Positions 1 to 64,000 of a stretch of DNA of 64,000 nt are shown here, piece by piece. A program made the position numbers and the translations under genes. The notes under the pieces are model-generated. The model saw only the letters and a list, made by a program, of their open reading frames with translations. It made no database searches and was not told the DNA's origin. This stretch comes from Flavobacterium sp. 9R (GTDB lineage: Bacteria > Bacteroidota > Bacteroidia > Flavobacteriales > Flavobacteriaceae), in NCBI RefSeq assembly GCF_902506345.1, contig NZ_LR733428.1, forward strand, positions 17,555 through 81,554. Reading direction: 5' to 3'. The first letter of the stretch is position 1; every line of letters begins with the position of its first letter.

Positions 1-1124
1 TCAGGATACGAAGCACGCAAGGCTGATACTTTCATTTTTTTATTGGCCAAATGCGTCAAAAACAAAGCCACACCCACCAAGCTATCGCGTCCGTAATGCA
101 ATTCAGGATAGATGATTCCGCCATTGCCCTCACCTCCGATAATAGCATTATTTTTTTTCATTAATTCCACTACATTCACCTCTCCCACTGCACTCGCTTC
201 GTAGCTGCCACCGTGAGCAACCGTTACATCGCGCAACGCTCTTGAAGAAGACATATTAGAAACCGTATTACCAGGCGTTTTGCTCAACACAAAATCGGCA
301 CAAGCTACCAAAGTGTACTCTTCGCCAAACATTTCGCCGTCTTCGCTAATGAACGCCAAACGATCAACATCTGGGTCTACGACGATTCCCAAATGCGCTT
401 TTTCTTCGACTACTAAAGCTGAAATATCCGTTAAATGTTCTTTTAACGGCTCTGGATTGTGAGGAAAATGACCATTCGGTTCGCAGTACAATTTTACTAC
501 TTCAACCCCCATTTGTTCTAACAATTTTGGGACGATGATTCCACCTGATGAATTTACACCATCGACCACCACTTTGAAGTTGGCCGCTTTTACTGCCTCA
601 ATATCTACTAATGGTAAGTTCAACACTTCATCGATATGAATATCCATATAAGCGTCATTGATTGTGATTTCTCCCAAACTATCCACGTCAGAAAAATCAA
701 AAGCTTCCGCTTCGGCAATGGCTAATATTTTCTCGCCATCGGCACCACTTAAAAACTCACCCTTTTCGTTAAGAAGCTTCAAGGCATTCCATTGTTTTGG
801 ATTATGTGACGCGGTCAAAATTATTCCACCATCAGCTTTTTCCATAGGAACTGCGACTTCAACGGTAGGTGTCGTGGACAATCCTAAGTCGATTACATCA
901 ATGCCTAAACCTAATAAAGTATTCACCACTAAATTGTGAATCATAGGTCCAGAAATACGAGCGTCTCTACCAATTACAACGGTATTTTTTTCTTTATTAC
1001 TATGTTTTTTTAACCAAGTTCCGTAGGCCGAAGCAAATTTTACTGCATCTACAGGAGTTAAATTGTCCCCAACTTTTCCCCCAATGGTTCCTCGAATACC
1101 TGATATTGATTTGATTAATGTCAT
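1..1124 (-). CDS. glmM: Phosphoglucosamine mutase-like phosphosugar mutase, 3' end missing
   Basis: This is an alpha-D-phosphohexomutase, probably the enzyme that converts glucosamine-6-phosphate to glucosamine-1-phosphate for cell-wall precursor synthesis. The reading frame starts at the ATG read from 1124 down (MTLIKSISGIRG) and runs off the left edge without a stop, so about 374 residues of an expected roughly 460 are visible. The phosphoserine loop TASHNP is at residues 104-109 (S106 is the phosphorylated serine). The metal loop DPDVDR and the sugar-binding loop GEGNGG follow in the correct order. Phosphomannomutase is an alternative, because the family is hard to split by eye. A TATATTTG element at 1149-1156 on the minus strand could be its -7 box. 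Confidence 0.85.
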   Translation of the reverse strand, partial: MTLIKSISGIRGTIGGKVGDNLTPVDAVKFASAYGTWLKKHSNKEKNTVVIGRDARISGPMIHNLVVNTLLGLGIDVIDLGLSTTPTVEVAVPMEKADGGIILTASHNPKQWNALKLLNEKGEFLSGADGEKILAIAEAEAFDFSDVDSLGEITINDAYMDIHIDEVLNLPLVDIEAVKAANFKVVVDGVNSSGGIIVPKLLEQMGVEVVKLYCEPNGHFPHNPEPLKEHLTDISALVVEEKAHLGIVVDPDVDRLAFISEDGEMFGEEYTLVACADFVLSKTPGNTVSNMSSSRALRDVTVAHGGSYEASAVGEVNVVELMKKNNAIIGGEGNGGIIYPELHYGRDSLVGVALFLTHLANKKMKVSALRASYP

Positions 1125-1148
1125 TTTATTACAATTTGGTTATAGCTA

Positions 1149-1156
1149 CAAATATA
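1149..1156 (-). promoter_or_regulatory. Candidate -7 element for the glmM-like gene
   Basis: Read on the minus strand this is TATATTTG, matching the Bacteroidota -7 consensus TAnnTTTG, 25 bases before the start codon. No TTG was found at the usual distance upstream, so support is partial. Confidence 0.35.
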
Positions 1157-1222
1157 AAAAAGTTGTATGGGCTTATAGTCTTTCCAACGAAAAGTTTTTG
1201 GTTAAGGAAAATGAGGCTTCTA

Positions 1223-1252
1223 TTGTGAGGCTTTTTAAAGTTTGTATCTTTG
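1223..1252 (+). promoter_or_regulatory. Bacteroidota-type promoter for acpH
   Basis: A TTG at 1223-1225 is followed after exactly 19 bases by TATCTTTG at 1245-1252. This is the classical -33 TTG / -7 TAnnTTTG arrangement of the Bacteroidota primary sigma factor. It lies 20 bases before the ATG of the acyl-carrier-protein phosphodiesterase gene, which supports that start over longer in-frame alternatives. Confidence 0.65.
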
Positions 1253-1272
1253 AAAATAGTCAAATCAAAACA

Positions 1273-1857
1273 ATGAACTTTCTCGCGCACATTTTTCTTT
1301 CGGGTGATGATGAATTACTCAAAATAGGCAATTTTATGGCCGATGGCATTCGTGGAAAACAGTACGAGCACTTCCCTTTGTCCATACAAAAGGGCATTCG
1401 TTTGCATCGCTTCATTGATACTTACACCGACGCACATCCTGTTTTTAGAAAGAGTACACAAAGACTGCACTCCAAATACCATCACTATGCTGGAGTCATT
1501 GTTGATTTGTTTTACGACCATTTTTTGGCCAAAAATTGGAGTACTTATTCTGATGAAAATTTAGAGGAGTATACCGAAACTTTTTATCAATCGCTAAGAG
1601 ACAATTACGATATTTTATCCGAAAGAACCAAAGGAATGATGCCTTACTTAATAGAGCACAATTGGTTATTGAGTTATCAAACAGTAGAAGGGATTGGTCG
1701 GATTTTGACACAAATGGATAATAGAACCAAAAATGCATCCAAAATGAGGTTTTCCTCGAATGAATTGGTTGAATTTTATCCTGAATTTGAAGAAGAGTTT
1801 ACTATCTTTTTCCAAGACTTACAAGAACAAGTGACAATAAAAATGCAACAATTATGA
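1273..1857 (+). CDS. acpH: Acyl carrier protein phosphodiesterase (AcpH/DUF479 family)
   Basis: A 194-residue protein beginning MNFLAHIFLSG, the hallmark start of the AcpH family, which removes the 4'-phosphopantetheine arm from holo-ACP. The length matches the E. coli enzyme (about 193 residues). It has the conserved histidine/aspartate-rich motifs expected of this HD-like fold: GNFMADGIRG near residue 18, LHRFIDTYTDAHP near residue 40, and VDLFYDHFLAKNW near residue 72. The frame is open back to 1063, but that extension overlaps the divergent mutase gene and passes through the promoter, so the ATG at 1273 is preferred. The gene is divergent from the glmM-like gene. Confidence 0.88.
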   Translation: MNFLAHIFLSGDDELLKIGNFMADGIRGKQYEHFPLSIQKGIRLHRFIDTYTDAHPVFRKSTQRLHSKYHHYAGVIVDLFYDHFLAKNWSTYSDENLEEYTETFYQSLRDNYDILSERTKGMMPYLIEHNWLLSYQTVEGIGRILTQMDNRTKNASKMRFSSNELVEFYPEFEEEFTIFFQDLQEQVTIKMQQL

Positions 1858-1948
1858 AATCGCCATTAACAACAGGTTTGTTGAAAACAAACACCGATAA
1901 ATCAAAGGCGACACCATATATGACAACTAATAAATAACTTTTACCTAT

Positions 1949-3631
1949 ATGAAAATTTTTCAATTTCTTTTTCTTTCTATTCTCTGTAGTTTTTTTAGTG
2001 AAAATGTCGATGCGCAAACCGGTCTAATCGCTAACAAAGCTATGGTGGTGTCTGCACGAGAAGAAGCTTCCAAGATAGGCGTCGAAATTATGCAAAAAGG
2101 CGGCAATGCTTTTGATGCTATGGTGGCTACCGAATTGGCTTTGGCAGTTGCTTATCCGTATGCAGGGAATTTAGGTGGCGGTGGATTTATGGTGTATCGC
2201 AAAGCAAATGGCGAAATTGGTTCTTTGGATTATAGAGAAAAAGCTCCTTTGGCAGCTCATAAAACGATGTTTTTGGATAAAGAAGGTAATGTCATTAAAG
2301 GTAAAAGCACAGAATCACCTTTGGCTATTGGCGTACCGGGAACCATCGCTGGTGTTTTTGCCGTTCATAAAAAACTGGGAAGTCTGCCTATGTCAGAAAT
2401 ACTAAAACCTGTAATTGCTTTGGCAGAAAAAGGAGTTGTCGTTACGCGCAAACAAGAGCGCCGATTAAATGATTATCGAGAAGAAATTATAAAAGTAAAT
2501 GGGACAAACACCTTGTTTGCAAAACCTTTTAAAGAAAAAGATACTATAAAATATCCCGCTCTAGCAGCAACGCTAAAGCGAATTGCAAAAAATGGTCGTG
2601 ATGAATTTTACAAAGGACAAACGGCAAAAACGTTAGTGCAGTATTTACAACAAAAAGGAGGCATCATTACGATGAAAGATTTAAAACAATACGAAGCCAA
2701 ATGGCGCACTCCGTTGTCGTTTCAATACAAAGATTTAAAAATCATCTCTATGCCTCCACCAAGTAGCGGTGGTATTTGTTTGGCTGAAATTTTTAAAATG
2801 ATTGCTCCCTTTGATTTATCGAAAATGGGACACAACTCAACAGAATCTATACAAGTAATTGTTGAAGCGGAACGCAGGGCTTACGCAGACAGAAGTCACT
2901 ATCTTGGCGACCCCGATTTTGTTAAAATCCCAATTAAAGCATTGTTAGCTGATGACTATTTACAACAACGAATGAGCACTTTTAGTTTTGAAAAAGCCAC
3001 GTTGTCCTCTGAAATCAAAGAAGGAAAAGTGAACTATAACGAAAGTACCGAGACCACTCATTATTCTATAGTGGATGCAGCTGGAAATGCCGTGGCTGCG
3101 ACCACAACCTTAAATGATGGCTATGGTTCCAAATACTATTGTGATGCTTTAGGTTTTTTCCTCAATAACGAAATGGATGATTTCAGCGCCAAACCGGGAA
3201 CACCAAATATGTTTGGTTTAATTGGAAACGAAGCCAACAGTATTGCTCCCGGAAAACGAATGCTAAGTTCGATGACTCCAACTATCGTTGAAAAAAACGG
3301 GCAATTATTTATGGTAGTAGGTTCGCCGGGTGGTTCTACTATTATTACTTCGGTTTTGCAAACGATTCTAAATGTTTACGAATATAAAATGAATATGCAA
3401 CAAGCTGTAAATGCGCCACGTTTTCATCATCAGTGGTTGCCTGATATAATTACTTTTGAACCAAAAACATTCGACACTACTACTTTTGAAAAACTAAAAA
3501 CAAAAGGCTATATCATCAACGAAAAAACGACTCCTGTCATTGGCAAAGTCGATGCTATTTTGGTTTTACCTAATAAAAAACTTGAAGGTGGAGCTGATTT
3601 TAGAGGTGACGATACAGCGGTTGGCTTTTAA
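1949..3631 (+). CDS. ggt: Gamma-glutamyltransferase precursor
   Basis: A 560-residue Ntn-hydrolase that cleaves gamma-glutamyl bonds, as in glutathione. An N-terminal signal peptide ends at about residue 22 (VDAQ), so it acts in the periplasm. The chain is expected to cut itself before T369, the first threonine of TTHYSIVD, giving the catalytic nucleophile; in E. coli this is T391 of TTHYSVVD. Other family marks are NLGGGGFMVYR, the MDDFSAKPG segment, the SSMTPTIV region and the oxyanion loop GSPGGS. The gene has the usual family length and looks intact. It ends two bases before alkD and probably heads the ggt-alkD-clc transcription unit. Confidence 0.95.
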   Translation: MKIFQFLFLSILCSFFSENVDAQTGLIANKAMVVSAREEASKIGVEIMQKGGNAFDAMVATELALAVAYPYAGNLGGGGFMVYRKANGEIGSLDYREKAPLAAHKTMFLDKEGNVIKGKSTESPLAIGVPGTIAGVFAVHKKLGSLPMSEILKPVIALAEKGVVVTRKQERRLNDYREEIIKVNGTNTLFAKPFKEKDTIKYPALAATLKRIAKNGRDEFYKGQTAKTLVQYLQQKGGIITMKDLKQYEAKWRTPLSFQYKDLKIISMPPPSSGGICLAEIFKMIAPFDLSKMGHNSTESIQVIVEAERRAYADRSHYLGDPDFVKIPIKALLADDYLQQRMSTFSFEKATLSSEIKEGKVNYNESTETTHYSIVDAAGNAVAATTTLNDGYGSKYYCDALGFFLNNEMDDFSAKPGTPNMFGLIGNEANSIAPGKRMLSSMTPTIVEKNGQLFMVVGSPGGSTIITSVLQTILNVYEYKMNMQQAVNAPRFHHQWLPDIITFEPKTFDTTTFEKLKTKGYIINEKTTPVIGKVDAILVLPNKKLEGGADFRGDDTAVGF

Positions 3632-3633
3632 TT

Positions 3634-4314
3634 ATGGATTTCATTACAGCCTTAGAAAAAGAATTTATAGCGAAGGCCAATACAGCACAAAGTAGTGCTA
3701 TGGAAGCGTATATGAAAAATCATTTTCCGTTTTTTGGTATTGCTATGCCACAACGAAGAGCAATTTTAAAATCGGTTAGTGCCGAATTTTCGGATGAAAT
3801 AAAAGTAAATGCTCGCGCGCTGGCATTTCAGCTTTATGAAAAACCACAAAGAGAATTTCATTATTGCGCAATTGAACTTTTACTTCAGCATTGTAGCAAA
3901 AAATTACAAAAAGATGATATTCATTGGATAGAACAACTATTACTCACCTACTCGTGGTGGGACAGTGTCGATACGATTAGCAAATATTTATTGGGACGCT
4001 ATTTGGTTCAATTCCCTGAACAAACGAATAAGGTGATTGAGAAATTTTCTAATGCTTCAAATATTTGGCTGAACAGAAGTACACTTTTATTTCAATTAGA
4101 CTATAAAAAGAATACCAATTTTACTATCTTAGAAGCTGTTTGTGAACACTTTAAAGAAAGTAACGAGTTTTTTATTCAAAAAGCAATGGGTTGGGCACTA
4201 AGAGAATACAGTAAAATCAATCCGATAGCTGTCCAAAACTATGTTATTAATACCAATTTAAAACCATTAAGTACAAAAGAAGCCTTACGAATTATTGAAA
4301 AACAAAAACTATGA
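3634..4314 (+). CDS. alkD: DNA alkylation repair protein, AlkD-like DNA glycosylase
   Basis: A 226-residue all-helical HEAT-repeat protein of the DNA alkylation repair family, which removes bulky or positively charged alkylated bases. The catalytic-cleft residues described for Bacillus cereus AlkD (W109, D113, W187) are present here at identical positions: SWWDSVD gives W109 and D113, and GWALREYSK gives W187. This argues for an active glycosylase and not a distant HEAT protein. It begins two bases after ggt and its stop overlaps the start of the chloride channel gene in an ATGA, so the three genes are probably co-transcribed. Confidence 0.88.
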   Translation: MDFITALEKEFIAKANTAQSSAMEAYMKNHFPFFGIAMPQRRAILKSVSAEFSDEIKVNARALAFQLYEKPQREFHYCAIELLLQHCSKKLQKDDIHWIEQLLLTYSWWDSVDTISKYLLGRYLVQFPEQTNKVIEKFSNASNIWLNRSTLLFQLDYKKNTNFTILEAVCEHFKESNEFFIQKAMGWALREYSKINPIAVQNYVINTNLKPLSTKEALRIIEKQKL

Positions 4315-6110
4315 ATTTCAGCACTATTATTACTAGCGTGATAAATCGCTTCGAATCACTAATTGTATGGAGTCAAAGTAAGTTTACTAATAAACAATTC
4401 ATTTTTTTATCGAGTGTATTGGTAGGAATATCAGCTGGTTTGGCGGTTATTATCCTAAAATCATTTGCGCATTCGGTTTTTACGTTTGCTACCTATGTCA
4501 ATGGTATTTTAAAACTCAACTACATCAACAGTATTCTACCTATAATAGGAATTTTGCTTACTGTTTTTGTTGTGAATAAATTACTTGGCGGGAGTATAGA
4601 AAAAGGGACTTCTCAGATTTTATATGCCGTTGCTAAAAAAGCAAGTATTATCCCCAAAAAACAAATGTATGCACAAATCGTGACTAGTTCATTAACTGTT
4701 GGTTTGGGAGGTTCGGCTGGTTTAGAAAGTCCCATTGTGATTACTGGTGCAGCTTTTGGTTCCAATTATGCACAAAAATATCATTTGAGTTACAAGGACA
4801 GAACTTTACTTATTGGCTGTGGCGTTGCAGCAGGAATTGCGGCAGCTTTTAATGCTCCCATAGCCGGTGTATTATTTGCTGTGGAAGTTTTGTTAGTTGA
4901 TGTAAGCATTTCTGCATTTACACCCATTATGATTGCCGCTGCAACAGGTGCGATGGTCTCTGTGGTTGCATTAGATGAAAGCATCTTACTATCCTTCAAA
5001 CAGCAAGAGCATTTTCATCATCTGAATATCATTTATTATGTCTTTTTAGGCGTTTTTACAGGATTTGTTTCTGTTTATTATTCAAGATATTTTCAAAAAA
5101 TAGAACGTTATTTTCATATTTCAAAACTTTCTGTTTACAAAAAGGCTTTATTGGGCTCAAGTATCTTGGCTTTGCTGATTTTTGTATTCCCAACACTTTT
5201 TGGAGAAGGGTATGAAAGCATCCGTATTTTGTCTCAAAATGACCCCGGACAATTACTCGAAAACACACTCTTCAAAGGATTCCGTAATAACAATTGGGTG
5301 TTACTTTTATTCATTGGAGCCAGTATGATGCTCAAAGTTTTTGCCACTGGATTTACTTTGAGTTGTGGAGGAAATGGAGGAAATTTTGCTCCCTCTCTAT
5401 TTTTAGGCTCTTATGTTGGTTTTTTCTTTTCATCATTACTCAATCTTATTGGTATAGCAAAATTACCAGTAAGTAATTTCACCATCGTTGGAATGGCAGG
5501 TATTTTGAGTGGATTATTTCACGCTCCGCTTACAGCCATTTTCTTGATTGCTGAAATTACAGGTGGTTATGGACTGATGATTCCGTTGATGATTGTAGCC
5601 TCAACTAGTTACGCCATTTCAAAACGCTTTGAAAAACATTCGATGGATGTGAAGAATTTGGCCAAAAAAGGACACGCCTTCACCAGTAATAAAGATGCTA
5701 ATGTCTTATCAACTTTAGAAACAAGTACTATCATTGACACTAGTTATCTCACTATTTCTCCAAACGAAAACTTAGAACGCTTAGTGGATTTAATTTCACA
5801 CTCGGATCAAGTTATTTTTCCAGTAGTCAATGAAGAAAATGAATTATTAGGTGTCGTTCATTTTAATGACATCCGAGAAATCATATTTAATAGCTATCGC
5901 GTAAAATATACTTTGGTCAAAGAAATTATGGTTGCACCAGCTGCATTAATTGCACCAACCGATCGTATGGAAATTGTGATGAATAAATTTGAACAAACCA
6001 GAAAAGCATTTTTGCCCGTAGTCCAAAATGGAAAATATTTTGGTTTCATCTCAAAATCAGTCGCTTTAGAGGCTTACAGAACCAAACTGAAAGCGATGAC
6101 TATTGACTAA
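4311..6110 (+). CDS. ClC-family chloride channel/antiporter with C-terminal CBS pair
   Basis: A 599-residue inner-membrane protein with about ten hydrophobic segments up to residue ~440, then a cytoplasmic pair of CBS domains (about 475-590) that commonly bind adenine nucleotides. The selectivity motif is GSAGLESP at residues 134-141. E139 aligns with the gating glutamate of GREGP in the E. coli exchanger, which suggests proton-coupled gating is kept. GNGGNFAPSLFLGS matches the second conserved ion-binding loop. The start overlaps the alkD stop by four bases. Whether it acts as channel or exchanger cannot be read from the sequence. Confidence 0.9.
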   Translation: MNFSTIITSVINRFESLIVWSQSKFTNKQFIFLSSVLVGISAGLAVIILKSFAHSVFTFATYVNGILKLNYINSILPIIGILLTVFVVNKLLGGSIEKGTSQILYAVAKKASIIPKKQMYAQIVTSSLTVGLGGSAGLESPIVITGAAFGSNYAQKYHLSYKDRTLLIGCGVAAGIAAAFNAPIAGVLFAVEVLLVDVSISAFTPIMIAAATGAMVSVVALDESILLSFKQQEHFHHLNIIYYVFLGVFTGFVSVYYSRYFQKIERYFHISKLSVYKKALLGSSILALLIFVFPTLFGEGYESIRILSQNDPGQLLENTLFKGFRNNNWVLLLFIGASMMLKVFATGFTLSCGGNGGNFAPSLFLGSYVGFFFSSLLNLIGIAKLPVSNFTIVGMAGILSGLFHAPLTAIFLIAEITGGYGLMIPLMIVASTSYAISKRFEKHSMDVKNLAKKGHAFTSNKDANVLSTLETSTIIDTSYLTISPNENLERLVDLISHSDQVIFPVVNEENELLGVVHFNDIREIIFNSYRVKYTLVKEIMVAPAALIAPTDRMEIVMNKFEQTRKAFLPVVQNGKYFGFISKSVALEAYRTKLKAMTID

Positions 6111-6196
6111 TCAAAAAAAAATATACTATTTTTTGTAACAAAAAAGGCTAAGTGCCTACTAACCCAATTAAAATCAAATAACTAAACTTAAAAATT

Positions 6197-6934
6197 ATGA
6201 AAACATTAAAATTGACTGCTTTAGCATTGTTTCTTCTTGCAAGTAGTTCCTCACTTATTGCGCAAACTGCTGACGAAATTGTATCCAAATACATTACTAC
6301 AATTGGTGGTGCTGCTAAATTAAAAGCACTAAAAGGAGTAAAAATGGAAATGGTTGTGAATGCCCAAGGAATGGAAATTCCTGTTGAAATCGTACAAGAA
6401 CCAGGTGGAAAAATGTACGTAAAAATCAATATTCAAGGAAAAGAAATGACTCAAATGGCTTCTGATGGGGAAACTGTTTGGAGTACTAGTTTTATGACAA
6501 TGAAAGCCGAAAAATCCGATGCTGAAACTACCGCTAATGCAAAATTAAGCGCTGCTGATTTTCCAGATCCATTTTTAGATTACAAAACAAAAGGGTACTC
6601 AATAGAATTAATGGGTAAAGAAACCAAAGAAGGTACAGAGTGTTACAAAATAAAATTAACAAAAAAACCTATCACGGTTGACGGAGTAAAAACAGATGAT
6701 GTAAACTATTACTATTTTGATACCGAAAATAATTTACCAATTGCTACTGAAACAGAAATCAAACAAGGTCCTGCTAAAGGTCAAAAATCAGTTTCTACTA
6801 TGAGTGATTATCAAGAAGTGGATGGTATTTACTTTCCTTTTGCAATGAACCAAGGCGGTCAAGCAATGAAAGTTAAAAAAATCACTTTAAATCCAACTGT
6901 AGACGCAAAAGCTTATGCTTTTCCAGCTCAATAA
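6197..6934 (+). CDS. Periplasmic LolA-like (outer membrane lipoprotein-sorting type) protein
   Basis: A 245-residue protein with a clear signal peptide (MKTLKLTALALFLLAS, cleavage near IAQ at ~23). The mature part resembles the LolA/LolB-like superfamily of periplasmic lipid-binding half-barrels: residues 24-100 include an early KYITTIGGAAKLKALKGVKM segment, and the chain ends in beta-strand-rich sequence with DYQEVDGIYFPF. Bacteroidota genomes carry many such proteins annotated as outer membrane lipoprotein-sorting protein, and their cargo is mostly unknown. It lies directly before a large secreted propeller protein, but a terminator separates the two. Confidence 0.7.
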   Translation: MKTLKLTALALFLLASSSSLIAQTADEIVSKYITTIGGAAKLKALKGVKMEMVVNAQGMEIPVEIVQEPGGKMYVKINIQGKEMTQMASDGETVWSTSFMTMKAEKSDAETTANAKLSAADFPDPFLDYKTKGYSIELMGKETKEGTECYKIKLTKKPITVDGVKTDDVNYYYFDTENNLPIATETEIKQGPAKGQKSVSTMSDYQEVDGIYFPFAMNQGGQAMKVKKITLNPTVDAKAYAFPAQ

Positions 6935-6953
6935 ATAAAACAAAACCAACTCA

Positions 6954-6984
6954 AAGTCCTTATTGAAAAGTAAGGACTTTTTTT
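6954..6984 (+). terminator. Rho-independent terminator after the LolA-like gene
   Basis: A 9-base perfect stem (AAGTCCTTA / TAAGGACTT) with an 8-base loop, followed by five further T residues. It sits 20 bases after the stop codon. Confidence 0.85.
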
Positions 6985-6997
6985 AACTATTAACTTT

Positions 6998-9900
6998 ATG
7001 AAAAAAACCACTATTTGGGTTGCTTGTTTAGGAATACTATCAGCAACTACAGTACTTGCGCAGGACAAAATAGTACTAAAAGGCAAAGAATTGTTTGGTG
7101 ATATTCAAGCCAGACACATTGGGCCAGCATTAATGAGCGGTAGGATCACAGATATTGAAATGCACCCAACAAACAACAAAATAATCTTTACTGCCACAGC
7201 TGGCGGTGGTGTATGGAAAAGTAACGATGGCGGTGCTTCGTTCAATTCTGTATTCGATGATCATATTCAATCGATTGGATGTGTAGCTATCGACCCTTCA
7301 AAACCTGACCAAAACATTTGGGTAGGAACTGGAGAAACGTGGACTAGAAATAGTGTTTCTATGGGAGACGGAATATACAAATCTACCGATGGAGGCCAAA
7401 ACTGGAAAAATATGGGATTGCCAAAATCAGACCGTATTGCTTCCATCGTAATCAACCCTAAAAACAGCGATATAGTTTGGGTGGCTGTTCTTGGTGCACT
7501 TTGGGGTGATAGCGACGAACGCGGAATATACAAAACCACCGATGGAGGAACTACTTGGAATAAAGTCTTATTTGTAGATAACAAAACAGGTTGTTCAGAT
7601 TTGATTATGGATCCAAAAAATAGCAACATTATGTATGCCTCATTTTGGGAATTCCGAAGAACAGGTTGGTCATTCAGCTCAGGAGGAACCAAATCAGCTT
7701 TGTACAAAACTACCGATGGAGGAAAAACTTGGAATAAAATTCACAACGGTTTCCCTGCTGGACAATTAGGTCGAATTGCTATTGCTGTAGCCCCTTCGAA
7801 CTCTAACATTTTATATTCTGTTTTAGAAACCGAAAAAGCTGAATTGAACGGATTGTATCGTTCTGAAGATGCTGGGGCTACTTGGAAACACTTGAATAGT
7901 GATTTTGGATTAGTAGTACGTCCTTTTTACTTTTCAAGAATTGTTGTTGACCCTAGAAATCCAGATATCGTAGTTAAAGGTGGTTTAAATGGTTCCATAA
8001 GTAGAGATGGTGGAAAAACATTTAAAAATTTAGGTGTTATGCACTCAGATATTCATGACATTACTTTTGACAACCTAGACAGCAATCGTATTTTCTGCGG
8101 TACTGATGGAGGTGTGTATAGAAGCTGGGATGGCGGAAACACTATGGAAATGGTAAGCAACTTACCTGTTTCTCAATTTTATCACGTAAGTATAGACGAC
8201 AAAGAACCTTTCAATGTATATGGAGGTTTACAAGACAATGGTTCTTGGTATGGTCCTTCTAAAAGTCCAGGCGGAGTGGAATCTCGTGATTGGACAAGAA
8301 TTGGTCAAGGTGACGGATTTAGAGTAATAAAACATCCAACCAAGAACATTATTTACAGCGAAATGCAAGGTGCTGAAAATGTTTGGCGTTACAATACAGA
8401 TACACAAGAATTGATTACGATTCAGCCATTGGCAGTAAAAGGGGATCCAAAATTGCGTTTCAATTGGAACGCTCCGATGGAAATAAGCCAAAAACAACCC
8501 GATCGTTTTTATATGGGAAGCCAATTCGTGCACAAATCAGAAGATATGGGAAGAACTTGGACTAAAATTTCACCAGATTTGACCACCAAGGACCCTCTGA
8601 AAATGGACACAACAAAATCAGGTGGTTTATCTGTTGACAATTCAGGTGCTGAGCAACATTGTACCATTTTTACCATTGCAGAATCTCCTTTGAACGAAAA
8701 AGTAATTTGGGCAGGTACTGACGATGGTAATGTACAAGTGACTAAAGATGGAGGAAAAACTTGGACTAATGTGGTAGCTAATATTAGTGGCTTGCCAAAA
8801 AATACTTGGTGCTATCATATTGAAGCAAGTGTTTTTGGAGAAGGAACTGCTTATGCTGTTTTTGAAGGTCACGCCAAAAACGACTACACTCCTTACACCT
8901 ACAAAACAACCGATTATGGAAAGACCTGGAAATCAATCATAACTCCAGATGTTGATGGCTTTGTTCGTAACATTCAAGAAGATTTCAAGAATGAAAATTT
9001 ATTATTCTTAGGAACAGAAAAAGGATTGTATATCACAATTGATGGAGGAGCTAACTGGTCTCATTTTACCAATAATATGCCATCAGTAGCAGTTCACTTT
9101 ATGGATATTAATAAAAAAACCAATTCCTTAGTTATGGCTACACACGGTAGAGGTGTTATTATTTTAGATGACATCACTCCTTTACGTCAAATTAATCAAG
9201 AGGTTTTAGCTAAAGATGTACACTTTTTTGATTTAAAACCTGCAATTATTGAGGAACAATCCAGCTTTGGAACTACAGCAACAGAGCTTGAATTTGTGGG
9301 TAGAAATCCATCTACAAGTGCTCAAATCATTTATTACCTTAAGAAAAGACACACATTAGGTAAAATGGATATTGAAATTCAAGATGAAAAAGGGAATAAA
9401 ATCATTTCATTGGCACCCGGTAAGCAAAAAGGAATTAATGTAGTTAACTGGGATTACAATATGAAAAATCCAAAAATTGCTGCTGCCAAAACGCTTTCTT
9501 TTGCAGGATTTACTGCTCCTAGAGTACAAGAAGGTACTTATAAAGTAGTATTAACTAAAGGTAAAGAAACCTATACGCACAATCTTAAAGTACTAAACGA
9601 TCCGAAAAGTAGTATCTCTGCAGCTGATCGTTTGAAACAAAAAGAAACCACTCGTGAATTGTTTAACAAAAACGAAGAATTGGCTTATACCGTTTATGAG
9701 ATTGATGAAACTGTAAAATTATTAGATCAATTGATTGCTAAAAACAAAAGTTTTAGCAAACAAGGGACTAAGATAAAAACTGACTTTGAAAGTCTTAAAG
9801 CAAAAATGGTAGTTACTACCGGCGATGGATACGTAGCAACAGCTGAACCGCAATTGAGAGAAAAATTAGGCGAACTTTATGCTTCTGTAGCAGGGAATTT

Positions 9901-10078
9901 TACTGCTCCATCACCTTCTCAGTTAGAAAACAAAGATGCTATTTTGCAACGTTTTGACACTTCAATGACCGAATTTAAAAACTTAAAAACGAAAAACGAA
10001 GCTGCTTATTTAAAACAAGCAAAAGAACAGAATATTCCGTTTACACTTAAAACTTATGCAGAGTTTGTAGCAGAATAA
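6998..10078 (+). CDS. Secreted BNR/VPS10-like beta-propeller protein
   Basis: A 1026-residue protein with a signal peptide ending near residue 21 (TVLAQ). Repeated Asp-box motifs of the S/T-x-D-x-G-x-T-W type occur along residues ~60-720 (for example SNDGGASF, STDGGQNW, TTDGGTTW, TTDGGKTW, SEDAGATW, TKDGGKTW, TTDYGKTW). They predict one or two bladed propellers like those of sortilin/VPS10 and sialidase-like proteins. The last ~280 residues form a beta-rich and then helical tail. Relatives are often annotated as glycosyl hydrolases, but the sequence alone shows no catalytic site, so an enzyme activity should not be assumed. The protein is probably periplasmic or surface exposed. Confidence 0.8.
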   Translation: MKKTTIWVACLGILSATTVLAQDKIVLKGKELFGDIQARHIGPALMSGRITDIEMHPTNNKIIFTATAGGGVWKSNDGGASFNSVFDDHIQSIGCVAIDPSKPDQNIWVGTGETWTRNSVSMGDGIYKSTDGGQNWKNMGLPKSDRIASIVINPKNSDIVWVAVLGALWGDSDERGIYKTTDGGTTWNKVLFVDNKTGCSDLIMDPKNSNIMYASFWEFRRTGWSFSSGGTKSALYKTTDGGKTWNKIHNGFPAGQLGRIAIAVAPSNSNILYSVLETEKAELNGLYRSEDAGATWKHLNSDFGLVVRPFYFSRIVVDPRNPDIVVKGGLNGSISRDGGKTFKNLGVMHSDIHDITFDNLDSNRIFCGTDGGVYRSWDGGNTMEMVSNLPVSQFYHVSIDDKEPFNVYGGLQDNGSWYGPSKSPGGVESRDWTRIGQGDGFRVIKHPTKNIIYSEMQGAENVWRYNTDTQELITIQPLAVKGDPKLRFNWNAPMEISQKQPDRFYMGSQFVHKSEDMGRTWTKISPDLTTKDPLKMDTTKSGGLSVDNSGAEQHCTIFTIAESPLNEKVIWAGTDDGNVQVTKDGGKTWTNVVANISGLPKNTWCYHIEASVFGEGTAYAVFEGHAKNDYTPYTYKTTDYGKTWKSIITPDVDGFVRNIQEDFKNENLLFLGTEKGLYITIDGGANWSHFTNNMPSVAVHFMDINKKTNSLVMATHGRGVIILDDITPLRQINQEVLAKDVHFFDLKPAIIEEQSSFGTTATELEFVGRNPSTSAQIIYYLKKRHTLGKMDIEIQDEKGNKIISLAPGKQKGINVVNWDYNMKNPKIAAAKTLSFAGFTAPRVQEGTYKVVLTKGKETYTHNLKVLNDPKSSISAADRLKQKETTRELFNKNEELAYTVYEIDETVKLLDQLIAKNKSFSKQGTKIKTDFESLKAKMVVTTGDGYVATAEPQLREKLGELYASVAGNFTAPSPSQLENKDAILQRFDTSMTEFKNLKTKNEAAYLKQAKEQNIPFTLKTYAEFVAE

Positions 10079-10100
10079 TTTCACAATACTTTGATATTTA

Positions 10101-10129
10101 AAAACGCTAACTTCGGTTAGCGTTTTTTT
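10101..10129 (+). terminator. Rho-independent terminator after the propeller gene
   Basis: An 11-base stem (AAAACGCTAAC / GTTAGCGTTTT) closed by a stable TTCG tetraloop and followed by a T run. The same stem recurs after the fic gene at 11132-11163. Confidence 0.9.
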
Positions 10130-10172
10130 ATTATCGGATGGGTAAATATTTTTATTTATCCGATATTAGTTG

Positions 10173-10180
10173 TATTTTTG
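10173..10180 (+). promoter_or_regulatory. Candidate -7 element of fic
   Basis: TATTTTTG matches TAnnTTTG and lies only seven bases before the ATG at 10188. If it is used, the transcript would begin at or very near the start codon (leaderless or nearly so). No clear -33 TTG is seen. Confidence 0.35.
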
Positions 10181-10187
10181 TGGGGTT

Positions 10188-11141
10188 ATGTGGAAAATAG
10201 ATTTAGGATATCGCGAAGAATTTCAATCAACTTTTGAACGATTGTACCAAAAAAAACAAGATTTGCAAAACAGCAGACCCTTGCCTACTATCGCTTTGAA
10301 TAAAATAAAAGAAAGTTTATCCATAGAATGGACCTACAATTCCAATAGTATAGAAGGAAACACCTTAACATTAAGAGAAACCCAAATGGTTTTGCAAGAA
10401 GGCATCACTATAAAAGGGATTTCTTTAAGAGAACATTTCGAAGCACACAATCACGACAAAGCCATTGATTACCTTTTTTCGATAATCAATGAGAACTATG
10501 TATTGCGAAGTATTGATATATTATCGTTACACGGTTTGGTATTACGCTCGATTGAAGATGATTTTGCAGGTAGATTACGTAATGGAGGTGTCCGTATTTC
10601 GGGAGCCAATTTTATTCCACCCAATGCGAATAAAGTTTCGGATTTACTAGATGAATTGATTGACTTCATTAACACCAACCCTTTACATCTAAACGATATT
10701 GAGTTGGCTACTATTTTTCATCATAAATTAGTTTGGATTCATCCTTTTTTTGATGGCAATGGAAGAACGGTTCGTTTAAGTATGAATTTGTTATTGATGC
10801 GATGTGGTTTTCCACCAGCAATTATTCTCAAGAACGATAGAAAAAAATACTATGAAGCCCTCAATCAAGCTAATAATGGTAACTATCAAAAATTAATACT
10901 CTTGATGAGTCAAGCACTTGAGCGAAGTTTGAATATTTACCTAAATGCTATGCCTGATAGTAACAACGACTTTCAGACAATAGCTAATATTGTTAGTGAA
11001 CCAAGTAGCCCTTACGGACAAGAATATGTTAGTTTATTAGCTCGAACGGGAAAAATAGACGCCTACAAAGAAGGGCGAAATTGGTACACCACCAAAGAGG
11101 CCATTGAAGCCTATATCAGTACCAGAAAAAGAAAACGCTAA
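10188..11141 (+). CDS. Fic family protein with N-terminal inhibitory motif
   Basis: A 317-residue Fic-domain protein, predicted to transfer AMP (or a related group) from a nucleotide onto hydroxyl side chains of target proteins. The active-site loop HPFFDGNGRT starts at H185 and is intact. The inhibitory helix motif [S/T]xxxE[G/N] is present as S52-N-S-I-E56-G57, ahead of the Fic core. This makes it a class II, self-inhibited Fic protein that needs no separate antitoxin. The C-terminal ~60 residues look like a small DNA-binding or excisionase-like winged helix (TGKIDAYKEGRNWYTTKEA). The ATG at 10188 is preferred to an upstream TTG at 10170. The stop codon lies inside the terminator stem. Confidence 0.88.
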   Translation: MWKIDLGYREEFQSTFERLYQKKQDLQNSRPLPTIALNKIKESLSIEWTYNSNSIEGNTLTLRETQMVLQEGITIKGISLREHFEAHNHDKAIDYLFSIINENYVLRSIDILSLHGLVLRSIEDDFAGRLRNGGVRISGANFIPPNANKVSDLLDELIDFINTNPLHLNDIELATIFHHKLVWIHPFFDGNGRTVRLSMNLLLMRCGFPPAIILKNDRKKYYEALNQANNGNYQKLILLMSQALERSLNIYLNAMPDSNNDFQTIANIVSEPSSPYGQEYVSLLARTGKIDAYKEGRNWYTTKEAIEAYISTRKRKR

Positions 11142-11163
11142 CCCAAAAAGTTAGCGTTTTTTT
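11132..11163 (+). terminator. Rho-independent terminator overlapping the fic stop codon
   Basis: The stem AAAACGCTAAC / GTTAGCGTTTT with a 7-base loop and T run uses the last coding bases and the TAA of fic as its left arm. The stem is the same as the terminator in front of fic. Confidence 0.85.
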
Positions 11164-11222
11164 GTATCCCTTTTTTAACACAATCTTCGATAGTGTTCTA
11201 CCAAAAGAATAAATCAAAATAG

Positions 11223-11230
11223 TAACTTTG
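11223..11230 (+). promoter_or_regulatory. Candidate -7 element of uvrA
   Basis: TAACTTTG matches the TAnnTTTG consensus, 29 bases before the uvrA start. No convincing -33 TTG was found at the right spacing. Confidence 0.4.
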
Positions 11231-11259
11231 CTTCCGACCTATTCGGAATTTGCAAAATT

Positions 11260-14094
11260 ATGCTAGATACAAACAATACTATTGAAGTTCAAGGCGCTCG
11301 CGTTCACAACCTAAAAAACATCGACATTGCTATTCCTAGAGAAAAACTCGTTGTCATAACAGGACTTTCGGGTTCGGGAAAATCGTCTTTGGCATTCGAC
11401 ACTATTTATGCCGAAGGACAACGTCGCTATGTAGAAACATTTTCGGCTTATGCCCGACAATTTTTAGGAGGATTAGAACGTCCAGATGTTGATAAAATCG
11501 ATGGTCTTTCGCCTGTGATTGCTATTGAACAAAAAACGACTAGCAAAAGCCCGCGTTCTACCGTGGGAACAATTACTGAAATATACGATTTCTTGCGTTT
11601 GTTATATGCGCGTGGTGCTGATGCCTATAGTTATAATACGGGAGAAAAAATGGTTTCCTACTCTGATGAGCAAATCAAAGAATTAATCATTCAGGATTTT
11701 AATGGAAAAAGAATCAATATTTTGGCTCCAATCATTCGAGCGAGAAAAGGACATTATGCCGAACTCTTCCAACAAATTACCAAACAAGGTTTTCTAAAAG
11801 TAAGAGTAAATGGAGAAATTGTAGACATTACTCCCGGAATGAAACTCGACCGTTACAAAACACACGATATAGAAATTGTAGTGGATAGAATTGTTGTTGA
11901 TACTTCTGATGACATACAAAAACGTTTGTCCGAAAGTATCAACACTGCTATGCATCACGGTGAAAATGTATTGATGATTTTGAATCAGGATACGAATGAG
12001 GTACGCTTTTTTAGTCGTAATTTGATGTGTCCAACTACTGGAATTTCGTATCAAAATCCTGAACCCAATTTGTTTTCTTTCAACTCACCAAAAGGAGCTT
12101 GCGAACACTGTAATGGATTAGGGACTATTAATGAAATCAATACCAAAAAAATCATTCCCAATCCAAAATTATCTATCAAAGCAGGTGGTTTTGCTCCGCT
12201 TGGAGAATACAAGTCGTCTTGGATTTTTAAGCAGCTTGAAACTATTGGAGAAAAATTTAATTTTAAAATAACGGACCCCATCGAAAAAATTCCTCCAGAA
12301 GCTATTGAAATGATTTTGAATGGTGGTAAAGAAAAATTTGCTGTTCAATCCAAGGATTTGGGCGTCACGAGAGAGTACAAAATTGATTTTGAAGGCATTT
12401 CACATTTCATCAAAAACCAACACGATGAAAGCGGCTCTACTGCTATCAAGCGTTGGGCTAAAGAATTTATGGACGAAATTGCTTGTCCAGTTTGCGAAGG
12501 TTCTCGCCTTAAAAAAGAAGCTAATTATTTTAGAGTAAACGAAAAGAATATTTCTGAATTGTGCACTATGGACATTTCAGATTTGACGGCTTGGTTTTTG
12601 GATTTAGAAAATCATTTGACCGATAAACAAAAACGAATTGCAACAGAAGTCATCAAGGAAATCAAAGACAGATTAGCGTTTTTGATGAATGTTGGTTTAA
12701 ATTATTTGGCGTTGAGCCGAAGTTCTAAATCACTTTCGGGTGGTGAAGCACAGCGCATTCGTTTGGCTACCCAAATTGGCTCGCAATTGGTTGGTGTGCT
12801 TTATATTTTAGACGAACCGAGTATTGGTTTACATCAGAGAGATAATGAAAAACTAATTCATTCGCTAGAGCAATTGCGTGATATTGGCAATTCCGTTTTG
12901 GTCGTTGAGCACGACAAAGATATGATTGAACGTGCCGATTATGTAATAGATATTGGTCCAAAAGCAGGGAAATATGGAGGCGAAATCATCAGCATTGGTA
13001 CTCCACAAGAAACCTTAGCATCCAATACTATAACTGCACAATATTTGAATGGAAAAATGAAATTTGACATTCCCAAAAAGCGCAGAACTGGCAATGGAAA
13101 GTTCCTTAAATTAACTGGAGCAACGGGAAACAATCTAAAAAATGTTTCTATAGAAATTCCGCTAGGGCAAATGATTTGTGTAACAGGTGTTTCGGGGAGT
13201 GGAAAATCAACTTTAATCAACGAAACCCTCTACCCTATCTTGAATGCTTATTATTTTAACGGGGTCAAAAAACCGCAACCTTATAAAAAGATTGAAGGTT
13301 TGGAACATATCGATAAAGTAATTGATATTGACCAAAGTCCAATTGGAAGAACACCGCGTTCTAATCCTGCGACTTACACTGAGGTTTTTACCGAAATCCG
13401 CAATTTGTTTACGATGACTTCCGAAAGTATGATTCGGGGTTACAAAGCGGGACGTTTTAGTTTTAATGTAAAAGGGGGGCGTTGCGAAACCTGCGAAGGT
13501 TCTGGTGTTCGAACTATCGAAATGAACTTTTTACCTGATGTGTATGTAGAATGCGAAAGCTGTCAGGGCAAACGATTTAATAGAGAAACCCTTGAAATTC
13601 GCTACAAAGGCAAATCGATTTCGGATGTATTGGATATGACTATTGATGAAGCGGTACCGTTTTTCGAAAATATTCCAAAAATATATAGAAAAGTAAAAAC
13701 CTTGCAAGATGTTGGTTTGGGTTACATAACGCTTGGACAACAAAGTACCACGCTTTCTGGTGGTGAAGCACAACGTATTAAACTAGCGGGTGAATTGTCT
13801 AAAAAAGATACAGGAAATACGTTTTATATTTTAGACGAACCTACTACAGGCTTGCATTTTGAGGATATTCGGGTGTTGATGGATGTGATTAATCGATTGG
13901 TGGACAAAGGAAATACCGTTTTGATTATCGAACACAATATGGACGTCATTAAACTCGCCGATTATATCATTGACATTGGTCCCGAAGGCGGAAAAGGTGG
14001 TGGACAGCTTGTAGCCAAAGGAACACCTGAGGAAATCATTAAAGTAAAAAAGAGTTATACAGGAGAATTTTTAAAGAAAGAATTGAAAGTTTAA
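11260..14094 (+). CDS. uvrA: Excinuclease ABC subunit A (UvrA)
   Basis: A 944-residue damage-recognition ATPase of nucleotide excision repair, which works with UvrB and UvrC. It has two ABC ATPase halves: the first Walker [10 protein letters not shown] is near residue 35, the second GVSGSGKST near residue 645, and there are two signature/Walker B sets ([12 protein letters not shown] with [12 protein letters not shown], and [12 protein letters not shown] with [12 protein letters not shown]). The zinc-finger cysteine pairs are present (CEHC and CPVC; later CETC and CESC 19 residues apart). The length is normal. The last 20 codons are duplicated downstream at 18341-18409, so the native 3' end appears to have been replaced when the McrBC-like module entered. 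The C-terminus here reads KKELKV. Confidence 0.97.
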
Positions 14095-14130
14095 TTTAAA
14101 AAAATTACTTTTAAAGAAATATAAAATTAA

Positions 14131-16572
14131 ATGAAAATAATAGCAAAAAAAGTTAGACAATTTATAGGTTACAAAAATGGACTAATAAAACCAATATTTA
14201 AAATTGATGATAATCAAAACATATCACCAATTTCTTTGGAAGAATATCCAAATAGTGGACATATTTTTTTTAGTGATTATGAATTATTAGATAATGATAT
14301 AAAAGAAGAAATATTTTTAATGGATAATTGTTTTTTTATATCAGAAGACAATAACTATGAAGATAAAAAAACGGAAAGTGGAGCTTGCAAAAAAAGAATA
14401 AATTACAATACTAGAATAAGTAGTTATTTCAAAAATATTGAGCCTACAAAATTCATTCCTATTTATACAAATAGTTTTTCCATACAAAATAATGAAGTAG
14501 ATTTTCCAGAAAATATAAAAAGTAAAATATTCTTTCTTAAAAACAAGACAAAATTATTTGGTCCCTTTGAAAGAAATGGTAAAGAGCTTAAAGCTATAAA
14601 TTTTAAAGAATTTGAAGAAAATTTTAACGATCAATTATTTTTAAATTTTATTGAAGACTATGAAAGAAAATATGACACTTCAACAATATTTGAGATAATA
14701 CTAGAAGAAGCATCAAACTTCATTTTTTCAGATAATGAAGGTTTTGAGTATCTAGAAGATTTTAAATTTTTTATAGATAGTAAAATTGGCATTGCAATTG
14801 ACTTTACTCCCGTTGCATCACTTCATAAATGGGCTCTAGAAAAACTAGAACAAAGTTCACCAAGTATTTCTCCTTTCTTAAAAGAGATTAAAAACATATC
14901 ATCATCAGCCATTTCTTCTGCTGAAAATCTCAAATGGAAAAAGTATATTGATTATTTAGAAACAATTAAGAATGAAGAAGTTGAGATTGAAAATTTAGTT
15001 AAGTTATTATTTAACAAAAAATTCATTAAGGAAACAATTGATACTTCTGAAATAGAGAAATTAAATAAAAAAATAGAAAATATTGAGAATGATTTAAAAC
15101 TAAAAGATAATGCAAATTTAGCTTTAATTGACGCAAATAGAACTTTAAAAGATAAACTCAAAGAAGAAAAAAGTAAGGTAAAAGAAAATAGTAAAGTAGA
15201 TGCTATTCGCTTTCCAAACCTTTTCAAAGTTTTAGATATTGAAAATGAAATTAATGAAATTGAAAAAATTTTAATTGAAAAAATAACTTCTTCAAATCTA
15301 AAAAAGGAAAACGAAAGGCTCTCTGTAAGAATAGAGATATTAGACGAGGAAATCAAAAAGAAGCAAGAAGAATTAAGAGGAGTTGAAGATTCTGTAAAAA
15401 AGATTAAAGATATATTTGACAGAACAGCATCTGAACATACTGCAAAATTACAAGAAGCTAAAACGTACAACGACTTACTAAATGGTATTGAAATCTTGCC
15501 AAACAAGGATAAAAAAAAGGTTTCAGAAATAATAAAAGCAAACATAATTTCATTGAATCCTGATATAACTGCAAAAAAATACATCCTTGAAATTAAAGAA
15601 AGATTGTCAAGTCAAGGGAGGGAATATTCTTTTAACGATGTTGCAAATATAATAATTACAATCAACCAAACATTTATAACCATTATAGCTGGTGCTCCTG
15701 GAGTTGGCAAAACTTCATTGGTTGAAAAATTATCAAAAAGTTATGGACTAAACGAAGATTATGGTTATCTGGAAATTGCTTGTGCAAAAGGATGGACATC
15801 TTCAAAAGATTTGATTGGTTTTTTTAATCCGTTAACTAATAAATTCCAACCAGCCAAAACCAAATTAAGAGAAGCTTTAAAAAAATCCGAAGAAAATCCA
15901 AATGCTCCTTATCTTGTTCTGCTCGACGAAGCTAACTTGAGTCCAATTGAGCATTATTGGTCTGATTTTATTAAGCTTGCCGATAGCAATTATTCACGAA
16001 AAATAAAAATTTCAGATGATGAAGAAATTCAGTTTGGAGATGGTTTTAGATTTGTTGCAACCATAAATCACGACTACACGACGGAAGCACTTTCAAACAG
16101 ATTGATAGATAGAGCTGCAATAATACAATTAGATAAAACAAATATTATTACTGATGATTCAACAATCAACATTGATTCAATTTGTAATTTTAAAGAAGTA
16201 GAAAATATTTTTACGGAAACACAAAAATGGCAAACAGAAGAAACATTAATTAAAGATACATTCAATAAAATAAAAGAAAGATTAGAATCTAATCATACTA
16301 TCTTAATTAGTCCACGAAAAGAAATTGCAATTTATAAGTATTGTAAAGTTGCTACTGGCTTATTAGAAGGCAATAGTTATGTTGCACTTGATTATGCCAT
16401 ATGTCAACACATTCTCCCATTAATTAACGGGAGGGGAGAATCGTTTCAAAAGTTACTAGAAGGTTTGAAAAGTGATTTGAATGATAAAGGAATGACCAAA
16501 TCAGAAAAATTATTGACCAAAATAATTGAAAGAGGCAAAGTGTTAAAACACTTCAGATACATTTACTATTAA
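14131..16572 (+). CDS. McrB-like coiled-coil AAA+ NTPase of a type IV-like restriction system
   Basis: An 813-residue protein. Residues 1-300 are an unrecognised, acidic and Phe/Asn-rich N-terminal region with no known modified-base reader visible by eye. Residues ~308-460 are strongly heptad-like and charged, predicting a long coiled coil in two stretches. Residues ~490-800 are an AAA+ motor of the AAA_5/McrB type: Walker A GAPGVGKT at 521-528, Walker B LVLLDEAN with D599-E600, and a sensor-like TINHDY with N646. The latter stands where classical McrB has the GTP-specifying MNxxD, so GTP versus ATP use is open. It is followed after 10 bases by its nuclease partner. The layout recalls the coiled-coil nuclease tandem (CoCoNuT) branch of McrBC systems. 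Its AT content is far higher than that of uvrA. Confidence 0.78.
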   Translation: MKIIAKKVRQFIGYKNGLIKPIFKIDDNQNISPISLEEYPNSGHIFFSDYELLDNDIKEEIFLMDNCFFISEDNNYEDKKTESGACKKRINYNTRISSYFKNIEPTKFIPIYTNSFSIQNNEVDFPENIKSKIFFLKNKTKLFGPFERNGKELKAINFKEFEENFNDQLFLNFIEDYERKYDTSTIFEIILEEASNFIFSDNEGFEYLEDFKFFIDSKIGIAIDFTPVASLHKWALEKLEQSSPSISPFLKEIKNISSSAISSAENLKWKKYIDYLETIKNEEVEIENLVKLLFNKKFIKETIDTSEIEKLNKKIENIENDLKLKDNANLALIDANRTLKDKLKEEKSKVKENSKVDAIRFPNLFKVLDIENEINEIEKILIEKITSSNLKKENERLSVRIEILDEEIKKKQEELRGVEDSVKKIKDIFDRTASEHTAKLQEAKTYNDLLNGIEILPNKDKKKVSEIIKANIISLNPDITAKKYILEIKERLSSQGREYSFNDVANIIITINQTFITIIAGAPGVGKTSLVEKLSKSYGLNEDYGYLEIACAKGWTSSKDLIGFFNPLTNKFQPAKTKLREALKKSEENPNAPYLVLLDEANLSPIEHYWSDFIKLADSNYSRKIKISDDEEIQFGDGFRFVATINHDYTTEALSNRLIDRAAIIQLDKTNIITDDSTINIDSICNFKEVENIFTETQKWQTEETLIKDTFNKIKERLESNHTILISPRKEIAIYKYCKVATGLLEGNSYVALDYAICQHILPLINGRGESFQKLLEGLKSDLNDKGMTKSEKLLTKIIERGKVLKHFRYIYY

Positions 16573-16582
16573 TCGTTAATTT

Positions 16583-18304
16583 ATGATGAATTGTATTTTA
16601 CATTGCTTAAAAAACAATCAAAATCAAAACTTTGAGTTAAACCAAGGTGACTGTATCGATGAAACTGATAATTTTTCTTTTTACTTAGAAAGTGATTCCG
16701 ATTGTGGTGACGTAAGAATTGACATCACAGATATACCTTTTAAACTTAATAGGCTGACTGAAATTAAACATAAATATATTTATGTACTTGATTACAATTC
16801 TCTTCAAGATTATTTTCAAAGCCAAAAATTTAGAATTGATAGTTATAGTAAAGAAATTTATTGTAGTGCACTCCAAAAAAAAATCTGGTTTTATAGATTA
16901 TTTGTTAACTATCCTATTGGTCGCTGCGACATTCTGTTAATTGAGAATACAACCGAAAGAATAATACAATCTTTTAGTTTGAATATTAATTCATCAAAAA
17001 TAAATGAGATAGAGTTCGATTCGTTAGTTAAATATATTGAATCAAAAAGAACAAAAATATGGACAAAACATTCCTTATTAAAGCATACAGCAGCTCCATT
17101 GAATGCAGATGATAAAATAGAATGGCTACTTAATTTTTGCGAAAATTTTGTTAATGATTTAAAAAACGAACATCTTCATTTTTTTAGTTTCGATAAAATT
17201 AAAATTATCAAGCAAAAAAATGAAATTGTAAACTATACAGCAGAAATAAATATATCAGATGAATCATTATTTTGGCTAATAAATAACTTAGACACTTTAT
17301 ATCCATCCACATCCTACGATGTAAATAAAATAATAATAAATAATAGACTCTTTGCTCCTTTAGAAATACTCTCAAATGAACTTGAAGAAAGTACTGACAC
17401 AAACGAAAATCAAATAATACACGGTTTTTTAACTGAGTTAAAACTTTTCTTAAATCAAATTAAAGACTCTTTTGAAGAGAATATTAAAAATTGTTCCAAA
17501 GTTACTTTCGACGGTCGCTTAAATTTCTATTCTTACAAAAGAAGTCTAAAACGTTTGCAAGACATAATTGAAAACATAATTGAAGTTAAATTTTATTTAG
17601 ACAGATATATACCTGTAACTAATGAAACTTTAGATTTTATCAATACCAACAAAATAGAATCTAAAGAACATTATAATTTTGTATACAAAAAGCTAATTGA
17701 ATGGTTACTTTATAAAAACGCTACCTATTCTAAAGATAAAAAACTATTCAAAGGAATAAACAGAATGGATCAACTATTTGAAAAAGCTTGTTTTTACAAG
17801 TTAATAGATTCTTTCATAAATTTAGAATATGAAGCTGAAGAAATTAGTCGAAATGAAGATGGGTTCCCTAATAAAATTAAATTATTTAAAAAAGGTATTG
17901 TTCATTATTTGTATTTTGAAACAATACCAAACAAACTTACAACAGTCCGAAATAATTCTGGAAAGTTAAAACCTGATTTTACTATTGAATTGGAGAATGG
18001 TAAATTCATAATTATTGATGCAAAATACAAGAAATTAGACATCATTAATAGATTTGATTATCCTGATTTAACATTAAAATATCTTCACGGTATAGGAAAT
18101 AAATCTGGTGGTTTTTTCAATCCTTTAGGATTATTTGTATTATATCCAGGAATCGAAGATTCAATAGAGTTTTATCAAAATAAGGAATATGATTTAGATA
18201 GCGACAACCCTGTATATCCATCAATTGGTAGTATTGGATTAAACTTTGAAAATGAAAGTCGATTATTAAATAACAGTATTCAGAAACTTCTAGAAGTTAA
18301 TTAA
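16583..18304 (+). CDS. McrC-like DUF2357/PD-(D/E)xK nuclease partner
   Basis: A 573-residue protein, the expected nuclease subunit of the adjoining McrB-like motor. The C-terminal third carries the nuclease core: KLKPDFTIEL with D465, then the strand FIIIDAKYKKLD with D479 and K481, the D-(x)n-D/E-x-K pattern of the PD-(D/E)xK fold. The preceding 450 residues resemble the DUF2357-type beta-rich and helical region of McrC homologues. The gene is as AT-rich as its partner and ends 36 bases before the duplicated uvrA tail. Known McrBC systems cut DNA, and some relatives may cut RNA; the target here cannot be told from sequence. Confidence 0.75.
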   Translation: MMNCILHCLKNNQNQNFELNQGDCIDETDNFSFYLESDSDCGDVRIDITDIPFKLNRLTEIKHKYIYVLDYNSLQDYFQSQKFRIDSYSKEIYCSALQKKIWFYRLFVNYPIGRCDILLIENTTERIIQSFSLNINSSKINEIEFDSLVKYIESKRTKIWTKHSLLKHTAAPLNADDKIEWLLNFCENFVNDLKNEHLHFFSFDKIKIIKQKNEIVNYTAEINISDESLFWLINNLDTLYPSTSYDVNKIIINNRLFAPLEILSNELEESTDTNENQIIHGFLTELKLFLNQIKDSFEENIKNCSKVTFDGRLNFYSYKRSLKRLQDIIENIIEVKFYLDRYIPVTNETLDFINTNKIESKEHYNFVYKKLIEWLLYKNATYSKDKKLFKGINRMDQLFEKACFYKLIDSFINLEYEAEEISRNEDGFPNKIKLFKKGIVHYLYFETIPNKLTTVRNNSGKLKPDFTIELENGKFIIIDAKYKKLDIINRFDYPDLTLKYLHGIGNKSGGFFNPLGLFVLYPGIEDSIEFYQNKEYDLDSDNPVYPSIGSIGLNFENESRLLNNSIQKLLEVN

Positions 18305-18340
18305 TTTAACATAATATTGATTTAAAACTCTAATCAAAGC

Positions 18341-18409
18341 ATACCTGAGGAAATCATTAAAGTAAAAAAGAGCTATACAGGAGAATTTTTGAAAAAAGAA
18401 TTGGTATAA
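18341..18409 (+). pseudogene. Duplicated 3' end of uvrA (insertion footprint)
   Basis: An open stretch of 22 codons plus stop that matches the UvrA C-terminus ([20 protein letters not shown] then V-stop). It matches 14025-14085 over 61 bases with three differences, each silent in the uvrA frame (AGT/AGC, TTA/TTG, AAG/AAA). No start codon or upstream coding sequence remains. It is most simply the original tail of the resident uvrA, pushed away when the McrBC-like module arrived carrying a tail from a related strain. Confidence 0.85.
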
Positions 18410-18490
18410 TTCCCCTCAACAACAGAAAAGAACAAGAACATAATAATAACAGATTTTTATCCGTTGAAAAAATAATAAAATTGAAAGCAT

Positions 18491-19219
18491 ATGAAATTAG
18501 AAGATTTTGATAACGACGAAGACAAAGTGATTCAAGACAAATTGAAACGCAAAACTTGGAATGAAATTCGTACGAATGATAGCTGGGCGATTTTCAAAAT
18601 TATGTCCGAATTCGTAAATGGATACGAAACAATGAGTAGAATTGGGCCTTGTGTGACTATTTTTGGTTCGGCACGTTTAAAACCTGACACCCCTTACTAT
18701 TTATTGGCTGAGAAAATTGCTTATAAAGTTAGCAAAGCTGGTTACGGCATCATCACAGGTGGTGGACCTGGAATTATGGAGGCTGGAAACAAGGGTGCTC
18801 ATTTAGGTGGAGGTACTTCAGTAGGATTGAATATAGAATTGCCTTTTGAACAACATTTCAATCCTTATATTGACCACGATAAGAACCTGAATTTTGACTA
18901 TTTCTTCGTGCGCAAAGTAATGTTTGTGAAATATTCGCAAGGATTTATTGTGATGCCAGGTGGTTTTGGTACAATGGATGAACTATTCGAAGCTATTACA
19001 TTGATTCAGACTAAAAAGATTGGAAAGTTCCCAATCATTTTGGTAGGAACTAGTTTCTGGTCGGGTTTGATAGATTGGATTAAAAGTGTATTGGTGGAAA
19101 GAGAACATACCATTAGCGAAGATGATTTGGACTTATTCAAACTCGTGGATACCGAAGATGAAGTCCTAGATGTATTGGATAAGTTTTATAAGAAGTATGA
19201 TTTGAGTCCAAATTTTTAA
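18491..19219 (+). CDS. LOG family (TIGR00730) Rossmann-fold nucleotide hydrolase
   Basis: A 242-residue protein of the LOG/lysine-decarboxylase-like family, predicted to release the base from nucleoside 5'-monophosphates (cytokinin-activating type in plants). The diagnostic PGGFGTMDE motif is at residues 156-164, and GGGPGIMEAGNKGA near residue 93 forms the phosphate loop. The family is often misnamed lysine decarboxylase, an activity these motifs do not support. Its natural substrate in Bacteroidota is not established. It stands just after the uvrA tail footprint and has its own terminator. Confidence 0.85.
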   Translation: MKLEDFDNDEDKVIQDKLKRKTWNEIRTNDSWAIFKIMSEFVNGYETMSRIGPCVTIFGSARLKPDTPYYLLAEKIAYKVSKAGYGIITGGGPGIMEAGNKGAHLGGGTSVGLNIELPFEQHFNPYIDHDKNLNFDYFFVRKVMFVKYSQGFIVMPGGFGTMDELFEAITLIQTKKIGKFPIILVGTSFWSGLIDWIKSVLVEREHTISEDDLDLFKLVDTEDEVLDVLDKFYKKYDLSPNF

Positions 19220-19222
19220 TAG

Positions 19223-19252
19223 AAAAACTGTCCTGTCGGACAGTTTTTTTTT
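19223..19252 (+). terminator. Rho-independent terminator after the LOG gene
   Basis: Stem AAAAACTGTCC / GGACAGTTTTT with a TGTC loop, followed by an uninterrupted T run. Confidence 0.9.
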
Positions 19253-19350
19253 ACAATTAGTAGTTCGTTTCAAGGAGAATATGTATTTTTATGTGGAAGA
19301 GTTAGATTTTTGTTTTGAAATGAAACCAAGAAAGCTAAATGTTTATCTTT

Positions 19351-19417
19351 AGCCCCGATAGTAGCGGCATCCTTTGTTTTTTTCTTTAAAAAAACAAAGA
19401 TATAGCGGATAGCGGGA
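19351..19417 (+). repeat. Dispersed flavobacterial hairpin repeat, copy A
   Basis: It starts AGCCCCGATAG, contains GCGGCATCCTTTG, has a T-rich/A-rich hairpin (CTTTGTTTTTTT against AAAAAAACAAAG), and ends AGCGGATAGCGGGAC. Copies B (45455-45523) and C (51835-51914, opposite strand) share the same outer and inner blocks. It resembles the structured element known as the Flavo-1 motif, but that identity is from memory and was not checked. Confidence 0.7.
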
Positions 19418-19512
19418 CGTTGTTTCCTGAAAAGCCTATTCTTTCTGCTTCAAAAAAAAGCAACTCTATTTTAATTGAATGTAAGTTTACCCCTAAATCC
19501 AAAAGCTGTTTG

Positions 19513-22341
19513 ATGCGCCAATCTACTTGTTTATTTTTTTTGTTACTGTTGTTCTTCTCTTTTTCTGCAAAAGGGCAACATCAGACAAATCTTAAAGCCA
19601 CAGTAAATTGGACTACTAAATCACTTTATGTAGAGCAAGAAATCAATTTTAATAATGATAGTGACGACACCTTAAAAACGATTGTTTTGAACGATTGGAA
19701 CCACGCTTACTCTGACCTATCGACTCCGCTTAGCAAACGTTTTTCTGATGAATTTTATCGCGGTTTTCATTTGTCTAAAAAAGAAGAACGAGGCGGGACT
19801 TTTAATTTAAGTATTCGAGATAGAGAACAACAAGAGTTGCTTTGGGAACGTTTGAATAAAAAGCCGGATGTCATTGAAATACAATTAAAAAAACCACTAC
19901 TTCCCGGCGAAAACCTTACAATTCAACTTAATTATTTGGCAAAAATACCAAGTGATAGATTTACCGGTATTGGCTATTCTGCCAAAAAAATGAACCTTAA
20001 AAATTGGTTTTTGTCGCCAGCTCGATATGAAAATCAAGCCTTTACAAAGAACAGTAATGCAAACTTAGAAGACATTGCGAACGCATTAAGCTCCTTTGAA
20101 GTTACGCTAAAAGTTCCTCTAAATTATGCTGTGACTACAGACTTGATAGCAACAAAAAAAGAATCAGATAGCAACGCTACAACTTATTCTTTGAGTGGCA
20201 ATAATAGAACTGATTTTAGTCTTTTTGTTGAGGAAAAAAACAGCTTTACAAACTATAAAAGTGACCTTATTGACATACACACAAACCTAAAAGATAATGC
20301 TATTGACCCTATTCAAAAAGCAATTATTATTGATAGAATTGTACATTTTGCAAAAAATGAAATAGGCTTGTATCCACATACTAAAATTACGGTTAGCCAA
20401 TCTGATTATGAACACAATCAGTTTTATGGATTGAATCAGTTACCCTCTTTTTTGAGTCCATTTAGCAATGAATTTATATTTGAATTGCAGTTTTTGAAAA
20501 CTTTTTTGAATAATTATTTAAAGAACACTTTGCGATTAGACCCCAGAAAAGACAATTGGATTTATGATGGTATACAAATTTATACTATGATGAATTATAT
20601 TGATACTTACCATCCTGATAGCAAAATGTTTGGAACCATAAGTAAGATAAGAGTATTAAAAAGTTACAATCTATTTAATCTCGATTTTAATGACCAATAC
20701 AGCTACTTCTATATGCTAATGGCAAGAAAAAATCTAGACCAACCACTAGGTGACCCAAAAAATACTTTAATAAAATTCAATGAACAAATTGCAAGTAAAT
20801 ACAGAGCTGGATTGAGTTTTAAGTACTTGAATAATTATTTAAAAGAAGCAACTGTACCTAAAAGCATATTGGCTTTTTATGATTTAAATCAAAGAAAACA
20901 AACCAATGATGATGATTTAATAAGCATTCTTAAATCGAATACAACAAAAAACATTGACTGGTTTTTTGAGACAATCATTAACTCCAGAAAATTACTTGAT
21001 TTTAAGATTGATTTAGTAAGCAAAACAAAAGACAGTATTCGTTTTTCTATCAAAAACAAGACAAATGTTTTTGTACCTGTACCAATTTATGGGACCAAAA
21101 AAGGAAACATCGTTTTTAGCAAATGGTTAGACATCCCGAAAAATCCAGATACTATTTACAGTATCCCAAGAGAAAATGCCGAGAAAATAATTTTGAACTT
21201 AAACAATGAAGTTCCCGAATTTAACTTAAGAAATAATTGGAGAAAATTGAATGGTTTTTTTCCAAATAATCGCCCTTTAAAGTTTGTATTTCTAAAAGAC
21301 CTAGAAGACCCGTATTACAATCAAGTGTTGTATACTCCAGTATTAGGATTTAATGTATATGATGGTTTTTCTCCTGGCATACGTTTTCATAACAAAACGA
21401 TTTTAAACAAGCCATTTACATTCGATATGAGTCCGATGTATTCCTTAAAAGCAAAGACTTTTTCGGGTTCTGGATTTTTTGTAGTGAATGAAAACTATCG
21501 AGAAAGTAGGTTGTACAATGTTCGCTATTCGCTTGGAGCATCCTACTTTCATTATGCTCCCGACGCTACCTACCTACGACTCAATCCAATGATACAAATG
21601 CAAATTAGAAGCAGGGATTTTAGAGACAATCGGAAGCAACTTTTAGTATTTCGGCATGTTATGGTCGATAGAGAGAAAAGCGCGATTGTCGTGGATAATT
21701 CTATGCTAAACTATTCGGTTTTTAATGCCAGATACATCAATTCAAAAACTGAAATAACCAATCATTTGAGTTTTTCAACAGATTTACAATTGGCAAAAGA
21801 ATTTGGTAAAACATCTGTAGAGATTGATTACCGAAAATTGTTTCGGGGCAATCGACAACTGAATTTAAGATTGTTCATTGGGCGTTTTTTGTATAATACT
21901 TCTACAGGTACAGATTTTTTCAGCTACGCACTAGACCGCCCAACGGATTATTTGTTTGATTACAACTATTACGGACGTTCAGAAAGTACCGGATTTTTTA
22001 GCAGACAATTTATCTTGGCCGAAGGAGGATTTAAATCAAAACTCAACACACCTTATGCCAACCAATGGTTGACTACTTTTAATGCAAGCTTCAATATATG
22101 GAATTGGATTGAACTTTATGGTGATGCTGGTTTTGTTAAAAATAAAGGTACACAAGCACAATTTGTTTATGATAGTGGCGTTAGACTGAATCTATTAACT
22201 GATTATTTTGAACTCTATTTTCCAGTTCGTTCAAGTAATGGTTGGGAAATTTCTCAAAGAAATTATAATCAAAAAATTCGCTTTGTCGTTACATTTGACC
22301 CAAGTAAACTAATCAATCTTTTTACAAGAAAATGGTTTTAA
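19513..22341 (+). CDS. Outer-membrane protein with degenerate M1-aminopeptidase-like domain
   Basis: A 942-residue protein with a signal peptide (MRQSTCLFFLLLLFFSFSAKGQ). The N-terminal ~550 residues follow the M1 aminopeptidase plan (beta-rich domain with GYSAKKMNLKNWFLSPARYE, then a gluzincin-like helical part). However, the zinc site HExxH reads FELQF at residues 323-327, with both histidines replaced, and the later WxxEG reads WIYDG at 349-353. Hydrolysis is therefore unlikely. Residues ~640-942 look like beta-barrel strands and end in an aromatic residue after a strand-like tail, typical of outer-membrane insertion. The ATG at 19513 gives the signal peptide directly; an upstream TTG at 19420 lies in repeat A and is rejected. 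Confidence 0.7.
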   Translation: MRQSTCLFFLLLLFFSFSAKGQHQTNLKATVNWTTKSLYVEQEINFNNDSDDTLKTIVLNDWNHAYSDLSTPLSKRFSDEFYRGFHLSKKEERGGTFNLSIRDREQQELLWERLNKKPDVIEIQLKKPLLPGENLTIQLNYLAKIPSDRFTGIGYSAKKMNLKNWFLSPARYENQAFTKNSNANLEDIANALSSFEVTLKVPLNYAVTTDLIATKKESDSNATTYSLSGNNRTDFSLFVEEKNSFTNYKSDLIDIHTNLKDNAIDPIQKAIIIDRIVHFAKNEIGLYPHTKITVSQSDYEHNQFYGLNQLPSFLSPFSNEFIFELQFLKTFLNNYLKNTLRLDPRKDNWIYDGIQIYTMMNYIDTYHPDSKMFGTISKIRVLKSYNLFNLDFNDQYSYFYMLMARKNLDQPLGDPKNTLIKFNEQIASKYRAGLSFKYLNNYLKEATVPKSILAFYDLNQRKQTNDDDLISILKSNTTKNIDWFFETIINSRKLLDFKIDLVSKTKDSIRFSIKNKTNVFVPVPIYGTKKGNIVFSKWLDIPKNPDTIYSIPRENAEKIILNLNNEVPEFNLRNNWRKLNGFFPNNRPLKFVFLKDLEDPYYNQVLYTPVLGFNVYDGFSPGIRFHNKTILNKPFTFDMSPMYSLKAKTFSGSGFFVVNENYRESRLYNVRYSLGASYFHYAPDATYLRLNPMIQMQIRSRDFRDNRKQLLVFRHVMVDREKSAIVVDNSMLNYSVFNARYINSKTEITNHLSFSTDLQLAKEFGKTSVEIDYRKLFRGNRQLNLRLFIGRFLYNTSTGTDFFSYALDRPTDYLFDYNYYGRSESTGFFSRQFILAEGGFKSKLNTPYANQWLTTFNASFNIWNWIELYGDAGFVKNKGTQAQFVYDSGVRLNLLTDYFELYFPVRSSNGWEISQRNYNQKIRFVVTFDPSKLINLFTRKWF

Positions 22342-22362
22342 AAACACTTAAAAACCAACAAT

Positions 22363-22388
22363 AAAATAGTAATTTACTATTATTTTAA
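22363..22388 (+). terminator. Weak candidate terminator after the M1-like gene
   Basis: A 7-base AT-only stem (AATAGTA / TACTATT) with a 3-base loop and T-rich downstream sequence. Its thermodynamic support is low. Confidence 0.35.
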
Positions 22389-22496
22389 TAAAATAACGAA
22401 TAATTAAATAATTTAAAACCCTTAAAAAACGGTTTTGATTGAAAATAATTTAATTTTATTTTATCTAACGAATTATGAAAATCACTTGTTTTTAAG

Positions 22497-22504
22497 TAAG
22501 TTTG
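22497..22504 (+). promoter_or_regulatory. Candidate -7 element of the E1 gene
   Basis: TAAGTTTG fits TAnnTTTG and lies 24 bases before the ATG at 22529. No TTG occurs at the expected -33 distance. Confidence 0.4.
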
Positions 22505-22528
22505 CATAAAATTACTATCTACTACACC

Positions 22529-24937
22529 ATGGTAAAAGAACAACACAACACTACTTTAACTTTTGAAGATTTTAAAACAGAAGTTATAAACGATTACAAA
22601 TTAGCCATTACCAGTCGCGAATGTAGCCTTTTAGGACGTAAAGAAGTACTTACCGGGAAAGCTAAGTTTGGTATTTTTGGTGATGGTAAGGAAGTACCAC
22701 AATTAGCAATGGCTAAGGCTTTTCAAAACGGAGATTTCCGTTCAGGTTATTACAGAGACCAAACTTTCATGATGGCTATAGGCGAATTAACTCCGGTTCA
22801 ATTTTTTGCTGGATTATACGGTCATACAGACTTGAACCACGACCCTATGTCGGCAGGAAGACAAATGGGAGGCCATTTTGTTACACACAGTCTGAACGAG
22901 GATGGTAGCTGGAAGAACCTAACACAACAAAAAAATTCAAGTGCCGATATTTCACCAACAGCAGGGCAAATGCCAAGACTGTTAGGATTAGCACAAGCTT
23001 CAAAAATATACAGAAACATACCTGAGATAAGTAACGCTTCTAATTTTTCTAAAAACGGAAACGAAATTGCTTGGGGAACAATTGGTAATGCAAGTACCTC
23101 TGAAGGTTTGTTTTTTGAAACCATCAATGCTGCTGGAGTACTACAAGTTCCTATGGTAATGAGTGTTTGGGATGACGAATATGGAATTTCTGTCCACGCC
23201 AAATACCAAACTACAAAAGAAAACATTTCGGAAATTCTAAAAGGGTACCAAAGAGACGAAAAAAATAACGGTTACGAAATTTTTAGAGTAAAAGGCTGGG
23301 ACTATGCAGAATTGATTGCTACTTACGAAAAAGCAGCAGCTATAGCACGCGAAGAGCACGTTCCTGTTTTAATCCACGTACAACAACTTACACAACCTCA
23401 AGGTCATTCTACATCAGGCTCTCATGAACGCTATAAAAACAGCGACAGATTGGCTTGGGAAAAAGAATATGACTGTTTACGTCAAATGCGTTTATGGATG
23501 ATTGCAATTAATATTGCTTCTCCAGAAGAATTAGACGTGATTGATGCAGAAGCAAAAAAAGAGGTTTTAGAAGCCAAAAAAGAAGCTTGGAATAACTTCA
23601 TTCAACCAATAATTAATGAACAAAAAGAGCTAATTAATTTATTAGAACAATTAGCACCTTCAAGCATCAATAAAGATTTTATCGTAAAACATATTGCTGA
23701 TTTAAAAGCCATTAAAAACCCATTAAAAAAGGAAATTTTAATTGCAGCTAGAAAATCATTGCGATTGCTAATCAATCAAAAAGGACACACTGAATTAGCT
23801 CAATGGATATCAGCTTACATCAATAAAACGCAACCAAAATTCAGTAGCAATCTTCACTCTGAATCAAAATTCAATGTTCAATCAGTAGAAAAAATAGCGC
23901 CAACGTATAACGAAAATGCGTCTGCTGATACTGACGGAAGAATGATTTTACGTGACAACTTTGACGCTCTTTTCAACAAATATCCTGAAGTTTTAATTTT
24001 TGGAGAAGATGCCGGGACTATTGGTGATGTAAACCAAGGATTGGAAGGTATGCAAGAAAAATATGGAGAATTACGTGTTGCCGATACAGGTATTCGTGAA
24101 GCTACCATACTTGGCCAAGGGATTGGTATGGCGTTAAGAGGATTACGTCCTATCGCAGAAATTCAATACTTAGATTACTTATTGTATGCTATTCAAATCA
24201 TGAGTGATGACTTGGCTACATTGCAATACCGTACCGTTGGAAAACAGAAAGCACCACTTATTGTTCGTACTCGTGGTCATCGTTTAGAAGGAATTTGGCA
24301 TTCTGGCTCTCCAATGGGAATGATTATCAATGCTGTTAGAGGAATGCATGTATTGGTTCCTAGAAATATGACACAAGCTGCTGGATTTTACAACTCACTC
24401 TTAGAATGTGACGAACCGGCTTTAGTGATTGAATGCTTAAATGGTTACCGCTTGAAAGAAGTAGCTCCAACTAATTATGGTGAATTCAAAACACCAATTG
24501 GAGTTGTTGAAACACTGAAAGAAGGAACAGACATCACTTTGGTATCTTACGGTTCAACTTTGCGTTTGGTACAACAAGCCGCTAACGAACTTTTAGAAGT
24601 GGGAATCAATTGCGAAGTTATCGATGTGCAGTCATTACTTCCTTTTGACTTGAATCATGATATTGTAAAAAGTTTAGCTAAAACGAATCGCCTTTTAGTC
24701 ATCGACGAAGATGTTCCTGGTGGTGCTTCGGCTTATCTTTTACAACAAATTACAGAAATTCAAGATGGTTACAAATACTTAGACAGCAAGCCTGAAACAC
24801 TTACTGCCAAAGCACATCGCCCAGCTTATGGAACCGATGGAGATTATTTTTCAAAACCATCTGCTGAGGATATTTTCGAAAAAGTGTACAGTATGATGCA
24901 CGAAAGTAATCCTGCTAAATTTCCTAGTTTATACTAA
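22529..24937 (+). CDS. Fused alpha/beta E1 subunit of a 2-oxoacid dehydrogenase
   Basis: An 802-residue thiamine-diphosphate enzyme that decarboxylates a 2-oxoacid and hands the acyl group to a lipoyl E2. Residues 1-~390 are an E1-alpha domain (RSGYYRDQTFMMAIG, the SAGRQMGGHF loop and GTIGNASTSEGLFFE). Residues ~460-802 are an E1-beta domain (FGEDAGTIGDVNQGLEGM, GQGIGMALRGLRPIAEIQYLDY, and a C-terminal transketolase-like domain with VISYGSTL-like and IDVQSLLPFD segments). In many bacteria these are two genes. The branched-chain (2-oxoisovalerate) type is the most likely substrate class, judged by resemblance. No E2 or E3 gene is adjacent. ATG 22529 is preferred to the in-frame TTG at 22502, which lies in the -7 element. 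Confidence 0.88.
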   Translation: MVKEQHNTTLTFEDFKTEVINDYKLAITSRECSLLGRKEVLTGKAKFGIFGDGKEVPQLAMAKAFQNGDFRSGYYRDQTFMMAIGELTPVQFFAGLYGHTDLNHDPMSAGRQMGGHFVTHSLNEDGSWKNLTQQKNSSADISPTAGQMPRLLGLAQASKIYRNIPEISNASNFSKNGNEIAWGTIGNASTSEGLFFETINAAGVLQVPMVMSVWDDEYGISVHAKYQTTKENISEILKGYQRDEKNNGYEIFRVKGWDYAELIATYEKAAAIAREEHVPVLIHVQQLTQPQGHSTSGSHERYKNSDRLAWEKEYDCLRQMRLWMIAINIASPEELDVIDAEAKKEVLEAKKEAWNNFIQPIINEQKELINLLEQLAPSSINKDFIVKHIADLKAIKNPLKKEILIAARKSLRLLINQKGHTELAQWISAYINKTQPKFSSNLHSESKFNVQSVEKIAPTYNENASADTDGRMILRDNFDALFNKYPEVLIFGEDAGTIGDVNQGLEGMQEKYGELRVADTGIREATILGQGIGMALRGLRPIAEIQYLDYLLYAIQIMSDDLATLQYRTVGKQKAPLIVRTRGHRLEGIWHSGSPMGMIINAVRGMHVLVPRNMTQAAGFYNSLLECDEPALVIECLNGYRLKEVAPTNYGEFKTPIGVVETLKEGTDITLVSYGSTLRLVQQAANELLEVGINCEVIDVQSLLPFDLNHDIVKSLAKTNRLLVIDEDVPGGASAYLLQQITEIQDGYKYLDSKPETLTAKAHRPAYGTDGDYFSKPSAEDIFEKVYSMMHESNPAKFPSLY

Positions 24938-24952
24938 AAAATAAACACTTAT

Positions 24953-24988
24953 AAAAAAATGCCGTTTCGAATAGGAACGGCATTTTTA
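24953..24988 (+). terminator. Rho-independent terminator after the E1 gene
   Basis: The stem AAAAAATGCCGTT / AACGGCATTTTT flanks a 9-base loop and lies 15 bases after the stop codon. Confidence 0.85.
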
Positions 24989-25052
24989 TTTATGAAATAA
25001 ACATTTTGTTATATACTTTTTTTATTACTTTTAAAATTCAATAAAAAAAGGA

Positions 25053-25733
25053 ATGACCTCACTTGAACAAGTACTACAAAAACTCGAAGGAATAAAAGTA
25101 ATTGCTCCAGCAGTCCCTTATTCTTCCTATGTTGCCTTAGATTTATCTATTCACAATCAAGAATTAACAAACTATAATCTAACTACTTCTGTCGGTTTTG
25201 AAAATTATATCGAAAACTATTTAAAGGAAAATCAAGCTAACATCGCTTATGGCGGATATAACGAAACAAGAAACTTATATAAAAGAAGCCACGTGTTCAA
25301 TACTTCAGAGGAAGAGGAACGCAATATACACATTGGATTAGATTTATGGACAACTGCTAATACCCCTATTCTAGCTGCGTTAGATGGAAAAATTCACAGC
25401 TTTCAATTCAATAATCAATTAGGAGATTACGGCCCAACTATTATTCTAGAACATCAAATTGACGACCACCATTTCTACACTTTATACGGACACTTGTCCC
25501 TAGAGAGCATTCAAAACCTTTCCAAAGGACAAATTGTAAAAAAAGGAGAACAAATAGCCACATTAGGAAAAGCAAGCGTAAATGGCGACTATGCACCTCA
25601 TTTGCATTTCCAAATCATAAAAGATATTCAGGATAAAGAAGGTGATTATCCAGGAGTATGTAGTCAAAGTATGCTTTCTTTTTATTTATCCAATTGTCCA
25701 GACCCTAATTTATTATTAAAAATCAACTCATAA
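25053..25733 (+). CDS. M23 (LytM-type) metallopeptidase-like protein without signal peptide
   Basis: A 226-residue protein with the LytM/M23 zinc-peptidase motifs: HIGLDLW near residue 90 (the HxxxD ligand pair), TLYGHLS near 146 and HLHF near 186. These enzymes normally cut peptidoglycan cross-bridges, yet no signal peptide or membrane anchor is visible at the N-terminus (MTSLEQVLQKLEG), so a cytoplasmic role or an unusual export route is possible. Similar cytoplasmic M23 domains occur fused to aminotransferases in other organisms. It is followed two bases later by a small NTF2-like gene and probably shares its transcript. Confidence 0.8.
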   Translation: MTSLEQVLQKLEGIKVIAPAVPYSSYVALDLSIHNQELTNYNLTTSVGFENYIENYLKENQANIAYGGYNETRNLYKRSHVFNTSEEEERNIHIGLDLWTTANTPILAALDGKIHSFQFNNQLGDYGPTIILEHQIDDHHFYTLYGHLSLESIQNLSKGQIVKKGEQIATLGKASVNGDYAPHLHFQIIKDIQDKEGDYPGVCSQSMLSFYLSNCPDPNLLLKINS

Positions 25734-25735
25734 TC

Positions 25736-26203
25736 ATGCATCCAAACGAACAACTCATCCATAAATTCTACACAGCTTTTCAGAATGGAGACGCCCTTAC
25801 TATGAAAGAATGCTACCATCCCGACATTCAATTTCGTGACCCTGCTTTTGGACTTTTAAAAGAAGAACAAGCCAGTATGATGTGGAAAATGCTTTTAGAA
25901 AGAGCCAAAGGTGCTATAAAAATTGAGTACAATGAAGTTAAAGCAGATGATACTTATGGCACAGCAAAATGGGTTGCACATTACACTTTTTCACAAACTA
26001 ACCGAAAAGTAGTTAATCATATTGCCGCTGAATTTGAATTCAAAGATGGGCTTATATACAAACATACCGATAACTTCAATGTATGGAAATGGTCGCAACA
26101 AGCGATGGGATGGAAAGGATATTTACTAGGCTGGACAGGCTTTTTCCAAAAGAAAATTCAAGAAAAAGCATTGTATTCGTTAAAAAAATATAGTGAACGT
26201 TAA
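25736..26203 (+). CDS. NTF2-like/SnoaL-like protein
   Basis: A 155-residue protein with the cone-shaped NTF2-like fold signature: N-terminal helix LIHKFYTAFQNGDALTMKECYHPDIQFRDP, then strands ending in FEFKDGLIYKHTDNFNVWKWSQ. Members range from enzymes (isomerases, dehydratases) to binding proteins, and no catalytic set can be assigned here. It has no signal peptide. It follows the M23-like gene by two bases, so co-expression is likely. Confidence 0.75.
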   Translation: MHPNEQLIHKFYTAFQNGDALTMKECYHPDIQFRDPAFGLLKEEQASMMWKMLLERAKGAIKIEYNEVKADDTYGTAKWVAHYTFSQTNRKVVNHIAAEFEFKDGLIYKHTDNFNVWKWSQQAMGWKGYLLGWTGFFQKKIQEKALYSLKKYSER

Positions 26204-26210
26204 ACAGCAA

Positions 26211-26253
26211 AAAAAAGGGCTATCAAGAAAAAATTCTTCATAGCCCATTTTTA
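26211..26253. terminator. Bidirectional terminator between convergent genes
   Basis: The hairpin GGGCTATcAAGAA / TTCTTcATAGCCC has an A-rich left flank and a T-rich right flank. It can end both the NTF2-like gene (plus strand) and the PiT gene (minus strand). Confidence 0.8.
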
Positions 26254-26268
26254 TATATTGTTTGTTAA

Positions 26269-27558
26269 CTACAAAAAGATACTTAGTATATAATAAGTAA
26301 TTGCCGCTAACAATGCTGAAATAGGAATGGTTAATACCCAAGCCCACATTAAACTTACGGTTACCCCCCAACGCACTGCAGAAACTCTTTTGGTCAATCC
26401 TACACCAATAATAGAACCTGTAATGGTGTGAGTAGTACTAACTGGAATTTTAAGATGTTCTGTGAAATATAAGGTCAAAGCACCAGCTGTTTCGGCAGCA
26501 ACACCTTCGAAGGATGATACTTTAGTGATTTTAGAACCCATTGTTTTCACAATTTTCCAACCACCACTCAATGTACCTGCCGCAATAGCAGTATAACAAG
26601 CTAAAGGAATCCAAGATGGCATTGCTCCTTTTATCTCTTTATCATCATTAGGTAAAATCACTTGCAACCAATCTGGCAAAGATTCTTGAGCCACTCCACT
26701 AGTATGAATATATACGGCTACTGCTGCTGCAATAATTCCCATTACTTTTTGAGAATCGTTTCCACCGTGTCCTAAACTAAAAGCCGCAGAAGACAGTAAT
26801 TGAAATTTTTTCAACCACGAATTCGCTTGATGAATATTTAAACTACTAAAAATCAAACAGAAAGTACTTATTGACAAAACAATAAATGCAACTAATAACC
26901 ATTTGATATTGTGCGCTTCAAAAGCTACGCTCCAAAAGTGTGAATCAAATCTTGGTTTTTCAATATCTGCATAATACTTCATTTGTTTTTCAACAAACCA
27001 AACAGTTACTGCCATTATTGACAAGGTAAATATTTTTGGGTAAATGCTTTTCTTAGAAGAATTTAATAACCAAATTGAAATTAAATAAGAAATCAAAGCT
27101 CCCAACAAAGGCGCTAAAACGATAAATGCTATAACGATTAAAACACCAGAAGGCAAACCTCCATCTTTTCCTTCTTTGAACCAAGTAACCACGCCAAAAC
27201 CTGCGTGAGCTATGGCTGCTCCAGCAAAACCACCTATCAAAGTATGAGAAGAACTTGAAGGAATACCTAACCACCAAGTTAGTAAGTTCCAACAAATCGC
27301 TGCTATAACCCCAGCCAAAATCACAACAAGATTTATATCCATTGTACTTGCTGTCTTTGCAACGGTGTCAGCTACACCAAAACCAAATACCCAATAGGCT
27401 AAAAAGTTAAAGAAAGCTGCCCATAATACCGCTTGAAAAGGAGAAAGTACCTTTGTCGCAACCACGGTAGCAATTGCATTAGCTGCATCATGAAAACCAT
27501 TGATGTAATCAAAAATTAATGCTAAAACAATAATTATTATTAATAAAGTAAATTCCAT
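26269..27558 (-). CDS. PiT-family inorganic phosphate transporter
   Basis: A 429-residue inner-membrane protein with about ten hydrophobic segments. Both PiT signature repeats are seen: DYINGFHDAANAIATVVATK at the N-terminus, and the central SLGHGGNDSQKVMG with GFAGAAIAHAG and a later VSTTHTITGSIIGVG block. The family imports phosphate (often as a metal-phosphate complex) driven by protons or sodium. It lies 30 bases downstream of the DUF47 gene on the same strand, the usual pairing for low-affinity phosphate uptake. Confidence 0.92.
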   Translation of the reverse strand: MEFTLLIIIIVLALIFDYINGFHDAANAIATVVATKVLSPFQAVLWAAFFNFLAYWVFGFGVADTVAKTASTMDINLVVILAGVIAAICWNLLTWWLGIPSSSSHTLIGGFAGAAIAHAGFGVVTWFKEGKDGGLPSGVLIVIAFIVLAPLLGALISYLISIWLLNSSKKSIYPKIFTLSIMAVTVWFVEKQMKYYADIEKPRFDSHFWSVAFEAHNIKWLLVAFIVLSISTFCLIFSSLNIHQANSWLKKFQLLSSAAFSLGHGGNDSQKVMGIIAAAVAVYIHTSGVAQESLPDWLQVILPNDDKEIKGAMPSWIPLACYTAIAAGTLSGGWKIVKTMGSKITKVSSFEGVAAETAGALTLYFTEHLKIPVSTTHTITGSIIGVGLTKRVSAVRWGVTVSLMWAWVLTIPISALLAAITYYILSIFL

Positions 27559-27588
27559 AATTGTATTTTCTATAGGGAATAAATAAAT

Positions 27589-28233
27589 TTACGAGTGTTT
27601 TACAGTGATTGATTCCAATACACTAGCTACACTTTTACATTTATCCGTAGCAGTTTCTAATACAGAAAGTACTTCTTTATATTTAATAATATTTTTTACG
27701 TCAGTTTCGTTTTCAAAAATTTCAAAAACAGCTTTATTGTATACATTATCCGACTTGTTTTCTAATTTATTGATTTTAGCACAAGCCGTAGTAATGGTTT
27801 TCATTCGTTCTAAATTTTTCAACTCTTTAACAGCAGCGTCAATATGCTGACAAGCTTCAAGGTTAATTTCTGTTAATTTACGAATAGATTTAGTGATTTT
27901 ATCTACTTGATACAAACGCATTCTACTAGCTGCACCATGTAAATTATCGGCCACGTTATCAATTGAAGTTATCAATGAGTGTATATCTTCTCTATCAAAA
28001 GGAGTAATAAAATTTCTACTTAACTCTAGATTGGTTTGACGCGTTAAATCTTCGCCACGCTGTTCTAATTCATCAATTTTTAAAAACAAAACTTCTCTTT
28101 CCTTTAAAGGTAAGTTCACTGCTTCGTGCAAGTTAGAAGCTAATTCAATTAAGTTACTTGATGCCTCTTCAAATAAAGGAAAAAACTTTTTGTCCTTTGG
28201 TACTAAAAATTGGAAAACACTATTTAATGTCAT
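27589..28233 (-). CDS. DUF47 (PhoU-like, TIGR00153) protein, partner of PiT
   Basis: A 214-residue all-helical protein of the PhoU-like DUF47 family. It has the expected amphipathic three-helix repeats and acidic metal-binding type motifs (DELEQRGEDLTRQTNLEL, FDREDIHSLITSIDNVADNL). Members sit beside PiT transporters and are thought to modulate their activity. The gene is first in a two-gene minus-strand operon with the transporter. A TAATTTTG -7 candidate on the minus strand lies 21 bases upstream. Confidence 0.88.
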   Translation of the reverse strand: MTLNSVFQFLVPKDKKFFPLFEEASSNLIELASNLHEAVNLPLKEREVLFLKIDELEQRGEDLTRQTNLELSRNFITPFDREDIHSLITSIDNVADNLHGAASRMRLYQVDKITKSIRKLTEINLEACQHIDAAVKELKNLERMKTITTACAKINKLENKSDNVYNKAVFEIFENETDVKNIIKYKEVLSVLETATDKCKSVASVLESITVKHS

Positions 28234-28253
28234 TTTATAAGGATTTAGAATTG

Positions 28254-28280
28254 CAAAATTAGTTCATTATTTTAAGCCAA
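28254..28280 (-). promoter_or_regulatory. Candidate promoter of the DUF47-PiT operon
   Basis: On the minus strand TTG (28280-28278) is followed after 16 bases by TAATTTTG (28261-28254). The -7 box matches the Bacteroidota consensus; the spacing is slightly short of the usual range. It fills the gap between hutH and the DUF47 gene. Confidence 0.4.
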
Positions 28281-28282
28281 TG

Positions 28283-29797
28283 TTAATTTAACGTTAACAA
28301 ATCATCTTCGATATGAAAACTGTCAAGAAACAAAATGGTTTTTTCAATATCGTAATGCAATATTCTATCTTCGCTTACAAAAGGAACTTCTTGTCTATAG
28401 GAAGCTAAAAACATTTCTATAAATTCACTTGACTGCAAAGGTCTTCTGAATTCAATAGCTTGTGAAGCATTCATCAATTCAATTGCCAAAATTCGTTCTA
28501 AATTATCTAGCACTTTCAAACATTTTGTAGCTCCATTAGCCCCCATACTTACATGGTCTTCCTGACCATTGCTAGAAACAATACTATCAACACTTGAAGG
28601 AGTAGCCAATTGCTTGTTTTGACTTGCAATACTTGCAGCCGTGTATTGTGGAATCATAAAACCAGAATTTAATCCTGGATTGTCAACCAAAAAGGCTGGA
28701 AGATTTCGCAAGCCTGAAATTAATTGATAAGTTCTCCTTTCTGAAATACTTCCTAACTCAGCCAATGCAATCGCCATAAAATCTAAAGCCAAAGCCAAAG
28801 GTTGTCCATGAAAATTACCACCAGAAATGATTTGGTCACTTTCTATAAAAATATTTGGGTTATCAGTAACAGAATTTATCTCAGTTTTAAAAACTTTCTT
28901 CACATATTCCATAGCATCTTTTGACGCTCCATGCACTTGTGGGATACAACGAAAGGAATAAGGGTCTTGCACATGCGATTTGGTTTGTTCAATAATCTGA
29001 CTACCTTCTAAGAATTCATTTATACGTTGTGCTGTTACAATTTGACCTTTGTGTGGTCGAATATAATGTATCAATTCATTAAACGGTTCAATTCGTCCAT
29101 CAAAAGCTTCAAGAGAAATCGCTCCTATCAAATCAGCGAAATAAGATAATTTATATCCTTTTATAAGAATGTGCGCGCCATAAGCAGCCATAAATTGTGT
29201 CCCATTTAACAAAGCCAAACCTTCTTTGGACTGCAAAACAATTGGCTCCCATTGAAACTTTGTCATTATCTCAGACGAGTTCCTTTTTTTTCCTTCAAAA
29301 TACACTTCACCTTCACCAATTAAAGGCAATGACAAATGTGCTAAAGGTGCCAAATCTCCTGATGCTCCAAGAGATCCCAATGTATATACAACAGGATAGA
29401 TTCCATTATTGTAAAAATCAACCAAGCGCTCAACCGTTTGCAATTGCACTCCAGAGTGACCATAGCTTAATGATTGAATCTTCAATAACAACATCAATTG
29501 AACAATAGCAGTCGGAACTTCTTCACCAGTGCCACAAGCATGCGATTTAACTAAATTCTCCTGTAACTTCGATAAATTTTCATTCGAAATTTTCACATTA
29601 CACAAAGAACCAAAACCCGTATTTATGCCATAAATAGGTTCGTTATGAGTGGCCATTTTTTTATCCAAGAAATCCCTACATTTCTGAATATTTACTTTAG
29701 CTTCTTCAGAGAGGGCAATGGTCTTTTGAAAGGTAATAATCTCTTGTAATGCTTCAAAAGTAAGGAGTTCGGTAGAAATATAATGCGTATTATCCAT
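28283..29797 (-). CDS. hutH: Histidine ammonia-lyase (HutH-type aromatic amino acid lyase)
   Basis: A 504-residue lyase that removes ammonia from L-histidine to give urocanate. The self-cyclising tripeptide that forms the MIO cofactor, A145-S146-G147, lies in GSLGASGDLAPLAH. The early catalytic tyrosine motif YGINTGFG and the downstream NPNIF and VSMGANGATKC segments are conserved. Tyrosine or phenylalanine lyase activity cannot be excluded by motif alone, but length and overall pattern fit HutH. No other hut genes adjoin it, so it is not in a complete histidine-degradation operon here. Confidence 0.9.
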   Translation of the reverse strand: MDNTHYISTELLTFEALQEIITFQKTIALSEEAKVNIQKCRDFLDKKMATHNEPIYGINTGFGSLCNVKISNENLSKLQENLVKSHACGTGEEVPTAIVQLMLLLKIQSLSYGHSGVQLQTVERLVDFYNNGIYPVVYTLGSLGASGDLAPLAHLSLPLIGEGEVYFEGKKRNSSEIMTKFQWEPIVLQSKEGLALLNGTQFMAAYGAHILIKGYKLSYFADLIGAISLEAFDGRIEPFNELIHYIRPHKGQIVTAQRINEFLEGSQIIEQTKSHVQDPYSFRCIPQVHGASKDAMEYVKKVFKTEINSVTDNPNIFIESDQIISGGNFHGQPLALALDFMAIALAELGSISERRTYQLISGLRNLPAFLVDNPGLNSGFMIPQYTAASIASQNKQLATPSSVDSIVSSNGQEDHVSMGANGATKCLKVLDNLERILAIELMNASQAIEFRRPLQSSEFIEMFLASYRQEVPFVSEDRILHYDIEKTILFLDSFHIEDDLLTLN

Positions 29798-30178
29798 TTT
29801 AAGAATCGTTTAAGCTCCAAAATTGAATAAATTCACATTAAAAACCAACTGAAAATAGAAATAATTTAAAAAAATATACCACTCTAACTATTTAAAAAAG
29901 TATAATAATCTGTAGCTTGAATACATTATCATTATTATCAACATTTTTACTAAGTCATTCTATAATTATGGAGCTTCTTTTACAAAAAACAACCTTAAAA
30001 CAAATAAAAATAAATAATAAAAAAAGTAAACCCTATCGGATAACTATGTTAAACAAAGCAAAAATCATAATCATTCTCAAGTAAAAATAAATTATATGTA
30101 ATTTTATGAATTATGATTCGATATTTTTAAAATATTCGTAAAAAGACTAAACAGTTCCAAATCTTTACAAAAAAACTG
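29798..30178. other. AT-rich intergenic region between hutH and the thr leader
   Basis: A divergent intergenic stretch of about 380 bases, very AT-rich. No coding frame, repeat or strong hairpin stood out. The hutH promoter should lie here, but no clear minus-strand TAnnTTTG was found. Confidence 0.6.
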
Positions 30179-30186
30179 TACTTTTG
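30179..30186 (+). promoter_or_regulatory. Candidate -7 element of the threonine operon leader
   Basis: TACTTTTG matches TAnnTTTG and lies 10 bases before the leader-peptide ATG, so the transcript would start within a few bases of the leader start codon. The -33 element is not obvious. Confidence 0.5.
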
Positions 30187-30196
30187 AAAAATCAAA

Positions 30197-30298
30197 ATGG
30201 AAAATAAAAACAGCACATACACACTACTAATGACAACGCCAACTGGGGTTGCATTTGCTGTTACTACTTCTACAACTACAACCACTACTACCCTTTAG
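30197..30298 (+). CDS. thrL: Threonine operon leader peptide (attenuator peptide)
   Basis: A 33-codon open frame with ATG start and TAG stop that ends 106 bases before thrA. Fourteen of its 33 residues are threonine. Residues 23-32 are threonine except for one serine, forming a near-continuous run just before the last leucine and stop. It contains no isoleucine, unlike the enterobacterial thrL. The composition, size and position directly before the threonine biosynthesis operon are what a ribosome-mediated attenuation leader needs: slow translation of the Thr codons when charged tRNA-Thr is scarce would favour read-through. Conservation in relatives was not tested. Confidence 0.82.
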   Translation: MENKNSTYTLLMTTPTGVAFAVTTSTTTTTTTL

Positions 30299-30335
30299 GG
30301 GTATACTTTATTACATATCATCCGATTTTATTCCA

Positions 30336-30362
30336 TCTATTTTATTTAGAAAATAGACTTTT
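30336..30362 (+). promoter_or_regulatory. Possible attenuator hairpin between thrL and thrA
   Basis: An 8-base AT-rich stem (TCTATTTT / AAAATAGA) with a 6-base loop, followed by CTTTT. It is located 38-64 bases after the leader stop. The stem is weak for a terminator, so its role as the attenuator is an inference from position. Confidence 0.4.
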
Positions 30363-30404
30363 GGGAGGCAGCAAACTTTAGCATTCAATTAAACAAAATA
30401 TACA

Positions 30405-32852
30405 ATGAGAGTATTAAAATTTGGCGGAACTTCAGTAGCCAATGCAGATAATATAAAACTAGTAATTGCGATAATAACTAAAAAAGCAGAAAAAGAACCA
30501 CTAGCAGTAGTCGTTTCCGCCTTGAGCAAAGTCACAGATTTACTACAACTAGCCGCCCATAAAGCTGCTAATAATGACGAAAACTTTAGAGAAATTGTTC
30601 TAGAAATAGAAAAAAAACACCTAGACACCTTAAAACAATTAATTCCAGTAAGCGAACAAAGTGCTTTATTGAGTCACATCAAGCGCATTATTAATCATTT
30701 AGAAACATTGTTGGATGGTTGTTTCTTATTGGGTGAATTATCCCCGAGAACAGCCGATACCATTTTAAGTTTTGGTGAATTATTATCTTCATTTATCATA
30801 GCCGAAGCTTTGAAACAAAACCCAAAAAGCACCAATTACAAAGACAGTCGCGAACTCATTAAAACCAACGCAACTTTTGGAAAAGCAAGCGTGAATTTTG
30901 AAGTAAGCAATCGTCTTATACAGGATTACTTTACAACAAATACTTCTAAAGTAGTACTCCTTCCTGGTTTCATTGGAGCAACTGAGGATGGAATCACTAC
31001 TACTCTTGGACGTGGAGGCTCAGATTATTCGGCAGCAATTCTTGCTAGTGCATTAGCAGTTGACGAGCTAGAAATTTGGACAGATGTAAACGGAATGTAT
31101 ACTGCTAATCCTAAATTGGTAAAACAAGCACAACCTATTGCCACTATCTCTTATCAAGAAGCTATGGAGTTGTCTCATTTTGGGGCTAAAGTTTTATATC
31201 CGCCTACCATTCAGCCAGTACTAAGAAAAAACATTCCAATACTTATTAAAAACACTTTTGAGCCCCAAGCAGAAGGAACTTTTATTTCGAATACAATTGC
31301 TGCTAATGGTTCACCTGTAAAAGGAATCAGTCATATCGATAACATCACTCTTATTACTCTCGAAGGTTCTGGAATGATTGGTGTAGCGGGTTCCTCAAAA
31401 CGTCTTTTTGAAGTACTTTCGAATGAAAGTATCAATGTTATCTTCATCACACAAGCTTCTTCAGAACATTCGATTTGTATTGGTATTTTGAATTCTGATG
31501 CAGAAAATGCAGAAATCGCCATCAACAAAGCGTTTGAAATTGAAATTACTCAAAACAAAGTCGAACCTTGTATCGTTGAGAAAAACCTTTGTATTATTGC
31601 TTTAGTAGGCGAAAACATGAAGAACCATCAAGGGCTCAGCGGACGTATGTTTAGTACACTTGGAAAAAACAATGTCAATATTCGAGCCATTGCGCAAGGG
31701 GCTTCAGAGAGAAATATATCTGTGGTTATCAATGAAAGAGATGTCAAAAAAGCCTTGAATACTTTGCACGAAAATTTCTTTGAAGAAAACACCAAACAAC
31801 TCAACTTATTTGTGATGGGCGTGGGTAATGTAGGTGAAAAATTTATGGAACAAATTCACCAACAAAAGAAATTCCTAAAAGAAAATCTAAAAATCAATTT
31901 GCGTTTAATAGCTGTTTCTAATTCTAGAAACATGTATTTTGATGAAGATGGTATGCCGCTCAAAGAGTGGTCATCACTTTTAGCAAATGGTGAACCTGCA
32001 AATGCCGAGGCTTTTATTTCCAAAGTAAAAGAACTCAATTTACGCAATAGTATATTTGTCGACATTACTGCCAATGAAAGTGTGTCTAAGCTTTATGAAC
32101 AATTTTTAAGACAAAACGTAGCAGTAGTGACTTGCAACAAAATTGCATGTTCATCGGCATATGCCAATTATCAAAACCTTAAAAATCTATCTCGAAAATA
32201 CAATGCTCCTTTCTTATTCGAAACCAATGTAGGTGCAGGTTTACCAATAATTGACACAGTCAAAAACCTAATTGCATCAGGAGACAAAGTGCACAAAATT
32301 CAAGCGGTTTTATCCGGAAGTTTGAATTTTATCTTTAATAAGTTCGGTCCAAATTATTCTTTTCACGATGTTGTAAAAGAAGCAGGCGTTCAAGGATTCA
32401 CAGAACCTGACCCAAAAATCGATTTGAGCGGAGTTGATGTAGCAAGAAAGATTTTAATCCTTATTAGAGAAAGCGGTTATCAAATGGAAATTGAAAATAT
32501 AGAGAACCTTTCTTTTTTACCAGATGAATGTATGAAGACAACTAACAATGAAGATTTTTTCAAATCACTCCTTACAAATGCCTCACATTTTGAGGAATTA
32601 TTAAAAGAAGCTAACGAAAAAGAATCCCGTCTCAAATTTGTTGCCCAATTCGAAAACGGCAAAGCCAATGTCGGATTACAATTCATCGCCAAAGATCATC
32701 CGTTTTATAACTTAGAAGGAAAAGACAACATTGTGTTATTCTACACCGATCGCTATGTAGACCAACCTTTATTGATTAAGGGTGCTGGTGCAGGAGCAGC
32801 TGTTACTGCTTCAGGAATTTTTGCCGATGTAATTCGTATTGGAAATGTGTAA
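30405..32852 (+). CDS. thrA: Bifunctional aspartate kinase / homoserine dehydrogenase (ThrA)
   Basis: An 815-residue fusion that catalyses the first and third steps from aspartate to threonine and methionine. Residues 1-~290 are the aspartate kinase (KFGGTSVANADNI at the N-terminus, TTLGRGGSDYSAAI near 203, ELSHFGAKVLYPPT near 260). Residues ~300-455 hold two ACT regulatory domains, the usual site of threonine feedback. From ~465 the homoserine dehydrogenase begins with the NAD(P) loop GVGNVGEKF; SGSLNFIFNKF and DPKIDLSGVDVARK are its active-site segments. It is the first enzyme gene of the thrABC operon and lies behind the Thr-rich leader. Confidence 0.95.
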   Translation: MRVLKFGGTSVANADNIKLVIAIITKKAEKEPLAVVVSALSKVTDLLQLAAHKAANNDENFREIVLEIEKKHLDTLKQLIPVSEQSALLSHIKRIINHLETLLDGCFLLGELSPRTADTILSFGELLSSFIIAEALKQNPKSTNYKDSRELIKTNATFGKASVNFEVSNRLIQDYFTTNTSKVVLLPGFIGATEDGITTTLGRGGSDYSAAILASALAVDELEIWTDVNGMYTANPKLVKQAQPIATISYQEAMELSHFGAKVLYPPTIQPVLRKNIPILIKNTFEPQAEGTFISNTIAANGSPVKGISHIDNITLITLEGSGMIGVAGSSKRLFEVLSNESINVIFITQASSEHSICIGILNSDAENAEIAINKAFEIEITQNKVEPCIVEKNLCIIALVGENMKNHQGLSGRMFSTLGKNNVNIRAIAQGASERNISVVINERDVKKALNTLHENFFEENTKQLNLFVMGVGNVGEKFMEQIHQQKKFLKENLKINLRLIAVSNSRNMYFDEDGMPLKEWSSLLANGEPANAEAFISKVKELNLRNSIFVDITANESVSKLYEQFLRQNVAVVTCNKIACSSAYANYQNLKNLSRKYNAPFLFETNVGAGLPIIDTVKNLIASGDKVHKIQAVLSGSLNFIFNKFGPNYSFHDVVKEAGVQGFTEPDPKIDLSGVDVARKILILIRESGYQMEIENIENLSFLPDECMKTTNNEDFFKSLLTNASHFEELLKEANEKESRLKFVAQFENGKANVGLQFIAKDHPFYNLEGKDNIVLFYTDRYVDQPLLIKGAGAGAAVTASGIFADVIRIGNV

Positions 32853-32949
32853 AAAGAGTTACTGAGACACTAAGTTCCTTAGCCTCTAAGACAATTCAAA
32901 CTTAGAACAATAAAAACTTAGCTACTCAGAAACTAAGAAACTAAAAAAA
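32853..32949 (+). repeat. Short CTTAG/CTAAG repeat cluster between thrA and thrB
   Basis: The 97-base spacer repeats variants of ACTAAG, CTTAG and AACTTAG about seven times in both orientations, giving imperfect hairpin potential. Similar word clusters appear in many flavobacterial intergenic regions. No function is assigned. Confidence 0.45.
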
Positions 32950-33873
32950 ATGAAAGAAATAAAACTATTTTGTCCAGCTACTATTGCTAATCTTTCTTGT
33001 GGATTTGATGTATTGGGCTTGTGTTTGGCCACTGCAGGCGACGAAATGATTGTTCGGACTTCTTCCGAAAAAGGGGTTCGAATTACCAAAATCGTAGGCG
33101 CTGATTTGCCTTTAGAAACCGAGAAAAATGTAGCAGGAGTTGCTGCTTTGGCATTACTAGAAGCTTTTGAAACAGAAATGGGTTTTGAAATCGAAATCTA
33201 CAAAAACATTAAAGCTGGAAGTGGCATTGGAAGCAGCGCCGCAAGTTCTGCTGGAGCCGTTTTCGGAATTAACGAATTGCTTGGAAGGCCTTTTTCACGC
33301 AAAGAATTGGTACAATTTGCAATGCAAGGCGAAAAACTAGCCAGTGGCAATGCACATGCTGACAATGTCGCTCCTTGCCTTTTGGGTGGTTTCACTTTAG
33401 TGAGAAGTTCCAATCCTTTAGACATTATCAAAATCGACAGTCCGACAGAATTATACGCTACGGTAGTTCATCCACAAATTGAACTCAAGACTTCGGATGC
33501 GCGTTCGGTTTTAAAACAAACTGTTTCCCTAAAAAGTGCTATTACTCAATGGGGCAATGTGGGTGGTTTAATCGCTGGTTTGTACACCCAAGATTATGAC
33601 CTTATTGGGCGATCACTCCATGACGAAATCATAGAACCCGTTCGCAGTATGTTGATTCCAGGTTTTGATACCATCAAACAAACTGCCTACGAAAACGGCG
33701 CTTTGGGATCTGGAATTTCAGGTTCTGGCCCTTCAATTTTTGCGTTGAGTAGAGGTGAAAAAACAGCCAAAAAGATTGCCGATGCAATGAGCAAAGTTTA
33801 TGAAGAAATGAATTTGCCCTACGAAATCCACGTGTCGAAAATTAATCCAGATGGAGTTGCTATAATTGCATAG
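32950..33873 (+). CDS. thrB: Homoserine kinase
   Basis: A 307-residue GHMP-family kinase that phosphorylates homoserine with ATP. The ATP loop IKAGSGIGSSAASSAGA lies at about residues 88-104, and the third GHMP motif GSGISGSGPSIFALSRG is near residue 253. Length and motif spacing are standard. It is the second gene of the thr operon. The 97-base gap to thrA contains short repeated words (ACTAAG / CTTAG), and the gap to thrC holds two other repeat words. Confidence 0.95.
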   Translation: MKEIKLFCPATIANLSCGFDVLGLCLATAGDEMIVRTSSEKGVRITKIVGADLPLETEKNVAGVAALALLEAFETEMGFEIEIYKNIKAGSGIGSSAASSAGAVFGINELLGRPFSRKELVQFAMQGEKLASGNAHADNVAPCLLGGFTLVRSSNPLDIIKIDSPTELYATVVHPQIELKTSDARSVLKQTVSLKSAITQWGNVGGLIAGLYTQDYDLIGRSLHDEIIEPVRSMLIPGFDTIKQTAYENGALGSGISGSGPSIFALSRGEKTAKKIADAMSKVYEEMNLPYEIHVSKINPDGVAIIA

Positions 33874-33984
33874 CCCCCTAACCCCCGAAGGGGAATACTA
33901 TTTATTCAAGCAAAACAACACACTAATTACTAATCACTAATTACTGTCAGCTCGAGCGCAGTCGAGAGCGACTATTCACTAAAA
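33874..33984 (+). repeat. Intergenic repeat words between thrB and thrC
   Basis: The spacer contains a small hairpin CCCCTAACCCCCGAAGGGG near 33875-33893, a repeated ACTAATTACTAATCACTAATTACT stretch, and GTCAGCTCGAGCGCAGTCGAGAG-like sequence near 33946-33968. The first and last are intergenic words commonly seen in Bacteroidota. They may form RNA structure inside the thr transcript. Confidence 0.45.
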
Positions 33985-35280
33985 ATGAAATACTACAGTT
34001 TAAATCATAATTCACCCAACGTTTCTTTTGAGGAAGCGGTGGTACAAGGATTGGCCTCTGATAAAGGCTTATATTTTCCGGAATCAATTAGTCCATTAGC
34101 GGCTGACTTTTTTGAAAACATCGAAAAGCTATCTCACGAGGAGATTGCTTTTCAAGCCATTCAGCAATTTGTGGGTGACGAAATTCCAGCCGACACGCTA
34201 CGCCAAATCATAGCCGAAACGCTTTGCTTTGATTTCCCAGTAATCGAAGTCGAACAAGGTATTTATTCGTTAGAATTATTTCACGGCCCAACGATGGCAT
34301 TCAAAGATGTTGGAGCGCGTTTTATGTCGCGTTGCATCGCTTATTTCAACCGAAACGACCCTTCCAAAAAGAACACAGTATTGGTAGCCACTTCTGGAGA
34401 TACAGGAGGCGCCGTAGCGAGTGGTTTTTTGGGCGTGACTGGCGTAGAAGTGGTAATTTTATATCCATCAGGTAAAGTGAGTGACATCCAAGAACGTCAA
34501 TTGACCACTTTGGGACAGAACATCAAAGCACTCGAAGTAGACGGTGTTTTTGACGATTGTCAAGATATGGTTAAAAAAGCATTCTTGGATCCAGATTTGG
34601 CCGATGTTCATTTAACTTCTGCGAATTCCATCAATATTGCGCGTTGGTTACCTCAAATGTTCTACTTTTTCTTTGCTTACAAAGCCTTGAAAAAACATCA
34701 AAAACCCTTGGTCTTTTCGTGTCCGAGCGGAAATTTCGGGAACATTTGCGCAGGCATCATTGCTAAGAAATTAGGCTTACCTATCGAACATTTTGTAGCC
34801 GCGACCAATGCCAATGATACCGTACCGCGTTTCCTAGAAAATGGCGTTTACGACCCAAAACCTTCCATCGCCACGATTTCGAATGCTATGGATGTGGGTA
34901 ATCCGAGTAATTTTGTGCGCATACAAGAAATGTATCAACATGATTTGAAACAATTCGAAAAAGACTTTTCGTCCTACACTTTTAGCGATGCCGCTACACT
35001 CGAGGCTATGAAAACCATCCAAAAGCAAAAAGGCTACATCGCAGAACCACACGGAGCAGTAGGTTATTTAGGATTGAAAAAAGAGTTGCAACACCATCCC
35101 GATGCCTTGGGAATTTTTCTGGAAACCGCCCACCCTATCAAGTTTCTAGACATCGTAGAACCAGCATTAGGCGTGACTTTACCCATTCCGCCACAAATAG
35201 AAAGTGTCTTAAACAAAGAAAAAATAAGCACCAAAATCAAAATATACGAGGAACTGAAAGCATTTTTACAAAATCAATAA
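33985..35280 (+). CDS. thrC: Threonine synthase
   Basis: A 431-residue PLP enzyme that converts O-phosphohomoserine to threonine, the last step of the pathway encoded here. The PLP lysine is in the segment HGPTMAFKDVGARF near residue 106. The phosphate-binding loop ATSGDTGGAVASGF follows at ~130, and HLTSANSINIARWLPQ is near 210. The start YYSLNHNSPNVSFEEAVVQGLASDKGLYFPE is typical of the bacterial class. It ends the operon with a strong terminator. Confidence 0.96.
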   Translation: MKYYSLNHNSPNVSFEEAVVQGLASDKGLYFPESISPLAADFFENIEKLSHEEIAFQAIQQFVGDEIPADTLRQIIAETLCFDFPVIEVEQGIYSLELFHGPTMAFKDVGARFMSRCIAYFNRNDPSKKNTVLVATSGDTGGAVASGFLGVTGVEVVILYPSGKVSDIQERQLTTLGQNIKALEVDGVFDDCQDMVKKAFLDPDLADVHLTSANSINIARWLPQMFYFFFAYKALKKHQKPLVFSCPSGNFGNICAGIIAKKLGLPIEHFVAATNANDTVPRFLENGVYDPKPSIATISNAMDVGNPSNFVRIQEMYQHDLKQFEKDFSSYTFSDAATLEAMKTIQKQKGYIAEPHGAVGYLGLKKELQHHPDALGIFLETAHPIKFLDIVEPALGVTLPIPPQIESVLNKEKISTKIKIYEELKAFLQNQ

Positions 35281-35301
35281 TTCTTCCTCTTCCCTACTCA
35301 T

Positions 35302-35335
35302 AAGCGATTTCTATACAGAAATCGCTTTATTTTTT
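35302..35335 (+). terminator. Rho-independent terminator of the thr operon
   Basis: An 11-base stem AAGCGATTTCT / AGAAATCGCTT with an ATAC loop, followed by TATTTTTT, 21 bases after the thrC stop. Confidence 0.9.
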
Positions 35336-35378
35336 CTATTTTTATAATCAATTAAAAAACAACTAAATACGTTTTAAA

Positions 35379-35837
35379 ATGAAAAATAGATACGGTATTA
35401 CTTTGGTCCTTTTGTTGTTGTTATCTTGCGTAAATCCCTCAACTTCTTCAAACGAGAATCAAAAAATAGTAGAACGCTATTACGAGCTATTTAACAAACA
35501 TCAATGGGAAGAAATGGCTAAAATGTATAGTGAAAAAGCAGCTTTTAAAGATCCGAGTTTAGGAACGGGTGTAGTAGAACAAAGCAGGGCGCAAATCGCA
35601 AAAAAATATGGGGAACTAGAAGCTATTTTTCCAGACGTTCACGACTCGATTGTACAAATTTATCCCTCTGATGCTAATCATATAGTAGTTGAATTCGTTT
35701 CTACAGGAACAGCTCCAGATAACACAAAATTTACCTTACCCATCTGCACCATTTTCACCATCGAAAACGGACTAATTACCAAAGATTTTACCTACTACGA
35801 TAATTTTGAAGAGCCAACTACAAACGAAAAACAATAG
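35379..35837 (+). CDS. SnoaL-like (NTF2-like) lipoprotein
   Basis: A 152-residue protein with a lipoprotein signal (lipobox LLSC, C17), so it is probably anchored in the periplasm or outer membrane. The mature domain is NTF2/SnoaL-like (VERYYELFNKHQWEEMAKMYSEKAAFKDP, closing with TIENGLITKDFTYYDNFEE). The function within this broad fold cannot be assigned. It resembles the unlipidated NTF2-like protein at 25736-26203 in design but not closely in sequence. It converges with the hxlR gene only four bases away. Confidence 0.78.
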   Translation: MKNRYGITLVLLLLLSCVNPSTSSNENQKIVERYYELFNKHQWEEMAKMYSEKAAFKDPSLGTGVVEQSRAQIAKKYGELEAIFPDVHDSIVQIYPSDANHIVVEFVSTGTAPDNTKFTLPICTIFTIENGLITKDFTYYDNFEEPTTNEKQ

Positions 35838-35841
35838 TATT

Positions 35842-36219
35842 TTAACTATTTTTAAATCGCTCGCGAGACGTTTTAATAGATTCCATATTGCTTGATGCCC
35901 ATTGTGCTAGGCTTTCAATATGAGGAACCAAAGACACTCCTAATGGCGTTATTTCATATTCCACTCTTGGTGGAACTTCTGGGTAAACTGTGCGGTGTAC
36001 CAAACCATCGGCTTCTAGTGTTCGTAAGGTAACCGTCAGCATTTTTTGTGAAATATCCGTGCCTATTTCTTTATTAATTGCATTAAAGCGAAGCTTCTTT
36101 TTTTCGCCTAAAATCAACAAGACTAAAACCGACCATTTGTCTCCAAAGCGATCTAAAATCGTTCGAATAGGACAATTCAATAAATTAAAATCTTCTTTTT
36201 TTATTTTTATTTCCTCCAT
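35842..36219 (-). CDS. HxlR family winged-helix transcriptional regulator
   Basis: A 125-residue regulator with the family hallmarks: an N-terminal cysteine in NCPIRTILDRFGDKWSVLVL, and the winged helix with LRFNAINKEI, ISQKMLTVTLRTLEADGLV and RVEYEITPLG. The N-terminal cysteine can serve redox or electrophile sensing in some relatives. It is divergent from an NmrA-like NAD(P)-binding oxidoreductase, a very common arrangement in which HxlR represses the neighbour. Confidence 0.9.
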   Translation of the reverse strand: MEEIKIKKEDFNLLNCPIRTILDRFGDKWSVLVLLILGEKKKLRFNAINKEIGTDISQKMLTVTLRTLEADGLVHRTVYPEVPPRVEYEITPLGVSLVPHIESLAQWASSNMESIKTSRERFKNS

Positions 36220-36349
36220 AAATCATTGATTTTCATTAATAATAACTTTTAAGTTAGTTAAGCACAAAAAAGTACCGTCTTGTATAATCAAACTAACTAA
36301 AAGATATTTGCTCTACAAAAGTAAGTATTAATAATTAAAGAAATAAAAA
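36220..36349. promoter_or_regulatory. Divergent control region between hxlR and the NmrA-like gene
   Basis: A 130-base intergenic region with an imperfect palindrome TACCGTCTTGTA at 36273-36284 and flanking AAGTTAGTTA (36251-36260) and AACTAACTAA (36291-36300) words in opposite orientation. These symmetric words are plausible HxlR operator sites. No direct evidence beyond symmetry and position. Confidence 0.4.
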
Positions 36350-37219
36350 ATGAGTCAACTATTAATTACTGGAGCCACAGGCCAACTAGGAAGTCAAATT
36401 GTATCAGAACTAACAGCAAAATATCCTATTGCTCAACTTTCGGTACTCGCAAGAAGTAGCGAAAAAGGCCTTCCATTTACTGAAAAAGGAATAACCGTAA
36501 AAATCGGGAACTATCAAGATCCATCAAGTCTATTAGAGGCTATGCAAGGAATCGACAGAGTTCTTTTAATCTCATCAAGTGACTTTAATGACCGAATTGG
36601 TCAACATAAAAATGTGATTGATGCCGCAAAAGCTGCCGGAGTACAACATATTTTTTACACTGGAGTTGCAATAAAAGATATCGAAACTTCCCCCTTAAAA
36701 CCGTTACTAGGAGATCATTTTGAAACTGAAGAATACATTAAGCAAAGCGGACTAACTTATACTTTCTTACGCAATAGTTTGTATGCCGATGTGGTGCCAA
36801 TGTTTATTGGAGCCAATACCATCGAAACAGGAGTATTTTTCCCAGCAGGCGAAGGGAAAGTTGCTTTTGCAAACCGAAAAGATTTGGCCAAAGCCATTGC
36901 TAAAATTGTTGCTAAAAGCGAACATGAAAATAAGATTTTCAACCTTACCGGAAGCCAATCGCATTCATTCTCCGAAATTGCTAGCTATTTATCAGAACTC
37001 TCAGGGAAGGAAGTACCCTACATCAGCCCTTCCTCAGCCGATTTTGAAAACGCTCTGAAAGGATTTGGACTTCCAGAGCCCATCATTACTATGTCGGTTC
37101 TTTTTGCTGCTGGTATAAAAAACAATGATTTTGAAGAAGTAGACAGTAGTCTAAAAACAATCATCGATCAGGAACCGACTTCTTTAAAAGCCTTCTTGAA
37201 AGAAGCATATCAATTGTAA
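36350..37219 (+). CDS. NmrA-like NAD(P)-binding SDR oxidoreductase
   Basis: A 289-residue atypical short-chain dehydrogenase of the NmrA/quinone-oxidoreductase-2-like type. The dinucleotide loop is ITGATGQLGSQI at the N-terminus (GxxGxxG pattern), followed by LARSS at ~35 and the TGVAIKD segment at ~103. It lacks the YxxxK of classical SDRs in the usual place, as NmrA-type proteins often do. The closest functional guess is an NAD(P)H quinone reductase induced through the divergent HxlR regulator; the substrate is unknown. Confidence 0.85.
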   Translation: MSQLLITGATGQLGSQIVSELTAKYPIAQLSVLARSSEKGLPFTEKGITVKIGNYQDPSSLLEAMQGIDRVLLISSSDFNDRIGQHKNVIDAAKAAGVQHIFYTGVAIKDIETSPLKPLLGDHFETEEYIKQSGLTYTFLRNSLYADVVPMFIGANTIETGVFFPAGEGKVAFANRKDLAKAIAKIVAKSEHENKIFNLTGSQSHSFSEIASYLSELSGKEVPYISPSSADFENALKGFGLPEPIITMSVLFAAGIKNNDFEEVDSSLKTIIDQEPTSLKAFLKEAYQL

Positions 37220-37230
37220 TTTCAATTTCA

Positions 37231-37260
37231 AAACCTGATGATTAAACATCAGGTTTTTTT
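37231..37260 (+). terminator. Rho-independent terminator after the NmrA-like gene
   Basis: A 10-base stem AAACCTGATG / CATCAGGTTT with a 6-base loop and T run. Confidence 0.9.
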
Positions 37261-37319
37261 ATGGATAAAAATTAGCCTTTTAAAAAATGCGTACACACAA
37301 TAAGACCGATAGAAATCCT

Positions 37320-37327
37320 TATTTTTG
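37320..37327 (+). promoter_or_regulatory. Candidate -7 element of the phzF-like gene
   Basis: TATTTTTG fits TAnnTTTG and lies 37 bases before the ATG. No TTG occurs at the expected -33 position. Confidence 0.35.
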
Positions 37328-37364
37328 GTAAAAAATAAAAAACTATCCCACAACTTATATCCCA

Positions 37365-38153
37365 ATGAAATTAGACTTTTATCAAATCGATGCTTTTACC
37401 GATACCTTATTTGGAGGAAATCCAGCAGTAGTTGTTCCTCTGAAAGAGTGGTTACCCGATGCACTTTTATTAAAAATTACCCAAGAAAATGCTGTTGCTG
37501 AAACCGCTTTTTTTGTAGACAAAGGAGAAAAAATACATCTGCGTTGGTTTACTCCCGAAATCGAAATGGACTTGTGTGGTCATGCTACTTTGGCTACCGT
37601 TCATGCATTAAAAACAATTTTAAATGATCCAAGAACTACCTTTGTGTTTGAAACTTTAAGTGGAGACCTTACGGTTTTAGTACAAGACGATTACTATTTT
37701 TTGAATTTCCCTTCCAGAATGCCAGTCGCATCTCATCTTACAGAAAACTTAAAGCTTTCATTTAACATAAAACCAAAAGAGATTTTAAAATCAAGAGATT
37801 ATGTTTTAATTTACGATAATGAAGAGGATATCAAAAACCTTCAAATTGATCGCAATTTATTTGACCAAATCAATATGGAAACTGGAGGGGTAATTGTAAC
37901 CGCACCAGGAAAAAACAGCGATTTTGTCTCTCGCTTTTTTACACCGCAAGCTTCAATACTCGAAGATCCTGTAACTGGTTCAGCTCATTGCTCTTTGATT
38001 CCGCTTTGGGCAGAAAGACTGGGTAAAAAAGAACTCTTTGCGCTTCAAGTTTCTGAAAGATTGGGGAAACTGAATTGTGAATTACGTGGCGATCGTGTTA
38101 TCATTAGCGGACAAGCCAAAACATATGCAATAGGTTCTTTTTGGACGGAATAA
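37365..38153 (+). CDS. PhzF family isomerase-like protein
   Basis: A 262-residue protein of the PhzF/diaminopimelate-epimerase-like fold. The N-terminal motif FYQIDAFTDTLFGGNPAVVV and the catalytic glutamate in NAVAETAFFV (about residue 47) are intact, and DLCGHATLATVHAL and the C-terminal EDPVTGSAHCSL repeat the fold signature. Members outside phenazine clusters are uncharacterised isomerases. There is no phenazine pathway nearby, so the substrate is unknown. Confidence 0.9.
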   Translation: MKLDFYQIDAFTDTLFGGNPAVVVPLKEWLPDALLLKITQENAVAETAFFVDKGEKIHLRWFTPEIEMDLCGHATLATVHALKTILNDPRTTFVFETLSGDLTVLVQDDYYFLNFPSRMPVASHLTENLKLSFNIKPKEILKSRDYVLIYDNEEDIKNLQIDRNLFDQINMETGGVIVTAPGKNSDFVSRFFTPQASILEDPVTGSAHCSLIPLWAERLGKKELFALQVSERLGKLNCELRGDRVIISGQAKTYAIGSFWTE

Positions 38154-38223
38154 TAACATTATATATGGTTTATAATCAATTAGTTATAATTAATTAACCA
38201 AAGTAAAACTTTACTATAATCAT

Positions 38224-39876
38224 ATGAAAAAAATCAAGGTATTATTTTATAGTTTACTACTAGGTGGTTCGCTTTGGGGACAAAACACTACGACACTTCA
38301 GGCGGATATTGTAGTCTACGGTGGAACATCGGCAGCAGTGGTCGCTGCAGTAAAAGCGGCTCAACTTGGGCAATCAGTACTCGTTATTTCACCCGATCAG
38401 CATTTGGGAGGAATGTCGGCTGCTGGACTTGGCTATACCGATGCAGGAAAAACACAACTCATAGGTGGTTTATCCAAAATGTTTTATAAAAAAGTATATA
38501 ACTACTACCAAGCCGAAAGTGCATGGAAATGGCAAAAAAAATCAAATTTTAATGCCAAAGGTCAAGGCACACCTGCTATAGACGAAAAATCAAAAACCAT
38601 GTGGGTTTTTGAACCGCATGTAGCAGAACATATTTTCGACCAATGGATTGCTGACCACAAGATTAAAGTCTATAAAAACGAATGGCTGGATCGCAACAAA
38701 AAAATAGACAAAAAAGGCACTACAATCGAAGCTTTCTATACCCTAAGCGGAAAGAAAATTGAAGGAAAAGTGTTTATTGATGCCACCTACGAAGGCGATT
38801 TAATGGCGGCAGCTGGTGTTTCTTATCATGTAGGAAGAGAATCTATTGCCGTTTACTTTGAGAAATTTAACGGTGTTCAAAAAAAGTTATACCAACACGA
38901 TCATAATTTCAAAAATTTCAAGATAAGTCCGTATTGGATTCCCGGTGACGCTTCCTCAGGCTTGTTGCCCAAAATTTCACCAGACCCAGTTAGCAAAAAT
39001 GGAACGGGCGATCATAAAATGGAAGCCTACTGTTACCGCTTATGCCTAACCACCGTAAAAGAAAACCAAATTCCGATAGAAAAGCCAGAAGGTTATGACC
39101 CAAAAGACTATGAAATATTAGGAAGATTGTATCAAAAAGGTTGGAAAAAAACGTTCAAAAAATTTGATGCTATTCCCAATTTCAAAACCGATGTGAACAA
39201 TCACGGCCCGTTTAGCCATGACAATATTGGAATGAACCATGACTATCCCGAAGCTTCATACGAACGCCGAAAAGCCATAGCCAAAGAACACGAAAACTAC
39301 CAAAAAGGACTACTCTACTTTACGGCTACAGATGCTAGAGTGCCCAAAAAGATAAGAACAGCCATGCTCAAATGGGGTTATCCAAAAGATGAATTCCTAG
39401 ACAATGGTGGCTTTCCCCATCAATTATACATTAGAGAAGCCAGACGAATGGTTGGTGCATACGTCATGACTGGAAATGTAGTAAGGGGAGAAACAGAACC
39501 CGAAGATCCTATTGGCATGGGATCTTACAACTTAGATTCCCACAATGTACAACGCTATGTCACCAAAGAAGGCTGGATAGAAAACGAAGGCGATGTAGGC
39601 ATCGAACCTCCAAGACCTTATAAAATTGCCATGGGAACCGTTTTACCGAAAGCCAACGAATGCAGCAACTTGGTGGTACCTGTGTGTGTGTCAAGTTCGC
39701 ACATCGCTTATGGAAGCATTCGCATGGAGCCTATTTTTATGATTTTGGCCGAATCAAGTGCACAAATTGCGGCATTGGCCATACAAAACAAAAGTAGCGT
39801 TCAAGAAGTACCTTATGCAAAGCTCCAACAAGCATTGCTTGAAGCTGGACAAGTTATGGAAGAACCTAAAAAATAA
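38224..39876 (+). CDS. Secreted FAD-dependent oxidoreductase (PF12831-type)
   Basis: A 550-residue protein with a signal peptide (MKKIKVLFYSLLLGGSLWGQ) and an FAD-binding Rossmann start ADIVVYGGTSAAVVAAVKAAQLG followed by HLGGMSAAGLGYTD. Related FAD-dependent proteins occur in polysaccharide- or sugar-using gene sets of Bacteroidota and are sometimes labelled xanthan lyase, a label the motifs here do not justify. The central and C-terminal parts contain YIREARRMVGAYVMTG and PVCVSSSHIAYGSIRMEP, both conserved in the group. The substrate is unknown; it is predicted to be periplasmic or exported with its cofactor. Confidence 0.8.
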   Translation: MKKIKVLFYSLLLGGSLWGQNTTTLQADIVVYGGTSAAVVAAVKAAQLGQSVLVISPDQHLGGMSAAGLGYTDAGKTQLIGGLSKMFYKKVYNYYQAESAWKWQKKSNFNAKGQGTPAIDEKSKTMWVFEPHVAEHIFDQWIADHKIKVYKNEWLDRNKKIDKKGTTIEAFYTLSGKKIEGKVFIDATYEGDLMAAAGVSYHVGRESIAVYFEKFNGVQKKLYQHDHNFKNFKISPYWIPGDASSGLLPKISPDPVSKNGTGDHKMEAYCYRLCLTTVKENQIPIEKPEGYDPKDYEILGRLYQKGWKKTFKKFDAIPNFKTDVNNHGPFSHDNIGMNHDYPEASYERRKAIAKEHENYQKGLLYFTATDARVPKKIRTAMLKWGYPKDEFLDNGGFPHQLYIREARRMVGAYVMTGNVVRGETEPEDPIGMGSYNLDSHNVQRYVTKEGWIENEGDVGIEPPRPYKIAMGTVLPKANECSNLVVPVCVSSSHIAYGSIRMEPIFMILAESSAQIAALAIQNKSSVQEVPYAKLQQALLEAGQVMEEPKK

Positions 39877-39914
39877 ATCCTGATTTAGTTCCCTACTCAA
39901 CAAAAAACAAGCTT

Positions 39915-40205
39915 ATGCTAGAACTAAGATCCCACTGCGAAAACTGTGCAAAGCCGCTTCCTCCCACGAGTACAGACGCCATGATTTGTACTTTTGAATG
40001 TACCTTTTGTTCGGATTGTGTTACTACCGTTTTAGAAAATGTTTGTCCCAATTGTGGCGGCGGATTTGAAAAAAGACCCGTTCGTCCTGCACAATTGCTT
40101 TCAAAATATCCTGCACAAAATGAATCGATAATAAAACCAATTGATTGGAGTAGCTTTGAAACACTCCAAAACCACAACAAAGCAATACCACCCGAAAGCA
40201 GATAG
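39915..40205 (+). CDS. DUF1272 zinc-binding small protein
   Basis: A 96-residue protein whose N-terminal 60 residues carry four CxxC-like cysteine pairs: CENC, CTFEC, CSDC and CPNC. It fits the DUF1272 family of small zinc-ribbon proteins (LELRSHCENCAKPLPP is its typical opening). The function is unknown in the family. It precedes mgtE by 47 bases and may share its transcript. Confidence 0.85.
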   Translation: MLELRSHCENCAKPLPPTSTDAMICTFECTFCSDCVTTVLENVCPNCGGGFEKRPVRPAQLLSKYPAQNESIIKPIDWSSFETLQNHNKAIPPESR

Positions 40206-40252
40206 TATTCTGTTTAAAACCAAAAAGTAAATACCTCATTAATTTTATTGCT

Positions 40253-41569
40253 ATGGATCACATTACCTCTAAACATCCAGCGGATATTGCCGACCAATTG
40301 ACACAAAAAAGCAGTAAAGACCGTGTGCTTTCTTTTCTCCTTTTAGCAGGAGAAGCCAAAGCTGAAGTGTTTCCGTATTTTGACAGTGAAATTCAACAAG
40401 AGCTCATTTTGAATTTAGGAAATGAAGCCACAAAGGAACTGTTTAACGAATTAGCTCCCGATGATAGAACGCTTCTTTTGACGGATTTCCCAGATAGCAT
40501 CATCAAGGAAATCATCAATTTGTTGGACCAAAAAGAAAGAGAACAAGCGCTGAATTTACTGGGCTACGAAAGTGATAGTATTGCCCGATTGATGACGCCT
40601 CATTATATTCAGGCGAAAAAAGATTGGACGGTAAAACGAGTACTTGAATCGATTAAGATTTATGGTAAAAAAGCCGAAACACTCAACTTTGTATATGTAG
40701 TGAATGACAAAAACAAGTTGATTGATGATTTACGTATAGGTCAGTTACTAATGGCAGAAGACTCGACTTTGATTGAGGAGTTGATGGATAAAAATTTTAT
40801 TGCCATTCGCACCACCGAAAAAATTGAAGAAAGCTTGGCCATTTTTGACAAATACGACCGTGAAGCTTTGCCTATCGTGACCGAAAAAGGCATTTTGGTG
40901 GGCATAGTGACTTTTGACGATTTATTGGAACAAATCGAACAACGAGATACCGAAGATATGCAGAAATTTGGGGGTATGGAAGAATTGGATGTTTCGTACA
41001 CCAAAACTTCACTCTCCGATTTGGTAAAAAAACGTGCGGGTTGGTTGGTCGTTTTGTTTTTAGGCGAACTACTCACCGCCTCGGCTATGGGACATTATGA
41101 TGACGAAATCGCCAAAGCCGTAGTTTTGGCCTTGTTTGTTCCGTTGATTATTTCTAGTGGAGGAAATTCGGGTTCGCAAGCGGCATCTTTGATTATTCGT
41201 GCTATGGCACTAAAAGAATTGCAATTGCGGGATTGGTGGTATGTGATGAAAAAAGAGTTTGTTTCTGGATTATTATTGGGTGGCATACTAGGACTCCTAG
41301 GCTTTATTCGAATTGTGATTTGGCAAGAAGCAGGAATTTATGATTATGGTCCGTATTGGTTGTGGGTTGCGCTGAGTGTCTCTACTTCGCTCCTATTTAT
41401 CGTTTTATGGGGAACGCTTTCAGGCGCATTGATTCCGTTTTTGCTGCGCAAAATGAAACTCGACCCTGCAGCGGCTTCGGCTCCGTTTGTAGCTACTTTG
41501 GTGGACGTTACGGGATTGATTATTTACTTTTCTGTTTCGGCATTTTTCTTGGCGGGAAAATTACTTTAG
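40253..41569 (+). CDS. mgtE: Magnesium transporter MgtE
   Basis: A 438-residue Mg2+ channel with the standard order: an N-terminal helical superhelix domain (HPADIADQLTQ to LNLLGYES), two CBS domains (~130-250, ending with VGIVTFDDLLEQIEQRDTEDMQKFGG) and five transmembrane helices from ~275. The pore segment ISSGGNSGSQAASLIIRAMALKE near 298 matches the Mg2+ selectivity region. The cytoplasmic domains sense cell Mg2+ and close the channel when it is plentiful. Confidence 0.93.
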   Translation: MDHITSKHPADIADQLTQKSSKDRVLSFLLLAGEAKAEVFPYFDSEIQQELILNLGNEATKELFNELAPDDRTLLLTDFPDSIIKEIINLLDQKEREQALNLLGYESDSIARLMTPHYIQAKKDWTVKRVLESIKIYGKKAETLNFVYVVNDKNKLIDDLRIGQLLMAEDSTLIEELMDKNFIAIRTTEKIEESLAIFDKYDREALPIVTEKGILVGIVTFDDLLEQIEQRDTEDMQKFGGMEELDVSYTKTSLSDLVKKRAGWLVVLFLGELLTASAMGHYDDEIAKAVVLALFVPLIISSGGNSGSQAASLIIRAMALKELQLRDWWYVMKKEFVSGLLLGGILGLLGFIRIVIWQEAGIYDYGPYWLWVALSVSTSLLFIVLWGTLSGALIPFLLRKMKLDPAAASAPFVATLVDVTGLIIYFSVSAFFLAGKLL

Positions 41570-41632
41570 ACATAGCCACAATTAAACATGATTTCATTTA
41601 AAGACACCTAATCCGCTAAAAAACAGCAAACA

Positions 41633-43069
41633 CTATATTTCTTTTAGCAAAGTGTACACTTTTTTAAATCTAATGAAGGCTTCTTTGTATACTTCTGCAT
41701 TTGTCTTATTTGGAAAAAAAGTTTTTCCAATATTTTGCTTCGTATTAACTATTCCGGAAGTGGCCTCCAAACCAATTAAAACAGCACCCCAAGCAGCACC
41801 TTCAATGGTATTAGGTATAGCTACTTTCATTTGAAAAATATCCGCAACTATTTGTAACCAAAATTCGCTTTTACCAAATCCTCCACTAACCATAACCGTA
41901 GTGTTTTTTCTCTTTTCTGCATCAGGAATCAGAATTTCTGTAATTTGAAATAATCCAAATAAAATTCCCTCGAGAGTAGCTCTGACCAAATGCGATTGAG
42001 TATGTGTAATTTGCATTCCTAAAAGAGTCCCTTGTGCTGATGCATCCCAAATTGGCGCTCTCTCTCCAAGTAAATAAGGTACAAAAAGCAATCCTTCAGC
42101 ACCCGCAGGGATTTTTTCAGCTTCAAGAAAAAGAGTTTCATAAGAAGCTGTTGTTTTTAGCATCGTTTCCTTAAGCCATTGCAACACAATTGCTCCATTA
42201 TTTACAGCTCCTAAAGTAAGATATTGATTGTCTTTAAGATGGTAACATTGTGTTCTCATTTGGGAATCAAGTAAGGGCTGATCAATTGGGAGTCGAACCG
42301 CTCCACTGGTACCAATGGTTAAAGCGATACATGCATCATTCATTGCACCAGTTCCTAGATTTGCCAAAGCACCATCTCCTCCTCCAATCACATATAAAAA
42401 ATCATCCGAAATCCCTTTTAAACAATGGGTCACTGCATGAATTGGAGAAAGTTGTGCCTCTTGTATATTTAAAAAAGTAAGAATCTCATCATCCCATTGC
42501 AAAGTATGAATATTCATTAGCCCAGTGCCCGATGCCATTGAAGTATCAATAGCATATTCACCTGTAAGATGATGCCAAACATATTCTTTTATACTTATGA
42601 ATTTGTAGGTTTTGGAAAACGTTTCAGTATCAAACGCTTTGAACCATACTATTTTGGCCAAAGGCGAAAAAGGATGCGTCGGAATGCCTGTTTTCTGATA
42701 CAACCATTGTGATTTATTGGAAACTTTGAGCTCCTCAACTAAAGTTATGGCTCTATTATCTGCCCATAAAATAGCAGGTGACAATGGCTCTCCTGAAGAA
42801 TCAATGGCAATAACACTTTGCATGGCTGCACTAAAACTAATAAATTCTGGTCGAATGTTTTTGGTTATAGTGCTTATACATGTTACAACAGCGTTTAGTA
42901 TTTCTTGTGGATCCTGATCACTCCAATGTGGTTTGGGATGAAACATAGGATACGAAATAGACAACTCATCGACAACATTTCCTTGGATATCAAAACAAAC
43001 TGCTTTTGTAGCTGTAGTGCCAATATCAATGCCAACATAATACATAGGCGCTCTATTTATTTGATCCAT
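41633..43069 (-). CDS. gntK: FGGY-family gluconate kinase-like carbohydrate kinase
   Basis: A 478-residue sugar kinase of the FGGY family. The ATP/sugar-binding opening is YYVGIDIGTTATKAVCFD, the adenosine motif GTSGAVR appears near residue 250, and VMVSGGFGKSEFWLQIVADI near 390 is the second FGGY signature. The neighbouring gluconate symporter and 6-phosphogluconate dehydrogenase strongly suggest gluconate as substrate. Other FGGY substrates (xylulose, glycerol) are less consistent with the context. The start overlaps the transporter stop by 13 bases; an internal ATG at 43045 (MYYVGIDIG) would remove the overlap. Confidence 0.85.
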   Translation of the reverse strand: MDQINRAPMYYVGIDIGTTATKAVCFDIQGNVVDELSISYPMFHPKPHWSDQDPQEILNAVVTCISTITKNIRPEFISFSAAMQSVIAIDSSGEPLSPAILWADNRAITLVEELKVSNKSQWLYQKTGIPTHPFSPLAKIVWFKAFDTETFSKTYKFISIKEYVWHHLTGEYAIDTSMASGTGLMNIHTLQWDDEILTFLNIQEAQLSPIHAVTHCLKGISDDFLYVIGGGDGALANLGTGAMNDACIALTIGTSGAVRLPIDQPLLDSQMRTQCYHLKDNQYLTLGAVNNGAIVLQWLKETMLKTTASYETLFLEAEKIPAGAEGLLFVPYLLGERAPIWDASAQGTLLGMQITHTQSHLVRATLEGILFGLFQITEILIPDAEKRKNTTVMVSGGFGKSEFWLQIVADIFQMKVAIPNTIEGAAWGAVLIGLEATSGIVNTKQNIGKTFFPNKTNAEVYKEAFIRFKKVYTLLKEI

Positions 43070-44376
43070 ACATTTAATAACAATACACCTATTAATCCCA
43101 TAACACCAATAATGGTTTCCATCAATGTCCAGGTTTTAAACGTATCCGAAACACTAATACCAAAATATTCTTTGAACATCCAAAATCCTGTATCATTAAC
43201 GTGAGAGCACATTAAACTACCAGCACCAATAGAAAGTACCATTAATTCTGGACTGACGCCCGATTGAATAACTAAGGGTTGTACAATTCCTGCTGCTGTT
43301 AATCCAGCAACAGTGGCAGAACCTAAAGCTATACGAATAATCGTTGCAATCAGCCAACCTAAAACCAAAGGCGAAAGAGAAGATTCTTTAAAAAAAAGAC
43401 TGACATCTGTTCCTATTCCACTATCTATTAATACTTGTTTAAAGGCTCCACCAGCAGCAATTATTAGTATAATCATTGTAGCAGAACCTAATGCCGCACC
43501 AGAGCTATCCATAATATCCTGCATTTTTCTACCGCGAAAAAGCCCCAAGGCAACTATTGCAAACAAAATTGCGAGTAGTAAAGAAGTGGTGGGATTACCA
43601 ATAAAAATTAAAAAGGCACGCAAACTATTTTCTTCAGTCAAAACCAATTCGCTAAAAGTAGCGGACGCCATTAAAATAACCGGAACTAAGGCGGCAATAA
43701 TACTTATTTGAAAAGAAGGCAGTTCTGATTCTGCGAATGTTTTGCTTTCGAATAGTCCTTTGGGAGGGAACGCTTGAATTTTTTTTATCAATTCAGGAAA
43801 AATAATACCTGCAACAATTAGAGCGGGAATTGCAATCACTAAGCCATAAAGTAAGGTCCTCCCAATATTCGCTTTAAAAATAACGGCGATGGCCGTTGGC
43901 CCCGGATGGGGCGGCAAAAAACCATGGGTAATGGACAGAGCGGAAGCCATAGCAATGCCTAAATAAATAATAGGCTGTTTTGTACTTTTGGCAACTGCAA
44001 AAACCATCGGAATTAATATGATAAAACCAGCATTATAAAACATTGAAATCCCAACAGAAAAGCCTGTAAGCACCATCGCCCATTTGATGTGTTGCACACC
44101 AAAAGTTCGAATCATTACCGAACTAATTCTTTGAGCGGCTCCACTGTCTGAAAGTAAGTTCCCCAAAATCACTCCAAAAGCAATAATGAGAACTAGAGAA
44201 CCCAACGTATTTCCAATACCTAGCTGAATAGATTCAAGTAAAGAAACGAATGGCATCGCTTTCAAAATTCCAACGAAAAAAGCTGTTATTATCAAAGCTA
44301 TGAAAGCATTGAGCTTGACCCCGGAAATCAAAACCAACAACAAAACAATACTTGCGATAAGGATCAGTAAAGACAT
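43057..44376 (-). CDS. gntT: Gluconate:H+ symporter (GntP family)
   Basis: A 439-residue inner-membrane permease with about 12 hydrophobic segments. GntP family motifs are visible: GFLPPHPGPTAIAVI near residue 150, the ALGSATVAGLTAAGI block near 350 and the conserved CSHVNDTGFW near 395. The gene lies between a gnd-type dehydrogenase and an FGGY kinase on the same strand, so it is probably the uptake step of a gluconate pathway. Confidence 0.9.
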   Translation of the reverse strand: MSLLILIASIVLLLVLISGVKLNAFIALIITAFFVGILKAMPFVSLLESIQLGIGNTLGSLVLIIAFGVILGNLLSDSGAAQRISSVMIRTFGVQHIKWAMVLTGFSVGISMFYNAGFIILIPMVFAVAKSTKQPIIYLGIAMASALSITHGFLPPHPGPTAIAVIFKANIGRTLLYGLVIAIPALIVAGIIFPELIKKIQAFPPKGLFESKTFAESELPSFQISIIAALVPVILMASATFSELVLTEENSLRAFLIFIGNPTTSLLLAILFAIVALGLFRGRKMQDIMDSSGAALGSATMIILIIAAGGAFKQVLIDSGIGTDVSLFFKESSLSPLVLGWLIATIIRIALGSATVAGLTAAGIVQPLVIQSGVSPELMVLSIGAGSLMCSHVNDTGFWMFKEYFGISVSDTFKTWTLMETIIGVMGLIGVLLLNVWIK

Positions 44377-44427
44377 GAATTACAATGTTATAAATGTGAA
44401 TAATTAGTTGATTTGCAACAAAAAGTA

Positions 44428-45327
44428 TTACTCATTTTTCTCTACTGCATGCCCTCCAAATTCGTTTCGGAGTGCTGCCACTACTTTGCCCGAAAAAGTA
44501 TCGGACATTTGTGATCGATAGCGCATCATAATAGAAAGCGCAATAACTGGAGTGGGTACACCTAAATCCAAGGCGGTTTCTAATGTCCATTTACCTTCTC
44601 CTGAAGAATGCATAATTCCTTTAATACCGTCTAATTTTGGATCTTTTGCAAAAGCATTTTCGGTTAATTCCATCAACCAACTGCGCACCACAGAACCATG
44701 ATTGAATAATTTAGCGGTTTTTTGAAAATCAATATCAAATTCTGAATGCTCAAAGACTTCAAAACCTTCAGCAATAGATTGCATCATACCATATTCAATG
44801 CCATTATGCACCATTTTGGTAAAATGGCCACTTCCTGCCGCACCGGTGTAGAGAGAACCATTTTCAACAGAAATATCTTTAAATACTTTAGCTACATAAT
44901 CAAACACCTCTGGGTCTCCACCTATCATGGTACAAGCTCCATGCAAGGCCCCGGAAGTTCCGCCTGAAGTTCCGCAATCTAAAAAATCGATGCCAAGTGT
45001 TTTTAATTTTGAATAACGACGCTTAGAATCATTAAAATTAGAATTCCCTCCATCAATAAGTATATCATTTGGAGACAAATAAGGAAGCAAAGCATGAATC
45101 ACCGAATCAACAATTTCTCCTGCAGGAACCATTAGCCAAATTACTTTTCGGCTAGTTAGTTTTTGGCACAATTCTTCTGTAGTATACGCCGTTTCAATTC
45201 CTTCTTTACCAATTTTAGCAACAAAATCAGGATTGACATCTTGTGCTACCACTTGATATTGGTTTCTTTTTAAATTTAGAGCGAGATTAAATCCCATTTT
45301 TCCAAGTCCTATTATTCCTATTTGCAT
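44428..45327 (-). CDS. gnd: Short decarboxylating 6-phosphogluconate dehydrogenase
   Basis: A 299-residue enzyme of the short, usually NAD-dependent 6-phosphogluconate dehydrogenase class, giving ribulose-5-phosphate and CO2. The dinucleotide loop GIIGLGKMGFN is at the N-terminus, the substrate motif LDCGTSGGTSGA near 118, and the catalytic Lys/Asn segment KMVHNGIEYGMMQ near 170. It is the first gene of the minus-strand operon with the transporter and the kinase, so gluconate can be imported, phosphorylated and fed to the pentose phosphate pathway from this locus. Confidence 0.92.
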   Translation of the reverse strand: MQIGIIGLGKMGFNLALNLKRNQYQVVAQDVNPDFVAKIGKEGIETAYTTEELCQKLTSRKVIWLMVPAGEIVDSVIHALLPYLSPNDILIDGGNSNFNDSKRRYSKLKTLGIDFLDCGTSGGTSGALHGACTMIGGDPEVFDYVAKVFKDISVENGSLYTGAAGSGHFTKMVHNGIEYGMMQSIAEGFEVFEHSEFDIDFQKTAKLFNHGSVVRSWLMELTENAFAKDPKLDGIKGIMHSSGEGKWTLETALDLGVPTPVIALSIMMRYRSQMSDTFSGKVVAALRNEFGGHAVEKNE

Positions 45328-45454
45328 TTTGTGAATTTTCTATTTGATTTCTAAAAATATACTTTATACTAAAACTTTGGATTAATTACCAAAAATAAAT
45401 GGCAATCAACAATATACAATTAATAACTCCCAAAAAGAACAAATATTCCCTTAT

Positions 45455-45523
45455 AGCCCCGGCAGGAATGGCATCCTTTGCCTTTTTCCTTTAAAAAGGC
45501 AAAGATATAATGGATGACGGGAC
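45455..45523 (+). repeat. Dispersed flavobacterial hairpin repeat, copy B
   Basis: AGCCCCGGCAG, GGCATCCTTTGCC, then a hairpin of GCCTTTTT against AAAAAGGC, CAAAGATATAATGGATGACGGGAC at the end. Same architecture as copies A and C. It lies between gnd and the L,D-transpeptidase gene, on the strand opposite to both. Confidence 0.7.
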
Positions 45524-45562
45524 GATGTTGCCAAAAAAGCCCCATTGCTCCCGCTCCAAATG

Positions 45563-47155
45563 CTACTCTTCTTTGAATAGTAAATTAGCCAATCGCTGGT
45601 CTCTTTCGTAGACGTCTTTGTAGAAGTAGATTTGACCATCGTCTTTGACTACAGCGGTGAAATAGCCAATGTAAACGGGGATTTTGTTCTTTAAAACATA
45701 GCTATTTTCTTTGCCTTTGTGCATAGCGGCATCGATTTTTTCGGGTGTCCACGCTTTGTCGTTTTCTAGAATTTTTATGGCCAATTCACGAGGTTTTCCT
45801 ACGCGAATGCAACCGTGACTGTAAGCGCGCTCTTCGTTGGCAAACAAGCCTTTGGATGGGGTATCGTGCAAATAAATATTGTTGGAATTGGGAAAAATAA
45901 ACTTAACCAATCCCAAAGAATTACTGTTCCCGGGTTTTTGACGCACGCGACCACCATTCCATTCCATATTGTGGCTTGCTAAATAATTGGGATTTTTGGC
46001 CATTCCGGGTTTTACCTCTTTGTTAATGATGCTGGTAGGGACATTCCAATAGGGACTGAAGACGATATAACTCATTTTGCCGCTAAAAATCACGGTTTTA
46101 TTCATTGCTTTTCCGACTACAACTGGCGAATCGAAGATTTTCTTGCCTCCGCGACTCAGGTACATATAGTACGACGGAATATTGACTACGATGAATTCGT
46201 TGGCCTTTTCTAAGTCGGGCGAAATCCAGCGACAACGCTCCATATTGACCATAATTTGCTCAATGCGTTCTTCAATGGGTACATTCATCGCTTGGATGTG
46301 TTTAGGTAACAAAACCACATCTTCTTTGAATCCGTTTCTGACCAAATAATTGGCCACGCCTTTTTGAAGTTCTTCGTCGTAAATCGCACTTTTAGAATTG
46401 GAAGCAAGGTCTTGCGAAAGGAACAAATGGCTGCGAATTTGCTGAATGGCTTGTGCGCTATCGCCTGGCTTGAACGACTTGAAATCGGGGGCAACGGTAA
46501 TCGTACCCCAGCCGCCTTTTTTCTCTATGTCACGGTATTTTTGCAAAAAATTACGCAGTTTACCGTATTGACTGAACAAAAGCTTTTCTTCTTTTAAAGC
46601 TTTCTTGGGATGCAACAAAATCGAATCAAGCAATTGAGCATATCCGATTTCTTTTCGTGGCAAAAGCCAACCCATTTTTTCAGTTACTTTTTGGTCTACG
46701 CCATTATAGACTTTATCGGCATAAAACAAATACAAATTACTTAACAACAAATCGTTAGTTTCATTAGACAAATTGGTTTCGGAATGACCATCAAAAATGG
46801 TATTCAATTCGTTTTCGTAAGGGAATTTGGCTTTTACTCCTTCTAGTTCTCTATTTCCATATTTAGAATACAAGGTATTTCCAAACTCGACTATGCCTTT
46901 TTTCTCATACCAAATCGAAGTAAATTGTTGGTTAGCATACAATTCCATTACTTGTTTTTGATAGCCTTTTAGCTTGGGATATTTTTCATAAAAAGCGTCG
47001 ATAGCTATAGAATCTACAGGCAGTGCAGTATACAATAAGGTTCCAGTTGCGCTTTTAGGTGCAGCAAATTCAGCTTCTTTCTTAGAATTGCAAGCAACGA
47101 AAGTAAACCAAATGCTAAAAGCAAAAAACACGAGGATAAGGAGCTGTTTTTTCAT
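45563..47155 (-). CDS. L,D-transpeptidase lipoprotein (YcbB/LdtD-like)
   Basis: A 530-residue lipoprotein (lipobox FVAC, C22) that forms 3-3 peptidoglycan cross-links or attaches proteins. The YkuD catalytic motif SHGCIRVG is present with the nucleophile C449, preceded by the LHDTPSKGLF histidine segment and VVVGKAMNKT. The peptidoglycan-binding-type segment around residues 225-300 precedes it, as in the large YcbB class. The ATG at 47155 gives the lipoprotein signal; an in-frame upstream ATG at 47188 would spoil it. Carbapenem-type antibiotics act on this enzyme class. Confidence 0.88.
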   Translation of the reverse strand: MKKQLLILVFFAFSIWFTFVACNSKKEAEFAAPKSATGTLLYTALPVDSIAIDAFYEKYPKLKGYQKQVMELYANQQFTSIWYEKKGIVEFGNTLYSKYGNRELEGVKAKFPYENELNTIFDGHSETNLSNETNDLLLSNLYLFYADKVYNGVDQKVTEKMGWLLPRKEIGYAQLLDSILLHPKKALKEEKLLFSQYGKLRNFLQKYRDIEKKGGWGTITVAPDFKSFKPGDSAQAIQQIRSHLFLSQDLASNSKSAIYDEELQKGVANYLVRNGFKEDVVLLPKHIQAMNVPIEERIEQIMVNMERCRWISPDLEKANEFIVVNIPSYYMYLSRGGKKIFDSPVVVGKAMNKTVIFSGKMSYIVFSPYWNVPTSIINKEVKPGMAKNPNYLASHNMEWNGGRVRQKPGNSNSLGLVKFIFPNSNNIYLHDTPSKGLFANEERAYSHGCIRVGKPRELAIKILENDKAWTPEKIDAAMHKGKENSYVLKNKIPVYIGYFTAVVKDDGQIYFYKDVYERDQRLANLLFKEE

Positions 47156-47230
47156 AGGAGCTTTTTTTGTTAAATATATAGAAATCAAGGCAATTAGAAA
47201 ACAGTTCGAATAAGAAAGACTAAAAAAATG

Positions 47231-48073
47231 CTATTGTTTATCCGACTCACGAAAGGCAGTAGGTGCCACACCTTTGTATTTTTTGAATAATTTATTAAAA
47301 TGACTTGCATCATTGAATCCCAAACGGCTTGCAATTTCGCCCACAGTAAAATTATTTTGCAGCAACAATTGCTCGGCTTGCTTGAGTTTAATTTGAATCA
47401 CGTAGTGTTGTAACGAGAGCCCTGTGTGCTTTTTGATATAGGCACTAATATAATTTGGTGACAAATGAAAAGTAGCAGCCAGAGCGTTGATTTTCATCTT
47501 TTCAGCATCGAGAGCGTGCAGTCGAATATAGGACAACACGGCTTGGAGACGGTCATTGGCATTGGAAAGCAGTAAAGCCGATTCATTACGATGTCTTGCC
47601 AAATAGAGCATCATCGACTTAAAAACAGACAACGCTATAGCGTATTGATACGGAGCATCGTTGCGAAATTCATATTGAAGTACTTTCAATAAATCAAACA
47701 AGTACTTACTATCTGTTGAAGAGGCAACCACAGACCCTAACCGATTATTGGTATTCAGTATAGCATTCTTGATGCTACTCACAGCTTCTTTAGCATGCGG
47801 ATTATCGATTAGTTCAAAAAACAATTGCTCGGTAAACTTAACAAAAGTAAAAACAGTAGACGACTGAATTTCAAAAGCGTGAGCATCTTCGGGTGTTAGC
47901 AAAAAAATATCGCCAGTGTTGTACTCAAAACGTAACCCATTCAGCAAATGCATACCCGTTCCTTGCTCAATAAAAATAACTTCATAAAAATTATGCGTAT
48001 GCCATTCGTATTCCCAAACATCCAAATGAAGAGAAAAGACGTTTAGGGAATGAAAATTCGTAAACCGTTTCAT
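47231..48073 (-). CDS. AraC-family transcriptional regulator with cupin-like sensor domain
   Basis: A 280-residue regulator. Residues ~1-150 are a cupin-type ligand domain (YEWHTHNFYEVIFIEQG, LLTPEDAHAFEIQ). The last 100 residues are the double helix-turn-helix of AraC proteins (INALAATFHLSPNYISAYIKKHTGLSLQHYV and VGEIASRLGFNDASHFNKLFKKYKGVAPTAFR). The ATG at 48073 is chosen because a promoter lies just upstream; the longer frame to 48124 would start inside it. It is divergent from the polysaccharide deacetylase gene and may control it. Confidence 0.88.
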   Translation of the reverse strand: MKRFTNFHSLNVFSLHLDVWEYEWHTHNFYEVIFIEQGTGMHLLNGLRFEYNTGDIFLLTPEDAHAFEIQSSTVFTFVKFTEQLFFELIDNPHAKEAVSSIKNAILNTNNRLGSVVASSTDSKYLFDLLKVLQYEFRNDAPYQYAIALSVFKSMMLYLARHRNESALLLSNANDRLQAVLSYIRLHALDAEKMKINALAATFHLSPNYISAYIKKHTGLSLQHYVIQIKLKQAEQLLLQNNFTVGEIASRLGFNDASHFNKLFKKYKGVAPTAFRESDKQ

Positions 48074-48090
48074 AATACCATTGATTTTTA

Positions 48091-48119
48091 CAAATATACC
48101 CTTGTTTTTTACAAAACAA
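48091..48119 (-). promoter_or_regulatory. Bacteroidota-type promoter of the AraC-family gene
   Basis: On the minus strand TTG (48119-48117) is followed after 18 bases by TATATTTG (48098-48091), a good match to the -33/-7 pattern. The start codon follows 17 bases later. Confidence 0.6.
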
Positions 48120-48136
48120 AACACCTGTAGACAGAT

Positions 48137-48144
48137 TAATTTTG
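48137..48144 (+). promoter_or_regulatory. Candidate -7 element of the deacetylase gene
   Basis: TAATTTTG fits TAnnTTTG and lies 21 bases before the ATG. A -33 TTG was not found at the usual spacing, which would suit an activator-dependent promoter. Confidence 0.4.
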
Positions 48145-48165
48145 TACCATATAAAATTATGAATT

Positions 48166-49116
48166 ATGAAAAAAACCTCAGCATCAATACTTTGCACCTT
48201 TATTAGCTTATTCTTTTTTTCGAATTGCCAAAAAGCAACAGAAGAAAAGCCTACAAAATCCTATTGGCCTAATGGCGCGCAATTAGTGATCTCGGTGTCC
48301 ATGCAATTTGAAACAGGCGGCCAACCCGAAGGTGCCGAAAGTCCATTTTCAGGCAATCCGCTTCCCAAAGGAAACCCAGATTTGGCAGCCGATAGTTGGT
48401 ACCGTTATGGTGCAAATGAAGGTATTTACAGAATGCTCGATTTATGGAAAAAGCACGACATCAAAGTAACCTCGCATGTGGTTGGTGCAGCCGCAATACG
48501 ATACCCAGAAGTAGCTAAAGCAATTGCCAATCAAGGCCACGAAATTGCCGCACATGGTATTGCTTGGGACAATCAATGGAATAAAAATTATGCCGATGAA
48601 TTGGATTTTGTAAAAAAAGGAGTTGATACTGTAGCTGCAATCACTGGACAAAAAGCAGTGGGTTACAATGCCAATTGGTTACGCAGAAGTCCTAATACAC
48701 TCAAAGTATTACAAGAATTAGGCTTTTTATACCACATTGATGATTTAAGTAGAGACGAACCCTTTATTACCAAAGTCAATGGAAAAAACTTTGTCGTGAT
48801 GCCTTATACCCTGCGCAACAACGACATCGTAAATATTGAAGGCAAAAAATGGAGTGCTGACCAATTCTTAGCACAATTGAAACTAGAATTCGACCAACTC
48901 TATGCCGAAGGCGCTACCAAAAGACGCATGATGTCTGTGAGTTTACACGACAGAATTGGCGGAAGTCCAGCCATTGTAAAAGTAATGGACGAATTCATCA
49001 CTTATGCCAAATCAAAACCAGGTGTAGTCTTTATGCGTAAAGATGCCATTGCCAAAATGGTGCAAAATGACCCTAATACGCCAATTGACAATGCCGAAGC
49101 AAAGTACAATAACTAA
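48166..49116 (+). CDS. Polysaccharide deacetylase-like lipoprotein
   Basis: A 316-residue lipoprotein (SNC lipobox, C21) with a NodB/allantoinase-like (PuuE-type) deacetylase domain. The polysaccharide deacetylase signature is partly visible: AAADSW..., then VTSHVVGAAAIRYPEVAKAI, GHEIAAHGIAWDN (HxxxH-like metal histidines) and GYNANWLRRSPNTLKVLQELGF. The first metal aspartate motif is less clear, since the usual TFDD is replaced by VSMQFETGG, as in several PuuE-like enzymes. The substrate may be a small amide and not a polysaccharide. It probably forms an operon with the following cupin gene. Confidence 0.78.
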   Translation: MKKTSASILCTFISLFFFSNCQKATEEKPTKSYWPNGAQLVISVSMQFETGGQPEGAESPFSGNPLPKGNPDLAADSWYRYGANEGIYRMLDLWKKHDIKVTSHVVGAAAIRYPEVAKAIANQGHEIAAHGIAWDNQWNKNYADELDFVKKGVDTVAAITGQKAVGYNANWLRRSPNTLKVLQELGFLYHIDDLSRDEPFITKVNGKNFVVMPYTLRNNDIVNIEGKKWSADQFLAQLKLEFDQLYAEGATKRRMMSVSLHDRIGGSPAIVKVMDEFITYAKSKPGVVFMRKDAIAKMVQNDPNTPIDNAEAKYNN

Positions 49117-49126
49117 TAAAGCAATT

Positions 49127-49555
49127 ATGAATAAAACAACGATAATCGGAATCGCTCTCTTTCTAATAGTTTGGGGAGCAAAGGCACAAAAAGGCAATGA
49201 AGTCAATCATTTTTCGATGGATACTTTGAAGTATGAAAAAATGATGGACAAGGTAGAACGCAAATATGCTTATGGAAGTGGCGGAATGATTGCTTATTTG
49301 AAACTTGAAAAAGGAGCTCATATTCAGCAACACCAGCATCCCAATGAACAAATCACTCATATCCTCGAAGGAAAAGTAAAGGTCAAAATAAACGACAAAG
49401 AATATATTGTAAAAAAAGGCGATGTTTTAATTATTCCTCCTAATGTTCCGCACGAATTTTGGGCTTTAGAAAATACGTTGGATTTGGATATTTTCACTCC
49501 CATACGTATGGATTGGATTAACAAAACCGAAAACTATTTGACTCCTAAAAAATAA
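49127..49555 (+). CDS. Secreted cupin-domain protein
   Basis: A 142-residue protein with a signal peptide (MNKTTIIGIALFLIVWGAKAQ). A single cupin barrel follows with the first motif HIQQHQHPNEQITHILEG (metal histidines) and the second VLIIPPNVPHEFWALEN. The frame is open upstream to 49043, but that overlaps the deacetylase gene and lacks the signal peptide, so ATG 49127 is used. Its partner, substrate and metal are unknown; the adjoining deacetylase suggests shared use. Confidence 0.82.
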   Translation: MNKTTIIGIALFLIVWGAKAQKGNEVNHFSMDTLKYEKMMDKVERKYAYGSGGMIAYLKLEKGAHIQQHQHPNEQITHILEGKVKVKINDKEYIVKKGDVLIIPPNVPHEFWALENTLDLDIFTPIRMDWINKTENYLTPKK

Positions 49556-49601
49556 TTGCAAAAAAATATTTTATCTTTATAGTTCTTAAAATCAGAAACA
49601 T

Positions 49602-50258
49602 ATGAACAAACAAGAAATACTGTCCGCTTTTCAATTCCGTCACGCTTGCAAAGAATTTGATACCAACAAAATCATTCCCAAAGACGATTTTGATTTTATT
49701 TTAGAAACCGCTCGTTTATCGCCTAGTTCCTTTGGATTTGAACCTTGGCATTTTGTGGTGGTACAAGACAAAAACTTGAGAGAGCTACTGAAACAAAATG
49801 CTTGGGGCGCTCCTAAAAAATTAGAAACAGCAAGTCATTTTGTATTGGGATTAACTATGAAAGCGCCTTTGACCAAATGGGATAGCGAATACATTGCAAA
49901 TTTTATGAAAGAAGTGCAGCAACTTCCAGAAGAAACCATAAAAGGCAAAGGAAAATTCTATGAAGACTTTCAAAAATCAGATTTTGACCTCAACAACGAA
50001 CGCCACTTATTCGACTGGGCCACCAAACAAAACTATATCGCGTTGGGTAATATGATGACAGCCGCTGCCATGATTGGCATTGACTCCTGCCCTATCGAAG
50101 GCTTCAACCAAAAAATATCCGAAGCCATCCTAGCCGAACATTTTGGCATCGACACCACCCAATACGGCTTGGCTTATATGGTCGCTTTTGGCTACCGAGT
50201 AATCGACCCTCGACCAAAAACCAGAAGAACTATCGAAGAAGTCGTAACGTGGAAATAG
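49602..50258 (+). CDS. NfsB-like nitroreductase family NAD(P)H oxidoreductase
   Basis: A 218-residue FMN enzyme. The nitroreductase opening FQFRHACKEFDTNKIIPKDDF and the SPSSFGFEPWHFVVVQD segment bind FMN phosphate. AAAMIGIDSCPIEGFN near 160 is also conserved, and the C-terminus closes with KTRRTIEEVV. Members reduce nitro compounds, quinones or flavins; the physiological substrate is unknown. A region of simple tandem repeats follows the gene. Confidence 0.9.
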   Translation: MNKQEILSAFQFRHACKEFDTNKIIPKDDFDFILETARLSPSSFGFEPWHFVVVQDKNLRELLKQNAWGAPKKLETASHFVLGLTMKAPLTKWDSEYIANFMKEVQQLPEETIKGKGKFYEDFQKSDFDLNNERHLFDWATKQNYIALGNMMTAAAMIGIDSCPIEGFNQKISEAILAEHFGIDTTQYGLAYMVAFGYRVIDPRPKTRRTIEEVVTWK

Positions 50259-50263
50259 GTCGA

Positions 50264-50424
50264 AGTTAGAGGTTAGAGGTTAGAAGGAAGAAAATAGAAA
50301 ATAGAACACAGATTAAACCTTTAAACTTTTAAACTTTTAAACCTTTAAACCTTTAAACTTTTAAACCTTTAAACAATTTCCCACAAACCATAAACAACAA
50401 ACCATAAACCATAAACCATAAACC
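50264..50424 (+). repeat. Three adjacent simple tandem-repeat tracts
   Basis: First, GTTAGAG repeats near 50265-50281. Second, about eight copies of a 10-base unit of the type TTTAAACCTT/TTTAAACTTT near 50313-50370. Third, about four to five copies of the 7-base unit ACCATAA from about 50387 to 50424. The tracts lie between the nitroreductase and the small membrane protein. Confidence 0.75.
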
Positions 50425-50432
50425 AACCCCTC

Positions 50433-50693
50433 ATGACATTCAAAAAAATACTCCTAACCACTGTATTCACCATTTTACTAATTTACTTGGTATCCTTAGT
50501 GGTATTGCTAATTTCTAGCGGTGGACCGACAAATTATTGGCAAGCTTTTAATCCTATATACCAACACGAGACCTGGTTGTTTGTCTTTGGTTGGTCGTTG
50601 GGCAATTGGGGCTATGCTTTGATGGTGGTTTTGTGGTTGCTACTGTTTACTGTCGTGTACCAGTTTGTCAACAAAACATTTTTCAAAAACTAA
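50433..50693 (+). CDS. Small two-helix membrane protein, unknown function
   Basis: An 86-residue protein with two strongly hydrophobic segments (residues ~6-28 and ~50-80) and a short linker containing GGPTNYWQAFNPIYQHETW. No family is recognised. It starts after the tandem repeats and 12 bases before the old yellow enzyme gene, so the two are likely co-transcribed. Confidence 0.65.
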   Translation: MTFKKILLTTVFTILLIYLVSLVVLLISSGGPTNYWQAFNPIYQHETWLFVFGWSLGNWGYALMVVLWLLLFTVVYQFVNKTFFKN

Positions 50694-50705
50694 GACAACA
50701 ACAAT

Positions 50706-51821
50706 ATGAACTTACCTCAGCTATTTTCAAAATACCAATTCGGACCTAACGAACTCAAAAATCGTTTCCTAATGGCACCGATGACCCGTTCTAGAACCTC
50801 ACAACCTGGAGACGTTCCAAATACATTGATGGCCGAATACTATGCCCAACGCGCCTCGGCTGGAATTATCATCACCGAAGCCACACAGGTTTCGTTGCAA
50901 GGTATGGGCTACGCCAAAACTCCCGGCATTTACTCGCCCGAACAAATCGAAGGCTGGAAATTGACCACCCAAGCCGTGCACCAAGCCGGAAGCACCATTT
51001 TCCTCCAATTGTGGCACGTAGGTCGTGTGGGTAGCGCACAAGTCAACGGATTGCAACCCCTCGCTCCTTCGGCAATTACTGCTCAAAAAACCAACGTGTA
51101 CATTTTTGATGGCGCACCCAATGGCGATGCTACTTTTGTGCCCGTAGACGAACCAAAAGCAATGACCCAAGCCGATATCGACCAAGCGATTGCCGAATTC
51201 GTACAAGGCGCCAAAAACGCCATAGCAGCGGGTTTTGATGGCGTTGAAATTCACGCCGCCAATGGCTACCTCATCGACCAGTTTCTCAGAAGCAACAGCA
51301 ACCAACGCACCGATGCTTATGGCGGAAGCCAAGAAAACCGCATCCGATTCTTGATGGAAACCACCACAGCCGTTGCCCAAGCCATTGGAAAAGAAAAAAC
51401 AGGCGTTCGCTTGTCACCTTTCATCAGTTTCAAGGACATGAACGACCCCGAAATCCTTGAAACCATTGCCCTAGCCGCCGCCCAACTCAACAAGCTTGAC
51501 ATCGCCTATATCCATTTGTCGGAAGCTGATTGGGACGACGCACCGCAAATTCCAATGGACTTCAGAATCCAACTCCGAAACGATTTCAAAAACACCATCA
51601 TCGCCACCGGCAACAAAACTCCCGAGGAAGGAGAGCAATTACTAGCCGCACAACTCGTGGACTTAATTGGTTTTGGCCGCAACTTCTTGACCAATCCCGA
51701 TTATCCCCAACGCCTACTCCAAGACGCCCCACTCAATCCCATCAGCGACACCCACACGCTTTTTGGAGGAGGCAGCAGCCGTGGCTATACCGATTATCCT
51801 TTTTGGGAGCAGCCCGCCTAA
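50706..51821 (+). CDS. nemA: Old yellow enzyme-type alkene reductase
   Basis: A 371-residue FMN enzyme that uses NAD(P)H to reduce activated C=C bonds and nitro esters. FMN-binding NRFLMAPMTRSRT is at the N-terminus and the substrate pair H183/N186 lies in GVEIHAANGYLIDQFLRSNSN. The phosphate site GRNFLTNPDYPQRL is near the end. The gene is visibly richer in G and C than its neighbours and uses C-ending codons often, hinting at recent acquisition or high expression. The symbol is the nearest functional name in the family. Confidence 0.9.
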   Translation: MNLPQLFSKYQFGPNELKNRFLMAPMTRSRTSQPGDVPNTLMAEYYAQRASAGIIITEATQVSLQGMGYAKTPGIYSPEQIEGWKLTTQAVHQAGSTIFLQLWHVGRVGSAQVNGLQPLAPSAITAQKTNVYIFDGAPNGDATFVPVDEPKAMTQADIDQAIAEFVQGAKNAIAAGFDGVEIHAANGYLIDQFLRSNSNQRTDAYGGSQENRIRFLMETTTAVAQAIGKEKTGVRLSPFISFKDMNDPEILETIALAAAQLNKLDIAYIHLSEADWDDAPQIPMDFRIQLRNDFKNTIIATGNKTPEEGEQLLAAQLVDLIGFGRNFLTNPDYPQRLLQDAPLNPISDTHTLFGGGSSRGYTDYPFWEQPA

Positions 51822-51834
51822 GGACCGCAAGTAC

Positions 51835-51914
51835 GTCCCCTCCCGTGATTCGTTCTACTTTGTAGCCTCGTTCAAAAAAACGAGGCCACAAAGGATGCCA
51901 CTACTCCCGGGGCT
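51835..51914 (-). repeat. Dispersed flavobacterial hairpin repeat, copy C
   Basis: Read on the minus strand it begins AGCCCCGGGAGTAGTGGCATCCTTTG, has an inner stem GCCTCGTT / AACGAGGC and continues with CAAAGTAG, ending GGGAGGGGAC. It shares the outer and inner blocks of copies A and B but in the opposite orientation, just after nemA. Confidence 0.7.
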
Positions 51915-52007
51915 AGCCAGAACGAATAAGGTTTCGAAGAACATTAAAAAAACTTTAGCAAACATTACGAAGAAAATTTATGTACTTACCATTTTAAAAA
52001 TCAAAGA

Positions 52008-52064
52008 ATGATTATTGAAACCGAAGCAGCAAAAAAGTTAGTAAAAAAATATTTTAAATCGTAA
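52008..52064 (+). CDS. Possible 18-residue leader-like ORF
   Basis: An ATG-started frame of 18 codons and a stop ending four bases before the next small ORF, so the two could be co-expressed. The sequence is short and lysine-rich (KKLVKKYFKS). It could be chance, or the tail of a decayed gene. Confidence 0.25.
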   Translation: MIIETEAAKKLVKKYFKS

Positions 52065-52068
52065 CAAT

Positions 52069-52230
52069 ATGAACATCATAAAAGAACCCAAAGGTGTGGA
52101 TTTTATCATTCAAAGTCCCCCTTTAACGGATCAAGAGAGAAAAAAAATTAGTGATTTTATTGCTAGTAGCAAATCTAAAAAAGTAGTTGCAAAAACAATT
52201 GTAAAAGAAAAAACTACCGTAAAAAAATAG
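52069..52230 (+). CDS. Small hypothetical protein, 53 residues
   Basis: An ATG-started frame of 53 codons with no homology recognised by eye for certain. It opens KEPKGVDFIIQSPPLTDQER, then a Lys/Ser-rich tail. The first part resembles very short proteins seen in Bacteroidota genomes (KEPxGVDFxIxPxPLT type), some next to toxin-like genes, but no toxin is adjacent here. It lies between nemA and the Nudix-helicase module and is followed by a strong hairpin. Confidence 0.5.
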   Translation: MNIIKEPKGVDFIIQSPPLTDQERKKISDFIASSKSKKVVAKTIVKEKTTVKK

Positions 52231-52275
52231 ATACTGATACTTTATCTTCAGTAGTTTTTACAGCTATACCTTTAT

Positions 52276-52314
52276 TTTTTTGTCGCAAAAATTGTAACTA
52301 TTTGCGACAAAAAA
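52276..52314. terminator. Perfect 14-base inverted repeat, bidirectional terminator-like
   Basis: Arms TTTTTTGTCGCAAA (52276-52289) and TTTGCGACAAAAAA (52301-52314) with an 11-base loop. The T-rich left arm and A-rich right arm suit termination in either direction. Confidence 0.6.
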
Positions 52315-52341
52315 CAACAAAACAGCAGCACAATTCATCTC

Positions 52342-52357
52342 AAAAAAAAAAAAAAAA
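52342..52357. repeat. Homopolymer run of 16 A
   Basis: Sixteen consecutive A residues in an intergenic stretch between two hairpins. Such runs are slippage-prone and also easy to misread during sequencing. Confidence 0.9.
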
Positions 52358-52366
52358 CATAAAATA

Positions 52367-52413
52367 AACAACGCTTCTCTGGGAATGGAGAAGCGTTGTT
52401 TGTTTATTTATTT
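52367..52413 (+). terminator. Hairpin terminator upstream of the Nudix gene
   Basis: A perfect 13-base stem (AACAACGCTTCTC / GAGAAGCGTTGTT) with an 8-base loop, followed by TGTTTATTTATTT, a T-rich but broken tail. It separates the small ORF region from the Nudix-helicase module. Confidence 0.7.
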
Positions 52414-52481
52414 ATGCAAATAACTTTGACTTTTTTAATAAATATAAATTCAAAAAACTATTTTTATTAAAAAATCATTAA

Positions 52482-52868
52482 ATGATAAATGTAACTTGTG
52501 CAATCATTAAGATAAACAACAAAATACTAGTCACTCAAAGAAGTGAACAAATGAAATTGCCTTTAAAATGGGAATTCCCAGGTGGAAAATTGGAAGAAGG
52601 TGAAAATGTAATTGAATGCATTAAAAGAGAAATCAAAGAAGAAATCAATATTGAAATTGAAGTTGTAAGACAATTATCAAATAGTATTTATAATTATGGA
52701 ACTTTTACCATTAATTTGATTCCATTTCTATCAGAATATGTTTCAGGAGAAATTATTTTAGCCGAACATAATGATTATAAACTACTTGATAAATCAGAAC
52801 TTTTGCATTTAGATTGGGCTGAAGCTGATTTACCGATTGTTGAAGAATTTCTAAAACTGGAACTATGA
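52482..52868 (+). CDS. Nudix hydrolase (MutT-like) coupled to a helicase-nuclease
   Basis: A 128-residue Nudix enzyme, which hydrolyses nucleoside diphosphates linked to another group, often oxidised or non-canonical (d)NTPs. The Nudix box is GGKLEEGENVIECIKREIKEE starting at G35 (G-x5-E-x7-RE-x2-EE), with the usual final glycine replaced by asparagine. Its stop overlaps the start of the next gene as ATGA, so the two are translated together. This pairing hints that nucleotide clean-up or sensing is part of the helicase module's action. Confidence 0.88.
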   Translation: MINVTCAIIKINNKILVTQRSEQMKLPLKWEFPGGKLEEGENVIECIKREIKEEINIEIEVVRQLSNSIYNYGTFTINLIPFLSEYVSGEIILAEHNDYKLLDKSELLHLDWAEADLPIVEEFLKLEL

Positions 52869-55800
52869 ACCAAGGATTGTATGAAGAATTAGTTACTAAA
52901 CTGATAAATTATAAATTAAACGAATTAAACAAAGATACTTTTCAGGTAAAGAAAACTTCAATTGACAAAGCAGAAGCTGCTCAATTATTATCTCAACATA
53001 TCGGCAAAACTATAAAGCAAGCTTTTAATTTAATTAAAGGTGACGACATACTTGAAACTCAAATTGAAATCGCCAATAAAATCATTTTATTTTTAAAAGA
53101 AGAATTAAAGAAAGAAGAGTTTGAGGATGATTTGATAGAAACTGAAGGAAAAATACTGAAAGCTGTATTTACCAAAGTTGACAGTCATTTTACAGACTTA
53201 GATTTACACCTAAAAGAAATTACACCTTACACAAGATTAATTCATAGTGAACTTTTTACAGGTGGTAATTCAGGTACAACTTTAGAAAGTGAATTAAGAA
53301 AAGAAATTTTATCATCGGATGAAATTGATTTACTAGTTTCATTCATTAAATGGAAAGGAATTAGAATTCTTGAAAGAGAACTAAAAGAATTTACTGAAAG
53401 AGGTGGCAAACTGAGAGTAATCACAACTACTTATATTGGAGCAACGGACGCAAAAGCAGTGGAGTTTTTATCCTCATTAAAAAATACAGAAGTCAAAATT
53501 TCTTACAACACAGGAAATGAACGATTACATGCGAAAGCGTATTTGTTTCAAAGAAAAACGGGTTTCCATACTGGCTATATTGGCTCATCCAACTTTTCTC
53601 GTTCTGCTTTGACAGATGGATTAGAATGGAATTTAAAAGTAACCACCAAAGAAGTTGGTCATATTATTGACAAGTTCAAGAAAACATTCGAAGCTTATTG
53701 GCAAAATTCTGAGTTTGAATTATATGATAAAAATATTCATTCTGTAAAATTAGTCGAAGCTTTAAAACAAGGGAAATTTTCAAAGGAATATACTTTTACA
53801 ACCTCTTATTTTGATATCAAACCTTTTCATTATCAAAGTGAAATACTTGAAAAATTAGAAGTGGAAAGGTCAGTACACAATAGATATAGAAATCTTGTAG
53901 TTGCTGCAACAGGGACAGGAAAAACAGTCATTTCTGCTTTTGATTATAAAAATTTCAGAAACAATAATGAATCATCAAAATTACTTTTTGTCGCTCATAG
54001 AAAAGAAATTTTGCAGCAAGCAAAAGCTACTTTTCAAGGAGTTTTAAAAGACAATAATTTCGGCGATTTATGGGTTGACGGATTGGAACCCAATTCAAAT
54101 GAATATGTTTTTGCTTCGGTTCAAACTTTGAATAATAGACTTAAAGACATCAAACTTTCACCTGATTATTATGATTTTATAATAGTTGATGAAGTGCATC
54201 ATATTTCAGCAGCAACCTATCGACCTATAATTAATTACTTCAAGCCAAAAGTGCTGTTAGGATTAACAGCTACTCCTGAAAGAATGGATGGTGAAAATAT
54301 TTTGGAGGATTTTTGCAATCGCATTGCTGCTGAAATTAGACTTCCAGAAGCACTAAACAAAAAATTATTATGTCCGTTTCAATATTTTGGAATAACAGAT
54401 AGTATTGACTTAACGAACGTTAAATGGGAAAAAGGCAAGTATGTTGCCAGTGAGTTGACCAGTTTATACACAAAAAACGATGTGAGAGTTGGACAAATAA
54501 TTTCAAATCTTGAAAAATATACAAACGACCTAAATGATGTCAGAGCTATTGGATTTTGTGTTACTCAAGAGCATGCTCTTTTTATGACAGAAAAGTTCAA
54601 TTTAGCGGGAATAAAAGCTGAATGTTTAACGAGTAAAAATTCAAATGAAAGAGAAAAAATTCGGGCACAATTCAAGAAAAATGAATTCAATTACTTATTT
54701 GTAGTTGATATTTTCAATGAAGGTGTTGATATTCCAGAAATTGATACCGTATTATTTTTAAGACCAACTGAAAGTTTAACGGTTTTTCTTCAACAATTAG
54801 GACGTGGTTTGCGTTTAGCAGAAGGAAAAGATTGTTTGACTGTTTTAGATTTCGTAGGTAACTCAAGACCTGAATATGATTTTGAAAGTAAATTTAGAGC
54901 TCTTATCGGCAAAACAACGACATCTGTTCAAAAGGAAATTGAAGATGATTTTCCTCATTTACCATTAGGATGTTCAATCATTTTAGAAAAGAAAGCAAAA
55001 GAAACTATTTTAGAAAATATCAAAAGAGCAACATCTTTAAATGTAAATCAGTTGATAGCAAAGATTAGAAATTTCCAACATCAAACCACCTTGCCATTAA
55101 CATTAGAAAATTTCATTAGTTTAAATCATTTGTCAATCGAAACAATTTACAAAAAAGACAGTTGGTCAAGATTATGTCAAAAAGCAGGAGTGATTGATGA
55201 TTTTGAACCAATTAATGAAAAGCAAATTTATTCAGCCATTGGTAAAAAGTGGTTGTCTACAAATTCCACAAGTTATTTCAATTTCATCTTACAAATAGCA
55301 AAGCAAAATTTCAACATTAGAATCAGTGATTTTAGTGAAAATGAAAAAACAATGCTGTTAATGCTTCATTACGATGTTTGGCAAAATGCTGGAGGTTTTG
55401 ATTCGTTAGAAAAAAGTATAAATCAAATTGGAAAAAACAAAACTCTTGTTAAGGAAATTATTGAAGTATTAGAACTATTAATGGATAAAATTGGTTTTAA
55501 AGAAATTGATATTAAACTTCCTTACGAACAACCTTTGAAATTGCATGCCCGATATACAAGAGACCAAATATTAGTTGCTTTTGGGTTAAGTACTTTTGAT
55601 AAAAAATCCTCTAATAGAGAAGGTGCGGCTTTTAACGCAAGATTAAATACAGAAATTCTTTTCATCAACTTGATAAAATCAGAAGAAAATTTCTCTCCAA
55701 CCACTATGTATGATGATTACGCTATCAGTGAAACATTATTTCATTGGCAATCTCATAATGCCTATGGTCCAGAAACTCCAAAAGGACAATCTTACATAAA

Positions 55801-56005
55801 TCATCTTGAAATCAATAAAAAAATTCTTCTTTTTGTTAGAGAAAAAGCAAACGACGAAAACGGAAATACCCTTGGTTATGTTTTTATTGGTGAAGCAAAT
55901 TTCATAGAGACAGAAGGTTCAAAACCGATGAGTATTAAATGGGAGCTACATGAACCAATGCCAAATTATTTATGGAAAGAATCAGCTAAAATGTCTGTAG
56001 GATAA
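52865..56005 (+). CDS. PLD-nuclease / superfamily 2 helicase / DUF3427 protein
   Basis: A 1046-residue multidomain protein. After a helical N-terminus (~1-130) comes an HKD phospholipase-D-type nuclease: the motif LHAKAYLF with H222 and K224, then GYIGSSNFSRSAL. Residues ~330-690 are an SF2 DEAD/DEAH helicase: Walker A AATGTGKT with K353, motif II DEVH from D442, motif III LTATPE, and motif VI QQLGRGLRLAEG. The last ~300 residues match the DUF3427-type C-terminal region (LHARYTRDQILVAFG, HWQSHNAYGPETPKG). Such proteins often travel with Nudix enzymes and are suspected in defence or repair. ATGA overlap with the Nudix gene fixes the start. Confidence 0.88.
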   Translation: MNQGLYEELVTKLINYKLNELNKDTFQVKKTSIDKAEAAQLLSQHIGKTIKQAFNLIKGDDILETQIEIANKIILFLKEELKKEEFEDDLIETEGKILKAVFTKVDSHFTDLDLHLKEITPYTRLIHSELFTGGNSGTTLESELRKEILSSDEIDLLVSFIKWKGIRILERELKEFTERGGKLRVITTTYIGATDAKAVEFLSSLKNTEVKISYNTGNERLHAKAYLFQRKTGFHTGYIGSSNFSRSALTDGLEWNLKVTTKEVGHIIDKFKKTFEAYWQNSEFELYDKNIHSVKLVEALKQGKFSKEYTFTTSYFDIKPFHYQSEILEKLEVERSVHNRYRNLVVAATGTGKTVISAFDYKNFRNNNESSKLLFVAHRKEILQQAKATFQGVLKDNNFGDLWVDGLEPNSNEYVFASVQTLNNRLKDIKLSPDYYDFIIVDEVHHISAATYRPIINYFKPKVLLGLTATPERMDGENILEDFCNRIAAEIRLPEALNKKLLCPFQYFGITDSIDLTNVKWEKGKYVASELTSLYTKNDVRVGQIISNLEKYTNDLNDVRAIGFCVTQEHALFMTEKFNLAGIKAECLTSKNSNEREKIRAQFKKNEFNYLFVVDIFNEGVDIPEIDTVLFLRPTESLTVFLQQLGRGLRLAEGKDCLTVLDFVGNSRPEYDFESKFRALIGKTTTSVQKEIEDDFPHLPLGCSIILEKKAKETILENIKRATSLNVNQLIAKIRNFQHQTTLPLTLENFISLNHLSIETIYKKDSWSRLCQKAGVIDDFEPINEKQIYSAIGKKWLSTNSTSYFNFILQIAKQNFNIRISDFSENEKTMLLMLHYDVWQNAGGFDSLEKSINQIGKNKTLVKEIIEVLELLMDKIGFKEIDIKLPYEQPLKLHARYTRDQILVAFGLSTFDKKSSNREGAAFNARLNTEILFINLIKSEENFSPTTMYDDYAISETLFHWQSHNAYGPETPKGQSYINHLEINKKILLFVREKANDENGNTLGYVFIGEANFIETEGSKPMSIKWELHEPMPNYLWKESAKMSVG

Positions 56006-56095
56006 AGAAAGATATTGTTAAGTCTTGGCAACTCCCCCAACCCACCACTTGCTACTTTGTTTTAAAAAAGCTACTTTTATGCTAAAATCGAACGT

Positions 56096-59000
56096 TTGAA
56101 ACCTAATATCAAGAAAAGTATTTCGGTGGTACGCAAAATAGTCTTGGGGGCTGTCCTCTTGCTATTGGTTTTGGGTATAGCGCTGCATTTGCCCGTGGTA
56201 CAACGATTCGCCAAAGACCAAGCGGTCGATTACCTACAAGAAAAAATCAAAACCAAAGTACAAATCGACTCGCTTTCGTTTGGACTTTTTCAACCCATAA
56301 AAGTACACGGCTTGTATTTGTCCGACCAAAAGAAAGACACTTTACTGGCAGGACAACATCTTGCCGTCGATTTTAGCCTAGTCGATTTGATTAGCAACCA
56401 ACTAACGTTAAACAGCATTACACTAGAAGGCATCACTGCCAAAATAGACCGCAACCGTCAAGGCACATTCAATTTTGATTACATCACCCAAGCGTTTGCT
56501 TCTCCAGAAAAACCTAAAGAAGAGCCTTCGAAGCCTATGGCTATCGTGTTGCGTAAAATCAATCTGAACCAAATACGTTTCATATACAATGATGCCAAAG
56601 AGCCCATCAAGGCAACACTAAAACTCAAACATTTCGACACCGAATTCCAAGCCTTCGATTTAGAAAAACAAGAAATCGACCTGCCCAAAATCAAAGTCAC
56701 TGGACTCACCGCAGATGTATCGCAAGCCCTAAAAGCAACTCCCAAAACGGTAGTGTCCAACAAAAGAGCTACAGCTCCCTCGCCCGTTTGGAAAATCAAC
56801 CTTGGCGAAATTGATATTCGCAAAGTACAAGTCGATTACTTAGAATCCGTTCAAAAAACCAAAGCCCACGTTTCCTTCAAACGCTGGTACACCAAAATAG
56901 ATTTGATTGATTTGGCCAATGAACTCGTGGTCATCAACACCCTGAATTTCGAAAACCTAAGAGGTGCCGTAGCTTTGGGTAAAGTGAATAAGATTGCAGC
57001 TCCCAAGGTCACCAACCCCGCCGAAAAACCGAACCAATGGGAAGTGAAAATCAATCAAACCGATGTCGCTCAACTGTTTTTTCAGTTTGACAACAACAAC
57101 TTTAACCGTTTGTCAAAAGGATTAGATTACAACCATATCCAACTCAAAAAAGCCCACCTCAAAGCGGCTAATTTTCATTACAAACCCGAATCGATTGCGG
57201 TCAACGTAGCTTCTTTTGCCGGAAAAGAACAAAGTGGTTTGGTCATAGATTCTCTCTCCACCGACTTTTTCTTTGGCCCCAAAAACAGCTATTTGAAAAA
57301 GCTGTACCTCAAAACACCTCAAACCCTTTTGCGCAACCAAGTGCTTTTGGGTTATCCTTCTGTAGCGACTCTAAGTAAAAATCCGGGTGAAATATCCGTA
57401 AAGGCGAATCTAAAAAAGAGTCAGTTGGGTTTCAAAGATGTGCTTTTGTTGGCGCCACAATTGACCAACACCAATCCGTTTGCGAGTAATCCTAAAGGAA
57501 TTTTACTGATTAACAGTACCGTTTCGGGCAAACTGAATCGCATCGAAATTCCCAATCTCGAAGTGAGCGGCATTGGCAAAACCAAATTGCAAGCGAGTGG
57601 TTCAATCGTAGGCTTACCCAATGTAGACCAAGCCCGATTCGACATCGCCATTCAAAATTTTGAGTCGACCGCCAAAGACTTGCAACAATTCGCTCCCAAA
57701 GGAAGTTTGCCTACTAACCTTAGCTTACCCAATCAATTGAGTGGAAAAGGAAGTTTCAAAGGAACGATTCATTCCTTTTTTACCGATGTGGTGCTGAATA
57801 GTAGTTTTGGCAAAGCCAAAGTAAAAGCCACTTTCGACCAACGCCAAAAAAACAAAGAACGCTACGACGCCCAAGCCGAGTTAACGAATTTTGATATCGG
57901 TCGTTTGATTCAGAATAAGGATTTGGGTAAAATAAGTAGCCGCATCCGAGTAAAAGGGACAGGATTGGACCCAAAAACAGCTACAATTGTAAGTACGGGA
58001 ACGGTATCTAAACTGATGTACAACAAGTACACCTATCAAAATTTGAGTTGGAATGGCGCTCTTAAACAAGGGCTTTTTGAAGCCACGATGGATGCGAACG
58101 ACCCCAATTTGACTTTTACTTTGACAGGAACTGGAGGGATGAACGGTAAAACGCCAAAAGGAAACGTAAAACTTCATTTGGACATCGCCGATTTAGAAAA
58201 ACTAAACCTTCACGCAGGACCTTTAAAACTAAAAGGCGAAGTCGATGCCAATATCCTTTCCGCCGATTTGGATAGACTTAATGGAACGGTAGTCGCACAT
58301 CAACTCGTAATCACCAATGAAAAAGGAGCGTTCCCGATAGATTCTGTTCAATTTAAAGCGGTATCCAATAAAGAAAAAACCGAATTGCTCTTGAACTCTA
58401 GCCTTGTGGATGCGACTATGGAAGGACAATTTAAAATAAGTCAATTAGCAACGGCTTTACAAAACTCGATAGCGCATTATTACAATACGACACCAAAAGC
58501 CAAAAGAAAAACAACGGCTCCGCAACAATTCAGCTTTACGCTCAATACCAAAGAAAGTCCGTTGTTTGCACAGTTATTGCCTGAGGTAAAGGAATTGGCT
58601 CCTATTCAGTTTTCGGGACGCTACAATTCGGTAAACGATTCGATTGCAGTCACTGGAAAAATGCCAAAACTAGTGTATGGCAATCAAACCATCACCAATG
58701 CCGATTTGAACATTTCTACCAATGATAATGCGCTGAACTATAGCGTAACCATTGATGATATTCAAAATCCACAAATGCAATTGCCTTTTACTTTACTGTC
58801 GGGAAAAGTAGCCAACAATCAAATCGATTATGCCTTGCAACTTAAAGATAATAAAGACAAAGAGCGTTATTTCCTTGCTGGAAATGTAAAAACCAGTCAA
58901 GGCAATACTTTGCTCCACTTGGATAAAAATGTCTTGCTGAATTACGAAAATTGGCAAATCCCAGAAAACAATCAAATCATTTCGACACCCAAAGGATTGA

Positions 59001-61042
59001 TTATTTCGGATTTCAAATTAGAACACGAAGGAAGCAGTATTAGCGTGCAATCGCAAACGTCAAACGCCAATGCTCCTATCGCTTTAGCATTTGAAAATTT
59101 CGACATACAAACGATAAGTAGTATGGTCGAAAAAGACGACTGGCAAATGAGCGGAAAAATCAACGGTACGGCTGTGGTCAAAAACATAGCGACGCAACCA
59201 CTTTTCACCTCAGATATAAAAATCGATGCCTTTACTTTCAAAAAAGAAGCTGTTGGCGATTTTGTGATTCAAATTAAAAACGAAAGAGAAAACGAATACG
59301 ATACGCACGTAGCCCTCACAGGTCAAGAAAATGACGTAAGGCTAGACGGGACTTATAGTAGCCAAAGCGATAGCTTCGATATGAAATTGGCCATAGCGAA
59401 ACTCAATATGAAGAGTATTCAAGGCTTTTCAATGGGGCAATTGATTAAAAGTAGTGGTTATTTGTCAGGTAACTTCGACATCAAAGGAACAACTGCCGAA
59501 CCAAATTTAAATGGACTCTTGCAATTTAACAACGTTGGTTTCAATGTAAAACAACTCAACGCCAACTTCAATTCCATTAACGATGCCATTGCTTTTGAAA
59601 ATCAAAAAATCATCTTTAAAAAGTTTACGATAAAAGACGAAAAAAACAATGACTTGATTATTGATGGTCTAATTAATACCACTTCTTTGGACAACCTCGC
59701 TTTTGATTTGGCCATTGATGCTAAAAACTTTAAAGCCATCAACTCCAAAGCGAAAGATAACGAATTGTTCTATGGCGAATTATTCCTAGACAACCACATC
59801 ACTATTACTGGAACTAGTAAAAATCCAATAATCAAGGGCGCAATTAAAGTAAATAAAGACACCAAATTTACCATCGTTGTCCCACAATCCGACCCCTCAA
59901 TAGCCGACAGAGAAGGCATTGTTGAGTTTATCGACCAAGACCATCCTGCGCTGGCGACTACTTTAAAAGGGGATGAAAAAGCCAGTCAAAGCGACATTAT
60001 GGGTATCAATGCATCAGTGGATATTACGGTAGACAAAGACGCCGAACTAACAATGATTATTGATAAAACTACGGGCGATTTTGTAAAAGTAAAAGGCACA
60101 GCCAACTTAAACGGTGGTATTGACGCCTCCGGAAAAACTAATTTGACCGGAAAATATGAGATAGAAGAAGGACAATATGAAATGACGTTCAGTTCCATCA
60201 AAAAGAAATTCGACATCAAAAAAGGAAGTTATATTTTATGGAAAGGTGAACCTATGGAAGCCGACATCAATATTACCGCAGTGTACAAAGTGACCACGGC
60301 GCCTATCGACTTGGTGTTAAACCAAATTGGTAGTGTTTCAGACTCAGAAAAAAACACCTATAAAGAGAAAATTCCGTTTGAAACCGAGTTAAAAATGACA
60401 GGTGAAATTATGAAGCCCGAAATTGCATTTGATATCGTAATGCCAGAAAACAATTCGGTTTCCTCAAAGGTAATGAGTACTACCAAAGCCAAACTTGAAC
60501 AATTACGCCAAGACCCGAACGAAATGAATAAACAGGTTTTTGCTCTATTGGTTTTGGGTAATTTTATGGGCGAAAATCCGTTATCGAGCGAATCAGGTTT
60601 CTCGGCAGAATCGATGGCAAGAGGAAGTGCAAGTAAAATTTTATCCAATCAGTTGAACAACTTTGCTGGCAATTTAATAAAAGGTGTAGAATTGAATTTT
60701 GATTTGCAATCCACCGAAGATTACTCGACAGGAAAAAAAGAAGAAAAAACAGATTTGAACGTCGCTGTATCCAAAAAACTATTCAATGACCGAGTAAAAG
60801 TTACCGTAGGCAGTAGTTTCGAATTGGAAGGCAGCCAGCAAGCCAATGAAAAAGCCACCAATATTGCAGGAGATGTTTCTATCGATTACCAAATCACAAA
60901 AGACGGTCGTTACAAAATAAGAGGGTATCGTGTAAACAAATACCAAGTAGCGCTTCAAGGAGAAGTAGTCGAAACGGGGGTCTCTTTCATCATTACGATG
61001 GATTACAATAAATTTAAAGAGTTGTTTCAGAGAAGTAAATAA
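56096..61042 (+). CDS. tamB: TamB-like translocation and assembly module protein (TTG start)
   Basis: A 1648-residue AsmA/TamB-type protein. One N-terminal transmembrane helix (~15-35) anchors it in the inner membrane. A long beta-rich repeat region, thought to form a lipid- or protein-guiding groove across the periplasm, leads to a C-terminal DUF490/TamB domain (~1200-1648, with FALLVLGNFMGENPL near 1480). It pairs with the following TamL gene for outer-membrane assembly or lipid transport. The start is TTG at 56096: no in-frame ATG precedes the membrane helix, and the nearest upstream ATG (56079) is out of frame and closes after six codons. Confidence 0.9.
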   Translation: MKPNIKKSISVVRKIVLGAVLLLLVLGIALHLPVVQRFAKDQAVDYLQEKIKTKVQIDSLSFGLFQPIKVHGLYLSDQKKDTLLAGQHLAVDFSLVDLISNQLTLNSITLEGITAKIDRNRQGTFNFDYITQAFASPEKPKEEPSKPMAIVLRKINLNQIRFIYNDAKEPIKATLKLKHFDTEFQAFDLEKQEIDLPKIKVTGLTADVSQALKATPKTVVSNKRATAPSPVWKINLGEIDIRKVQVDYLESVQKTKAHVSFKRWYTKIDLIDLANELVVINTLNFENLRGAVALGKVNKIAAPKVTNPAEKPNQWEVKINQTDVAQLFFQFDNNNFNRLSKGLDYNHIQLKKAHLKAANFHYKPESIAVNVASFAGKEQSGLVIDSLSTDFFFGPKNSYLKKLYLKTPQTLLRNQVLLGYPSVATLSKNPGEISVKANLKKSQLGFKDVLLLAPQLTNTNPFASNPKGILLINSTVSGKLNRIEIPNLEVSGIGKTKLQASGSIVGLPNVDQARFDIAIQNFESTAKDLQQFAPKGSLPTNLSLPNQLSGKGSFKGTIHSFFTDVVLNSSFGKAKVKATFDQRQKNKERYDAQAELTNFDIGRLIQNKDLGKISSRIRVKGTGLDPKTATIVSTGTVSKLMYNKYTYQNLSWNGALKQGLFEATMDANDPNLTFTLTGTGGMNGKTPKGNVKLHLDIADLEKLNLHAGPLKLKGEVDANILSADLDRLNGTVVAHQLVITNEKGAFPIDSVQFKAVSNKEKTELLLNSSLVDATMEGQFKISQLATALQNSIAHYYNTTPKAKRKTTAPQQFSFTLNTKESPLFAQLLPEVKELAPIQFSGRYNSVNDSIAVTGKMPKLVYGNQTITNADLNISTNDNALNYSVTIDDIQNPQMQLPFTLLSGKVANNQIDYALQLKDNKDKERYFLAGNVKTSQGNTLLHLDKNVLLNYENWQIPENNQIISTPKGLIISDFKLEHEGSSISVQSQTSNANAPIALAFENFDIQTISSMVEKDDWQMSGKINGTAVVKNIATQPLFTSDIKIDAFTFKKEAVGDFVIQIKNERENEYDTHVALTGQENDVRLDGTYSSQSDSFDMKLAIAKLNMKSIQGFSMGQLIKSSGYLSGNFDIKGTTAEPNLNGLLQFNNVGFNVKQLNANFNSINDAIAFENQKIIFKKFTIKDEKNNDLIIDGLINTTSLDNLAFDLAIDAKNFKAINSKAKDNELFYGELFLDNHITITGTSKNPIIKGAIKVNKDTKFTIVVPQSDPSIADREGIVEFIDQDHPALATTLKGDEKASQSDIMGINASVDITVDKDAELTMIIDKTTGDFVKVKGTANLNGGIDASGKTNLTGKYEIEEGQYEMTFSSIKKKFDIKKGSYILWKGEPMEADINITAVYKVTTAPIDLVLNQIGSVSDSEKNTYKEKIPFETELKMTGEIMKPEIAFDIVMPENNSVSSKVMSTTKAKLEQLRQDPNEMNKQVFALLVLGNFMGENPLSSESGFSAESMARGSASKILSNQLNNFAGNLIKGVELNFDLQSTEDYSTGKKEEKTDLNVAVSKKLFNDRVKVTVGSSFELEGSQQANEKATNIAGDVSIDYQITKDGRYKIRGYRVNKYQVALQGEVVETGVSFIITMDYNKFKELFQRSK

Positions 61043-61062
61043 ACAGTAGTTGAAATTAAAAC

Positions 61063-61210
61063 AAACCACATAGAATCATAGATTAAACCTAAATAAATAA
61101 AAAAAGAATAAATAGCAATAACATTATTTCACACATAGAACAACTATGTGAATAGTAAAGCGTCTTTTTCTCTCTTTTAAAACTAAAAATTCTATGTCTC
61201 TATGTGGTTA
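61063..61210. repeat. Inverted-repeat intergenic element between tamB and tamL
   Basis: Outer arms AAACCACATAGAATCATAG (61064-61082 region) and CTATGTCTCTATGTGGTT (61193-61209 region) face each other. A smaller inner palindrome CACATAGAACAACTATGTG lies at about 61132-61150. The element could fold into one branched hairpin inside the tam transcript. The words recur in intergenic DNA of Bacteroidota. Confidence 0.6.
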
Positions 61211-61264
61211 AAAATAATAGCAACCGTTGAGTAAATAAGGAATCAAAACCAAAGTACAGTGAAA

Positions 61265-63553
61265 ATGTATCACAAAATAGTATTCATTTTGCTTGTCGCC
61301 ATCGGGCTTCAAAGCTGTTCATCTACTAAAAATCTAGCAGAGGGCGAATTGCTGTATACGGGTGCCAAAGTAACGGTTGAAGGACCAAGCAGCTCAAAAG
61401 AAAAAAAAGCATTGGCTACAGAATTGAGTACTTTAGTACGTCCGATTCCCAATCAATCTTTCTTAGGCATTTATCCAAAACTATCCATTTACAATTTGGC
61501 GGGAACACCCAAAACCGAAAAAGGATGGCGAAATTGGTTGCGTACCAAAGTAGGTGAGCCACCCGTTTTGAACACCAAACTAGATCCCGAATACAATCGC
61601 TTAGTACTCCAAAATTATTTGGAAAACAAAGGATTTTTCAATGCAAAAACCAAAGCGGATACGATTATAAAAGGCAAAAACATTCAGGCAATATACACCG
61701 TAACACCTTCCAAACAGTACCGCATCAAAAAAGTAGTTTTCCCGAAAGATTCCTCGGATTTGTCCAAAGCCATTAGCAGTACCGAAAGAAGAAGTTTGCT
61801 CAAAATTGGCAATACCTACAGCCTAGAAACCATAAAAGAAGAGCGCGTCCGTATCGACGAACGCTTAAAAGAATTAGGGTTTTATTACTTCAGTCCCGAA
61901 TATTTAAAAATTCAAGTGGACTCAACCGTAGCCCAACAAGAAGTCGATTTGATTCTAAAAGTAAAAGAGGAAACACCCGCCCGTGCCCGATTTATTTATA
62001 AAATCAACCAAATTGTAATTTATCCCAATTACACCTTGGGAGCCGACACCATCAGCGCCTCCAAAAAAGCAGTGACCCAATACAAAGATTTTACAATCGT
62101 AGACCGCGATTCGTTGTTCAAACCCAAAATTTTTGATCACGCACTGTACTTCAAAAAAGGTGATGTATACAACCGTACCAATCACAATCTATCCTTAAAT
62201 CGTTTGGTGAATTTGGGCGTTTTTAAATTGGTCAAAAATGAATTTCAGCCTTCGTTGATAGAAGGCAATTATTTAGATGCCTTTTACTACTTATCTCCTT
62301 TAGAACGAAAAGCATTGCGATTTGAAGTTTTAGCTAAAACCAATTCGGCCAATTATCACGGAACTGAACTGAATGCCAATTGGAGCCATCGCAATACGTT
62401 TAGAGGAGCCGAACTACTTTCTATTTCTATATTTGGTGGATATGAAGTACAAATCTCAGGGCAAAATAATGGATATAACGTCTACCGCATTGGTACCGAA
62501 GCCAATTTGATTTGGCCACGAATGATTTCCCCTATCCGTTTCAAAATGAGCAATCGCTTTACTCCAAAAACCAAGGCCACTTTAGGCTATGAATTTCAAG
62601 ATCGCCAGCAATTGTATAGGCTGCAAACGTTTAAAGCGCTGTTTGGGTACAACTGGAAAGAAAATGCACGACGAGAACATACACTAAACATAGGTGAAGT
62701 CATTTTTGCCCGACCTCAAAACGTAACGCAATTGTACCTCGATGAGGTGGATTTGAATCCATCCTTAGGAAAAGTAATCGAACGCCAACTTATTTTTGGT
62801 CCTACTTACTCTTACACCTACTCCAACACCGCACAGAAGAGAAAGAAAAACACCATCTATTACAAAGGCACAGTAGACTTATCGGCTGCGGTGACAGGTT
62901 TAATTGCTGGTGCCAACATCGACAAAAAAGATACGCTAAAAGTATTTGGAGTGCCTTTCAGCCAATATATAAAATTCGAAAATGAATTCCGCCATTTTTT
63001 AAAATTAGGAAAGGAAACCCAATTGGCGAGTCGAATTATAGTAGGTACCGCTTTGCCTTTTGGAAATTCTAAAGAAATGCCTTTTATCAAACAGTTTTTT
63101 ATTGGAGGAACGAACAGTATTCGTGCCTTTAGAGCGCGTTCTATTGGACCTGGAAGTTACCTCGATAAAGCGGTAAATACTGATGGTTTTTTGGCAGACC
63201 AATCGGGAGATATCAAAATCGAACTTAACACTGAATACCGAACTACCTTGTTTAGTTTTGTGAAAGGAGCCGCTTTTATCGACGCAGGAAATATTTGGTT
63301 ACTCAATGAAAACAAAGACAAACCAGGAGCCAAATTTTCTAAAAACTTTATGAAAGAAATGGCGGTCGGCGCTGGACTTGGATTGCGTTTTGACTTGTCT
63401 TTCCTCATCCTCCGAACGGATTTTGCTTTCCCACTTCGTAAGCCTTATCTTCCTGAAGGGAATCGTTGGGTCATTGACCAAATCAACTTGGGGAATGGAG
63501 CGTGGAGAAAAGAAAACTTGATTTTTAACTTGGCGATTGGGTATCCTTTTTAG
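61265..63553 (+). CDS. tamL: BamA/TamA-family outer-membrane lipoprotein (TamL)
   Basis: A 762-residue outer-membrane protein with a lipoprotein signal (LQSC, C18), as is characteristic of TamL in Bacteroidota. Residues ~30-330 contain POTRA-like repeats, and the last ~400 form the 16-strand BamA-type barrel. The GTNSIRAFRARSIGPGSY segment near 620 carries the conserved (V/I)RG(F/Y)-like motif of the L6 loop, here SIRAF. The C-terminal strand ends NLAIGYPF with a terminal aromatic residue. The ATG at 61265 is preferred to GTG at 61259. It works with TamB directly upstream. Confidence 0.9.
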   Translation: MYHKIVFILLVAIGLQSCSSTKNLAEGELLYTGAKVTVEGPSSSKEKKALATELSTLVRPIPNQSFLGIYPKLSIYNLAGTPKTEKGWRNWLRTKVGEPPVLNTKLDPEYNRLVLQNYLENKGFFNAKTKADTIIKGKNIQAIYTVTPSKQYRIKKVVFPKDSSDLSKAISSTERRSLLKIGNTYSLETIKEERVRIDERLKELGFYYFSPEYLKIQVDSTVAQQEVDLILKVKEETPARARFIYKINQIVIYPNYTLGADTISASKKAVTQYKDFTIVDRDSLFKPKIFDHALYFKKGDVYNRTNHNLSLNRLVNLGVFKLVKNEFQPSLIEGNYLDAFYYLSPLERKALRFEVLAKTNSANYHGTELNANWSHRNTFRGAELLSISIFGGYEVQISGQNNGYNVYRIGTEANLIWPRMISPIRFKMSNRFTPKTKATLGYEFQDRQQLYRLQTFKALFGYNWKENARREHTLNIGEVIFARPQNVTQLYLDEVDLNPSLGKVIERQLIFGPTYSYTYSNTAQKRKKNTIYYKGTVDLSAAVTGLIAGANIDKKDTLKVFGVPFSQYIKFENEFRHFLKLGKETQLASRIIVGTALPFGNSKEMPFIKQFFIGGTNSIRAFRARSIGPGSYLDKAVNTDGFLADQSGDIKIELNTEYRTTLFSFVKGAAFIDAGNIWLLNENKDKPGAKFSKNFMKEMAVGAGLGLRFDLSFLILRTDFAFPLRKPYLPEGNRWVIDQINLGNGAWRKENLIFNLAIGYPF

Positions 63554-63562
63554 TATTTCTTA

Positions 63563-63673
63563 AACATATAAGACATATAAGGTCATATAAGTTGTGCTGT
63601 GTTGTTGTCAAGTAAAAATGAAAGGACAATTAAGTGTTTTTAAAATGTCTGTGGCAAAAAATTAACCGCAAAG
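63563..63673 (+). repeat. Diverged direct repeat, left copy
   Basis: About 111 bases beginning AACATATAAGACATATAAGGTCATATA and ending near ACCGCAAAG. A similar stretch occurs at 63745-63854 with many differences. Neither copy has a coding frame. Confidence 0.6.
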
Positions 63674-63744
63674 CAAGCAATGATTTACGCAAGGGACGCA
63701 AAGAATAAACGATTAAACAGTTAACCAATTAACCGCTTTTTTAA

Positions 63745-63854
63745 AACATATAAGGCATATAAGGTCATATAGTTACGGTGAGTTATAGTGAAGTAAAAAT
63801 GGAAAGGCATATAAGTATTCTTAAAATATTCGTGGTGAAAAATTTACCGCAAAG
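63745..63854 (+). repeat. Diverged direct repeat, right copy
   Basis: Begins AACATATAAGGCATATAAGGTCATATAG and shares the later blocks AAGTAAAAATG, AAAG, AAAAT and ACCGCAAAG with 63563-63673. The two copies are 182 bases apart start to start, with non-repeat sequence between them. Confidence 0.6.
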
Positions 63855-63903
63855 ATTCTGTGTTGATTTCCTAATGGTAGTGTCTCACTAACTGTGTAAG
63901 TTG

Positions 63904-63965
63904 AAAAGTTATTCTGAAAATTTGAGCTAATTCAAAAAGCTCAAAAATTTTCGGAAATAACTTTT
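63904..63965. other. Long hairpin near the window edge, possible mobile-element end
   Basis: Left arm 63904-63928 and right arm 63938-63965 pair over about 25 bases with few mismatches (AAAAGTTATT and GAAAATTT blocks). It is preceded by TAGTGTCTCACTAACTGTGTAAG (63889 on) and followed at 63991 by an ATG near the window end. The arrangement could be the left part of an insertion sequence with its transposase gene starting here, but only ten coding bases are visible. Confidence 0.4.
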
Positions 63966-64000
63966 TAACCTTTTATATATTTACATAGTTATGATTGACA

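Follow-up and report, generated by a model that had tools for sequence, protein, structure and literature searches.

The 3′ end of uvrA as a proposed recurring port for integrase-free defense cassettes in Flavobacterium

Cassettes with unrelated cargo occupy the 3′ end of uvrA in Flavobacterium genomes, and each lies between two copies of the tail of this gene. The downstream copy is the resident uvrA end and the upstream copy is joined to the cargo. Both filled and empty sites exist, one architecture recurs with unrelated cargo in two chromosomal contexts, and uvrA is strongly preferred in the sequence scanned. The cargo consists mostly of anti-phage or toxin-antitoxin genes. We consider it somewhat probable that the uvrA 3′ end serves as a recurring port for integrase-free, end-replacing cassettes that are moved by host homologous recombination.

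The uvrA locus of Flavobacterium sp. 9R and its empty counterpart

The window, meaning the whole stretch of DNA analyzed, comprises 64,000 nucleotides of Flavobacterium sp. 9R (NZ_LR733428.1, positions 17,555 to 81,554, forward strand), and all features described here are on its plus strand. A complete uvrA gene (11260..14094) encodes excinuclease ABC subunit A (944 amino acids; NF001503 and TIGR00630 equivalog matches). A sequence-only reading of this DNA had reported that the end of uvrA recurs beyond a two-gene module, and a repeat search of the window recovered this direct repeat at 14025..14085 (copy 1) and 18343..18403 (copy 2), with a spacing of 4318. Pairwise comparison found the copies to be identical at 58 of 61 positions. 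The mismatches at 14055 (T/C), 14073 (A/G), and 14076 (G/A) are all silent in the uvrA frame, as had been claimed, and both copies give the same 20-residue translation. Beyond the 61-nt repeat the protein ends diverge, with ELKV-stop for copy 1 and ELV-stop for copy 2. When the 61-mer was searched against its own genome, there were only two strong matches (E values of 8.4e-26 and 7.9e-22) and the next best had an E value of 0.1, which rules out a chance repeat.

Copy 1 lies inside the working gene and adjoins the module on its right side, such that the final 70 bases of the uvrA ORF are made up of copy 1 and a cassette-linked end (KV-stop). This left end of the cassette (14086..14130) includes the KV codons, the stop at 14092..14094, and an AT-rich leader. 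Two ORFs follow, called mA (14131..16572, 813 amino acids) and mB (16583..18304, 573 amino acids), and a short untranslated stretch (18305..18342) forms the cassette right end and reaches the uvrA footprint. The footprint (18343..18409) consists of the 61 bases of copy 2 and the resident end GTATAA, or V-stop. From there the resident uvrA 3′ flank (18410..18490) runs to a LOG-family gene (TIGR00730; 18491..19219), which is the right neighbor of uvrA in most Flavobacterium sampled. The module is AT-rich, again as first described, with a G+C of 0.259 compared to 0.375 for uvrA and 0.357 for the whole window. A faint likeness to uvrA, read from the sequence, may extend a few bases leftward of 18343.

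The mA protein has a variable N-terminal part and a McrB-like AAA+ domain (PF07728, E value of 1.5e-6, above the Pfam cut-off), and it matches PADLOC PDC-M26A with an E value of 2.2e-28. An NxD motif of McrB-like AAA+ proteins is described in passages of PMC11090510, and in mA this motif is TINHD as read from an alignment with the 62% identical homologue from genome G364. The mB protein is McrC-like, with a match to PF10117 (E value of 0.00099) that is below the curated Pfam cut-off, and a homologue that is 83% identical to mB also matches PF09823 (DUF2357) below the cut-off. In addition, mB carries a PD-(D/E)XK-like stretch, PDFTIELENGKFIIIDAKYKK, whose motif was judged by eye. A tblastn search with mB recovered three plasmids at 22-23% identity, and these plasmid matches are annotated as DUF2357. 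Sequence comparisons with the PDB gave no match for mA and no meaningful match for mB (one weak, E value of 0.28). Matches to mB occur in 3 of the 398 genomes in a genus search, counting its own genome and one partial match; a family search of 299 genomes matched its own genome only, and a search of phage records returned no match. Neither module protein matches an integrase family, in agreement with the earlier statement that the island lacks an integrase. Taken together, mA and mB appear to be a McrBC-like pair, with mB placed by weak domain matches, and their homology predicts McrBC-like restriction that depends on DNA modification.

The sequence-only reading had predicted strains whose only uvrA tail leads without interruption into the sequence beyond 18403. 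The sister genome G046 (stretches L010 and L122) has such an empty site, where a single tail identical to copy 2 continues straight into LOG. When the module is removed and the window flanks are joined, the result aligns with G046 as one block of 6001 alignment columns, and the uvrA 3′ flank lies in a 2375-bp block with 94.65% identity to L010. Because copy 2 equals the single tail of G046, it is the resident one, and the upstream copy travels with the module. Likewise, the 60 nt after copy 1 score at best 14.8 against empty-site uvrA flanks, versus 52.0 (against G046) for the 60 nt after copy 2.

The comparison of tails that the sequence-only reading had put forward to establish polarity bears this out. 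At 14073 and 14076, outgroups G105 and G208 share the base of copy 1, whereas the other base is found in both G046 and copy 2; these outgroups differ from each other at 14055. This pattern suggests that copy 1 may come from a different uvrA lineage than copy 2. However, the general divergence between the window and G046 is approximately 5%, and the difference between the copies (3/61) is no higher. Since this is within the background, and since the pattern would be the same if the duplication were ancestral and G046 had lost it precisely, the foreignness of copy 1 is unproven by this comparison. Overall, the earlier reading, in which the module arrived with the uvrA tail of a relative and the resident tail stayed behind as a footprint, is supported, with a foreign source of copy 1 in Flavobacterium sp. 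9R likely but not proven. Divergence between the uvrA genes of the window and G046 varies in a mosaic fashion, from 0 to 10% per 200 bp. No tract edge stands out clearly, and no crossover point or imported tract in uvrA could be mapped by this comparison.

Second uvrA tails across the genus

We examined 121 sequences, namely the window and 120 retrieved stretches, 119 of which come from part of the genomes among the LOG matches listed. L143 (G020) was taken for its mB match, as was L142 (G364), which is also among the LOG matches listed. Before counting, 12 of the 121 were left out: L143, which has no LOG, and 11 stretches without uvrA. Among the matches listed, uvrA is upstream of LOG in 109 of the 121 sequences, and a second uvrA tail is present in 15 of these 109 loci with the window included, or in 13 of 107 when the window and L142 are excluded; these counts carry no correction for kinship. 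A tail copy was counted from a profile score of 20 upward; when the same intervals were shuffled in 2-mer blocks, five times each, the maximum was 10.2. Five loci scoring 7.8-12.5 (L226, L223, L234, L235, and L236) are within or just over the shuffle maximum and were not counted.

The further prediction that other strains hold different cargo at the same site proved correct, with unrelated cargo found between two uvrA tails. Cargo identity was assigned by running one representative ORF per type against Pfam and PADLOC. A DUF559 nuclease gene is carried by 9 of the 15 filled loci (L126, L128, L133, L159, L180, L199, L209, L219, and L227), and in all nine there is a REP-like repeat with the tail copy close behind. 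The McrBC-like cargo is present in the window and L142, a PDC-M29 pair at L129, Tmn at L144 (E value of 1.8e-72), and ParE with an antitoxin at L190; a 144-amino-acid ORF at L241 has no Pfam family match. No integrase or recombinase was found among the cargo proteins scanned, which were both window proteins and a representative of each other type.

At L260, uvrA precedes glgA, yet the M29 cassette is present. This pair is flanked by a tail copy of 143-144 nt both at uvrA-LOG (L129) and at uvrA-glgA (L260). Therefore, the target is uvrA and not the locus, and dependence on the uvrA-LOG neighborhood is ruled out. Among 2166 ORFs in 208 loci, 17 of 17 tail-duplicate matches are at uvrA, although these loci are centered on uvrA or LOG, their other genes are mostly the same neighbors repeated, and species may occur twice; L265 was included for its DUF559 match and L260 because its uvrA is not beside LOG. 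Among control ORFs, 1 of 614 has a tail duplicate. There is a single atpG example of a gene-tail duplicate, and atpG was rejected as a second hotspot given 0 of 30 other genomes with a duplicate within 1.5 kb downstream. For loci L039-L118, the tail of each uvrA was searched for in as much as 9 kb beyond the gene, and no duplicate from other genera was convincing: a match in Tenacibaculum (L073) falls within an unrelated ORF, and another (L115) reflects a simple repeat located at the stop.

In all 15 filled loci, empty-site genomes are matched more closely by the flank following copy 2 than by the flank following copy 1 (38 genomes lacking a tail copy were compared, and the margins are thin at L129, L142, and L159). 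For 6 of 17 pairs, involving filled loci L144, L190, L199, and L209, a copy-less relative aligns unbroken from the interior of the tail copy into the downstream sequence. Two observations would speak against insertion according to the sequence-only reading. An empty site without a single uvrA tail at the junction did not appear, and the other, a duplicate without a module, has one weak candidate. This is L236 (gap of 222 to LOG), where a tail-like trace without cargo begins 37 bases past the uvrA stop (69% over 61 bases, E value of 6.8e-6) and has a profile score of 7.8, inside the shuffle range. The trace may be a decayed copy after cargo loss, or it may be due to chance.

Repeat lengths vary from about 45 to 190 bases across loci. 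Measured back from the stop, the left homology edges lie at about 197, 143-144, 101-112, 60-70, and 50-62 nt depending on the cargo. The proposed analogy to tRNA-type insertion would call for an integrase and a fixed site, and homologous or illegitimate recombination fits these variable left edges better. Over the 30 bases before the final codons, copy 2 is identical to copy 1 at 26 or more positions in 13 of 15 loci, whereas copy 2 degenerates toward its left side, as expected if each entry renews the right part only. The last codon or stop is unlike between copies in 14 of 15 loci. In L142 the copies are identical across 60 bases, stop included, and near-identity is also seen in L209 (100/101) and L126 (51/51). 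Copy 2 is closer to another genome's uvrA tail than to its own in 6 of 15 filled loci, and in 9 of 15 the working tail of the host is the closest match to the right copy, alone or in a tie. Each of six cargo types restores a stop 1-2 codons past EL (p of 0.13 for a random intergenic position; p^5 of ~4e-5). Selection for a working UvrA may contribute to such early stop restoration.

Routes of cassette movement

In our favored reading, a cassette would begin with a uvrA end that includes no less than the final codons and the stop. The cargo would come next, and the right edge would be a stretch homologous to the final 50-200 bases of uvrA. Entry would occur by recombination within the uvrA tail, with uvrA as the left homology arm and the tail copy as the right, either through two crossovers from linear DNA or through a single crossover of a circle, and the host RecA pathway would presumably catalyze these events. 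The resident uvrA end would be displaced downstream to become the new right-hand arm, and recombination between the two copies would permit precise cassette loss. The gene would remain whole because the cassette brings the missing end.

Several points count against this proposal. Homology of 50-60 bases is little for RecA, and generic recombination leaves the strong preference for uvrA unexplained. The mosaic divergence of uvrA and the 6 of 15 filled loci in which copy 2 is closer to the tail of another genome also weigh against it. Furthermore, the filled state requires 15 changes on the tree, which is no fewer than for shuffled labels (mean of 14.4), and well-supported branches alone require 2. 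DUF559 distances correlate in part with the host phylogeny (Mantel r of 0.66, p of 0.0006), and some of the pattern is therefore ancient insertion followed by vertical inheritance and loss. In places, DUF559 genes do move between hosts; the L128-L199 distance is 0.08 versus 0.15 for host genes. We only tentatively extend the proposal to a dedicated integrase-free port, where host recombination adds, swaps, and precisely removes defense cassettes while the repair gene is never broken.

The alternative that survives best, which we nevertheless regard as unlikely, is a one-time, one-sided capture for each cargo family by homology-facilitated illegitimate recombination, in which microhomology would join donor DNA anchored in uvrA to the uvrA tail of the recipient, with only vertical descent and repeat-mediated loss thereafter. 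Displaced remnants at Vibrio cholerae T6SS loci, as presented in parts of PMC5361080, are a precedent, and right junctions are similar within each cargo family. The partial agreement of DUF559 distances with hosts also fits, and the lone atpG case shows that such an event is possible at another gene. However, the M29 pair in two contexts with the same junction and the host jumps of DUF559 both indicate later transfer, and the frequent closeness of the right copy to the host's working tail is likewise at odds with single captures.

Also unlikely is site-specific integration, in which a recombinase supplied in trans by a phage, an integrative element, or the host would recognize a core within the final ~30-45 bases of uvrA. 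The cassette would then be a defective or mobilizable element whose attachment site carries the uvrA end, as with islands in tRNA and protein genes. Against this explanation, no integrase is found among the cargo representatives scanned, the left edges vary by cargo and exceed a minimal core, and a search of viral contigs with one degenerate pattern for the uvrA tail gave no exact match. In its favor are the strong preference for a single gene, the retention of the 30 bases before the final codons in 13 of 15 loci, and the restoration of the frame every time; arms borne by the element itself would also be consistent with the varying extent of uvrA homology on the left.

We find it improbable that the cassettes spread like homing endonucleases, whereby a cassette nuclease (DUF559 or the McrC-like mB) would cut the resident uvrA end and repair would copy the cassette together with the uvrA end it carries. 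The same architecture is reported for Glomus atp6, atp9, cox2, and nad3 in portions of PMC3630166, and the nine filled loci that have a DUF559 nuclease gene, with a REP-like repeat just ahead of the tail copy, also speak for this route. Yet the ParE and Tmn cassettes have no recognized homing nuclease, an enzyme that cleaves the tail would also attack the genome that carries it, given the near-identical copies in L209 and L126, and DUF559 genes at other sites (L244-L252) have no evident gene-tail duplicate. Lastly, transposition with a very long target-site duplication, where both copies derive from one resident tail, would account for an insert directly flanked by copies, for the identity in L142, and for window differences no greater than the background divergence from G046, but it is very improbable, and an ordinary transposon-type duplication is rejected, given the variable duplicate lengths, the unequal last codons, the stop restoration by six cargo types, and the polarity, with the outgroup base matching copy 1 at two of the three differing positions.

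Defense genes spread fast and often reside in hotspots without a visible mobility gene. The uvrA cassettes show in concrete terms how such movement may be laid out: sites occur both occupied and vacant, the two gene ends are not equal, several unrelated defense systems are involved, and one target is preferred genus-wide. A duplicated gene tail around cargo is a simple signature that can be searched in all genomes, and the movement of integrase-less defense islands becomes a directly testable question.

Comparison with known systems

A literature search, judged by titles and the starts of abstracts, returned no relevant work on uvrA as an island or defense hotspot or on duplicated gene ends. 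A protein-gene target is not new, as integrative elements are found in the 3′ ends of genes such as icd and rlmH. Those elements carry integrase or ccr recombinase genes and use a fixed core. As in the uvrA cassettes, an element-borne end restores the target gene and direct repeats are at both edges; unlike those elements, no recombinase gene is present among the cargo proteins scanned here.

Differing defense systems at one site are also seen in Streptococcus suis, where variable systems occupy a single chromosomal locus according to parts of PMC5398294. The window module resembles the McrBC/CoCoNuT Type IV restriction systems in passages of PMC11090510 by its McrB-like AAA+ protein with NxD motif and its DUF2357/PD-(D/E)XK-like partner, but it has two genes only, without the extra helicase or RNase genes of CoCoNuT. 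For V. cholerae T6SS effector loci, homology-facilitated illegitimate recombination is proposed in the portions of PMC5361080 consulted, and these loci similarly have one-sided homology, displaced resident 3′ pieces, and no integrase. There, an immunity gene is displaced and the old effector is lost, whereas here the core gene stays intact. Fungal mitochondrial mobile ORFs with C-terminal duplication in Allomyces and Glomus, as portrayed in parts of PMC3630166, share a foreign end fused in frame, a native end downstream that matches the sister species, and silent differences. The uvrA cassettes differ in being on a bacterial chromosome with mostly defense or toxin-antitoxin cargo, and only some have nuclease-like genes.

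Our best reading is that the uvrA cassettes are a novel form of “insertion with long target duplication,” known for restriction-modification systems (Nobusato et al. 2000, as summarized in parts of PMC1643837, PMC4978471, PMC3154945, and PMC3031569). As in those summaries, restriction or defense genes lie between long, variable chromosomal direct repeats without a transposase, and the site is empty in a relative (G046 and further pairs). What sets the uvrA cassettes apart from the cases summarized there is that one gene end is reused genus-wide by unrelated cargo, that the repeat completes a working gene, and that the copies are unequal, one joined to the cargo and the other resident.

Direct repeat and empty site at uvrA

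The last bases of the working uvrA gene (14025-14085, copy 1) recur as a direct repeat at 18343-18403 (copy 2), with 58 of the 61 bases identical. The three mismatches, at 14055, 14073, and 14076, are all silent, and the two copies are the only strong matches to the 61-mer in the 3.58-Mb genome. The intervening insert has a G+C content of 26%, versus 36% for the window, and carries two ORFs. The first (mA) encodes an AAA+ protein (PF07728; PADLOC PDC-M26A), and the second (mB), judging from weak domain matches, might encode a McrC-like protein. Family searches with these proteins matched no integrase. The sequence-only reading was accurate regarding the repeat, its silent differences, and an island with no recognizable integrase. 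Nearby features include a Fic/DOC family protein upstream of uvrA (10170-11141) and a Flavo-1 RNA (RF01705; 19347-19423) just 3′ of LOG, the gene usually located to the right of uvrA. Looser Flavo-1 motif matches occur at 45455 (three mismatches) and 51893 (two mismatches).

The same reading predicted that a strain lacking the module would have one uvrA tail joined to the sequence after 18403. This arrangement is present in G046, the nearest genome among the matches listed (LOG 99% identical at the protein level, DNA about 94.5%), which has the tail and stop of copy 2. When the window flanks are joined at the repeat, they align with G046 in one block of 6,001 columns. At 14073 and 14076, two outgroup genomes (G105 and G208) have the copy 1 base and G046 shares the other base with copy 2; at 14055, G105 and G208 have different bases. 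The outgroup bases suggest that copy 1 and copy 2 probably derive from different uvrA lineages, or else both copies are ancestral and G046 precisely lost one. Under either history, the working-gene copy goes with the cargo and the downstream copy with the resident flank. The earlier proposal that the module brought a relative's tail is therefore upheld in identifying copy 2 as the resident tail, but the foreign origin of copy 1 is probable rather than proven, since three differences in 61 do not exceed the background divergence between the window and G046. Along uvrA of the window (11200-14100), divergence from the sister genome (locus L122) lies between 0 and about 10% in each 200-base stretch, and this mosaic suggests that the gene recombines often.

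Recurrence and cargo across Flavobacterium

We surveyed the window and 120 LOG-centered stretches from other Flavobacterium genomes. The uvrA gene lies upstream of LOG in 109 of these 121 sequences, with gaps of 15 to 6,043 bases (median 818; at most 300 in 28 of 109). Second tails were detected using a profile built from all 109 uvrA tails (score of at least 20), and five 2-mer-block shuffles per interval served as the control. A second tail is present in 15 of 109 intervals, including the window, whereas the shuffles scored at most 10.2. Five further intervals score 7.8-12.5 and may represent decayed traces or chance. When the 15 filled tips are placed on a uvrA+LOG tree, 15 changes are needed (mean of 14.4 for shuffled labels), and the well-supported branches of this poorly resolved tree force only two.

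Two of these five intervals have weak tail-like traces located 37-96 bases past the uvrA stop (locus L236, where no cargo precedes the trace) and 192-241 bases past the stop (L235); these are possibly remnants after cargo loss. In two other loci (L205:11240-11299 and L170:1558-1602), an orphan decayed uvrA tail is located directly upstream of LOG and uvrA is on another contig, which suggests rearrangement inside a former cassette (uvrA end, cargo, and tail copy).

As the sequence-only reading anticipated, other strains hold different cargo at this site, and six types are present in the 15 filled loci. A DUF559 nuclease lies between the tails in nine loci and a McrBC-like pair in two (the window and G364, with mA 62% and mB 83% identical). 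One locus each carries an AAA_15 plus SduA_C-like pair (PADLOC PDC-M29, hereafter M29), a Tmn/YobI NTPase of 1,271 aa, a ParE toxin with antitoxin, and ORFs with no assigned type (L241). A tail copy was detected in nine of the 11 intervals with DUF559. Antitoxin is found in eight and ParE in seven of the 109 intervals, with a detected tail copy for only one, so cargo without a detectable footprint also exists.

DUF559 genes, both at uvrA (L123, L126, L128, L133, L159, L180, L199, L209, L219, and L227) and at other loci (L244-L252), lie between inverted REP-like palindromes (TTCCCCTCCnnnGGAGGGGTGCCCG..GGGCGGGGTGG plus the reverse complement). Different palindromic repeats flank the more distant of the DUF559 genes at other loci (L249-L252), as though every nuclease came with a repeat family of its own.

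The resident copy and the target gene

For each filled locus, the 60 bases after each copy were compared with uvrA flanks from 38 genomes that have no tail copy and a gap of at most 600 bases. In 15 of 15 loci, the stretch after copy 2 had a better-scoring flank in this set than the stretch after copy 1. Scores for copy 2 versus copy 1 were 52.0 versus 14.8 for the window, 54.0 versus −0.6 for L199, 54.0 versus 4.7 for L227, and 46.0 versus 3.1 for L209, with thin margins for L129 (17.7 versus 14.3), L142 of G364 (8.5 versus 4.7), and L159 (10.0 versus 1.9). In six of 17 compared pairs, covering four filled loci, the alignment with the relative runs without a break from within the tail copy to the sequence beyond it; the remaining 11 pairs had a broken alignment or cargo in both partners. 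The uvrA stop is restored within one to two codons after EL in all six cargo types (chance at a random intergenic position, 0.13), and thus a uvrA end probably forms the left edge of each cassette. Selection to keep UvrA functional may be a further cause of the restored stops.

The target is uvrA and not the uvrA-LOG locus. In genome G326, uvrA precedes glgA instead of LOG; an M29 pair and a tail copy of 143 bases come after uvrA. A homologous M29 pair occurs at uvrA-LOG in L129 with a 144-base copy, and L185, also M29, retains a decayed tail piece (72% over 79 bases). We also scanned for ORF ends repeated 300-9,000 bases downstream in 208 loci (2,166 ORFs) selected on the basis of uvrA or LOG (a DUF559 match in one case and an mB match in two), never of duplicates. 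All 17 matches were at uvrA, compared to one match among 614 ORFs in 40 control stretches from three genomes; both counts ignore kinship. The sole control match is the atpG tail of G326, duplicated on either side of two small lipoprotein-like ORFs (L287, reverse complement, 13637-13718 and 14560-14641; 82 bases, 88%), making atpG of this genome a second core gene with the same architecture. No atpG tail duplicate was found within 1.5 kb in 30 other genomes.

Possible movement of the cassettes and known systems

On balance, we lean toward the uvrA 3′ end being a recurring docking site for cassettes with no recognizable integrase, moved by host homologous recombination. A first junction, probably illegitimate, would form once per cargo family; afterwards, host recombination, perhaps involving RecA, would use uvrA sequence as both arms. 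How far leftward the tail copy extends, in bases before the stop, varies by cargo (ParE, about 197; M29, 143-144; better-kept DUF559, 101-112; McrBC-like pair, 60-70; Tmn, 50-62), and decay is common on this left side. Of the 30 bases directly preceding the final codons, at least 26 match the same genome's working tail in 13 of 15 loci. Compared over 45 bases, no tail matches copy 2 better than the genome's own working copy does in nine of 15 loci; another genome's tail is nearer in six, which for the window is that of its sister G046. DUF559 distances partly track host distances (Mantel r 0.66), with host jumps such as L128-L199 (0.08 versus 0.15 for the host). The tail-copy pattern and these jumps together favor recombination via uvrA arms, and the pattern would fit cassettes that on entry acquire a fresh right arm from the host tail. 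A recombinase acting in trans is a possible alternative, above all because a single gene is so strongly preferred. Gene conversion between copies likewise fits the tail-copy pattern. Transposition with a very long target-site duplication seems highly improbable.

We found no report of uvrA as a recurring cassette site in the literature searched, a body of work that most subscription papers fall outside. Published work describes several related systems. In Helicobacter, among others, restriction systems have entered with target duplications that are long and variable (Nobusato et al. 2000, as cited in PMC1643837, PMC4978471, PMC3154945, and PMC3031569), and for the T6SS arrays of Vibrio, a combination of one-sided homologous and illegitimate recombination has been put forward (PMC5361080). 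PMC11090510 treats McrBC relatives that have an NxD motif, and Streptococcus suis is reported to have one locus with variable defense systems (PMC5398294). Like the uvrA cassettes, mobile ORFs of fungal mitochondria replace a gene end with silent differences (PMC3630166). What appears to be novel here is that one core-gene end is used repeatedly across a genus by unrelated defense cargo.
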